Part shown: piece after piece, positions 1-40,246 of the stretch | Numbering within the stretch: the first letter of the stretch is position 1 | Layout of the letters: every line of letters begins with the position of its first letter | Origin: Elusimicrobiaceae bacterium | Lineage (GTDB): Bacteria; Elusimicrobiota; Elusimicrobia; Elusimicrobiales; Elusimicrobiaceae | NCBI GenBank assembly: GCA_017468055.1 | Contig: JAFUJU010000089.1 | Coordinates: 1-40,246 of the forward strand | Reading direction: 5' to 3' | Length of the DNA: 40,246 nucleotides | Notes under the pieces: model-generated | Told to the model about the DNA's origin: nothing | What the model saw: the letters and a program-made list of their open reading frames with translations, nothing else | The model's database searches: none | Translations under genes and position numbers: made by a program

Positions 1-36
1 ATACAACACCCCCTGCTAAAACGGGGGGTGTTGTAT
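1..36 (+). terminator. Strong hairpin, terminator of an upstream gene
   Basis: A perfect 13-bp inverted repeat (1-13 pairs with 24-36) has a 10-nt loop. The T-tract after it is poor (TATTAAA), so it may depend on stem strength. It probably ends a gene lying left of the window and insulates the glycosyltransferase that starts 20 nt later. Confidence 0.6.
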
Positions 37-55
37 TAAAGAAGGCTGAACAAAT

Positions 56-1525
56 ATGAAAAAGACATGGCATAAAGTTTTCACCGTGTGCGTTTTCGTA
101 TGTGTGGCGGTGAGTTTGTATATGAGGGGGCTCTTGCTACACATGCCCTTTGAATATGACGAACTTTTTACTGCCGTATCTACGGACCCCTTTTTACCGT
201 TCAGTTGGCTTTATACCCATTATTTATTGGTAGATGTACACCCTCCTTTATACAACCTCCTGCTTTGGAATTGGAACCAGATTTTTCCCTATGGGCCCGA
301 AATTTGGCTCCGTCTGCCCAGTTTGTTGATGGGTGTGGCGGCTTTGGTTTTGGCCTGGGCCGACTTCCCGAAATGCTTTGGCAAAACTGCCCGTATTTTA
401 TTTTTTGCCTTTATTGCTTGCCACCTGCATGCCATAGCTTATGCCCAACATGCACGGGCTTATGCCTTAGTGCTGCTTTTGGCAATTGCTTGTACTTTTT
501 CTTTTATCAAGCTTTTCCGCCGCACGGCCAAAGGCCTCGGCGCGCCTGCCAAACAGTGGATTTCTTTTTCCGTTTTATCTCTTTTTCTCTGCTGGAGCCA
601 TTATTTCGGCTCTTTATTGGCTTTTCTGTTAAATGGTTTTCTTCTGACAAAAGCCCTGCGCACCAAAACAAACCGAAAGCAAGCTCTCCTTTCGTCTGTT
701 TTCGTTTTGCTGGGCTTCTTGCCATGGCTTATCCCCAACATAGCCGCCCAACTTTCCTTGAGCCGCTTTAGCGGAAATTGGTGGGCCAATGAAGTGGGTC
801 AATGGATACTGGTGCCTTCCACACTGATTTATTTTTTATCTACTAATTGGATGGGCAGTATTTTGTTGGGGCTACTGATTTTATGGGTAGGGATTAAAAT
901 ATGGCCTGCCTTCCGCAAAACAAAATGCCTGCCTTACGGGCGTGAAATGGAGGTACTGGCAACGGTATATTTAGTAGCGGTAGCCGTTATAACCTTAATA
1001 TCTTTAAAAACATTCCTGTTTATGCCGCGCTATTTTATAGCCTATTTACCTTGTGCATATCTGGCTCTTTCTTTATTTTTGGCACCTGTATTGCGAAAAA
1101 GCGTTGTGGGGAAAATATTGTTTGTGCTTTTTCTGCTTTTGAACCTTATTTTGTTTTGGATCGGGCATAGAGAGCTGCGCTTTACCCCCAAAATTCCCAC
1201 CCGTATCGTGGCTCAACTATACAAAGATTTTCATCCCCAAAAAGAAATGTTTGTAATTGCGGTAGAAGGTTTCCCCACACAGGCCATGCCTGCTATGTAC
1301 GGATTCTATTTGAATCGGGTCTTTTTGACAAACACACCCGTAACAGAGCTTTTTTCCTTAGATCCCGAAACGTTAAACGAGGTGCTGAAGAGAAAAGAAA
1401 AAGCCTTTATTTGGATGCCCAATTGTACCCAAGAAAAACTACTCAAAGTTTCCCAAAAGTGGGGCCGTTCTTTGGGAATCTATGGAAAAATAGGAAATAC
1501 ATGTGTATTAAAGATTGGAGATTAG
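56..1525 (+). CDS. GT-C family membrane glycosyltransferase (PMT/ArnT-like), copy 1
   Basis: The 489-residue polytopic protein is probably a transferase that moves a sugar from a lipid-phosphate carrier to an acceptor on the outer face of the inner membrane. After the first membrane segment (about 8-28) comes a YDE triplet (34-36) and then DVHPPLYN (60-67). This acidic pair plus HPPLY in the first periplasmic loop is the hallmark of the PMT/ArnT-type GT-C fold. About ten further hydrophobic segments follow, then a soluble C-terminal part with WMPNCTQ. AAGAAGG lies about 10 nt before the ATG. The next gene is a clear paralogue with the same motifs and the same ending. Donor and acceptor cannot be read from sequence. 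Confidence 0.8.
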   Translation: MKKTWHKVFTVCVFVCVAVSLYMRGLLLHMPFEYDELFTAVSTDPFLPFSWLYTHYLLVDVHPPLYNLLLWNWNQIFPYGPEIWLRLPSLLMGVAALVLAWADFPKCFGKTARILFFAFIACHLHAIAYAQHARAYALVLLLAIACTFSFIKLFRRTAKGLGAPAKQWISFSVLSLFLCWSHYFGSLLAFLLNGFLLTKALRTKTNRKQALLSSVFVLLGFLPWLIPNIAAQLSLSRFSGNWWANEVGQWILVPSTLIYFLSTNWMGSILLGLLILWVGIKIWPAFRKTKCLPYGREMEVLATVYLVAVAVITLISLKTFLFMPRYFIAYLPCAYLALSLFLAPVLRKSVVGKILFVLFLLLNLILFWIGHRELRFTPKIPTRIVAQLYKDFHPQKEMFVIAVEGFPTQAMPAMYGFYLNRVFLTNTPVTELFSLDPETLNEVLKRKEKAFIWMPNCTQEKLLKVSQKWGRSLGIYGKIGNTCVLKIGD

Positions 1526-1538
1526 AGGATCATATCGT

Positions 1539-3029
1539 ATGATGAATAGTATGCGGAAGTGGTTATTTAAGTTGCTCAAACTATCTCTGTGGGTTTGTGT
1601 GTTTGTATCTATTTATTTAAGAACTACCGTATTGAGCGTCGGTTATGAATATGATGAAATCTTTACAGCCGTATCCACCGATCCTTCTCTTCCCTTCTCG
1701 TGGATTTATACCAATTATTTATTACCGGATGTACACCCTCCACTCTACAATGCTTTAGTGTGGATATGGAATCATATCGCCCCTTATGGGCCGGAATTTT
1801 GGTTACACATTCCCAGTCTTATCTTAGGGATATCCGCTTTGGTGGCGGCATGGTCTTTCTTCCCTAAACGCTTTGGCAAATGGACCCGATTGTTATTTGT
1901 AAGTTTATTATCATGCAATGTCTATACAGTTGTCTATTCCCAACATGCGCGCTCTTATATGCTGATGCTTTTGCTATCGGTTATACTCACTTATTTATTC
2001 GTCCACATTGCCCATGCTACAAGAAGAAATATCTCCGTTTCCCGTAAAACATGGGTTTGCTTTGCCGTTACCTCTTTTCTTCTCTGTTGGACCCATTATT
2101 TCGGAGCTCTTTTGTTTGGTGTTTTTTCCGTCATTTTGGCTTTGCAAGCATGGTGTTACAAAAGGAAAATGCTCTGTTTTCTTTTAGTTCCATGCCTTGT
2201 GTTCGCCGGGTTTTTACCGTGGCTCATTCCCAATTTTATTGCTCAAATTTCTTTGGACCGCTTTGGCGGAAACTGGTGGGCCAACCAAATGCCCTCTTGG
2301 CATGCATATGCTTGCATTATTGTTTTTTGGGCAGCCAGTCTGCGCGGCGCATTACTCCTGCTGACTTTATTGGCAGCGGCTTTGCTGTGCCGGTTTTTAC
2401 CTTTACGCAACCCCATCAGATTTTTCCCCTTCCGGGAAACAGTCCTATTACTTCTTGCCTTAGTTTTATTCATTGCCTGTGTGGCTTTAGTCAGCACCAA
2501 AACCTATATGTTTATTCCCCGTTATTTTATAGTTTTGCTGCCTCTTGTTTATTTTCCTCTTTCTTTATACTTTGCTCCGCTGTTAAGAAGATTTCCATTA
2601 TTAGGGATTATCTTGATTGTCTTTTTCGCCTTCAGCATGGATAATTTCAATTACCAACGCAATATGTTGCTGTTAAAATCGGAGTATGATATTCCTTCCC
2701 GCAAAATAGCCCAAATTTTTCGGGATAGATATGCCGATAAAGAAATGTTTGTCATCGCAATGGAAGCTTTTCCACCGCAAAGTATGCCGGCCATGTACGG
2801 CTTTTATGTGAATAAAATCTATAAATTAAATATGCCTGTTTATGAATTGTTTTTTATGGAAGAAGCCAAAAGAGAGGCTTTGCTTGCCCGCCAAAAAGAT
2901 GCTGTCATTTGGATGCCCAACTGTACGCAAGACAAATTAAGTAGGATTTCTTTAGAGTGGAAAAAAACAGTTTATACCTATGACCATGTAGGTTTTGTAT
3001 GCTTTTTGCGCTTAGAAGATGAAAAATAG
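1539..3029 (+). CDS. GT-C family membrane glycosyltransferase (PMT/ArnT-like), copy 2
   Basis: This is a tandem paralogue of the preceding gene, starting 13 nt after its stop. It repeats the YDE and DVHPPLYN motifs in the first periplasmic loop, the FPKRFGK loop, the QHARSY segment, the GNWWANQ stretch and the WMPNCTQDKL ending. The ATG at 1539 is preferred because AGAGGA (1524-1529) sits 9 nt upstream; a longer reading from TTG at 1515 would put that site inside the gene. The length is 496 residues from 1539. It is probably co-transcribed with copy 1. The two may differ in sugar donor or acceptor. Confidence 0.8.
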   Translation: MMNSMRKWLFKLLKLSLWVCVFVSIYLRTTVLSVGYEYDEIFTAVSTDPSLPFSWIYTNYLLPDVHPPLYNALVWIWNHIAPYGPEFWLHIPSLILGISALVAAWSFFPKRFGKWTRLLFVSLLSCNVYTVVYSQHARSYMLMLLLSVILTYLFVHIAHATRRNISVSRKTWVCFAVTSFLLCWTHYFGALLFGVFSVILALQAWCYKRKMLCFLLVPCLVFAGFLPWLIPNFIAQISLDRFGGNWWANQMPSWHAYACIIVFWAASLRGALLLLTLLAAALLCRFLPLRNPIRFFPFRETVLLLLALVLFIACVALVSTKTYMFIPRYFIVLLPLVYFPLSLYFAPLLRRFPLLGIILIVFFAFSMDNFNYQRNMLLLKSEYDIPSRKIAQIFRDRYADKEMFVIAMEAFPPQSMPAMYGFYVNKIYKLNMPVYELFFMEEAKREALLARQKDAVIWMPNCTQDKLSRISLEWKKTVYTYDHVGFVCFLRLEDEK

Positions 3030-3059
3030 TTTTTATACAAATATTTTTTCAAATAAAAT

Positions 3060-3392
3060 ATGAAAAAGTTATTCTTATTGTTTTTTTTGATTTCGAATTT
3101 TTTTTCGCCGCTTTGCGCCTTGGAAATAAAAAAATACTTACAACAGTCTTTTCCTTTTTTGCGGCAAGAGTTACGAACTGTCTCCGCCGTTCCCCCATCG
3201 TTAATAGAAAATGAATACATTCCATATCATAATGTCAGCGGAGAACGCTTACACCGCTTATCTTTAGAAACAGGTGTATCTGTGGCGGCCCTGGTATCTG
3301 ACAATCTGGAAGTTTTGCTCTCTTACGACGGCAGCTTCCGCGAAGATTATAACTCTAACACCGGTTCTTTGAAACTCAGATATATGTTCTAG
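3060..3392 (+). CDS. Small secreted protein resembling the last strands of an autotransporter beta-barrel
   Basis: This 110-residue protein has a Sec signal peptide (about 1-20, ending FSPLCA) and a short linker. Residues about 65-110 read like the final strands of an autotransporter barrel: alternating hydrophobic residues, then YDGSF, NSNTGSLKLRY and a terminal Phe, the usual BAM recognition end. A full barrel needs about 250-300 residues, so this is either a remnant left by internal deletion or a very small outer-membrane protein. No Shine-Dalgarno precedes the ATG; it lies 30 nt after the glycosyltransferase stop. A terminator follows directly. Treating it as a degenerate autotransporter is inference. 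Confidence 0.6.
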   Translation: MKKLFLLFFLISNFFSPLCALEIKKYLQQSFPFLRQELRTVSAVPPSLIENEYIPYHNVSGERLHRLSLETGVSVAALVSDNLEVLLSYDGSFREDYNSNTGSLKLRYMF

Positions 3393-3411
3393 TCTTCTCA
3401 TTATATGCAGA

Positions 3412-3440
3412 ACCCGACCGCCTAAACGGTCGGGTTTTTT
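3412..3440 (+). terminator. Rho-independent terminator
   Basis: A 9-bp GC-rich stem (3412-3420 with 3427-3435) with a 6-nt loop is followed by a run of T. It ends the glycosyltransferase/barrel-remnant unit. Confidence 0.9.
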
Positions 3441-3471
3441 ATTTTTTCTTTCTCACGCGTACGGAGTTTGC

Positions 3472-3477
3472 TATAAT
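3472..3477 (+). promoter_or_regulatory. -10 box upstream of PPi-phosphofructokinase
   Basis: A perfect TATAAT lies about 35 nt before the start codon, just after the preceding terminator. The -35 region is weak. Transcription would begin near 3484, leaving a short leader with an AGGAGA ribosome site. Confidence 0.55.
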
Positions 3478-3511
3478 TTATAGGTAATTTACCATTCTCT
3501 AGGAGATAAAA

Positions 3512-5200
3512 ATGGCGAAAACCAACAAGACCCCTACTTGTTCTGTACTACAACAACACCGCTGCAAATTTAAACCGGTGTTGCCTGAAATTTTGAAAAA
3601 AGGCGCCTGTTTTGTGAAAACCAAAACCGGCAGAGCCACCCAAAGCGTGGCCGATCAAGCAACCGTTAAAAAGATTTTCCCCAACACCTACGGTATGCCT
3701 GAAATCACTTTTGTAAAAGGCGCCAATCCGGCCCTTGGCAAAAAAGCTATTAAAGCAGCCGTAGTACTCTCCGGTGGCCAAGCTCCCGGCGGGCACAACG
3801 TGATTGCCGGTTTGTTAGACGGACTTAAAAAGGCCAACGCCAAAAACAAACTGTATGGTTTTTTAGGTGGCCCCAGCGGTATTTTGGAAGCCAAATGGAA
3901 AGAAATTACCCCCAAACTTATGGAAGAATACCGCAATACCGGCGGTTTTGACCTCATTCAATCCGGCCGCACCAAAATTGAAACGGAAGAACAATTGGCG
4001 CAGGCTTTGGAAACCTTGAAGAAAAATAAAGTGGACGCTTTGGTAATTGTCGGCGGAGACGACTCCAACACCAATGCCGGTGTTTTAGCTGAATACTTCA
4101 AACAAAACGGCTCCAATATCAATGTGATCGGTGTACCCAAAACCATTGACGGTGATTTGAAAAATGACAAAATTGAAACTTCTTTCGGTTTTGACACCGC
4201 CACCAAAATTTATGCTGAACTCGTGGGCAACATCTGCCGCGACGTAAACTCTGCCCAAAAATACTGGCACTTTGTCCGCTTGATGGGGCGCAGCGCTTCT
4301 CACATTACCTTGGAAGTAGCGCATAAAACCCACCCGAACGTTACCTTGGTAGGCGAAGAAGTATTGGCCAAGAAAATGACTTTAAAACAAATCATTGACT
4401 ACTTGGCCGGTATCATTGCCGCCCGCGCTAAAAATGGCAAAAACTTTGGTGTGGTGCTTGTACCGGAAGGATTGATTGAGTTCATTCCGGAAATGAAAGC
4501 TTTGATTGCCGCTTTAAACGATCTGTTGGCCGATCACGAAGCTGAACTTTCCAAAATGAACAGCATCGTGGAAAAGAAAGAATTCATCATTTCCAAATTA
4601 CCTGCCAAATTGGCCGCTCTGATGAAATCTTTACCGGCGGGTATCGCCTCTCAGCTCATGTTGGACCGCGATCCGCACGGCAACGTACAAGTCTCTTTAA
4701 TTGAAACGGAAAAATTGCTCGTAGAAATGCTCCGCACAAAACTGGCTGACATGAAAAAGGCTAAAAAGTTCGTGGGCAAATTCAACAGCATCACCCATTT
4801 CTTCGGCTACGAAGGCCGCTGTGGCGCTCCGTCTACCTTTGATGCTAACTACACCTACGCCTTGGGCTTCAACGCCGCCGTGTTGGCCTTAAACGGCTGC
4901 AGCGGTTATTTGTCTTCCGTGCGCAAACTTACCCGTAAACCCCAATCTTGGGAATGTGGCGGTGTACCTTTGACCATGATGATGAATATTGAACGCCGCA
5001 AAGGAAAAGAAAAACCGGTGATCCGCAAAGCCTTGGTAGAACTCAATGGAGAACCGTTTAAACAATTTGCCAAAAAACGCGAATTGTGGGCTATGAGCGA
5101 ATCCTACTTCTTCCCCGGACCGATTCAATTATTCGGCCCTGCCGAAGTAACGGATATGGTTACCTGCACGTTAGCCTTTGAACGCGGCAGCAAAAAATAA
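3512..5200 (+). CDS. pfp: Pyrophosphate-dependent 6-phosphofructokinase (long form)
   Basis: The enzyme converts fructose 6-phosphate and PPi to fructose 1,6-bisphosphate and Pi, a reversible glycolytic step in the cytoplasm. Of 562 residues, SGGQAPGGHN (87-96) forms the phosphate-binding start. GGDDSNTN (181-188) has Asp where ATP-using enzymes have Gly, the accepted mark of PPi specificity. PKTIDGD (209-215) holds the catalytic Asp and MGRSASH (258-264) binds substrate. Length and the insertions match the long plant-beta/Borrelia-type clade. AGGAGA precedes the ATG by 6 nt. It is a single-gene unit with its own promoter and terminator. Confidence 0.95.
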   Translation: MAKTNKTPTCSVLQQHRCKFKPVLPEILKKGACFVKTKTGRATQSVADQATVKKIFPNTYGMPEITFVKGANPALGKKAIKAAVVLSGGQAPGGHNVIAGLLDGLKKANAKNKLYGFLGGPSGILEAKWKEITPKLMEEYRNTGGFDLIQSGRTKIETEEQLAQALETLKKNKVDALVIVGGDDSNTNAGVLAEYFKQNGSNINVIGVPKTIDGDLKNDKIETSFGFDTATKIYAELVGNICRDVNSAQKYWHFVRLMGRSASHITLEVAHKTHPNVTLVGEEVLAKKMTLKQIIDYLAGIIAARAKNGKNFGVVLVPEGLIEFIPEMKALIAALNDLLADHEAELSKMNSIVEKKEFIISKLPAKLAALMKSLPAGIASQLMLDRDPHGNVQVSLIETEKLLVEMLRTKLADMKKAKKFVGKFNSITHFFGYEGRCGAPSTFDANYTYALGFNAAVLALNGCSGYLSSVRKLTRKPQSWECGGVPLTMMMNIERRKGKEKPVIRKALVELNGEPFKQFAKKRELWAMSESYFFPGPIQLFGPAEVTDMVTCTLAFERGSKK

Positions 5201-5217
5201 GTCTCTTTTGACTTTCA

Positions 5218-5247
5218 AAACCCCGAGGAAAACTCGGGGTTTTTTTA
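5218..5247 (+). terminator. Rho-independent terminator after pfp
   Basis: The stem 5220-5227 pairs with 5233-5240 around a GAAAA loop and is followed by eight T. Confidence 0.9.
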
Positions 5248-5340
5248 TGTTTTTTTCGGCAAACTCTTTTCTTACGTGAAAAAAAATGCTAAAATAAACG
5301 TATAGTTAGTTTTGAAAATTTATTGGTGTAGCAAAAAAAC

Positions 5341-5369
5341 TTTTCAAATTGAAAAAAAATTGCTATACT
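5341..5369 (+). promoter_or_regulatory. Promoter of tRNA-Ala
   Basis: TTTTCA (5341-5346), a 17-nt AT-rich spacer and TATACT (5364-5369) lie 12 nt before the mature tRNA 5' end. Confidence 0.55.
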
Positions 5370-5381
5370 ATATACATAGAC

Positions 5382-5457
5382 GGGCCCGTAGCTCAGCTGG
5401 GAGAGCGCCTGCATGGCATGCAGGAGGTCGCAAGTTCGATCCTTGTCGGGTCCACCA
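5382..5457 (+). tRNA. tRNA-Ala (anticodon GGC)
   Basis: A 76-nt cloverleaf includes an encoded 3' CCA. The acceptor stem GGGCCCG pairs with CGGGTCC and contains G3:U70, the identity element read by alanyl-tRNA synthetase. The D arm has GCTCAGCTGGGAGAGC. The anticodon stem CCTGC/GCAGG encloses loop ATGGCAT, giving anticodon GGC (codons GCC/GCU). The T arm contains GTTCGATCC. It stands alone rather than in an rRNA operon. Confidence 0.97.
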
Positions 5458-5470
5458 TTTAAATAAATAT

Positions 5471-5496
5471 ACCCACTCGTAAGAGTGGGTTTTTTA
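5471..5496 (+). terminator. Rho-independent terminator after tRNA-Ala
   Basis: The stem ACCCACTC (5471-5478) pairs with GAGTGGGT (5483-5490) and is followed by seven T. Confidence 0.9.
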
Positions 5497-5613
5497 TTTG
5501 GGGAGAACGCGACAAAATCCTTGCGCACAAATAAGGGTCGTTTTTCGCAACCCAAAAATCTATATATTAGTCTTCTCGTCGTGAAAAATCCCCAATCTAA
5601 TTACTTTTTTTGC

Positions 5614-5643
5614 TTGCCGGTGCCCAAAAACATCTCCTATAAT
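5614..5643 (+). promoter_or_regulatory. Promoter of putative small RNA
   Basis: TTGCCG (5614-5619), an 18-nt spacer and a perfect TATAAT (5638-5643) would start a transcript near 5650. No protein-coding gene lies downstream on this strand before the terminator at 5793. Confidence 0.6.
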
Positions 5644-5649
5644 ACGAAT

Positions 5650-5793
5650 ATAGGAAGTAGACCCAATTTTCCCAAGGGCACCCTAAACAGATTTTGTTCC
5701 CATGCGGGAACTGCCTAGGGGGATAAATGGGGGAAAACAGGGGAAATATGAGTTTGCTGGTGAGGACAAACTGGTATTTTTCCCTGTTTTTTT
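5650..5793 (+). ncRNA. Putative structured small RNA, about 144 nt
   Basis: A consensus-like promoter precedes this stretch and a long hairpin with seven T ends it; no ORF with a ribosome site is inside. Visible pairing: TTTCCC (5668-5673) with GGGGGA (5718-5723), GGGCA (5676-5680) with TGCCT (5712-5716), and the perfect GTTCCC/GGGAAC hairpin (5696-5711) with an ATGC loop. The 3' hairpin pairs AACAGGG (5736-5742) with CCCTGTT (5782-5788) and, inside, AGTTTG (5751-5756) with CAAACT (5767-5772). It lacks the conserved apical loop of SRP RNA and I cannot match it to 6S RNA, RNase P or tmRNA. The convergent 74-residue gene ends about 80 nt further on. RNA status is inferred from the signals. Confidence 0.5.
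5736..5793 (+). terminator. Terminator of the putative small RNA
   Basis: A two-part hairpin (outer 5736-5748 with 5775-5788, inner 5751-5756 with 5767-5772) is followed by T at 5787-5793. Confidence 0.6.
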
Positions 5794-5825
5794 ATGCCTA
5801 AAAATTTTTTTCTCTTTTATCAACA

Positions 5826-5853
5826 CAAAAAAGCCCCGCTTAAGCGGGGCTTT
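5826..5853 (-). terminator. Terminator of the 74-residue repeat protein gene
   Basis: A nearly loopless GC-rich palindrome (5830-5853) is followed, on the minus strand, by a run of seven T. It lies 17 nt past the stop codon of the minus-strand gene. Confidence 0.9.
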
Positions 5854-5869
5854 CAAATGATTCGTTCGC

Positions 5870-6094
5870 TTATTTGGCGTTAACCATTTTAGCTCTGGAG
5901 ATATCACCTTTCTTATCCAAGAAATAGAGATATCCTTTTTCTTTTTTAATACCGGTTTTTTCTACTTTTTTAGGTTTGCCACCTTTTTTGCCGCCGCGGG
6001 CCATTTGTACACGGGCCACGTCGCCGTCTTTGTCAATATAGTACAAGAAACCGTCTTCGCGTTCTACGCCGATTTTCAATACTTTTTCAGCCAT
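5870..6094 (-). CDS. Small basic protein with two internal repeats, function unknown
   Basis: The 74-residue soluble protein consists of two copies of a 27-residue unit (7-33 and 46-72), about 12 of 27 positions identical, joined by a Gly/Lys linker (GGKKGGKPKKVE). Each unit reads K-x-G-(V/I)-x-x-E-x-G-(F/Y)-L-Y-(Y/F)-(I/L)-D-K-x-G-D-(V/I)-x-R, suggesting a beta-hairpin per repeat. There is no signal peptide and it is lysine-rich, so nucleic-acid binding is possible but unproven. The start is well fixed: GAAGGAGGAA lies 8 nt before ATG. It forms a single-gene unit divergent from smc and has a strong terminator, which suggests robust expression. I do not recognise a named family. Confidence 0.85.
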   Translation of the reverse strand: MAEKVLKIGVEREDGFLYYIDKDGDVARVQMARGGKKGGKPKKVEKTGIKKEKGYLYFLDKKGDISRAKMVNAK

Positions 6095-6419
6095 TTGAAT
6101 GTTCCTCCTTCAGGAATCTTCTTTTGTTGCAGGGTCCGGATTTAATAAAAAAAATTTTATCTCTCGCGTACCGGTCAATCCTTTAGGCGAAAGAAAGGTC
6201 CGAAGTCCCTTACCGAAAAAGTCTAATAAATATTATCCTCTTTTGCAAGTGTTTTTTTCCTCGGCGCTCCCTCGGAGGATTTTAGGCTTCCTTACTTTTG
6301 GCCTGTTTTTACCCAAAAAAAGATCTATTTTTCGTCGGACTACCGTCGGAAATTTTACTACTGTCCGTACGCGTGTTAAATGTTATAATACTATATATAT
6401 CCCCAAAAAGAGGAACATC
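6095..6419. other. Divergent intergenic region between the repeat-protein gene and smc
   Basis: About 325 nt without a credible gene. It holds the ribosome site of the minus-strand gene, a -10-like TATAAT (6384-6389) for smc and the smc ribosome site AGAGGA. An open frame in phase with smc extends through here, but it lacks a ribosome site and the SMC family start is at 6420. Two short GC-rich patches (about 6258-6282 and 6331-6352) may fold weakly. I see no known riboswitch. Confidence 0.6.
6384..6389 (+). promoter_or_regulatory. -10 box of smc
   Basis: A perfect TATAAT lies 30 nt before the smc start codon. The -35 candidate (CTGTCC, 6361-6366) is weak. Confidence 0.5.
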
Positions 6420-9400
6420 ATGTATCTAAAAGCCATAGAAATCGTTGGATTTAAATCTTTTGCCGATAAAGTACGTTTAGACTTTGAACCGGGTATTACC
6501 TGCGTAGTAGGGCCCAACGGTTGTGGCAAATCTAATGTGATTGATTCGGTACGTTGGACCATTGGGGAAATGAGCTGGAAGGCGTTACGTTCGGCATCCA
6601 TGGTGGATATTATTTTTAACGGCACCGCCAAACGCGCGCCTTTGAATATGGCGCAGGTCAGCATGATTTTTGACAATTCCACGCGCAACCTGCCGCTGGA
6701 TTTTAATGAAATCACTGTCACTCGCAAAATTTTCCGCTCCGGTGAAAGTGAATATTATTTAAACAAAGTCCAATGCCGCTTACGTGATATTCGGGATTTA
6801 TTTTTAGATACCGGTATCGGCGGAGAAGGATACGCTATTATTGACCAAGGCGGAGTAGAGAGTGTACTTTCTGCCACGCCGGAGCAACGCCGTGAAATGT
6901 TTGAAGAAGTGGCCGGTGTGTCCAAATATAAATCCAAACGCGAGGAATGTATCCGGCGTTTGGAGCGTGTGGATTTGGACTTGGCACGTTTATCTGATAC
7001 AGTGGTACTCATTGCAGAACAAATTAAAAAATTAGATGCCGAAGCACGCAAAGCGCGCCTGTACCAAAAATACCGTGAAGAACTTAAAGAAAGTGAAATT
7101 GCCATCTCTTTATATTCCATTAAAGAAGCAGATGGATTGATTGCCAAACATGGAGCCGAACTGGAACCGTTGCTTTCCCGTTGCAAAGATTTAGATCATC
7201 AAATTTCCGCCCAAGAAGGCCAAACGGCCGCTATGGACCTGAATTTGACTCATAAACAAAAAGAAATGGCCGCATTTAATGAAAAAATTGCCGCCAGCAA
7301 ATATCAAGTAGGGCTTTTGGAAGGGGCCATCAAAAACTGTGATAATTTAACAGCAGAATTTACGGCTCAGTTGGCCGCCTCCGGAAGCGAAGCCGAACGC
7401 GGACAAAACCGTATTAAAGAAATAGCCCCCGCGATAAGCAAATTAAAAACCCAATTGGCAGAACTGGACAGCCAATTAGCTCCTTTGCAAAAACAATATA
7501 ATGATGAGTTTTCCCGCAGCCAGCAGACAGAACAACAATTGCGTGATTGCGACATACAAATTCAGCGCGCCAGCAACGACTTGATGCGTTTGGTACAAAG
7601 CCAAATGGAATGCCAAAACAAAATTTCTTTAGAGCAAGCCAATGTACAACGCGAAAATGAAGATTTAATTACCCTAGAAAAAAGCAGTCAGGCAGACAGC
7701 GGAGTACAAGCCCTCACTAAAATGCTGGAAGAAATACGCGCCCGCTTGGCCGATAAACAAAAATCGGCCCAAACCGTGCGGGAACAAATCACACAACAGG
7801 AAACTTCATTAAAAGAATTGCAGCAGAAACGTTCTTCCTTAAATGAGCAGTTATCCACCCTTAAATCCGAAAAAGCGGCCCTAAATGCAAAACTGGAAAT
7901 AATCCGCACGCAAGGAAAAAACAATCCGTACTGGGTAGGGGTCAACTTAATTAGCCGAACGAACATTAACGGAATCAAAGGCACATTACGTAAGGCCTTG
8001 AAATATCCTGCCGCCTTGACAACTGCAGTGGAAGAAGCTTTTGGAAAATACTTAGATGCAGTTTTGTGTGAAAATGAATCCGCCGCGCAAGAGGCCGTAA
8101 AAAAATTAAAAGAACACGGTAAAGCCCGTTGTAAATTTATTCTGTTGGATAAAGTTCCCGCCGCGCCTGCCGCTACCGGTACATTGAAACAAGAGTTAAA
8201 ATATGCGGCAGAATTGGAAAACTTAGTTACTTTATTAGTAGGGAACTATCAAGCCAAAGAAGAAGAAACCGTACAAAGTGATTTCTTTTTAAGTGCGGGT
8301 GCAGCAGGTTTGTCTGCGCCGGAAGCTTACTGGGGCGAGGAAGAAAATGCCCAAGAAACACTGACTCAAAAAATACGGGAAGAAGACCTGATTTCCAAAG
8401 AAATTATTGCTAATTACGATGCCCTGACCAAAGCCGAGGAAACCCTGCGTTCTTTGCGTGCTTCTGCCCAAGAGGCCGCCGTAGCGGTCGCGGCTGTGCA
8501 AGGGGAAATAGCTTCTAAGGAAAGAGAGTTAAAACAAGCCCAAGAAGCCCTGGCCCGTATGGCAGAACAAAAACGCCAGCTCATGTTGCGTGTAGAGAGC
8601 CGCAAACAAAATGTGCAAAAATTACAAACGGATTTACAATCTTTACTACAACAACAGGAAGAAATTAAAAACAAAACCGAAAGTCTGAAAACGCAAAAAA
8701 CAGATTTACAAAAACAAACAGAGCAGGCCAAACTCCGCCTGACAGAATTAAACGGTAATTTATATGAATTAAAAATCCGCAAAAATAATGTAGAAGTGGA
8801 TTTAAAATCTACCGAATTTGAATATAATACTCTGTTACAAAACGAAGGCAAACGCGCCGAAGCGGCCAAAAATGCTAATGCCCGCCTGCAGGCCTTGGCC
8901 GAAGAAAAGCTTTCCACCCAAGCCAAACTTTCCACCGAAAGAGATACGTTGGCTCAATTAGAAACCGACGAGTATAAATTGCGCCAGTCATTGGAAGCGT
9001 TAAAGAAAGAATTTGACGATAAAATGACCGCTTTAAATGCCAACAAAAAAACGTTAGGTGAGTTGCACATCAAGCAAAACGATTTGGAAAATGCGCTGGC
9101 AAATGCACGCCGCCAACGCACCACTGTGGTGAACAATTTGTTTGAAAGCTGGAATATTACACCTGAAGAAGCCCAAATGAACTTTGGCGACAAGCAAGTA
9201 GATTACGAACGCGTAAAAATGATGCGCAAACGCATTGAAAATATGGGCGCGGTTAACATGACCGCACCGGAAGAATATGATGCACTCAATGAACGCCACA
9301 CCTTCCTTAAATCACAGATTAATGACTTGGAAGAAGCTAAAAAAGATTTGCGCTCCGCCATTCACAAAATCAATGTGACCACGCGCGATAATTTCAAATA

Positions 9401-9887
9401 TACTTTTGAACAGGTAAAAATGCACTTCAAAAACACATACCAGTCTTTATTCCGCGGAGGGGAGTGCGATCTGGTGTTGACTGATCCGGAAAACCTGTTG
9501 GAAACCGGCATTGAAATTTATGCCCAACCCCCCGGCAAAAAACTCTTAAACATTTCTTCTATGTCCGGCGGAGAGAAAACGTTGACGGCTCTGTCTTTAT
9601 TGTTTGCGTTCTTTACGCATAACCCGTCTCCGTTCTGTATTATGGACGAAGCTGATGCGGCTTTAGACGAAGCCAACGTAGAACGCTTTGTAAATCTGAT
9701 TAAAGAATTTTCCGCCTCTACGCAGTTTATCGTGGTCACTCACAACAAACGCACCATGGAGGCCGCTCGCAGACTTTACGGCATTACCATGGAAGAAAGC
9801 GGCGTATCCAAAACCATGTCCGTCAATTTAGCAGACCGTGCCGACGCTGCCAAAAAAGAACAAGTAGAAGCTATGGCGGTGCGCTAA
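6420..9887 (+). CDS. smc: Chromosome segregation ATPase SMC
   Basis: SMC is the core subunit of the bacterial condensin that compacts and helps segregate the chromosome. From ATG 6420 (AGAGGA 5 nt upstream; family-typical beginning MYLKAIEIVGFKSF) the protein has 1155 residues, a normal length. The N-terminal head has Walker A GPNGCGKSN (31-39). A long coiled coil is followed by the hinge (about 500-620, with NGIKGTL). A second coil follows, then the C-terminal head with signature MSGGEKTL (about 1047) and Walker B CIMDEADAALDEANV (about 1073). The next gene starts within its stop codon. No kleisin scpA or ftsY is adjacent. Confidence 0.97.
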   Translation: MYLKAIEIVGFKSFADKVRLDFEPGITCVVGPNGCGKSNVIDSVRWTIGEMSWKALRSASMVDIIFNGTAKRAPLNMAQVSMIFDNSTRNLPLDFNEITVTRKIFRSGESEYYLNKVQCRLRDIRDLFLDTGIGGEGYAIIDQGGVESVLSATPEQRREMFEEVAGVSKYKSKREECIRRLERVDLDLARLSDTVVLIAEQIKKLDAEARKARLYQKYREELKESEIAISLYSIKEADGLIAKHGAELEPLLSRCKDLDHQISAQEGQTAAMDLNLTHKQKEMAAFNEKIAASKYQVGLLEGAIKNCDNLTAEFTAQLAASGSEAERGQNRIKEIAPAISKLKTQLAELDSQLAPLQKQYNDEFSRSQQTEQQLRDCDIQIQRASNDLMRLVQSQMECQNKISLEQANVQRENEDLITLEKSSQADSGVQALTKMLEEIRARLADKQKSAQTVREQITQQETSLKELQQKRSSLNEQLSTLKSEKAALNAKLEIIRTQGKNNPYWVGVNLISRTNINGIKGTLRKALKYPAALTTAVEEAFGKYLDAVLCENESAAQEAVKKLKEHGKARCKFILLDKVPAAPAATGTLKQELKYAAELENLVTLLVGNYQAKEEETVQSDFFLSAGAAGLSAPEAYWGEEENAQETLTQKIREEDLISKEIIANYDALTKAEETLRSLRASAQEAAVAVAAVQGEIASKERELKQAQEALARMAEQKRQLMLRVESRKQNVQKLQTDLQSLLQQQEEIKNKTESLKTQKTDLQKQTEQAKLRLTELNGNLYELKIRKNNVEVDLKSTEFEYNTLLQNEGKRAEAAKNANARLQALAEEKLSTQAKLSTERDTLAQLETDEYKLRQSLEALKKEFDDKMTALNANKKTLGELHIKQNDLENALANARRQRTTVVNNLFESWNITPEEAQMNFGDKQVDYERVKMMRKRIENMGAVNMTAPEEYDALNERHTFLKSQINDLEEAKKDLRSAIHKINVTTRDNFKYTFEQVKMHFKNTYQSLFRGGECDLVLTDPENLLETGIEIYAQPPGKKLLNISSMSGGEKTLTALSLLFAFFTHNPSPFCIMDEADAALDEANVERFVNLIKEFSASTQFIVVTHNKRTMEAARRLYGITMEESGVSKTMSVNLADRADAAKKEQVEAMAVR

Positions 9888-10630
9888 TGAAGTACGGGGT
9901 TCTGTCAGACATTCACGGAAATTTAGAGGCTTTTAACGCGGCACTAAAACGGTTAAAAGCAGAAGGCGCAGAAAAATATATTTTCTGCGGAGACTTAATC
10001 GGCTACGGACCCGATCCGGAAAAGTGCGTACAAAAATACAGCAAACTGAAAGAAGAGGGGCTGGCTGTAGGCGTTATGGGAAACCATGATTCTATTTTTA
10101 CCCACCCCGAATTGCGTATGTATTTCAATTTTGAAGCATTGCAAGTATTAGACTGGAGTGAAGACCAGCTTTCCGCCCGCTCTGTGCGTACTGTCTCTTT
10201 TCTGCCGGAAATTTACCGCGGTAAAAATTTTTCCGTCGTGCATGGCACCCCCATGGACCCTATTAAAGAGTATTTTGCCAACTGCAACCAATACCGCCAA
10301 GCATATCCTCTGTGGAACGGACAAGTGCTTTTTGTAGGCCATACCCATTTGCCGTTTTACATGGAAGGAGACAAGAATATTTGTCATGTGTCTGTGGCAC
10401 ATAAAGAAGCCGCCGTTAATTTCCACCCGATTTTGCGCTACGTAGTTAACCCCGGTTCTGTAGGAAAACCACGCGACAATGATTCCCGTGCTTCTTTTGG
10501 TATCTGGGATACCAAAACAAACACTTTCCGCTTCTTGCGTGAATCGTACGATTTTACCAAAACCCAAGAAAAAATGCGTGCCGCCGGCCTGCCTATGTTT
10601 TTAATAGATAGTTTAGGGCTGGGAATGTAA
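9887..10630 (+). CDS. Calcineurin-like metallophosphoesterase
   Basis: The 247-residue cytoplasmic protein carries the full dimetal set: DIHGN (8-12), GDLIGYGPDP (about 37-46), GNHD (about 65-68), VHGTP and GHTH. This is the YfcE/MJ0936-like class of small phosphodiesterases. The substrate is unknown. Its ATG overlaps the smc stop by one base (TAATG), so it is translationally coupled to smc. No terminator separates it from hpf, although hpf has its own promoters. Confidence 0.9.
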   Translation: MKYGVLSDIHGNLEAFNAALKRLKAEGAEKYIFCGDLIGYGPDPEKCVQKYSKLKEEGLAVGVMGNHDSIFTHPELRMYFNFEALQVLDWSEDQLSARSVRTVSFLPEIYRGKNFSVVHGTPMDPIKEYFANCNQYRQAYPLWNGQVLFVGHTHLPFYMEGDKNICHVSVAHKEAAVNFHPILRYVVNPGSVGKPRDNDSRASFGIWDTKTNTFRFLRESYDFTKTQEKMRAAGLPMFLIDSLGLGM

Positions 10631-10662
10631 ATCTTTTCTTCTTTTTTTCCACCAAAAATCTC

Positions 10663-10691
10663 TTGTTTTTTGGCATTTTTCCACTTATACT
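10663..10691 (+). promoter_or_regulatory. Distal hpf promoter (P1)
   Basis: TTGTTT (10663-10668), a 17-nt spacer and TATACT (10686-10691). Transcription would start near 10698 and give a leader of about 170 nt. Confidence 0.5.
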
Positions 10692-10719
10692 TTATTACCG
10701 TCGTAAAATTTTATTTTTT

Positions 10720-10772
10720 AAGGAGGCCAAACCCTGCCACCGGCCTTTCCAACGCGCCAAAATATCAATTAA
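10720..10772 (+). promoter_or_regulatory. hpf leader: strong Shine-Dalgarno and 12-codon CTG mini-ORF
   Basis: AAGGAGG (10720-10726) is the best ribosome site in the region, yet no ATG, GTG or TTG follows. Seven nt downstream a CTG opens a 12-codon frame ending in TAA at 10770-10772. GAGGCC within this site can pair with GGCCTTT (10742-10748) in a hairpin that would hide it. It could be a leader peptide or attenuator for hpf, or the relic of a lost gene start. No homologue is known to me. Confidence 0.35.
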
Positions 10773-10796
10773 TCCTTTTTCCGCCTGAAAACGCCG

Positions 10797-10826
10797 TTGA
10801 CACCGACAGAACATTAATGATTAAAT
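10797..10826 (+). promoter_or_regulatory. Proximal hpf promoter (P2)
   Basis: A perfect TTGACA (10797-10802), an 18-nt spacer and TTAAAT (10821-10826). The start would be near 10833, leaving a short leader that still contains the GGAGG ribosome site. Confidence 0.55.
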
Positions 10827-10866
10827 GTCTATACGGGTTACCCGTTTAGACTACACGGAGGAATAT

Positions 10867-11418
10867 ATGGAAATTAAAGTTACCGCTAAAAATATCAAAC
10901 TGACGCCTGCCATCAAACAATTCGTGCAGACCCGCGTCAGCAAAATGGAAAAAAATTTTGATCATATCGTCTGGGCACAGGTATTGCTCTCTGTAGAGAA
11001 AAAAATCAACCAACGTGCCGAAATTATTATCCATACCGGCAGCAAAAATAACATCTCTGCTACCGCTGTGGAAACCGATCTTTACAAAGCTATTGATGCC
11101 GCCGCCAGCAAAGCCGAAGCTCAAATGAAAAAAGCAAAAGAAAAAAACAAATCCAAACGTACGGCCAAAAAAGCAGCTGTGGTGGAAGAAATTGCCACTT
11201 TTACCGACAATATCCTCTTGCCGACCACAGATGTCAAATTTTCTGTGATCAAACAAGTGGAAGTCACCCCTATGAACCCCGAAGATGCCGCCTACGAAAT
11301 GGAACGCTTGGGCTATTCCTTCTGGATGTTCTTGGATGAAGACTCCAAACAAATCAACTTGATTTTTAAACGTTTGGACGGCACCTACGGTTTAATCAAA
11401 CCGGTCAAAAAGAAATAA
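10867..11418 (+). CDS. hpf: Ribosome hibernation-promoting factor, long form
   Basis: Long HPF binds the 30S decoding site and dimerises ribosomes into inactive 100S particles. Of 183 residues, 1-100 form the RaiA/HPF domain (MEIKVTAKNIKLTPAI start), then comes a lysine-rich linker. The last 60 residues are the dimerisation domain (AAYEMERLGYSFWMFLDED, then a GTYGLIKP end). The start at 10867 follows GGAGG by 6-7 nt; an upstream in-frame ATG at 10825 has no ribosome site. It is followed directly by hprK. In many Proteobacteria hpf follows rpoN, but here smc and a phosphoesterase lie upstream. Confidence 0.95.
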   Translation: MEIKVTAKNIKLTPAIKQFVQTRVSKMEKNFDHIVWAQVLLSVEKKINQRAEIIIHTGSKNNISATAVETDLYKAIDAAASKAEAQMKKAKEKNKSKRTAKKAAVVEEIATFTDNILLPTTDVKFSVIKQVEVTPMNPEDAAYEMERLGYSFWMFLDEDSKQINLIFKRLDGTYGLIKPVKKK

Positions 11419-11428
11419 GGACCCTGCG

Positions 11429-12388
11429 GTGCAGCAGTTTACCAAATCCGTGATTGTCAGCGAACTACTCCAAGTGAAGTCTCTTCACTTGGAGTTGGTT
11501 TGCGGCAAACGCTATATTAACCGTGAAATCACTTCTCCGAGCGTCAACCGTCCGGGGCTTGCGCTGTGCGGACACATGGATCTTTTTAGAGCCAACTCTA
11601 TCCAAGTGTTCGGACGGGGCGAGTTTGCTTTCTGTCAAAAACAGAAACCTTCTGCTTTAAAAGCCCATATCATCAAAATGTTGGGCAAAGGGCATGTGCC
11701 TTGTATCATCATGGCCGCCGATTTAGACCCTATGCCTGCCATTAAAAAAGCCTGTTTGGCAGCTGATGTACCGGTACTGAAGACCCCGATGGAATCTTCG
11801 GCCTTTGTGGCGGCATTTTCCCGCTTTTTAGATGAAAAACTCTCTCCACTTACTCACGTGCATGGTGTATTGCTTAACGTTAGCGGTAACGGAGTATTAA
11901 TCCGCGGAGAGGCCGGCATCGGCAAAAGTGAATGTGCCTTAGAGCTAATTAAACGAGGACATATTTTAGTAGCGGACGATATCGTAGAAGTGCAAAAACG
12001 TTGGGGCCGTTATTTGGTAGGCTCCTGTCCGGAAATGCTCAAACACTATATGGAAGTGCGCGGTTTGGGAATATTGGATGTAGAACTTTTGTTCGGAGTA
12101 AGAGCCACTTTGGACGAAATGGCCATTGATATGGAAGTAGAGCTGACCCCGCCCGTTAAAAACATTGACCGTCTGGGTGTAGAGCAAAAAACAACCGAGA
12201 TTTTAGGAATTGAAATTCCTTCTTTAAGTATCCCCGTCACACCGGGGCGCAACTTGGCAGTGCTGATAGAGGTGGCTGTACTGAACCAACAACTCAAACA
12301 GCAAGGTATTTTTTCAGCAGAACAATTCAGCCAAAAAGTGCTAAACCGCACTACGCAAGGAAAGAAAAAAAATGGCACAAAAGCGTAA
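11429..12388 (+). CDS. hprK: HPr kinase/phosphorylase
   Basis: HprK phosphorylates HPr on Ser46 with ATP or PPi and removes that phosphate, linking sugar uptake to energy state. The 319-residue protein starts at GTG with AAGGA overlapping the hpf stop. The C-terminal catalytic domain shows the conserved VHG (144-146), Walker A GEAGIGKS (160-167), VADDIVE (181-187) and the HprK signature [15 protein letters not shown] (209-223). The end carries [12 protein letters not shown], also typical. The probable substrate HPr is encoded five genes downstream and has the target serine. It overlaps rapZ by 17 nt. Confidence 0.96.
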
Positions 12389-13226
12389 ACTTTTTATCAT
12401 TACCGGTATGAGCGGAGCAGGCAAATCCCAAGCGCTAAAAATTTTTGGCGATTTCGGATTTTACTGCGTGGATAATTTGCCTTTGGCTCTCTTCAATCAG
12501 TTTGCCGAATATGTAAAAGACCGGCCCGAACTCTCTAACGTAGCCTTGGGTATGGACGTGAGAGAAGGAGAACGTTTGAAACAATTGCCGGCTATGCTCA
12601 AAAAAATGACACGGGAAGATTTCTCTCCTAAGGTAATCTTTTTGGACGCTTCCGACGAATGCTTAATTCGCCGTTTTTCCGAAACCAAACACAAACACCC
12701 CATTCACAAAAAATTAGCCGCTGCCATCGCACACGAACATGATTTTTTGGCCCCTATCAAGGCAACTGCTGACAAAGTAATAGATACCACTGATTTGAAG
12801 TTGGGTGAGTTAAAAGAAAAAATTTCCGCATTGCTGGAAATTAAAAAAGAAGGAGAAATGCAAATTTCCATTGTTTCCTTCGGTTTTAAAAACGGTATTT
12901 TGAAAGATACGGATCTTGTGATGGACGTACGCTTTTTGCCCAACCCGTACTATATTGCGGAACTCAGAGAAAAAACGGGATTGGACAAAGAAGTACAGGA
13001 CTATATTCTTTCATTCAAAGAATCACAAGAATTTGCCGACAAATTCGCAGATTTGATTAAATATCTTATCCCCAAATATATTAAAGAGGGGAAAAGTTAC
13101 TTAACCATTGCCATAGGTTGCACCGGCGGAAAACACCGCAGTGTTTTTATGGCGCATCAGTTGGCCGAAACGCTTAAGAAACACGGATTCAGCGCTTCGG
13201 AATTTCACAGGGATATAGGATTATAA
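12372..13226 (+). CDS. rapZ: RapZ/YvcJ family nucleotide-binding protein
   Basis: RapZ binds nucleotide and, in E. coli, small RNAs that control glucosamine-6-phosphate synthesis; in other bacteria the role is less clear. The 284-residue protein has Walker A GMSGAGKS (12-19), YCVDNLP shortly after, the D[10 protein letters not shown] segment and [11 protein letters not shown] near the C-terminus; the latter two are family hallmarks of the C-terminal domain. Its ATG lies inside hprK, with AAGGAAAG upstream. The hprK-rapZ-PTS order is a recurrent arrangement. Confidence 0.95.
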
Positions 13227-13228
13227 TT

Positions 13229-13633
13229 ATGGTAAAACTCATTTTAGTTACGCATGGTAATTTAGCAAAATATATGTTGGAAACAGCCGCCCAAATTTTA
13301 GGTAAAACGGCCGAAGGGGTGGAAACTCTTTCCGTCACCACCTCCAGCTCTGTTGAGCAGGGGGCCAACGAATTGAAAAACTTATTGGCCGATACGGAAG
13401 AAGGGGCCATTGTGCTGACGGATATTTTTGGCGGTAGTGCTACAAACATTGCCTTGACGGCTACCAAAGATTGCCCCAAATGTTATGTTATTACCGGTAT
13501 GAATTTAAGTATGTTGCTCACGGCACTTAACAGCCGCAAAAAATTAACCGTAAAAGAACTGGCGGAAAAAATAGAAGCAGACGGTAAACGCGCTGTTATT
13601 AATGCCACGGAACTTTTGATAAAAGGATTTTAA
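13229..13633 (+). CDS. PTS mannose-family EIIA component
   Basis: The 134-residue cytoplasmic EIIA accepts phosphate from HPr and passes it to EIIB. His9 in VTHGNLAKYM matches the active histidine of ManX-type EIIA (His10 in E. coli). LTDIFGGSATN and the GMNLSML strand are also typical. It is a stand-alone EIIA, with EIIB encoded separately by the next gene. The start is 2 nt after the rapZ stop. Confidence 0.93.
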   Translation: MVKLILVTHGNLAKYMLETAAQILGKTAEGVETLSVTTSSSVEQGANELKNLLADTEEGAIVLTDIFGGSATNIALTATKDCPKCYVITGMNLSMLLTALNSRKKLTVKELAEKIEADGKRAVINATELLIKGF

Positions 13634-13634
13634 T

Positions 13635-14099
13635 ATGCCCATTATTTTTGCCCGGGTAGATGACCGCTTAATCCACGGACAAGTGGTGCAGGCTTGGTTG
13701 CCGGAGCTGAATATTGATGAGGTGGTAATTCCTTGCCCAAAGCAAAGTGCTTGTCATCTCAACAAAAATTTGTTGCGTTTATCTTTGCCGTTTGAATATG
13801 AACTGGCTGTGTTGGAACCGGCAAGTTGCGTCAGCTATATGGCCGGTTCTGCCAAACGGATTTTGCTGTTGTTAAACTCCTTGCAAGATTTAAACCCTTT
13901 GCTGGAAGACGGATTGCAAATTTCTTCCTTAAATATCGGAGGCATGCATTTTAAAGAAGGCGCGCAGAAACTGGCTGAAAATGTATTTCTAGATGAAGAA
14001 GATAAACGCACTTTACGAATATTAAATGATTTGGGAATAGATATTGAAACCAGAGCGGTGCCTAGTTCCAAATCCTTTTCCATTAAAGAGATTTTATGA
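13635..14099 (+). CDS. PTS mannose-family EIIB component
   Basis: The 154-residue EIIB carries the family signature RVDDRLIHGQV with active His14. It takes phosphate from EIIA and gives it to the incoming sugar. Its 3' end overlaps the EIIC gene by 4 nt (ATGA). Substrate is not predictable from sequence; mannose-family systems move hexoses, amino sugars or sorbose. Confidence 0.93.
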   Translation: MPIIFARVDDRLIHGQVVQAWLPELNIDEVVIPCPKQSACHLNKNLLRLSLPFEYELAVLEPASCVSYMAGSAKRILLLLNSLQDLNPLLEDGLQISSLNIGGMHFKEGAQKLAENVFLDEEDKRTLRILNDLGIDIETRAVPSSKSFSIKEIL

Positions 14100-14701
14100 C
14101 AACAACTGTGATTCTGTTATGCCTGTTGGCTTCTGTTTTAGAATTGGACGTTACTTACGCTTTCCAAACATTGCTTTCACGTCCGATTATCGCCGGTCCG
14201 TTATTTGGGCTTTGTATAGGTGATATGATGGCAGGCGTACAAGTAGGGATTTTTGCAGAGCTCTTGTTTATTGACATTTCTCCCTTGGGAGGGATTGTGC
14301 CCCCCAGCGGAGTTGTAGCCAGTGCTATTCCCTTGATTTTGTATTCTCTGGGGGTAGATTTATATTTCGGATTTTTCTTTGGGGTATTGATGGCCCTGTT
14401 ATATTCTTTGTTTGATACATTGCTTCGTAAAACACGCTTTAAATGGCTGGTATTCTTAGAGGCTAAAATAGGGAAAAAGCCAACGGATTTATGGCGAATT
14501 GTGGGCGTTTCTTTATTGCTTTCCTTCTTAATGACTTTTATTTTTATTTCCGTTGCTTCTTGGGTTTGTGCCCAAACGGCTTTTTGGCTTTTCCCATATC
14601 TTTCGTCCAAGGTGCACTTTGCTTTTCAAATGGCTTATATGGCGGTACCTTGGATTGGATTGGCAACCTTACTTTCCACTTTCCGGTTAAAAACGAGGTA
14701 A
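14096..14701 (+). CDS. PTS mannose-family EIIC permease subunit (short form)
   Basis: This 201-residue membrane protein has about six hydrophobic segments. RPIIAGPLFGLCIGDMMAG and the following Q-V-G-x-x-A-E-L-L-F segment match the start of ManY/SorA-type EIIC. Classical EIIC proteins have about 260 residues, so this one seems to lack roughly the last two membrane segments. It forms the sugar channel together with EIID, encoded next. There is no frameshift; the EIID gene begins 3 nt after its stop. Confidence 0.85.
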   Translation: MTTTVILLCLLASVLELDVTYAFQTLLSRPIIAGPLFGLCIGDMMAGVQVGIFAELLFIDISPLGGIVPPSGVVASAIPLILYSLGVDLYFGFFFGVLMALLYSLFDTLLRKTRFKWLVFLEAKIGKKPTDLWRIVGVSLLLSFLMTFIFISVASWVCAQTAFWLFPYLSSKVHFAFQMAYMAVPWIGLATLLSTFRLKTR

Positions 14702-14704
14702 AAA

Positions 14705-15523
14705 ATGTCTTTTTGGATCAGATTAAATATGTTTTTCCGTTCTTTCTTCCTGCAAGCCGGGTGGAATTTTGTGAAATACCAAAACTTAGGTTTTGCCTTT
14801 GTGATGGTGCCTTTTTTACGTAAATTGTATATGTATGATCCGGAAATGTTACCCACGGTCCTTTCCCGTTATTTAGACACTTTTAATACGCACCCTGTCA
14901 TGGCCTCTTTCTGTTTTGGTGCTATGGCCAAACAGGAAGAAAGCGTGGCCAAAGCACAATCCGTAACGGAATACAAAGAACAAGTGGCCGAATGGAGCGG
15001 GGCCCGCAGAGGGCTTTCCATTACGGCGGCTTCTATTGGGGACCGGTTATTTTGGGGAACTTTAAAACCGCTCACTTTGTTGATGGCTTTGTTTATTTGG
15101 ATGCTTTTAGGCATCAATTTCTTTGAAACTCCCCAGCTACAACCCATATCCTGTTTTGAAGCTTTTTCAGCAGGGATTATGGCTTTTTTGACCTACAATG
15201 CCATCGCTTTGTTTGTACGGTGGGAGGGGATCAAAATCGGTTATGAGTCGGACGAATCCTCTTGCTTCGGTTTAACCCGTTTTGACTGGAACCGTACGAT
15301 TTACAAAGCCAAGCGTTTGGGTATTTTCTTTTCCGTAGGGTTGATTTTGTTTGGGGTTTATCATCACTTTGGAAAAATTCAAGTAGGGTTGGATTTTTTT
15401 GCGCGAGCTTTGTTAGTGCTCTTTTTTATTATTATTTCATTCGTAACGCGCCGGCTGAAAATTCCCAATGTTTATTTGTATTTGTCGGCTGTGGTTATCT
15501 TTACCACCGTATGTTTGTTTTAA
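14705..15523 (+). CDS. PTS mannose-family EIID permease subunit
   Basis: The 272-residue EIID is unique to the mannose family. It shows QAGWNFVKYQNLGFAFVM and LxxYLDTFNTHPVMASFCFGA near the N-terminus, then IGDRLFWGTLKPL, and ends in four to five hydrophobic segments. This is close to the usual length of about 280. It follows EIIC closely and is followed by the HPr gene. Confidence 0.92.
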   Translation: MSFWIRLNMFFRSFFLQAGWNFVKYQNLGFAFVMVPFLRKLYMYDPEMLPTVLSRYLDTFNTHPVMASFCFGAMAKQEESVAKAQSVTEYKEQVAEWSGARRGLSITAASIGDRLFWGTLKPLTLLMALFIWMLLGINFFETPQLQPISCFEAFSAGIMAFLTYNAIALFVRWEGIKIGYESDESSCFGLTRFDWNRTIYKAKRLGIFFSVGLILFGVYHHFGKIQVGLDFFARALLVLFFIIISFVTRRLKIPNVYLYLSAVVIFTTVCLF

Positions 15524-15538
15524 AGAGGTTTCTGTACT

Positions 15539-15808
15539 GTGATTACAACGGATATCAAAATAACAAATCGCCTTGGGCTTCATGCCAGACCGGCTGCTAA
15601 AGTAGTAGAAACAGCTTCCGGCTTTTCTTGCGATATATTTATTACCAAAGATCAGATAGAAACCAATGCTAAAAGCATCATGGGTGTTTTGATGTTGGCC
15701 GCGGAATACGGAGCCACCTTACATCTGAAATTTGACGGTGAGGACGAACAAGCCGCCTGCCAAGCCATGAAAGATTTATTTGCCGCTAATTTTAATGAGG
15801 AGTTTTAA
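15539..15808 (+). CDS. ptsH: Phosphocarrier protein HPr
   Basis: HPr relays phosphate from Enzyme I to EIIA. The 89-residue protein starts at GTG with AGAGG about 10 nt upstream. His15 lies in LGLHARPA and Ser46 in NAKSIMGV, exactly at the canonical positions. Ser46 with its Ile-Met-Gly context is what HPr kinase recognises, and hprK lies in the same cluster. The Enzyme I gene starts immediately after the stop codon. Confidence 0.96.
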   Translation: MITTDIKITNRLGLHARPAAKVVETASGFSCDIFITKDQIETNAKSIMGVLMLAAEYGATLHLKFDGEDEQAACQAMKDLFAANFNEEF

Positions 15809-17551
15809 ATGTTTGTAATTACAGGGCTTGCTGCCAGCCCGGGGGTAGCTATCGGACCAGCCGTTCTTTTGCCAACGGCCGATTTTGCCGTGGGTAACCA
15901 ATATATTGATGTAACGGAAGTAAAGGCAGAGCTTGTTAAGTTTAACAAAGCGATCGAAAAAACACAGGCGGATTTGGACCTTTGCGAACGGCGCCTGCGT
16001 GACTCTTTGGGGCCGGAATATGCTAATTTGATGACCATGCATAAAATGCTCTTGCAAGACCCCATGCTGAAAGATGCGGCCATTGTCAAAATCAAAAAAG
16101 AGCATATGTCTGCCCAAGCGGCTGTGTTTTTAACACTGAAAGAAATTTCTGAATCTTTTTCTAAAATAGAAGACAAGTTTTTCCAAGAACGCCGCAATGA
16201 TATTTTTGATGTAGGCAAGCGCTTGGCCAGCAATTTGGTAGAGGGGAAAGCAGCTTTCTTATCTTCCGTCAAACGGCCGTCTGTTTTGATTGCGCACGAT
16301 TTATTTCCTTCGGATACCATTAATTTGCAAGAAAATCAAATTATTGCTTTCTGTACGGATTTGGGCGGCAAAACCAGCCACACCGCTATTTTGGCCCAAA
16401 GTCTGAAATTGCCCGCTGTGGTCGGCCTTTCTAATGCATTGCGCCACACCAAAGAAGGGGACACCGTCATCGTGGACGGGGAAAACGGCCTTTTAATCAT
16501 CAATCCGGATAAACACACTCTTTCACATTACAAAAAAGCGCAACGCGAGTTGAAAAAGGCAGAGTCTTTACTACAGACCATCAATCCCTTACCGACGGTT
16601 ACATCCGATGGGAAAAACTTTAAACTTATGGTCAATTTTGACCCGCGTACCTACACCAAGGACAACAAAAAGTTAATTACCGACGGTTTGGGCCTTTTGC
16701 GTACGGAATTTCTGTACATGGATATTCCTCAACCACCCACGGAAGAAGAGCAATACCGCGCTTATTTGGCCACGGCCAAAATGTTTGACCGCCGCCCCGT
16801 CACCATTCGCTTGGCTGACTTAGGGGCCGACAAAATGCCCAACTTTCCGTTAGATGAATTTGATAAAGACAACAACCCCTTCATGGGATGCCGTGGTATT
16901 CGGTTATTTTTGAAAAATCCGGACCTCATGTTCACGCAGCTGCGTGCCATTGTACGCATGGCTTGCGAAGTACCGGCGCAAGTCAAAATCATGATTCCGA
17001 TGATCTCCTCTGTAGAAGAAGTGTGGCACGTAAGAGAGGCTCTGAACCAAGTATTATCAGACTTTGAAAAAGAAGGGAAAAAGCCGGTTAATCGCATCGC
17101 TTTAGGCGGTATGATAGAGGTTCCTTCCGCCGCTATAGCCTTGGACAGCATGATCCATGATTTAGATTTCCTTTCCATAGGTACCAATGACTTGATACAA
17201 TATTTAATTGCAGTAGATCGCGTAAATCCGGAAGTGGCTCATATGTATGACCCTTGTCATCCGGCCGTCATGCGTACCATTCACCAAATTATCCAAACCG
17301 CCCACCAACGCGGCAAAGAAGTGAGTATCTGCGGGGAAATAGCCTCCGATACCAAGATGGTGCCGCTGTTACTCGGCTTGGGGACGGATATTTTATCAGT
17401 GCCGCCGCGTATGTATCTGCGTATTAAAAACCGGATTCGCAATTTAAAATTTGAAACCTGTTCAGACGCCGCACAAGCTACATTGTTAGCTACCAATTCA
17501 GAAGATATACGGCGTTTAGTAGAAGAGTTAAACCAAGATGAAGATTCGTAA
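15809..17551 (+). CDS. ptsI: PTS Enzyme I (phosphoenolpyruvate-protein phosphotransferase)
   Basis: Enzyme I takes phosphate from phosphoenolpyruvate and gives it to HPr. The 580-residue protein begins with GLAASPGVAIGPA. It has the swivelling-domain active site GGKTSHTAI with His191. The C-terminal barrel has the PEP/Mg site with LADLGADKMP, FLSIGTNDLIQY and catalytic Cys in SICGE. The length is standard. The 3' end overlaps lepA by 14 nt. Confidence 0.97.
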   Translation: MFVITGLAASPGVAIGPAVLLPTADFAVGNQYIDVTEVKAELVKFNKAIEKTQADLDLCERRLRDSLGPEYANLMTMHKMLLQDPMLKDAAIVKIKKEHMSAQAAVFLTLKEISESFSKIEDKFFQERRNDIFDVGKRLASNLVEGKAAFLSSVKRPSVLIAHDLFPSDTINLQENQIIAFCTDLGGKTSHTAILAQSLKLPAVVGLSNALRHTKEGDTVIVDGENGLLIINPDKHTLSHYKKAQRELKKAESLLQTINPLPTVTSDGKNFKLMVNFDPRTYTKDNKKLITDGLGLLRTEFLYMDIPQPPTEEEQYRAYLATAKMFDRRPVTIRLADLGADKMPNFPLDEFDKDNNPFMGCRGIRLFLKNPDLMFTQLRAIVRMACEVPAQVKIMIPMISSVEEVWHVREALNQVLSDFEKEGKKPVNRIALGGMIEVPSAAIALDSMIHDLDFLSIGTNDLIQYLIAVDRVNPEVAHMYDPCHPAVMRTIHQIIQTAHQRGKEVSICGEIASDTKMVPLLLGLGTDILSVPPRMYLRIKNRIRNLKFETCSDAAQATLLATNSEDIRRLVEELNQDEDS

Positions 17552-19367
17552 TTTTTCCATCGTGGCGCATATTGACCACGGTAAAACCACCCTTTCAGAC
17601 AGAATTTTGGAAGATACGGGCACCGTTCCCAAACGTAAAATGCAAGCCCAGTTGCTTGACGGTATGGACTTGGAACGGGAACGCGGTATTACCATTAAAG
17701 CCAAAGCAGTCCGCATTCAGTATAAAGACTATATTTTAAACCTCATTGACACACCGGGACATGTGGACTTTTCTTATGAAGTGGCTCGCTCCTTGCGCGC
17801 CTGTGAGGGAGTATTGCTATTAGTAGATGCTTCTCAGGGTGTAGAAGCACAAACGGTAGCCCACGCGCACTTGGCCCAAAGCCTTGGTTTAAAGGTTATT
17901 CCGGTAATGAACAAGGTGGACTTATCCCAATCCGACGCCGATGCCTCTGAGGAGCAATTATGGGACATTTTGCACGATCCCATTGAGGCTGAGCGTGTCA
18001 GTGCTAAAACCGGTGCCGGAATTGAGCATTTATTAGACCGCATCATTGAAGACGTTCCCGCCCCGCAAGGCGACCCCAAAGCTCCTTTACGCGCGCTTAT
18101 TTTTGACTCTTTCTATGATCCGTTCCGCGGGGTCATTATGTATATCCGCATTGTGGACGGCACTATTAAAGCAGGGCAAAATATCCGCTTTATGGCTTCC
18201 GCTGCTACTTACAAAACCGAAGAAGTAGGTTTTATGACCCCCAAACAACTGCACAAAGGCCAATCCCTAAGTGCAGGAGAAGTGGGGTATTTAGTGGCGG
18301 GCATCAAAGATATTCATCAAGTAAAAGTGGGAGATACGATCACCCTATCCGATAATCCCGCCAAAGACCCTTTGCCGGGATACGAAGATGCAAAACCGGT
18401 GGTATTTGCCAGTATTTTCCCTGTGGAAACGACAGATTTTCCGCTTTTGCGTACCGCCTTGGAAAAATTAAATTTATCCGATTCTTCTTTCCATTATCAA
18501 AGTGAAACTTCCAAAGCATTGGGCTTTGGGTTTCGCTTGGGATTTATGGGTATTTTGCACATAGAAATTGTGAAAGAACGATTGGAACGTGAGTTTAATT
18601 TATCTTTGATAGCCACCTCTCCCAACGTAGTGTATCACGTCAAATTTACTTCTCGCAAAAATCACCCGCAGGAGTTGGCAGCTTTGCCGGATGCCCCGGA
18701 CGACCCCGGTTATAAAATTATTGATAACCCGGCCAATTTCCCGCCGCACGGAGATATTATAGATATCAAAGAGCCCGTCATTCACATTACCATCGTTACT
18801 CCCGTAGAATTTATGGACGGAGTGATGACACTGCTCAAAGAAAAACGCGGTACGTATATGAGCATGGACCATTTGTCCAATCAGCGCGTCATTATTAAAT
18901 ATGAAATGCCGATGGGCGAAATGGTGATTGATTTTTACAATAAGCTCAAATCCGTCTCCAAGGGCTATGCCTCTTTTGATTATGAAGTGGCGGGTTTCCG
19001 CAGCTCCAATGTGGTCTTGATGGAAATTCTGTTGCACGGCACACCGGTGGATGCTTTGTCCATCGTAGTGCATAAAGACAAAGCCCAAACTCAAGGCCGT
19101 GCCTTGTGCGCCAAGTTAAAAGAGTTAATCGGCCGTCAGCAATTTGAAGTGGCCGTACAGGCCGCCATTAACGGCAAGGTTATTGCGCGCGAAACCATTC
19201 CCGCCTTCCGCAAAGACGTTATTGCCAAGTGTTACGGCGGTGATATCACCCGTAAACGCAAATTACTTGAAAAGCAAAAAGAAGGTAAAAAGCGCATGAA
19301 GAGCATCGGTAGTTTAAACATTCCGCAAGAAGCCTTTGTGGCGATGCTAAAGATTGATGAAGAATAA
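17538..19367 (+). CDS. lepA: Elongation factor 4 (LepA), translational GTPase
   Basis: LepA is a ribosome-associated GTPase that affects initiation and elongation under stress. The 609 residues include G1 AHIDHGKTT (9-17), G2 within RGITIKA, G3 DTPGHVDF, G4 NKVDL, then EF-G-like domains II, III and V. The LepA-specific C-terminal domain carries KDVIAKCYGGDITRKRKLL. Its start lies inside ptsI. It is the last gene of the long plus-strand cluster. Confidence 0.97.
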   Translation: MKIRNFSIVAHIDHGKTTLSDRILEDTGTVPKRKMQAQLLDGMDLERERGITIKAKAVRIQYKDYILNLIDTPGHVDFSYEVARSLRACEGVLLLVDASQGVEAQTVAHAHLAQSLGLKVIPVMNKVDLSQSDADASEEQLWDILHDPIEAERVSAKTGAGIEHLLDRIIEDVPAPQGDPKAPLRALIFDSFYDPFRGVIMYIRIVDGTIKAGQNIRFMASAATYKTEEVGFMTPKQLHKGQSLSAGEVGYLVAGIKDIHQVKVGDTITLSDNPAKDPLPGYEDAKPVVFASIFPVETTDFPLLRTALEKLNLSDSSFHYQSETSKALGFGFRLGFMGILHIEIVKERLEREFNLSLIATSPNVVYHVKFTSRKNHPQELAALPDAPDDPGYKIIDNPANFPPHGDIIDIKEPVIHITIVTPVEFMDGVMTLLKEKRGTYMSMDHLSNQRVIIKYEMPMGEMVIDFYNKLKSVSKGYASFDYEVAGFRSSNVVLMEILLHGTPVDALSIVVHKDKAQTQGRALCAKLKELIGRQQFEVAVQAAINGKVIARETIPAFRKDVIAKCYGGDITRKRKLLEKQKEGKKRMKSIGSLNIPQEAFVAMLKIDEE

Positions 19368-19369
19368 TA

Positions 19370-19396
19370 AAACCCCCGCCAAAAGCGGGGGTTTTG
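19370..19396. terminator. Bidirectional terminator between lepA and the prepilin-like gene
   Basis: The stem ACCCCCGC (19372-19379) pairs with GCGGGGGT (19385-19392). T-rich tails lie on both strands. It serves two convergent genes. Confidence 0.85.
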
Positions 19397-19407
19397 ATTA
19401 ATAGAGA

Positions 19408-19920
19408 TTAACGTTCATCGGAAAGAACCCAACCTTGCCCTTCCAAAGATTTGCAAATATACTCTGCTTCATCTTCATAAAACCAACACTCTTTTTCCCA
19501 CTTTTGATTATTTTTTCTCTTCATTAAATATAATTGCCATTTATCATTGGTTCTAGTAGCCCTAATCTGGCACAAATCATTCCAACAACCCGCATCATAG
19601 GCAAAGTTTTTTGAATAGCAATAGTTTCCTGAAGAACAATTTAAGCTATTTTTTATATCCACATCCAATTCAACGGAAGGGCCGTCCTCCTGAGAACCAA
19701 CAAAATTAACCGTTTGAGAAAATCCGTTTTCTAAAAGGTAGATATCAATAGCTTTACTTAAAGAAGACATCAAGGTTAATGGCTCAGTTAGTTTTGCTTT
19801 TTCTACTGCTTTAGTATATTGGGGTAAAGCGACCGAAGATAAAATGCCGATAATCAACACGACAACTAAAAGCTCAATCAATGTAAAACCGCTAATATTG
19901 CGTCTAAATGATGTTTTCAT
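19408..19920 (-). CDS. Type IV prepilin-like protein (pseudopilin)
   Basis: The 170-residue protein has a short basic leader, Gly11-Phe12 prepilin peptidase site and Glu at +5 (GFTLIELLVVVLIIGILSS), then the usual alpha-1 helix and PQYTKAVEKAK. The exported body contains six cysteines (NCSSGNYC, GCWNDLC, ECWF, ICKS) that probably form disulfides. The ATG at 19920 is chosen because AAGGAG lies 8 nt upstream; a longer reading adds residues before the leader. No pilus assembly genes are nearby, so it is an orphan pilin. Elusimicrobium genomes carry many such orphans (recalled knowledge). Role in adhesion, secretion or uptake is unknown. Confidence 0.92.
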   Translation of the reverse strand: MKTSFRRNISGFTLIELLVVVLIIGILSSVALPQYTKAVEKAKLTEPLTLMSSLSKAIDIYLLENGFSQTVNFVGSQEDGPSVELDVDIKNSLNCSSGNYCYSKNFAYDAGCWNDLCQIRATRTNDKWQLYLMKRKNNQKWEKECWFYEDEAEYICKSLEGQGWVLSDER

Positions 19921-19960
19921 ATACAAGACTCCTTTTTGCTTCAATTTTTCCTACGCGAAA

Positions 19961-19988
19961 ATTGTAGCAAAAAAAAAAAACAAGTCAA
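19961..19988 (-). promoter_or_regulatory. Prepilin gene promoter with a 12-A tract in the spacer
   Basis: On the minus strand TTGACT (19983-19988) and TACAAT (19961-19966) are separated by 16 nt, and 12 of these are one homopolymer run (19969-19980; T on this strand). Such a tract can change length by replication slippage, altering the -35/-10 distance. Confidence 0.65.
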
Positions 19989-20016
19989 GTCCTGGCTTAT
20001 TTTCCCATCAGAAAAC

Positions 20017-20058
20017 ATCAAAAAGAAAATCCCCGCTCTCACGCGAGTGCGGGGATTT
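20017..20058 (-). terminator. Terminator of the yacL-ispDF-lipoprotein-cysS operon
   Basis: The stem 20027-20036 pairs with 20049-20058, with T-rich sequence after it on the minus strand. It lies 17 nt past the cysS stop. Confidence 0.85.
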
Positions 20059-20074
20059 GAAACTCAAAAATAAT

Positions 20075-21481
20075 TTATATTTTTTCCACCTGCTGGCCTT
20101 GCGGCGTATCTTTTACGGCATAACCCGCGGCACGCAAAGCATCACGCAATTCGTCGGACTTTTTATAATCCTTTGCGGCACGTGCCTCAGCACGTTGCGT
20201 TAGCAGCTCTTGCACCGGAGCAGGCAAAGATTCGTTTTCCGTTTTTACTTCTTCCACACGGAAAAGATCCAGTGAAAGAACCGTGTCGGCAAATTTCAAA
20301 AATTCCACTTTTTCTGCCGCGTTCAACTCCGCTCCGCGCACTGTTTCCCACACAATCGCCAATGCCTTCGGGGCATTTAAATCATCTTCCATTGCCGCTT
20401 GGAATTTGTTTTTAACCGCGGCTAAACGCTCCGTCAGGGCGCCCGATTGTCTTTGGGCTGTTTCCTGCGCTTTTACGGCCTCTTTGCGCAAGGTTTGCAA
20501 GCTTTTACGCGCAGCGTCCAAAGATTCATACGTAAATTCCAACTGGGTGCGGTAGTGGGCCGTTAAACATAAATAACGGTAATCCAAGGGATCATAGCCT
20601 TTATCACGCAAAGTTTGCAAGGTAACAAAAGTACCACCGGATTTAGACATCTTACCGGCACGTAAAACTAAAAATTCCCCATGCACCCAATAATTCACAT
20701 ATTTTTGACCGGTAGCGGCTTCGCTTTGGGCAATTTCATTGGTATGATGCACAGATACATGATCAATGCCGCCACAATGAATATCAATGGTCTTACCCAA
20801 GTATTTCATAGCCATGGCAGAGCATTCCACATGCCACCCCGGAAAGCCGACCCCCCACGGGCTATCCCATTCCATTTGGCGTTTTTTATCTTTGGGAGAG
20901 AATTTCCACAAGGCAAAATCTGTCGGGTTCTTTTTTTCGTCGCTCATTTCCACGCGCGCGCCACCTTTTAGTCCTTCCAAACGGCTACGTCCCACCAAAA
21001 TATCATAACGCGGAAATTTGGACGTATCATAATAAATACCATCGGAAGTGCGGTACGTAAACCCTTTCTCTTCCAACGTTTTTACTAAAGAAATCATTTC
21101 TTCTATATGTTCGGTTGCACGGCTGATGACCGTCGGACGGGTGCAGTGCAAAGCATCATAATCTTCAAAAAATTTCGTTTCGTAAAATTTGGCAATATCC
21201 CATGCGCTTTTACCTTCGCGCGCGGCACCCAATTCCATTTTGTCTTCGCCGTCGTCTGCATCAGAAACCAAGTGCCCCACATCCGTTACATTCATCACAT
21301 GTTTGAGTGTATAGCGCAAGCGCAACGTACGGCCTAACAAATCTTCAAAAATGTACGTGCGCATATTGCCGATATGGGCATAATTATACACCGTAGGTCC
21401 ACAGCAATACATGGTTACTTGCGCAGCGTCCAAGGGAGCAAATTCTACTTTTTGTCTGTTTTGCGTATTATAAAGCTGCAT
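20075..21481 (-). CDS. cysS: Cysteinyl-tRNA synthetase
   Basis: The enzyme charges tRNA-Cys with cysteine using ATP. The 468-residue class I synthetase has HIGN (36-39), KMSKSGGT and zinc ligands: Cys in MYCCGPT, Cys in GWHVECSAMA, His in HCGGIDH and Glu in HHTNEIAQSE. GGGAGG lies 9 nt before the ATG, inside the 3' end of the lipoprotein gene, which it overlaps by 14 nt. It is the last gene of its operon. Confidence 0.96.
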   Translation of the reverse strand: MQLYNTQNRQKVEFAPLDAAQVTMYCCGPTVYNYAHIGNMRTYIFEDLLGRTLRLRYTLKHVMNVTDVGHLVSDADDGEDKMELGAAREGKSAWDIAKFYETKFFEDYDALHCTRPTVISRATEHIEEMISLVKTLEEKGFTYRTSDGIYYDTSKFPRYDILVGRSRLEGLKGGARVEMSDEKKNPTDFALWKFSPKDKKRQMEWDSPWGVGFPGWHVECSAMAMKYLGKTIDIHCGGIDHVSVHHTNEIAQSEAATGQKYVNYWVHGEFLVLRAGKMSKSGGTFVTLQTLRDKGYDPLDYRYLCLTAHYRTQLEFTYESLDAARKSLQTLRKEAVKAQETAQRQSGALTERLAAVKNKFQAAMEDDLNAPKALAIVWETVRGAELNAAEKVEFLKFADTVLSLDLFRVEEVKTENESLPAPVQELLTQRAEARAAKDYKKSDELRDALRAAGYAVKDTPQGQQVEKI

Positions 21482-22070
21482 TTTCTTTGGCCTCCCGAAG
21501 CAGATTATTGTACTGTTCTACAATGGTCTGAAAGAAAAGATTGCAAGTAGGCTGTCCTATTTCATTGGCGGCCTGTTCGGATAAGATACAGCTGACCTCT
21601 ATATCCGAAAGCGGATTAACCGCGCCTACACTGGCAATGGAATAAGTAAATCCGGAGGGACGATAGGTGCGAAGTGCTTTTTTATAAGCGGCATCTAAGG
21701 CCTTCTGAAATAAAGCCATGTTTTTGGAATTAGCGGCCGTGCCCAATTTCACTCTTTTGGCAGCAGCCACCACCGTTACATCCGTATAACGGCCGTAAGA
21801 GGCGGCAATTTCTTCGGAAGTAAAGTCTTCATCCTCGGCAGGGGCCGTTTGGGTAGCATTTTCTTCCGAGGATTTATTTCCTTCCGCTAACACACTGGGA
21901 TCCGGCAAAGAACCGATAAAATCTTCATTAGGAGCAGGCAAAACGGTAACCGGTTTTTCATAAGCAGCATAATCAATGCCGGTAAACTTCTTGCGGGCCG
22001 TATAGTCCACACTGCTACATGCTCCAAGAAACAAACTCAAAAACAAACCAAATAAAAGTGTCTTTTTCAT
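21468..22070 (-). CDS. Putative lipoprotein of unknown function
   Basis: The 200-residue protein starts at ATG 22070 (GGGAGA just upstream). The signal peptide ends in lipobox LGAC with Cys18, followed by SSVDY, so it is probably lipidated and envelope-anchored. A long acidic linker with ENAT and EDEDF follows. The C-terminal half (about 105-200) is more ordered, mixed alpha/beta, with one Cys pair (SCILSE and PTCNLFF). A longer reading from 22103 would destroy the signal peptide. It sits between ispDF and cysS and is probably co-transcribed with them. No family recognised. Confidence 0.8.
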   Translation of the reverse strand: MKKTLLFGLFLSLFLGACSSVDYTARKKFTGIDYAAYEKPVTVLPAPNEDFIGSLPDPSVLAEGNKSSEENATQTAPAEDEDFTSEEIAASYGRYTDVTVVAAAKRVKLGTAANSKNMALFQKALDAAYKKALRTYRPSGFTYSIASVGAVNPLSDIEVSCILSEQAANEIGQPTCNLFFQTIVEQYNNLLREAKENAAL

Positions 22071-22071
22071 A

Positions 22072-23220
22072 CTATTCTCCCAACTTGAGTGTAGCCACAG
22101 CATGGCACATAGCCGCTTCCCCGCGGCCTATTTCACCCACATGTTCATGACTTTTGGATTTAAAACTTACATTTTTTTCATCTATTTCAAAAATTTGCGC
22201 CAAAGATTTTCTCACCGCTTCATAATGCGGGCTGATTTTGGGCTCTTGTGTAATCAAAGTAGCATCTATATGCTCCAAACGGGCCGGAAAACGGCGAATT
22301 AACTGAAGGACTTTTTTGGCAATTTCTTTACTATCAATTCCTTCTATGGTCGGATCAGACGGAGGAAACAAAAGGCCTATTTCTCCTAAACACAAAGCAC
22401 CCAACATGGCATCACAAATGGCATGCAGCACCACATCTCCGTCGCTGTGCCCCAGAAAACCTTTCCGGTGCGGAATTTCTACCCCGCCAATAATAAATTT
22501 CCGCCCTTCCACCATACGGTGCAAATCAAAACCAAAACCGGCGCGCATATTGCTTCCTCCTTGCAAAAAGGCTTCCGCCATGACTAAGTCTTCGGGGGTG
22601 GTAATTTTCAGATTTTTATAATCAGAGGGTTCTATTTTTACACTTACCCCTAAGCGTTCTACCAACTGAGATTCGTCCGTGGCATCTTGAAAATGACCAA
22701 AACGCTCCAACGCTTTACGCAGTACATTGGCCCGATAACATTGCGGTGTTTGCGCCGCCCACAAAGAGGTCCTTTCCAATGTCTGGCGGACTTGACCATT
22801 ATACACCTGCTTGACAGTATCTTTTACAGGCACAGCCAATACAGCCGCCTCTTCCCAAAATCCTCTTAACAGACATTTTTGGGCGGCAACCGGGTTCACC
22901 AGCGGGCGCGCTCCATCATGCACGGCAATGGCCTGTATTTTAGGGTCTAAAGCCGCCACCCCGCTCATCACGGAGGCCAAACGGGTTTGGCCGGGGGCAG
23001 CATAAATTGAATCCGAAAAATATTTTTTAAGAAATTCGCGATTTTCAACAGAAGTTACTACGACAATTTGTTTAACGAAAGGAATTTTTTTAAATGCTTC
23101 TACCGAGCGAACCAAAACCGGCTTGCCCGCTAAAGGCAACAACTGCTTGGGGCGGCCCATTCTCTTTCCGAGCCCTCCCGCTACAATTACCGCTCCGGCA
23201 TAGGTTAGTTTTTCTTCCAT
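22072..23220 (-). CDS. ispDF: Bifunctional IspD/IspF, MEP-pathway isoprenoid enzyme
   Basis: Residues 1-222 are IspD (MEP cytidylyltransferase): GGLGKRMGRPKQLLPL (15-30), the VHDGARPLV segment (100-108) and DATDESQLVE. Residues 225-382 are IspF (2-C-methyl-D-erythritol 2,4-cyclodiphosphate synthase): metal ligands Asp232 and His234 in GFDLHR, HSDGDVVLHAICDA and a late GRGEAA. Fusion of the two, which skips the intervening IspE step, occurs in several phyla. Here it shows use of the non-mevalonate route. The downstream lipoprotein starts 1 nt before its end. Confidence 0.96.
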   Translation of the reverse strand: MEEKLTYAGAVIVAGGLGKRMGRPKQLLPLAGKPVLVRSVEAFKKIPFVKQIVVVTSVENREFLKKYFSDSIYAAPGQTRLASVMSGVAALDPKIQAIAVHDGARPLVNPVAAQKCLLRGFWEEAAVLAVPVKDTVKQVYNGQVRQTLERTSLWAAQTPQCYRANVLRKALERFGHFQDATDESQLVERLGVSVKIEPSDYKNLKITTPEDLVMAEAFLQGGSNMRAGFGFDLHRMVEGRKFIIGGVEIPHRKGFLGHSDGDVVLHAICDAMLGALCLGEIGLLFPPSDPTIEGIDSKEIAKKVLQLIRRFPARLEHIDATLITQEPKISPHYEAVRKSLAQIFEIDEKNVSFKSKSHEHVGEIGRGEAAMCHAVATLKLGE

Positions 23221-23221
23221 A

Positions 23222-24166
23222 CTACTTTACTTTGGCAAAAATCATACGGCCCGAGGAAGTTTGCAAAATAGAATAAACCGATACTTCCGTGCGTTTGCCG
23301 ATATGTTTGCGCCCCTCTTCCACTACTACCATGGTCCCGTCGTCTAAATATCCGATGCCTTGTTCTTTCTCTTTACCGTCTTTCATAATAAACAAAGACA
23401 TCGTTTCCCCCGGTAAAACAACCGGTTTTAATGCCGTGGCCAAATCAGCAATATTCAATACAACCACATCATATAAAGAGCCGATTTTATTGGCATTAAA
23501 ATCCAAAGTTACTACTTCTGCGTCCAAACTTTTGGCTAACTTAATAATCCGTTCCGTATCATCTTCCGCCTTCGGGGTTTTGGAGGTCATACGTACAGCA
23601 ATTTCTTTCATTTCTTGTAGTCTGGTGGCTACGTCCAAGCCGCGGCGGCCTTTGGCTCTTTCCAACGGGTCTTTGGAAGCGGCCATTTTATTAAGCTGTT
23701 CCAATACAAAAACAGGCAAAACAATCACACCCGACAAGAAATTAATCTCACACAAATCCACAATGCGCCCGTCCATCAGCGCACTTACATCCGCTACTTT
23801 TAAGTGGCGTCCTTTGTAAGACAGGCCTTCCAAATCACGGGATTTAAACAAGCAGGCCAAAACACCAAAAATAATAAGGCCTATTTCTACATAGCGGCTA
23901 TAATCCTGCCACCAAGAAGTGGAACCGGCAGAAAAATTCAAAACGGCATATTCTGTAAAAACAAAAAGCAAATAGCCCAATAAAAAACCTGAACAACCGA
24001 TCATGATTTTAATCAAACGCAAACGCTTGAAAACAGCCTCGGCAATAATCACAATCAACGCACATAACAAACCGCCCACTAAAGAAACGGGATCTTTGTC
24101 TATGAAATCATAGGTCAAAAAAGGAAATGCAATCAAGGTAGAAAAACGAAAAATCCAAATAGGCAT
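23222..24166 (-). CDS. Membrane-anchored PIN/TRAM domain protein (YacL-like)
   Basis: The 314-residue protein starts at ATG 24166, with GGAGGGG 4-6 nt upstream. Four hydrophobic segments fill residues 1-115. The PIN nuclease-like domain follows (VADVSALMDGRIVDL with conserved Asp, VLEQLNKMA, LDFNANKIG and YDVVVLNIADLA). A C-terminal TRAM domain (GETMSLFIMKDGKEKEQGIGYLDDG onwards) probably binds RNA. This architecture matches Bacillus YacL, a membrane-bound PIN-TRAM protein often near ispD, as here. RNase activity is plausible but unproven. First gene of its operon. Confidence 0.92.
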   Translation of the reverse strand: MPIWIFRFSTLIAFPFLTYDFIDKDPVSLVGGLLCALIVIIAEAVFKRLRLIKIMIGCSGFLLGYLLFVFTEYAVLNFSAGSTSWWQDYSRYVEIGLIIFGVLACLFKSRDLEGLSYKGRHLKVADVSALMDGRIVDLCEINFLSGVIVLPVFVLEQLNKMAASKDPLERAKGRRGLDVATRLQEMKEIAVRMTSKTPKAEDDTERIIKLAKSLDAEVVTLDFNANKIGSLYDVVVLNIADLATALKPVVLPGETMSLFIMKDGKEKEQGIGYLDDGTMVVVEEGRKHIGKRTEVSVYSILQTSSGRMIFAKVK

Positions 24167-24223
24167 TCTGCCCCTCCACAATCCGGAACACGGCACCGGA
24201 CAGATAAAATAAAGTATGTATAT

Positions 24224-24252
24224 ATTTTATCATTCCGCGCGTTATTTGTCAG
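24224..24252 (-). promoter_or_regulatory. Promoter of the yacL-ispDF-lipoprotein-cysS operon
   Basis: On the minus strand CTGACA (24247-24252), a 17-nt spacer and TAAAAT (24224-24229) match consensus at 5 of 6 positions each. The leader would be about 50 nt. Confidence 0.7.
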
Positions 24253-24345
24253 GCACGTCTTGCCAAAGATCCGCAAATCTGCACTCAAGAAAAACAAAAA
24301 CACTTTCTGAAAAGGATCTTTCTCCTAGACTCTATATAAATTTGA

Positions 24346-24357
24346 TATCATATAACT
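24346..24357 (+). promoter_or_regulatory. -10 box abutting the folD start (possible leaderless mRNA)
   Basis: TATCAT (24346-24351) ends exactly 6 nt before the ATG and no Shine-Dalgarno is visible. A second candidate, TATAAA (24335-24340), would leave about 11 nt of leader, also without a ribosome site. No good -35 is seen for either. Confidence 0.4.
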
Positions 24358-25224
24358 ATGATTTTAGAAGGAAAAACTTTTGCCGCCCAATTACGTGCAC
24401 CCTTAGCCCAAAGAGCCGAACAAATAAAAGCGAAATTAGGAAGACCCATTTCCTTATGCGCCATCGGCTCCACCGAGGACTATGGGGCCTATGTCTATTT
24501 AAAGAAAGAAGTACAGGCAGCGGAAAAATTAGGGGTGAAAGCACAGGTACATGAAGTTAACAAAAATACCTCTGTCCAAGAATTTCTATCCCTGTTAAAG
24601 CAGGCTTCTGCCGATCCGGAGATAGATGCTATTTTGATACCGCGCCCTTTACCGGAACATTTGGCTGATAGCGGGTTTACCCGCTTTATCGCTCCCGAAA
24701 AAGATATTGACGGTATGTCTAATATATCCTTGGGAAATTTGTTCTTATGTAAAACGTGGCAAGAAGTTAAAAAGTTACCCACTTTCATTCCCTGTACGGC
24801 CATGGCAGTTATACGTTTGCTGGATTATCATCACATTGATCCGCAAGGAATGGAAACGGCCGTTATCGGGCGTTCTTCCACGGTAGGCCGGCCTTTAGCC
24901 CATTTGTTAAGCTGCCGTAATGCAACCGTTAAAACTTGCCATACATTCACAAAAGATTTAAAAATTTCATTACAAAATGCCCAACTGATTTGCAGTGCGG
25001 CCGGAAAAGCGGGTTTATTAAACACTCAAAACACACCCGCTGGCAGTATTATTATAGACATTGCTACCAATTTGGATACCCACGGAAATTTATGCGGAGA
25101 TGCCCAAATGCAACCTTTACTGGAACAAGGGTGCCGTGTATCCCCCGTTCCGGGAGGGGTGGGGCCGGTAACACTTGCATGTCTGCTGGAAAACATTATA
25201 TTATCAGGAGAGAAGAAAATCTAA
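24358..25224 (+). CDS. folD: FolD-like methylenetetrahydrofolate dehydrogenase/cyclohydrolase, altered active site
   Basis: FolD interconverts 5,10-methylene-, methenyl- and 10-formyl-tetrahydrofolate. The 288-residue protein has the Rossmann motif AVIGRSSTVGRPLAHLL, the KDIDG loop and a PVPGGVGPVT ending, so the fold is secure. The catalytic set is unusual. With a constant 3-residue offset from E. coli FolD, Tyr50 maps to Tyr47 and Asp121 to Asp118, but Lys54 maps to Glu51 and Gln98 to Pro95 (IPRPLP instead of VQLPLP). The usual PCTP is PCTA. Loss of the lysine should hit cyclohydrolase activity; dehydrogenase may persist. It may be co-transcribed with the lipoprotein gene 9 nt downstream. 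Confidence 0.9.
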   Translation: MILEGKTFAAQLRAPLAQRAEQIKAKLGRPISLCAIGSTEDYGAYVYLKKEVQAAEKLGVKAQVHEVNKNTSVQEFLSLLKQASADPEIDAILIPRPLPEHLADSGFTRFIAPEKDIDGMSNISLGNLFLCKTWQEVKKLPTFIPCTAMAVIRLLDYHHIDPQGMETAVIGRSSTVGRPLAHLLSCRNATVKTCHTFTKDLKISLQNAQLICSAAGKAGLLNTQNTPAGSIIIDIATNLDTHGNLCGDAQMQPLLEQGCRVSPVPGGVGPVTLACLLENIILSGEKKI

Positions 25225-25233
25225 GGAGAACTT

Positions 25234-25668
25234 ATGACAAAAGTTATTCATTTCGCTTTCTGTTTTTTGATTTGTTTAGGCTTAGTCGCCTGTAGCAGTA
25301 ACTCCAAGAAACAAGATGATAATTATAACCGCAAAAAAATTTATTTGACGGAAGAGGATTACTTGGAAGATTTGGACAAACAAGCCTATGCCGAACGCCG
25401 TGAAGCCAAACCGAACACAGAGTCCAATTATATTTTTGACGTACAGCCCGAAACCCAAAAAAATGTTTATTTCTTTGACGACCGGACGCAACCCATGGTG
25501 CCCGGAGAACCCAGCGAGCGGGACTATAAGAAAACAAAACGTCTTTGGGAAAGACCACGCCGCTACTCGCCGGAGCAATACTATGGCAACCAAGCCGCTG
25601 CTCCTGCTGCACCGGCAGAAGATACTTCTTCGTACGACAGTTATTCAGACAGCGGATACGATTACTAG
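25234..25668 (+). CDS. Small Tyr-rich lipoprotein, function unknown
   Basis: The 144-residue protein has a signal peptide ending in lipobox LVAC (Cys20) followed by SSNSKK. The mature part is highly charged and probably disordered, with RRYSPEQYYGN, an Ala/Pro stretch and a Ser/Asp/Tyr tail (SYDSYSDSGYDY). AAGGAG lies 6-7 nt before ATG. It is 9 nt after the folD stop and followed by a terminator. No family recognised. Confidence 0.8.
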   Translation: MTKVIHFAFCFLICLGLVACSSNSKKQDDNYNRKKIYLTEEDYLEDLDKQAYAERREAKPNTESNYIFDVQPETQKNVYFFDDRTQPMVPGEPSERDYKKTKRLWERPRRYSPEQYYGNQAAAPAAPAEDTSSYDSYSDSGYDY

Positions 25669-25684
25669 ATGATCCCCTTTTAGC

Positions 25685-25715
25685 AAAAAACCCGCCTGAA
25701 ACAGGCGGGTTTTTT
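25685..25715. terminator. Bidirectional terminator
   Basis: The stem ACCCGCCTG (25690-25698) pairs with CAGGCGGGT (25702-25710). T runs lie on both strands. It ends the lipoprotein gene and the convergent phosphodiesterase, whose stop codon overlaps the T run. Confidence 0.9.
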
Positions 25716-26496
25716 ATATTTGGGGAAAACGCGTTTTCTTAGACAATTTTAAAGGAGTGTATTTTTCCACCATATCCGCAGGCAACAAATCTTTCGGATT
25801 TAAGAAAAGGTTGGGGCAATCCGTAAAAATTCCATCCACCCCAATCCGCTCTAAAGAACGCATAGTATATTGATCATTGACCGTGTAAATAAAAACTTCC
25901 CGTCCCTCAGCATGACATATATCCACAATTTCTTTGGTGATACGCGTTTTATTCATATGTACACTGCAGGCATCTAAATTGCGGGCTTTTTGCGGCTCAA
26001 AAAGTCGGGTCAGCAAACTAATTTGTGCCGCAGGAGCTATTTTGCGCAAACGTTGCAAGGTGGGATAATCAAAACTGGAAAAGAAAATTTTAGTTAAAGC
26101 TTCCGGACCGAATAGATTTAGCTGTTTCCACAAGATCTCTTCTATGCCGGGATAGACATTATCGTCGTTTTTGATTTCAATATTTAAAAGCTCTAATTCT
26201 TCCACCACAATGGGCAATACTTCGTGCAGCAAAGCAGGGCGCACAATAATGGAAGGATCAAAAGAGTGGACCAAGCGGCATTGGTTCAGCTCTTCTAGCG
26301 TAACATCTTTTATATCCCGCACACAGGTGGTATCCGTCCCCAAGTTATAATCATGATGAACCACCAGCTGCCCGTCTTTACTCAGATGGACATCCAGTTC
26401 ATAACACGTACAACCCATTTCACGGGCTTTGGCAAAAGCCGGCAAAGAATTGGCCGGTGCCGAAGCACTGGCACCCCTATGTGCAAAAATTCTCAT
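25714..26496 (-). CDS. ugpQ: Glycerophosphodiester phosphodiesterase
   Basis: The enzyme hydrolyses glycerophosphodiesters from lipid turnover to glycerol 3-phosphate and an alcohol. The 260-residue TIM-barrel protein has HRG (6-8), E-x-D (Glu33, Asp35), DGQLVVHHD (41-49), the metal/catalytic strand LNIEIKND and a late DGIFTDCPN. There is no signal peptide, so it is cytoplasmic like UgpQ rather than periplasmic GlpQ. The usual PENT near the N-terminus is PANS. The ATG has no ribosome site; a -10 box ends 6 nt before it. Confidence 0.92.
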   Translation of the reverse strand: MRIFAHRGASASAPANSLPAFAKAREMGCTCYELDVHLSKDGQLVVHHDYNLGTDTTCVRDIKDVTLEELNQCRLVHSFDPSIIVRPALLHEVLPIVVEELELLNIEIKNDDNVYPGIEEILWKQLNLFGPEALTKIFFSSFDYPTLQRLRKIAPAAQISLLTRLFEPQKARNLDACSVHMNKTRITKEIVDICHAEGREVFIYTVNDQYTMRSLERIGVDGIFTDCPNLFLNPKDLLPADMVEKYTPLKLSKKTRFPQI

Positions 26497-26502
26497 AGAT
26501 TT

Positions 26503-26531
26503 ATTGTAACAAAATATCTGCCCATAAACAA
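26503..26531 (-). promoter_or_regulatory. Phosphodiesterase promoter, predicted leaderless start
   Basis: On the minus strand TTGTTT (26526-26531), a 17-nt spacer and TACAAT (26503-26508) are followed by 6 nt and ATG. Transcription should begin at or next to the A of the start codon. The -35 abuts the T run of the mscL terminator. Confidence 0.6.
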
Positions 26532-26561
26532 AAAAGCACAGGAAAAAATCCTGTGCTTTTT
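26526..26561 (-). terminator. Terminator of the secA-mscL operon
   Basis: The stem AGCACAGGA (26535-26543) pairs with TCCTGTGCT (26549-26557). It is followed on the minus strand by six T. It lies 16 nt after the mscL stop. Confidence 0.9.
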
Positions 26562-26576
26562 AATTCTGAAGAAATA

Positions 26577-27038
26577 CTATTTGATTTCAGAAGTACATTG
26601 CGGGCAGCGGGTAGCTTCTAGAGCAATTTCGCTGCAGCAGTACGGGCATTTTTTGGTAGTTACCGGAGCGGGGGCCTCTTGCTTGGGAGCATTTAATTTA
26701 TTAATCATTTTAATCAAAAAGAAAATACAAGCCGCTACAATCAAAAAGCTAATGATGGAATTTAAACAATTACCAATGTTTAGCGTCGTTGCACCGGCCG
26801 CTTGGGCAGCAGACAAAGAGGCATAGGGCCCCTCGGTAGCACCTTGTTTCAGCACAATAAACCAATTGGAAAAATCTACTTTTCCTAGCAAAAGCCCCAA
26901 AGGAGGCATCAGAATATCTGCCACCATGGAATTGACAATCTTCGTGAAAGCGCCACCAATAATGATACCAACGGCCATATCAATTACGTTGCCGCGCATC
27001 ACAAACTTCTTAAACTCACCTAACACATGTTTAATCAT
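26577..27038 (-). CDS. mscL: Large-conductance mechanosensitive channel MscL with C-terminal zinc ribbon
   Basis: MscL opens under membrane tension to release solutes during osmotic downshock. The 153 residues start at ATG 27038 (AAAGGAGA upstream; overlap of 4 nt with the preceding gene). EFKKFVMRGNVIDMAVGIIIGGAF (8-31) is the classic N-terminus and TM1, and SIISFLIVAACIFFLIK is TM2. The periplasmic loop is normal. After a Pro/Ala linker the tail has CPYC (131-134) and CPQC (145-148), a four-cysteine zinc-ribbon signature that E. coli MscL lacks. A longer reading from 27167 is an artefact of the overlap. Confidence 0.96.
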   Translation of the reverse strand: MIKHVLGEFKKFVMRGNVIDMAVGIIIGGAFTKIVNSMVADILMPPLGLLLGKVDFSNWFIVLKQGATEGPYASLSAAQAAGATTLNIGNCLNSIISFLIVAACIFFLIKMINKLNAPKQEAPAPVTTKKCPYCCSEIALEATRCPQCTSEIK

Positions 27039-27754
27039 TTTTTTCTCCTTTTTATTAGTCCGACCGCTTGAAATAACGGTGCGTACAAATCTTGTTCCGG
27101 CGGGTATGTTATTTCCGACGGGTCTGTTTTTCCAACAAATCTGACAGGGGCCCCCTCTATCCGGCACAGGGGTCTGCGCTCGGCCCGCTCCCCCATTTCA
27201 ACGGCAGCAGCTGCTGCCAAAGCATCTGCTAAATTCACTTGGGTTACTTTCAGGGGTTTGCCAAACAAATCTTTTTTTTCACGCTCATCGCGTACTCCCT
27301 TAAAACCGGCATACCCGCACGCGGCCCCTATTACGCCGCAACGCAAAGGCAAAATCATACTGTCTGTAATAATAATGCCCAGTTTTTTAAGGCCGTATTT
27401 GCTGCAAAGAGCTTTTCTGATTTCTGCCGCACAAGCATATAAATCTTTCGGCAAAAGCAATAGCTTTCCCCGCGCATTAGATTCGTCTATACCGGCATTT
27501 GTCATCACCATACCGGATTTAATACTCAACCAAGCCAATTTTGTTTTTAAACAAGCATCACTTTCTTGGCGTATTAAATTTTCTTTTTGTTTTCCCGATA
27601 GGTAATCAACAGACAAACCCTTCCACAAACAAACTAACTTGGAAGAAATAACCAACAAATCTTTTTCTTTTAAAGGCTCCACATAGCGGCCAATAAAAGA
27701 AATAAGATCTTCTCTTTCCTTAAAAATTCCGGTACGATAAGAAGTTGTTTTCAT
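27035..27754 (-). CDS. CofE-like gamma-glutamate ligase
   Basis: The 239-residue protein belongs to the coenzyme F420-0:L-glutamate ligase superfamily. LLVISSKLVCLWKG, the IITDSMILPLRCGVIGAACG stretch and DLFGKPLKVTQVNLADALAAAAA match the CofE core, including the nucleotide/metal-binding I-S/T-D-S segment. No F420 genes are seen here, and bacterial members outside F420 producers are often annotated as putative folate gamma-glutamate ligases. The true substrate is unknown. It overlaps hemW upstream and mscL downstream by 4 nt each. Confidence 0.8.
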   Translation of the reverse strand: MKTTSYRTGIFKEREDLISFIGRYVEPLKEKDLLVISSKLVCLWKGLSVDYLSGKQKENLIRQESDACLKTKLAWLSIKSGMVMTNAGIDESNARGKLLLLPKDLYACAAEIRKALCSKYGLKKLGIIITDSMILPLRCGVIGAACGYAGFKGVRDEREKKDLFGKPLKVTQVNLADALAAAAAVEMGERAERRPLCRIEGAPVRFVGKTDPSEITYPPEQDLYAPLFQAVGLIKRRKK

Positions 27755-28848
27755 GCATCAAAGGGCCCTACAAAGGCCATAAAGGCTTGATTCGCCAGAA
27801 ACATCCCTTCAAAAGTTAATTTTAGTAAATCCCCTTCCAGCGTCACAAGTCCACTACGGCAAAGAGAATCTATTTCTGAAGAAAAAAGAGTCTTTTTTTG
27901 AGGACTTAAACAAACCCCTCCCAACATGCGCAACCCCAACATAATCTCTTCTCCTTCTTTTGCTTTTCCGGTTAATTTTTCTGAAAACTCCACCGCCGAT
28001 AAACCGAAACGCATTCTGCGCAAATACTCTGTCAAATCAGTGGTATTGCTGCGCCTTTCCCCTTTTTGTAAAGAGGCCGCCGCAGAGCCTAATCCCAAAT
28101 ATTCTTCATTTTTCCAATAGGCCAAATTATGTTTACTCTCATAACCGCTAAGGGCAAAATTGGAAATTTCATAATGAACAAAACCGGCTTCTTGCAGCAA
28201 AAAGTGAGTTTTTTCCAGCTCTCTTCTTACAAGATCGTCATCTGTCTGTATCCCTTCACGGTAAAAAGGGGTTCCTTCTTCCACTTGCAAGCCATATACG
28301 GAAAGATGCTGCGGACCTAAAGCCAGCACTTTTTGCAACCCTTCCAAAAAATCCTTTTCATCTTGATTAGGCAACCCTGCTATCAAATCAATGCTGATAT
28401 TTTCAAATCCTGCCTCCCGGGCGTGGTCATAAGCAGACAGAAAAGTGTTCACATCATGCAAACGCCCGATACGTTTCAAGACGTCATCATTCATACTTTG
28501 CAAACCAAGGCTCAGACGGTTAATCCCCAGCTGCTTTAAGAGTTTTAATTTTTCTGTTGTCAAACTTTCCGGATTAGCCTCCACCGTACTTTCTGCAAAG
28601 GAAGAGATAGGCGCAAAACGGCGGGTAATAATCTCACATAAAACATCTAATTGATTGGCAGATAATATACTAGGGGTTCCCCCACCGATATAAAGCGTTT
28701 CAAATTTTTGGTTAGAATAAAAAGACGCTTCCGTATCCAGAGCGCACAAATAACTGTCAGTCAGGCTCTCTTGGCAAGCAAAAGAAGCAAAATCACAATA
28801 ACGGCATTTTTGCCGGCAGAAAGGAATATGGATATAAAGTCCGCTCAT
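27751..28848 (-). CDS. hemW: HemW-like radical SAM protein
   Basis: The 365-residue protein has the radical SAM cluster C-x3-C-x2-C ([10 protein letters not shown]) right after [21 protein letters not shown] and NRLSLGLQS. These match HemW, a heme-binding protein once taken for an oxygen-independent coproporphyrinogen oxidase; the first cysteine lies too near the N-terminus for true HemN. No other heme genes are present. Overlaps prfB and the CofE-like gene by 4 nt each. Confidence 0.9.
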
Positions 28849-29963
28849 ATTTTACGTTCCGCTTCATAACGCAAGTAAGCAAAAATAAAAGGGTCCAAAT
28901 CTCCATCCATCACGCCGGTAATATTGGCACTTTCATAGCCACTGCGTAAATCCTTCGCCAGTTGATAAGGCATAAACACGTAGGAACGGATTTGATGCCC
29001 CCAAGCGATTTCTCCCTTCTGGCCGTAACGTTTCTCCGCCTCGGCACGTTTCTTATCCAGCTCCATTTCATACAGCCGGGCTTTTAACATTTTCATAGCC
29101 GTTTGGCGGTTTTGCAATTGGCTTCGTTCAATACGGCAGGAAACCACAATGCCGGTGGGCTTGTGCAACAAACGGACCGCACTTTCCACCTTATTTACAT
29201 TTTGCCCGCCATGTCCGCCGGCGCGGCTGGTTTCCAGCTCTATATCTTTTTCCGGTATTTCTATATTGATTTCATCTTCAATATCCGGCAACACATCAAC
29301 GGAGGCAAAAGAAGTATGCCTTCTGGCATTGGCATCAAAAGGGGAAACTCTGACCAACCGGTGTACTCCGTTTTCACCTTTTAAATATCCATAAGCGTAT
29401 GGCCCTTCCACAATTATAGAAGCATTTTTGATTCCGGCTTCTTCCCCCGGCAAAACATCTGTAACGGAAACTTTCATTTGGTGTTGTTCTGCCCAGCGCG
29501 TGTACATACGCAATAACATTTGTGCCCAATCGCAAGATTCTGTTCCACCCGCACCGGCATGAATGGTTAAAATAGCTCTTAGCTTATCATGTGGGTGGGA
29601 TAAAGTAATTTCAAATTCTTTTTTCTCTACTTCTTTTTCCAACTCTTTTAAAGCAAGGTCTAAAACGGACAATTCATTTTCGTCTTGCATTTCACGGGCC
29701 AAATCAAACAAAGTTTGGTTATCTTCCAGCTGTTTCTGCAAATGTTTGTATGTTTCTATGGCAGTTTTTAAACTGTCTATTTTTTGCGTTACCGTTTTAG
29801 CTTTTTGATTATCATTCCAAAAATTAGGCGCAGCGGCCAAAGATTCCTGATCGGACAATTCTTTCTCTTTTACGGGAATGTTTTCCATTTGACCGATTTT
29901 GTGTATCCGCTCTGTTAAAGCATTAAGCATATTTTCTATATCTTTAAATTCAATATTATTCAT
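28845..29963 (-). CDS. prfB: Peptide chain release factor 2
   Basis: RF2 reads UGA and UAA and releases the finished peptide. The 372-residue protein has the SPF anticodon-like tripeptide (207-209) and GGQ (252-254) in [14 protein letters not shown]. The whole protein is in a single frame, so the programmed +1 frameshift (CUU UGA C near codon 25) that autoregulates most bacterial prfB genes is absent. Its start overlaps the lnt end by 8 nt without a ribosome site, implying translational coupling. Confidence 0.96.
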
Positions 29964-31578
29964 AAGAAAAAACCATCACCGAAAGCAAAATAGTAAAATA
30001 AATCGCCGCGCAAACCCATGCGAACCAATCCCCCCAACGGGTATAAAACGTAATATCCGAACCCAAGGGAAGCGGTACATCAGCCAACAATATATCCCGT
30101 GTGTTTAATTCTGCACGGGAAAGAATTTCCCCTTTAGCTGATATAACTGCCGATATACCTGTATTGGCGGCACGCAAAACAGGACGCCCCATCTCCGCCG
30201 CACGCAAAACGGAAACTGCCAAATGTTGATACGGAGCATCTGTATCAAAAAACCATGCATCATTGGTAATATTAATAAAAAATTTAGCACCGTTGCGGGC
30301 TTGGTTCCGCCAACGGGAAGAAAAAACCGATTCATAACAAATGGTTGTTCCAAAAGGAACTTGAGAAACCTGCAACAGGGGCTGATCCCATTTTCCGGCA
30401 GAAAAACTGCCCAACGCCCCCAGCACTTCTACTTGAGGCAAAAGACTACGAATGGTATTTTGTAAAGGAATATATTCTCCAAAAGGAACTAAATGCACTT
30501 TATCGTAAAAAGAAAGCTCTGTTCCTTGGGCAGAAAATAAAAAGGCACTTACATAATTTTGCTCTTCATCTTGCCGGTTGCTACCAACCAATTGCCAAGC
30601 TCCCGTAAATTGGGCCAATTCTTGGAATAAAGAAAAATAAGGCTCTTGTTGTACCGGCCCGGGGCTGACACTTTCCGGCCATACGGCAAGCATGCTGTTT
30701 GTGCCTTCCAAATCAGCCCCCATTTGAGCAATGGTATCCAAAATTTCTTGTTCATATTCGGGGGTCCATTTTTTGTATTGGTCAATATTGGGTTGCATGA
30801 CAGCAGCATGCAATCTAAGTAGAGAGCGGGGTTCCGGACGGGACAATACATAGGCCCCGTAACCGTAGGTGGCTAAGAAAACGGCCGCCGCCAAGCACAT
30901 CTGAAAGATACCGCGCTTGAGATAGGGCATCGCAAAGGCGTATCCGATACTAATAGAACAAAAAGCAATCAGTGCACTGATGCCGGTTGTACCCGTAAAA
31001 GAAGCAATCTGTACAATCTCCGGTAAGTTCCATTGGGAATAACCCAAAGAAAACCACGGAAATCCCACCGCATACGTAGCCAACATTTCATGCGCCCATT
31101 CCAAAGCGGCCCAGCCCAAAGCGGCCAAAAAAGCAAAAGCACTCTGTATTTTTTTTAGATAAAAACAACTGGCCCCAAAAACAGCAAACATAATGGCCAT
31201 CAGAGCACTCAGGCCTATCCAACAAAAAATCCCCATAGAAGGGCTCAATCCGCCCCCGTTCACGCAGGTAATATATATCCAATGATACAATCCCGCATAC
31301 ACGCAAATACCCGTAAACCACGCGTAGAAAACCGAACTCCAAAAACCTCTCAAGCGCACCAATGCACAAATAAAAGGAGCCAGAGCCAACCACGCTAGCA
31401 AGCTATGGGAAGATTGGGGATAGGAATATTTAAACAGGACCGCAGTTGCAGCTGCGCAAAGGAGTAAAAAAAGAAAAGACAGCAAACTTTTTCCGACAAA
31501 CGCCAAAAAAGCCAAAAAAGAGGGTTGCTCTTTTTCGGCTTTTGTTTCATTTAAAAACGGACGGCGGATCGGACTCAT
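29956..31578 (-). CDS. lnt: Apolipoprotein N-acyltransferase
   Basis: Lnt adds the third acyl chain to the N-terminal cysteine of lipoproteins in the inner membrane. The 540-residue protein has several hydrophobic segments (about 30-245), then a nitrilase domain with the Glu-Lys-Cys triad: Glu302 in WPES, Lys360 in [11 protein letters not shown], Cys414 in TTICYES. A final membrane segment lies near the C-terminus. An AGGTTGG ribosome-site-like stretch precedes the ATG. This fits the several lipoproteins encoded in this window. Confidence 0.95.
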
Positions 31579-31586
31579 TTGCCAAC

Positions 31587-32039
31587 CTAATAGACAATTT
31601 TACAATGTTGTTGCTCACACACGGGGCGTGCGGAGGCAGAACATTCTCTTTCCGTTGAGCCCTCAGAGGGACAAGACGTTGCTTGAGCAAAAGCGGCCTC
31701 CATCATAGAAGAGAACTCTAAAGACATGGAAGAGTTAATCGCTGTTACACCCTCAGGTCCTCGCAAACAACCGCAAGGATCCTTATCCACAATAATACAA
31801 TCTTCATTTACCGTACAAGAAACCAAACGTTCTTCCAGTTCGGCTTTTCTGCGGGCATCTTTTGCATTTTGGCGGCGCTTTTCTTGCTTTTCTATTTCTG
31901 CTTGCCGTTCGGCTACCATATTTTTTGTTACCAAAGGCATTTGCACTTCTATCATATTTCTACGGGAATAGAAAGCCAAAGATAATAAAATGGCCGCACC
32001 GGCACAAATCAACAAAAGAATTGCTTTTATTTGTTTCAT
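31587..32039 (-). CDS. Membrane-anchored Cys-rich protein of unknown function
   Basis: The 150-residue protein has one N-terminal membrane segment (about 5-24), a charged helical stretch (about 42-72, likely coiled coil) and a C-terminal Cys-rich domain with eight cysteines: VSC, EDC, DPCGC, TSC, REC, PVC and QHC. The C-x-x-(D/E)-D-C, CGC, C, C, C-x-x-x-x-C layout resembles small disulfide domains found in many uncharacterised secreted proteins. The domain is probably periplasmic and oxidised. Start ATGA overlaps the secA stop by 4 nt; lnt follows 8 nt later. A role linked to secretion or lipoproteins is only contextual. Confidence 0.75.
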   Translation of the reverse strand: MKQIKAILLLICAGAAILLSLAFYSRRNMIEVQMPLVTKNMVAERQAEIEKQEKRRQNAKDARRKAELEERLVSCTVNEDCIIVDKDPCGCLRGPEGVTAINSSMSLEFSSMMEAAFAQATSCPSEGSTERECSASARPVCEQQHCKIVY

Positions 32040-34639
32040 TTTTCAGCTCCACAACATTTTTTATATTTTTTACCACTACCGCAAGGGCAGGGGTCATTGC
32101 GCCCTATCTTGTAAGAAGAAGAGCCCTCCTGACTGGCGTGTTGTTGTTTGGCATTGTCAGCCGTTTGTCTTTTAGCTGAAACAGCCTGACGGACCGGCGG
32201 CAATTGCAAGCGGAAAATATACCCTACCATCAAATCCCGCACTTTGTTCATCATAGCGGCATACAACTTGTATGCTTCTTTTTGATATTCAATCAGGGGA
32301 TCTTTCTGGGCATATCCGCGCAAACTTACACTGCTTTTTAACTGATCTAATTCATACAAATTTTGCTTCCAAGCGTTGTCAATAATTTGCAATAACAACA
32401 TTCGTTCCAATTCCAAAAAGCTGACACCCTGAGAAGCAAAAAAATCGGCTCTTTCATGATACAATTTTTCTACAATAGAAAAAATTTCCGTTGCTAGTTC
32501 TTCCTGCGTTTTATCTTTTGTTTTTTGCGCATCATAATCAAACATATGCGGGAAAAGAGAACGCAATGTGATATTTAAGGTTTCAAAATTACATTTGGCA
32601 GGTTCACGGGGAATAAAATATGTTTCTACAATTTCACCCACTACTTCTTCTATCATGCGCAAAACCGTGCCGGTCATATCCTCGCCGTCCAGAATGGTAT
32701 TGCGAATCCCGTAGATGGCACTGCGTTGTTGGTTCATTACCTTATCATAATCCAACAAATGCTTGCGGATATCAAAGTTATGCCCCTCCACCATGCGTTG
32801 GGCCCCCTCAATTTGGCGGCTCATCAGGCGGGACTCTATCGCTTCCCCTTCTTTCATACCCAGTGTGCTTAAAATAGAGCTGATTTTTACTGTATTGGCA
32901 AACAGACGCATCAGTTCGTCTTCCAACGAAATGTAAAAACGGGAACAACCCGGATCCCCTTGGCGGGCACAGCGGCCACGCAATTGGTTGTCAATACGGC
33001 GGCTTTCATGTCTTTCCGTACCGATTACGTGCAAACCGCCCTGATTGACCACATATTCCTGTTCGGATTTATCTGCGGGACTTCCGCCCAACACAATATC
33101 CGTACCGCGTCCGGCCATGTTTGTGGCAATGGTAACAGCTCCTTTCCGGCCGGCCTGACTGATGATTTGGGCTTCCATTTCATGATATTTGGCATTAAGT
33201 ACTTTGTGCGGAATCCCTTTGGCACGCAACATATGGCCCAACTTTTCAGATTTTTCAATGGAGCGCGTTCCCACCAGAACAGGAGCCCCATGTTTCCATA
33301 GTTCTTCAATTTCGGCTACAATGGCATTAAATTTATCCTTTTCCGTTAAAAAGACCAAATCCGGAAAATCCTGTCTTTTGGAAGGACGATTCGGGCGAAT
33401 TTCTACCACATCTAACTTATAAATTTGCCAAAACTCGTTTGCTTCTGTCATAGCCGTACCTGTCATACCGGACAATTTTTGGTACAGTTTGAAGAAATTT
33501 TGGAACGTAATGGTAGCTAAAGTTTGGTTTTCTTCTTTAATTTGCAAGCCTTCTTTGGCTTCTACAGCTTGGTGCAGGCCGTCGCTCCAGCGGCGCCCCG
33601 GCATCAAACGGCCCGTAAATTCATCTACGATAACCACTTCTCCGTCTTTGACCACATAATCTACATATTTATCATATAAGTGATGGGCCCGGAGTGCTTG
33701 ATTAATATGATGCACCCATTCGGATTGCACATCATCATATAAGTTGGTAACGTTTAAAAAGTTTTCCGCCTTGGCAATACCGGCCTCCGTCAGGGTAGCC
33801 GTATGATTTTTTTCATCTACAATCGCATCATAGCCTGCCGCCAAGTCTATCTGCTCGTATTTGGCTTTCACTTCATCATTTTCCGTAATTAAACGGACTT
33901 TTAAGGCAGGAATCAAGCGGTTAACGATATAATATTTATCCGTGCTTTGGTCCGAAGGACCGGAAATGATAAGAGGGGTGCGGGCTTCGTCAATTAAGAT
34001 AGAGTCCACTTCGTCCACGATACAATAGTTCAGCGGGCGCAACACTCTTTCTTCTTTGGTAATAACCATATTGTCGCGCAAATAATCAAAACCCAATTCG
34101 TTATTGGTTACATAGGTAATATCTTTGGCATACATTTCGCGACGTTCATGGTTAGGCATATCGTGGCTGATGTAACCTACGCTAAGACCCAAAAATTCAT
34201 GAATCGGTCCCATCCACTGACGGTCACGGCGGGCCAAATAATCGTTGACGGTTACCACGTGCACACCCTTTCCTGTCAACGCATTCAAATAAGAAGGGAG
34301 AACCGCCACCAAGGTTTTGCCTTCCCCGGTTCCCATTTCGGCAATTTTTCCCTGATGCAAAACAATACCGCCCAAAAACTGCACATCGTACGGTCTTAAT
34401 CCGATCACCCGCTTGGCCGCTTCCCGCACAACGGCAAAAGCTTCCGGCAAAATATCTTCCAATGTTTGGCCTTGTGCCAGTCTATCTTTAAACTCCTGCG
34501 TTTTTGCTTTCAATTGTTCATCGGAAAGGGCTTCTATCGTTTGGGAAAAAGAGTTTGCTTTATCTACATAGTGTTGGATTTTCTTGAGATCCCGCTCGCT
34601 TTTTGTACCAAAAACTTTATCTATTACCAATCTGATCAT
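32036..34639 (-). CDS. secA: Protein translocase ATPase SecA
   Basis: SecA drives proteins through SecYEG using ATP. The 867-residue protein has Walker A GTGEGKT (103-109), the DEVDSILIDEARTPL box, the preprotein cross-linking region, GRGTDIVLGG and GRCARQGDPG (helicase VI-like). The C-terminal SEC-C zinc motif has CPCGSGKKYKKCC. AAGGA lies about 6 nt before the ATG. It is the first gene of a seven-gene operon down to mscL, with overlaps or tiny gaps throughout. Confidence 0.97.
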   Translation of the reverse strand: MIRLVIDKVFGTKSERDLKKIQHYVDKANSFSQTIEALSDEQLKAKTQEFKDRLAQGQTLEDILPEAFAVVREAAKRVIGLRPYDVQFLGGIVLHQGKIAEMGTGEGKTLVAVLPSYLNALTGKGVHVVTVNDYLARRDRQWMGPIHEFLGLSVGYISHDMPNHERREMYAKDITYVTNNELGFDYLRDNMVITKEERVLRPLNYCIVDEVDSILIDEARTPLIISGPSDQSTDKYYIVNRLIPALKVRLITENDEVKAKYEQIDLAAGYDAIVDEKNHTATLTEAGIAKAENFLNVTNLYDDVQSEWVHHINQALRAHHLYDKYVDYVVKDGEVVIVDEFTGRLMPGRRWSDGLHQAVEAKEGLQIKEENQTLATITFQNFFKLYQKLSGMTGTAMTEANEFWQIYKLDVVEIRPNRPSKRQDFPDLVFLTEKDKFNAIVAEIEELWKHGAPVLVGTRSIEKSEKLGHMLRAKGIPHKVLNAKYHEMEAQIISQAGRKGAVTIATNMAGRGTDIVLGGSPADKSEQEYVVNQGGLHVIGTERHESRRIDNQLRGRCARQGDPGCSRFYISLEDELMRLFANTVKISSILSTLGMKEGEAIESRLMSRQIEGAQRMVEGHNFDIRKHLLDYDKVMNQQRSAIYGIRNTILDGEDMTGTVLRMIEEVVGEIVETYFIPREPAKCNFETLNITLRSLFPHMFDYDAQKTKDKTQEELATEIFSIVEKLYHERADFFASQGVSFLELERMLLLQIIDNAWKQNLYELDQLKSSVSLRGYAQKDPLIEYQKEAYKLYAAMMNKVRDLMVGYIFRLQLPPVRQAVSAKRQTADNAKQQHASQEGSSSYKIGRNDPCPCGSGKKYKKCCGAEK

Positions 34640-34666
34640 AAAAATTCCTTAAAAATAAAAATTCAA

Positions 34667-34696
34667 TTTATAAAAACCACTCTTACATTAAATCAA
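34667..34696 (-). promoter_or_regulatory. Promoter of the secA-mscL operon
   Basis: On the minus strand TTGATT (34691-34696), an 18-nt spacer and TATAAA (34667-34672) lie about 28 nt before secA. Confidence 0.6.
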
Positions 34697-34727
34697 TTTA
34701 TGCAAGCCAACTGCAACCTTTAAACAC

Positions 34728-34755
34728 AAAATCTGGCCCCAAAAGGCCAGATTTT
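34728..34755 (-). terminator. Terminator of the coiled-coil exported protein gene
   Basis: The stem AAAATCTGGCC (34728-34738) pairs with GGCCAGATTTT (34745-34755). It lies 19 nt past the stop of the minus-strand gene. Confidence 0.8.
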
Positions 34756-34773
34756 AAGATAGTTTTCCGTAAT

Positions 34774-35493
34774 TTATTGTGCTGCGCTCTTTTGAGGGTT
34801 TGATTTCACAGACGAATTTTCACCCAACGGTTCGGAGTTTTGAGCCGGCAAAACAGCAGAGAGAGCCTGCTGGATTTGGTTTTCATAATCTGCTTTGATT
34901 TTGATCAAATAAATGTTGGCCGTATCTTTCAGTTTCTGTTTTTTGTCCTTTTTAAACAGTTTGATCTCTTTTTTCACTTTTTTGATTTTATTTTTAACAG
35001 ACGTTTGCAACTTTTTTCTTTCGGAAGAAGAAAGAGTTTTATCTTTTTTAACGGCTTTCAACTCTTTTTCATAACGATCTATTTGGATTTCTTTCACTTC
35101 CAGCGTATTCACAAAAATATCTTCCACCAGTTGCAAAAGTTGCTGGGAGGTTTGTTCCTCAAGCGCATTCAAATCCGTCCCCGTTACCGATTGCAAAGTT
35201 CTGGCAGAGGCATAATCCGTCTTCAATTTTTGCAAAATAATAGAATTATCAAAGTTTTTAACCAAAGCAATCATTTCCAGCTCGTTTTCTTCTGTCCGAG
35301 GACGGGAATAAGCCGCCGATAACTTTTGCAACAAAGAGGCATAGTCTTGGTTCATAGTGGCTTTTTGCAAAACAACGGGATTATACTGTTTAAAGGCATT
35401 TAAAAGCTCTTCCTTTCCCAGGAGGGAAGTTTCCTGTGCGCCCAGAACAGAGGAAATAAGAAGAACAGATAAAATAATCCAAGTTTTATTCAT
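34774..35493 (-). CDS. Exported lysine-rich coiled-coil protein, function unknown
   Basis: The 239-residue protein starts at ATG 35493, with AAGGAG 6 nt upstream. A Sec signal peptide ends at VLGA-QET (about residue 18). The mature part is almost all helical. A very Lys-rich segment (about 140-200, with KAVKKDK, KNKIKKVKKEIKLFKKDKKQK) is likely a coiled coil. A Ser/Asn/Gln-rich tail follows. It is probably periplasmic and might bind peptidoglycan, LPS or nucleic acid. No family recognised. Single-gene unit with promoter and terminator. Confidence 0.8.
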   Translation of the reverse strand: MNKTWIILSVLLISSVLGAQETSLLGKEELLNAFKQYNPVVLQKATMNQDYASLLQKLSAAYSRPRTEENELEMIALVKNFDNSIILQKLKTDYASARTLQSVTGTDLNALEEQTSQQLLQLVEDIFVNTLEVKEIQIDRYEKELKAVKKDKTLSSSERKKLQTSVKNKIKKVKKEIKLFKKDKKQKLKDTANIYLIKIKADYENQIQQALSAVLPAQNSEPLGENSSVKSNPQKSAAQ

Positions 35494-35523
35494 AGTTTGC
35501 TCCTTATACAAAGCGTTATCTCC

Positions 35524-35552
35524 ATTGTGCTATTTATTTTCCTACTAGTCAA
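35524..35552 (-). promoter_or_regulatory. Promoter of the coiled-coil exported protein gene
   Basis: On the minus strand TTGACT (35547-35552), a 17-nt spacer and CACAAT (35524-35529) precede a leader of about 24 nt. Confidence 0.6.
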
Positions 35553-35572
35553 GAGAGCATAAAATTATTTCC

Positions 35573-35601
35573 ACAAAAAAACCCGCCGAAAAGGCGGGTT
35601 T
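35573..35601 (-). terminator. Terminator of the CcmI-like domain gene
   Basis: The stem AAACCCGCC (35579-35587) pairs with GGCGGGTTT (35593-35601). A T run follows on the minus strand. Confidence 0.9.
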
Positions 35602-35619
35602 AAAATTGCTTTTTTTGTT

Positions 35620-36090
35620 TTAACGGGCGGCTGTTCTGAAAAAGTTGCCGCGGGCACTGCGCGCCAGGCGGGGCATACCTGTCATTTTATCTGCTTGTAC
35701 AAGCACATCTTTGGTGTTGGGCTTTATTGTTTTTTCCGCAGAACCAAAAATGTCCCCTTCCTTAATCATACCCAGCTTTCCATGGCTGTTGATTTGTACT
35801 TCCAGTTTCAAATCCCCTTCTAACGTAGCCGCTAACAAATCTTCCTCTCCCAGTTGGAATTCCAACGGAAACTTCGGGTTTACCACCCGTTTGATAGCTA
35901 CCGGCACATCCGCGGCATTCTTCACAATAATCGCGCAAGAGTTATTATCCGCTTCCGCTACCTTGGTTAAACGGGCGGGCACCGTAACCGTACCCGTTAC
36001 GTGAAAGCGGGCTTCGCGCACTTTACGCATAGCGCAAAAGACACAAGCGGTTACGCTGATTAAGGTGATGAGGATTAAAATTTTTTTCAT
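35620..36090 (-). CDS. Envelope protein with a CcmI/CycH C-terminal-like beta domain
   Basis: The 156-residue protein has an N-terminal hydrophobic segment containing a possible lipobox (VTAC, Cys16), so it is either a lipoprotein or membrane-anchored. The rest reads like the soluble beta domain at the C-terminus of cytochrome c maturation protein CcmI: G-T-V-T-V at the start, C-A-I-I-V-K-N, V-P-V-A-I-K-R, F-P-L-E-F-Q-L-G-E-E-D, a K-L-E-V-Q-I strand, and a KEGDIFG stretch. No Ccm machinery is nearby, so the relation may be structural only. The ATG at 36090 has no ribosome site; a -10 box ends 6 nt before it. Confidence 0.7.
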   Translation of the reverse strand: MKKILILITLISVTACVFCAMRKVREARFHVTGTVTVPARLTKVAEADNNSCAIIVKNAADVPVAIKRVVNPKFPLEFQLGEEDLLAATLEGDLKLEVQINSHGKLGMIKEGDIFGSAEKTIKPNTKDVLVQADKMTGMPRLARSARGNFFRTAAR

Positions 36091-36096
36091 ACTTAT

Positions 36097-36126
36097 ATTG
36101 TATCTTTTTACAAAGACACAAGGCAA
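36097..36126 (-). promoter_or_regulatory. CcmI-like gene promoter, predicted leaderless start
   Basis: On the minus strand TTGCCT (36121-36126), an 18-nt spacer and TACAAT (36097-36102) are followed by 6 nt and ATG. Transcription should begin at the start codon. Confidence 0.55.
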
Positions 36127-36135
36127 GCCGGAGGC

Positions 36136-36603
36136 TTATTGTTTAAAGAAACCCCACAAATTTTGGTTATATACCCAACCGCGGCATTTGCCTTCTTTGG
36201 CATTTTCCGGGGCATCTTCCACTTCAATCCAAGATCCCTTCTTAGACAAGTATTTAAACGTATAGCCTTTTTCTACCGTACATACAATTTCGTTGCTTAC
36301 GCCGGGGCCTTTGCGGACATTTAAATCCACTTTCGCAGACATAGCACCGTTGGGGCTAAGTAAGGAAGCCGCAATCCAACCGTTAAACCCTTCAAAATCT
36401 TTTACCAAAACCCATTGTTTATCATCACTGGTTTTGACCATGACCACCGGAGTGTATTTCCAAGCATACCACTTTACGGCACATTTGGTACCGGCACAAG
36501 TGCGAATGTTGGCCTTGGCCGTATTAACGCTGGCATATTTTTGGGCAAAAACCGGCGCGGAAACAAAACAAAGCATCAAAACAAAAGCTGCAATTTTTCT
36601 CAT
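36136..36603 (-). CDS. Exported protein with two bacterial SH3 domains
   Basis: The 155-residue protein starts at ATG 36603 (AAGGAG 9 nt upstream). A signal peptide ends at PVFA-QKY (about residue 20). Two SH3-like repeats follow. The first (about 22-80) contains ANIRTCAGTKCAVKWYAWK and GFNGWIAASLL; the second (about 85-150) contains LNVRKGPGVSNEIVCTVEKG and GWVYNQNLW. Such domains bind peptidoglycan peptides or other envelope ligands. There is no catalytic domain. It lies upstream of the CcmI-like gene, which has its own promoter. Confidence 0.85.
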   Translation of the reverse strand: MRKIAAFVLMLCFVSAPVFAQKYASVNTAKANIRTCAGTKCAVKWYAWKYTPVVMVKTSDDKQWVLVKDFEGFNGWIAASLLSPNGAMSAKVDLNVRKGPGVSNEIVCTVEKGYTFKYLSKKGSWIEVEDAPENAKEGKCRGWVYNQNLWGFFKQ

Positions 36604-36717
36604 AGCAAATTTCTCCTTAAAAATAAGTACATCTCTCTGCAACAAAAAGTATAGCAAATATTAAGGCGGTTTTTGCAATAGGCATTACATCAACCCCTTA
36701 AATAGGAAGAAAAAAGA

Positions 36718-36723
36718 TATAAT
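36718..36723 (+). promoter_or_regulatory. -10 box upstream of the NifU-like gene
   Basis: A perfect TATAAT lies 28 nt before the ATG. No clear -35 is visible. Confidence 0.5.
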
Positions 36724-36751
36724 AAAGGAAATCTTGATTTGGAGAATTTAT

Positions 36752-36976
36752 ATGAAAGAACAAGTAGAAGCAGTCATAGAACAAATCCGTCCGATTTTGC
36801 AATCCGACGGCGGAGATATCCAACTAATCAGTGTGGATGAAAAAACGGGGATTGTGACCGTAGGACTGCGCGGCCGCTGCGGCGGTTGTCCGGCAGCCCA
36901 AATGACACTCAAAGCTGTGGTAGAACGTAAAATTAAAGAAGTTGTCCCCGGTGTAACAGCTGTAGAACGCGTATAA
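36752..36976 (+). CDS. NifU C-terminal-like iron-sulfur scaffold protein
   Basis: The 74-residue protein is a single NifU C-terminal domain: IRPILQSDGGDIQL then RGRCGGCPAAQMTLK, with Cys43 and Cys46 as the Fe-S ligands. Such proteins (Nfu family) carry [4Fe-4S] clusters to client enzymes. The ATG at 36752 has GGAGA 6 nt upstream; an earlier TTG is unlikely. It overlaps the next gene by one base. Confidence 0.93.
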   Translation: MKEQVEAVIEQIRPILQSDGGDIQLISVDEKTGIVTVGLRGRCGGCPAAQMTLKAVVERKIKEVVPGVTAVERV

Positions 36977-37791
36977 TGTTGAAAGCGGACCTGCATACCC
37001 ATTCTTTTTTCTCTGACGGCACTTCTTCTCCGGAAGAAGTGTCTTACGAGGCATGGAAAGCAGGGGTCAAGGTCTTTGCTTTGGCTGATCATGACACAAC
37101 AGATGGTGTAGCGGCGGCACAACTTGCTTGCGCCAAAAGAGGGTTGGATTTTGTGCCGGCTGTAGAAATTAGCACGCGGGAGCACGACCACCTTCATTTT
37201 TTAGGCTACAACATAGATATTCATAACCAAGAGTTCCAAAAATTCTTGGCCCAAAACCGCCAGAACAGGCAAAACCGTATCCGGCAAATTATCCGACAAA
37301 TTGCAGATAGCGGTGTGGATTTAACGGAAGAAGATGTTTTTTCTTTAGCTTCCAATACCGTTTCCAGAGCCCATGTGGCAGACGCTTTAAAAAAGAAGAA
37401 AATTGTTCCCTCCCGCCAAGAAGGCTTCCGAAAGTTTTTAATTCCGGGTCAAGTGGGATATGTTCCCTCAGCCGGGGTAACGGTCATAGAGGCCATCGGA
37501 CAAATTAAAAAAGCCGGCGGCATCGCCGTCATGGCTCACCCCGGTTTAGTACAGCAAGTGTGGAATTTTCCGGCTTGGAAAGAAGCGGGGCTGGACGGAT
37601 TAGAGGTCTTTTATCCCTCTCATAGCTATACATTAAAACAGGAACTGCTCAAAATTGCCCGCAAATATGATTTGTTTGCCACCGGCGGATCCGACTATCA
37701 CGGTCCACATGCCGGCAGAATATCGTCCCTGGGGATGAATATTCCCATTCCTTATTCAGATAGACTTTTGAGAAAACTTCTAAATAAATAA
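36976..37791 (+). CDS. PHP-domain phosphoesterase (YciV/RNase AM-like)
   Basis: The 271-residue protein has the PHP metal-site motifs: DLHTHSFFSDG (5-15), ADHDTTDG, the EIS segment, AHPGL and GSDYHGPH. This set matches the YciV/TrpH family, which acts on 3',5'-nucleotide bisphosphates or trims RNA 5' ends. The substrate here is inferred only by family. It is translationally coupled to the NifU-like gene (TAATG). Its stop touches a terminator shared with the convergent MFS gene. Confidence 0.9.
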   Translation: MLKADLHTHSFFSDGTSSPEEVSYEAWKAGVKVFALADHDTTDGVAAAQLACAKRGLDFVPAVEISTREHDHLHFLGYNIDIHNQEFQKFLAQNRQNRQNRIRQIIRQIADSGVDLTEEDVFSLASNTVSRAHVADALKKKKIVPSRQEGFRKFLIPGQVGYVPSAGVTVIEAIGQIKKAGGIAVMAHPGLVQQVWNFPAWKEAGLDGLEVFYPSHSYTLKQELLKIARKYDLFATGGSDYHGPHAGRISSLGMNIPIPYSDRLLRKLLNK

Positions 37792-37817
37792 ACCCCAGTT
37801 TTTACTGGGGTTTATTT
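37788..37817. terminator. Bidirectional terminator
   Basis: The stem AACCCCAGT (37791-37799) pairs with ACTGGGGTT (37804-37812) around TTTT. T-rich flanks lie on both strands, between convergent genes. Confidence 0.85.
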
Positions 37818-37823
37818 TGCAGA

Positions 37824-40246
37824 TTATTTTCTTTTTCTTTTCTTCTTTACTTTTCTCTTTACGGAAGAAAAATCCGGTTTGTATTGTTGATAAACTTCTT
37901 TTTTCACGTTTTCTTCTATTACTTCTTTCGTTTCCAATGTTCCTTTGCTCATAGCCTGACCAAACCCGAACAGGTACAGGGAGAGGAAGGTCGGGATGAT
38001 AAACGGCGCCCACACAAAGGCTGTCGAACCGGCGGCAAACAAGTCCAGTGTCAAGCCGAACACGGTGCTAATCGCAAAAGAGATTAACGAAGAACCGGAC
38101 AGCAAGGCAGAAACCGCATCTGAAACGTGGCGGGTATTGTCGGTTGTATATCCGCCGATGATAGGAGAAACGTTCGTTAAGCCTAAAGCTAATGTTACCA
38201 CACCGGCCACCTGTAAATACCAATTAGGCATATTCAGCAGCAAAATACCCAATCCTACACCGGCAATGCTTAATTTCAGCAGATTACCACCATTCATCTT
38301 ACGAATACGCAAACCCATAAAATTGTTATCTTGTTTCATCAAGCGCGTACCCAACATACGACCAACGATAATAGGAACCGTAAAGTACAGCATAGAATGT
38401 CCCAGCCAAGAGTTAGACATCATGCTAAACATTTCTTCTATGGTTACCTCTTCCCCATACAAATCCGTCATGTTAAAGGCGGAAAAATGGTCCTTCATCA
38501 AATTGTTGACGTACATACCGAAAATACTCATGTTTGCCCCATGGAAAGCAGTGGCCAACACCCCACGGCGAATGAGCTTGTTGTATTGTTTCTTGCCGGT
38601 AAGCTCCTTGAACATTTTTGTGAAAGAAAGCGCTTCTTTTGGGCTGGTTACCTCTGTTTCAGCCAACGTCTGCTCATGCATTTTAAATAAGTTGTACATG
38701 CCGGCAATAGCAATACTGCCCACCGTATAAATAGGGAAGAAAATAGTCCAATCCCAATGAGTTCCGATCATCATAGCAACACCCATGGCAATCGGGGGAA
38801 CGATGTAGTTAGACACGTTACCAACTGTTTGCTTAAATACACTCAGCGTACCCAAACGGGTTTGATATTCCCCACGGTTGCTCACTGCCATTAACGTAGG
38901 TTTCATAGATACATCTAAGAAAGCACCGGAAACGCCTAAGAGCAAGAAAGAGCTGATCAATAAATACTTCTTATAGAGGAAGGCTTCCCCTAACAGGCCG
39001 CCCATTCCTCCGGCAACCCACGGTAAGACAAAAGCCAACACTGCAGAGAACAAACCGATATTAGTGGTAATCAAACGGCCTCTTCTTTCGTTATAACCAC
39101 CGCTTTTAGTAAAGCTCCACTTGTTTTGCCATACACCCGCAAATAAGCTGACAATACCCATAGCCACGGAAGAAACACCACCCATTAAGTACATTTCCAT
39201 GTTAGACATTACGAAAGATTCTTTGGCAAACGTCGCAATAACGGTAGTTACGTTCCCCATACCGGCCAGCAAATACAACCCAAACATCGGCCAAATACGG
39301 TTGTTGATCATTAACAACCCTTCTCCTACCTTCTTTAAACCGAAAGCACTGGTACGAACCTGACGGCCTACTACTTCCAAAGGAATGTCCGAACGGATTT
39401 CTGTTTGTGTATTTTTACCGGAATTTCCCTCCCAGAAATACATCACCCCTTTCTTGCTTCCGGCTTGCGATACAATATAAACTTTTTGATCCTCTTTAAT
39501 TCTCATTCCTTCCGGACGTTCCACCGCCACCGTACCGATCAGGTGGTTTTGCAAATTATAGACAGGGACATGCAAAATATTGCTGTTTTCAAAAGATAAC
39601 GCAACATTATTTAAAACAATCGTCCGTACATTTTGAGGTAAAGAAGATTTGGCAATTCCGTCTTCTATTTTTTGTTGGTAGATTTTGATAAAGTTTCTGT
39701 CTTTATTAAAAACCTCAAAAGCTTCCCCATGAGTTTCAATGAATTCCTGAATAGCCTGACGGCGGGCCTCTATCAAGATTTTCTCTGTTTCTTGGGTATA
39801 TTTATTGGCAGTTTGGTTGGTTTGCAGTCTGTCAATCAACGCATTGCGGTACACAATGCCATAAGAATAACCTCCGCCCATTTCCTCCCACAAAACTTGG
39901 CGGATTTGTTTTTCAATTTTAGACGTAATCGTATCTTCGGTTCTGCCTAAAAGACGATTAAACCAACCTTTGATTCCTTTAGTTTTGGCAACCGATCCGT
40001 CAAGAGAAACACTCTTGAATGCAAAGAATTCGGCAATCTCTTCTTTCTCTGCGGCGGAATGTTTTCCATACAAACGGGCTTGATCTTGCAAATAGTAAAT
40101 ATTTCTGGCATGGGTGATGGGGGCGATCGTATACAAATACGTCCCTTCAGTCAAGTTCCTTATCGCATTGTGTATGCTCCCCACTAACGGATATCCCGCC
40201 TGCTGCCAGTACATCTTCGTAGAGGCCATACCCAGCCGATATTCAC
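37824..40246 (-). CDS. MFS-type 12-TM protein with a large soluble N-terminal region (partial)
   Basis: The frame is open to the window edge, so the true start probably lies outside; the first visible ATG is at 40229 and has no ribosome site. The visible part has about 310 residues of soluble sequence, with helical stretches and a beta-rich patch (LHVPVYNLQNHLIGTVAVERPEG). Twelve hydrophobic segments follow (about 39300 to 37960) in the 6+6 spacing of the major facilitator superfamily. The tail is very basic (SSVKRKVKKKRKRK). Typical MFS transporters have about 400 residues and no such extension. Function and substrate are unknown; the MFS assignment rests on topology. Confidence 0.7.
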   Translation of the reverse strand, partial: EYRLGMASTKMYWQQAGYPLVGSIHNAIRNLTEGTYLYTIAPITHARNIYYLQDQARLYGKHSAAEKEEIAEFFAFKSVSLDGSVAKTKGIKGWFNRLLGRTEDTITSKIEKQIRQVLWEEMGGGYSYGIVYRNALIDRLQTNQTANKYTQETEKILIEARRQAIQEFIETHGEAFEVFNKDRNFIKIYQQKIEDGIAKSSLPQNVRTIVLNNVALSFENSNILHVPVYNLQNHLIGTVAVERPEGMRIKEDQKVYIVSQAGSKKGVMYFWEGNSGKNTQTEIRSDIPLEVVGRQVRTSAFGLKKVGEGLLMINNRIWPMFGLYLLAGMGNVTTVIATFAKESFVMSNMEMYLMGGVSSVAMGIVSLFAGVWQNKWSFTKSGGYNERRGRLITTNIGLFSAVLAFVLPWVAGGMGGLLGEAFLYKKYLLISSFLLLGVSGAFLDVSMKPTLMAVSNRGEYQTRLGTLSVFKQTVGNVSNYIVPPIAMGVAMMIGTHWDWTIFFPIYTVGSIAIAGMYNLFKMHEQTLAETEVTSPKEALSFTKMFKELTGKKQYNKLIRRGVLATAFHGANMSIFGMYVNNLMKDHFSAFNMTDLYGEEVTIEEMFSMMSNSWLGHSMLYFTVPIIVGRMLGTRLMKQDNNFMGLRIRKMNGGNLLKLSIAGVGLGILLLNMPNWYLQVAGVVTLALGLTNVSPIIGGYTTDNTRHVSDAVSALLSGSSLISFAISTVFGLTLDLFAAGSTAFVWAPFIIPTFLSLYLFGFGQAMSKGTLETKEVIEENVKKEVYQQYKPDFSSVKRKVKKKRKRK

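What the first reader, a model, noticed from the sequence alone, without database searches (positions are those of the whole stretch)
24358..25224. FolD homologue lacking the catalytic Lys and Gln
Seen directly: aligned with a constant 3-residue offset to E. coli FolD, Tyr50 and Asp121 are kept (Tyr47, Asp118) but Lys54 becomes Glu51 and Gln98 becomes Pro95; PCTP also becomes PCTA. Established: the lysine and the glutamine/aspartate pair act in cyclohydrolysis, and homologues lacking the lysine can be dehydrogenase-only. Inference: this enzyme may have lost cyclohydrolase activity, so the organism would need another route between methylene- and formyl-tetrahydrofolate, or the protein has a new role.
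Basis: partly seen in the sequence, partly recalled or inferred. Interest (0 to 1): 0.6.

Follow-up and report, generated by a model that had tools for sequence, protein, structure and literature searches.

The report
Dehydrogenase-only FolD with separate cyclohydrolase partner
In this gut bacterium the normally two-in-one folate enzyme FolD has lost the residues for its second reaction; a separate small enzyme encoded elsewhere in the genome is in place to do that job, and the two features go together across the whole phylum, so this is a clear variant of a known division of labour rather than a new kind of enzyme.

Summary
The 288-aa FolD at 24358-25224 (+), the only FolD found in a 1.32-Mb Elusimicrobiaceae genome (86.6% complete), has Tyr47 and Asp118 but Glu51 for Lys54 and Pro95 for Gln98. 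All 51 genomes of its family whose FolD was read keep this type (Glu54 with Pro or Ala98; one partial sequence lacks position 54), and the gene is under purifying selection. Published E. coli K54N has no detectable cyclohydrolase but keeps about 19% dehydrogenase activity, so dehydrogenase-only is the best reading. Across Elusimicrobiota 106 of 110 genomes without a K-Q-D FolD carry FTCD_C, against 4 of 75 with one (family-level Fisher p = 3.5e-4). Unrelated Lys-less FolDs of Bacillota, Synergistota and Atopobiaceae mostly have FTCD_C immediately upstream (one is fused to it). In the window's genus, histidine ammonia-lyase, PurH, Fhs and 5-formyl-THF cyclo-ligase were not found. FolD/FchA division of labour is known from clostridia; the E-P-D site, phylum-wide coupling and FTCD kept without HutH look new. 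No enzyme was assayed.

The parts
24358..25224 (+). folD homologue, 288 aa, predicted monofunctional methylene-THF dehydrogenase; only FolD found in the genome
24496..24498 (+). Tyr47 = E. coli Tyr50 (kept)
24505..24507 (+). Lys50, equivalent to E. coli Ser53; invariant in the genus
24508..24510 (+). Glu51 in place of catalytic Lys54; invariant in family f1 where covered
24640..24642 (+). Pro95 in place of Gln98 (Pro or Ala in family f1)
24709..24711 (+). Asp118 = E. coli Asp121 (kept)
24790..24801 (+). PCTA in place of PCTP; PCTA is also common in the sister family and in clostridial Lys-less FolDs, so not specific to this protein

Best explanation
A FolD-family methylenetetrahydrofolate dehydrogenase that has lost methenyl-THF cyclohydrolase activity. 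Shown: it keeps the FolD fold, the substrate-binding Tyr and Asp, the glycine-rich GRSSTVGRP nucleotide-binding loop and the PVPGGVGPVT loop, but replaces both cyclohydrolase residues (Lys54 to Glu, Gln98 to Pro). Inferred: it interconverts methylene- and methenyl-THF with a nicotinamide cofactor, and the separate FTCD_C (FchA-like) protein on another contig of the same genome hydrolyses methenyl-THF to 10-formyl-THF. In this genus formyl-THF is apparently needed only for Met-tRNA formylation, because an Fmt-like protein is the only Formyl_trans_N protein found in the own genome and PurH and Fhs were not found. The companion standalone FTCD_N probably disposes of 5-formyl-THF, since 5-formyl-THF cyclo-ligase was not found in any of 41 genomes and histidine ammonia-lyase in none of the 25 genomes of the genus searched.
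For: Residues and invariance. Published K54N: no cyclohydrolase, dehydrogenase retained (PMC5688156); human K56E, the same substitution, is reported to raise KM more than sixfold with a near-normal dehydrogenase isotope ratio (PMC9173628). Standalone FTCD_C in G000, best solved match an entry named methenyltetrahydrofolate cyclohydrolase, 7vg4, E 5e-16. Co-occurrence 106/110 against 4/75 genomes, family-level Fisher p = 3.5e-4. FTCD_C directly upstream of (16) or fused to (1) 17 of 19 Lys-less FolDs outside Elusimicrobiota, and near folD in 16 non-canonical loci of deep-branching Elusimicrobiota, mostly adjacent. Not found in G000: second FolD, Fhs, PurH, HutH, 5-FCL. One Formyl_trans_N match, a 322-aa Fmt-like ORF. 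Purifying selection. Confident FolD model.
Against: No activity is shown for either protein. FTCD_C also includes cyclodeaminases, which sequence does not separate from cyclohydrolases here, and a standalone FTCD_N partner is present. folD and FTCD_C are on different contigs in G000, so there is no operon evidence in this genome. Four genomes without a canonical FolD lack a detected FTCD_C; all are draft assemblies, and in G181 the folD match begins 7 bases from a contig end. Genome G000 is 86.6% complete, so absences are provisional, though Fhs, PurH, HutH and 5-FCL were also not found in the other genomes of the genus that were searched.
Confidence: 0.8

Rival explanations
1. FolD has lost cyclohydrolase, but FTCD_C is not its replacement: methenyl-THF hydrolyses spontaneously, fast enough for the small need of Met-tRNA formylation, and FTCD_N/FTCD_C remain as a formiminotransferase-cyclodeaminase pair fed by imported or otherwise made formiminoglutamate.
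For: Spontaneous hydrolysis is the explanation given for survival of E. coli K54 mutants (PMC5688156). FTCD_N and FTCD_C are both kept in the genus. An Fmt-like protein is the only formyl-THF consumer seen in the own genome.
Against: No HutH in any of 25 genomes of the genus searched. Lys-less FolDs outside the phylum have FTCD_C directly upstream, and deep Elusimicrobiota without a K-Q-D FolD carry a standalone FTCD_C. The E. coli K54N strain grows very slowly.
Confidence: 0.12
2. The enzyme is still bifunctional: invariant Lys50, one residue before Glu51, or the Lys50-Glu51-Arg96 set, supplies the missing chemistry in a rearranged site.
For: Lys50, Glu51 and Arg96 are invariant in the 15-member genus alignment.
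Against: Lys50 takes the place of E. coli Ser53 on a continuous helix (42-57), about 100 degrees away from the Lys54 face by standard helix geometry. Gln98 is lost as well. The family always carries FTCD_C.
Confidence: 0.06
3. The protein has left folate metabolism and has a new role.
For: Substitution of two conserved catalytic residues.
Against: It is the only FolD found in the genome, folate-binding Tyr and Asp and the nucleotide-binding loop are kept, and selection is purifying.
Confidence: 0.02

Closest known systems
Bifunctional FolD (E. coli 1b0a; MTHFD1/2 dehydrogenase-cyclohydrolase)
   Same: Same fold and both Pfam domains over the full length; Y50 and D121 kept; about 32% identity, Z 33.9 to 1b0a
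   Different: K54 replaced by Glu and Q98 by Pro, the residues tied to cyclohydrolysis; PCTP reads PCTA
Clostridial-type Lys-less FolD with FchA upstream (here Dorea, other Lachnospiraceae, Oscillospiraceae, Synergistaceae, Atopobiaceae; the studied case is Clostridium perfringens FolD/FchA, Aluri et al. 2016, seen only as a citation)
   Same: Lys54 and Gln98 both lost, D121 kept, a separate FTCD_C protein, xRPLP and PCTA motifs
   Different: Ala/Ile54 and Phe/Leu98 there, Glu54 and Pro98 here; folD and FTCD_C adjacent there, unlinked here; separate clades in the FolD tree
FchA methenyl-THF cyclohydrolase (solved 7vg4/7vg5) / FTCD_C cyclodeaminase domain
   Same: The genus FTCD_C protein matches it, E 5e-16, with the PTPGGG motif
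   Different: It is a separate gene outside the window; activity untested; cyclodeaminase not excluded
Yeast Mtd1 (1edz), monofunctional NAD-dependent methylene-THF dehydrogenase
   Same: Dehydrogenase-only member of the same fold; Z 28.3, 22% identity
   Different: Distant; eukaryotic; its active-site residues were not compared here

Membership tests
FolD (THF dehydrogenase/cyclohydrolase) fold family | Both Pfam domains PF00763 and PF02882 above the curated cut-off | tested here: met
FolD (THF dehydrogenase/cyclohydrolase) fold family | Fold matches solved FolD over the full length | tested here: met
   Z 37.1, 280 residues aligned with 3p2o
Bifunctional FolD | Catalytic Lys54 and Gln98 present | tested here: not met
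   Glu51 and Pro95
Bifunctional FolD | Score above an NCBIfam FolD equivalog cut-off | tested here: not met
   best shown 212.7 bits against cut-off 423, 25 of 30 matches shown; these are narrow lineage models, so this says little about function
Bifunctional FolD | Cyclohydrolase activity | not testable with these tools
   needs an assay
Monofunctional FolD / FchA pair | FolD without the cyclohydrolase Lys but with the folate-binding Tyr and Asp | tested here: met
Monofunctional FolD / FchA pair | Separate FchA-family protein in the same genome | tested here: met
   G000:C19:18709-19236, 191 aa
Monofunctional FolD / FchA pair | fchA adjacent to folD | tested here: not met
   different contigs in G000; no FTCD_C beside folD in the 59 loci L086-L144
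Monofunctional FolD / FchA pair | Dehydrogenase activity without cyclohydrolase activity | not testable with these tools
   needs an assay
Histidine-degradation FTCD (for the partner proteins) | Histidine ammonia-lyase in the genome | tested here: not met
   0 of 25 genomes of the genus, 16 of 16 in the sister family

The most novel reading that the evidence does not exclude
Across Elusimicrobiota the cyclohydrolase site of FolD has decayed in several residue patterns (E-P-D, K-E-D, K-E-E, Q-Q/N-E) almost only where an FTCD_C domain is present, and the gut family has kept split halves of a histidine-degradation enzyme as general folate enzymes after losing histidine ammonia-lyase: FTCD_C as the main cyclohydrolase and FTCD_N as the 5-formyl-THF disposal enzyme. 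If so, the K54/Q98/D121 triad would predict from sequence whether a bacterium depends on FchA.
Probability: 0.5. Interest if true: 0.5.

Novelty: new variant of a known kind. Interest (0 to 1): 0.38.

Why it matters
FolD is widely annotated as bifunctional by homology; the NCBIfam matches shown for this protein carry such names. The residue state plus FTCD_C presence gives a simple test that would correct pathway reconstructions. A Lys54-less FolD is also expected to be insensitive to carolacton, since the residual dehydrogenase activity of E. coli K54N is (PMC5688156).

Tried and rejected
The alternative register with Tyr45/Lys49 as the YxxxK motif was rejected because both positions vary. 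Second FolD and Fhs in G000: none found. HutH, PurH and 5-FCL: none found in the genus genomes searched, so histidine degradation and purine synthesis do not explain the folate genes. The window neighbours (CysS, IspDF, a lipoprotein-like ORF, GDPD, MscL, F420-ligase-like, HemN-like radical SAM) give no folate context. Model coordinates were not present in the Python box, so no side-chain distances were measured. A phmmer search with the divergent f7 paralogue found no solved relative. A paper search on Elusimicrobium minutum with genome, folate and purine returned nothing.

Full report
Observation. The ORF at 24358-25224 (+) encodes an intact 288-aa FolD. The only serious alternative alignment, Tyr45-x-x-x-Lys49 as the YxxxK motif, fails because position 45 (Y/H/R) and position 49 (K/N/Q/T/D) vary while Y47, K50 and E51 are invariant in the genus alignment. 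In 58 further loci of the family read over this stretch all are Y-K-E-(51 P, 7 A)-D at positions 50, 53, 54, 98 and 121. The AlphaFold model is confident (mean pLDDT 95.9, pTM 0.92), with residues 42-57 in one helix, and aligns over its full length with solved FolDs. dN/dS against relatives is 0.07-0.10 where dS is not saturated, so the gene is maintained.

Organism. The nearest loci in named public genomes are Elusimicrobiaceae metagenome-assembled genomes from animal guts (up to 84% identity), one named Candidatus Avelusimicrobium excrementipullorum at 76%. The genome is 1.32 Mb in 89 contigs, 86.6% complete.

What the substitutions should do. In E. coli, K54N has no detectable cyclohydrolase and about 19% of dehydrogenase activity; Q98H keeps about 8% dehydrogenase and about 1% cyclohydrolase (PMC5688156). 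For the human enzyme a modelling paper reads earlier kinetic data as showing that K56E, the same substitution as here, raises KM more than sixfold but leaves the isotope ratio near normal (PMC9173628). Loss of cyclohydrolase with retained dehydrogenase is therefore the best inference. It has not been measured on this protein.

The missing route. Only one FolD was found and no Fhs in any of the 37 genomes of this genus searched, whereas 14 genomes of the sister family f2 have it. But a standalone FTCD_C protein, the FchA/cyclodeaminase family, is in G000 (contig C19, 191 aa, PF04961 E 1.7e-40), and FTCD_C is in all 37 genomes of the genus searched. Its best solved match is an entry named methenyltetrahydrofolate cyclohydrolase, 7vg4 (E 5e-16), ahead of the FTCD cyclodeaminase 1tt9, and it keeps the PTPGGG motif.

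Phylum-wide test. I read the four residues in FolDs of 185 Elusimicrobiota genomes and compared them with FTCD_C presence. Of 110 genomes without a Y-K-Q-D FolD, 106 have FTCD_C; of 75 with one, 4 do. The genome-level p value (7e-41) ignores kinship; by family, 10 of 11 non-canonical families against 1 of 11 canonical families have FTCD_C, Fisher p = 3.5e-4 (for this count f2 was scored as non-canonical by its shared copy and f12 as canonical by its canonical copy). The four exceptions among non-canonical genomes are draft assemblies; in G181 the folD match starts 7 bases from a contig end. The one canonical family with FTCD_C, f5, has ORFs of about 510 aa there, long enough for a fused FTCD. 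The non-canonical states fall in separate groups of the FolD tree: f1 and f2 as sister clades within a larger clade with f7/f8, and the Q54/E121 group apart.

Independent lineages. The scan with the family alignment also returned 19 FolDs outside the phylum (Lachnospiraceae, Oscillospiraceae, Synergistaceae, Atopobiaceae and others) with Ala or Ile at 54 and Phe or Leu at 98. Sixteen of the 19 have an FTCD_C ORF directly upstream and one (L148) is a FolD-FTCD_C fusion. This is the known clostridial arrangement; the study of C. perfringens FolD, FchA and Fhs (Aluri et al. 2016) is not in the library and was seen only as a citation.

Folate network. In the genus, PurH was not found, histidine ammonia-lyase in none of 25 genomes, and 5-formyl-THF cyclo-ligase in none of 41 genomes of the order. 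At most one Formyl_trans_N match per genus genome was found, in G000 a 322-aa Fmt-like ORF. FTCD_N is present as a separate protein, 332 aa in G000, while in f2 the two FTCD domains lie on shared ORFs of about 500 aa. FTCD_N-type formiminotransferases (COG3643) can replace 5-formyl-THF cyclo-ligase (PMC3223725). The simplest picture is that the gut family kept both halves of FTCD as folate enzymes after losing HutH. This last step is inference, and cyclodeaminase activity fed by imported formiminoglutamate is not excluded.

Verdict. It is a new variant of a known kind (dehydrogenase-only FolD plus FchA), notable for the Glu/Pro site, the absence of linkage, the retained FTCD without HutH, and the phylum-wide coupling. 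The open points are enzymatic activity, the role of invariant Lys50, and cyclohydrolase against cyclodeaminase for FTCD_C.

Noticed in passing
L148:2962-4488 (+): An uncultured Eubacterium from rumen encodes a FolD (Lys54 replaced by Ala) fused in one ORF to an FTCD_C domain, a natural dehydrogenase-cyclohydrolase fusion of the FolD/FchA type.
   Followed up: partly
L236, L239, L241, L242, L244, L245, L248, L250, L074: A deep-branching FolD-like paralogue with I/M/V at 54, F/L/M at 98 and Glu at 121 in family f7 and one f2 genome; no solved relative by phmmer with L236. In G182 it is the only FolD found.
   Followed up: partly
Elusimicrobiota families f11, f13, f15, f17, f18, f19 (L216, L217, L255-L271): FolD with Gln for Lys54 and Glu for Asp121, usually close to a standalone FTCD_C gene; a second residue solution worth assaying.
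   Followed up: partly
L225:1571-2569 (-), genome G000 contig C70: Standalone FTCD_N (332 aa) next to a KsgA/RsmA-like gene, in a genus where neither HutH nor 5-formyl-THF cyclo-ligase was found.
   Followed up: partly
window:22072-23220 (-): IspD and IspF (YgbB) domains fused in one 382-aa ORF.
   Followed up: no
window:26577-27754 (-): The listed MscL ORF, with a GTG start, overlaps the F420-ligase-like ORF at 27035-27754; the true MscL start is probably an internal ATG.
   Followed up: no
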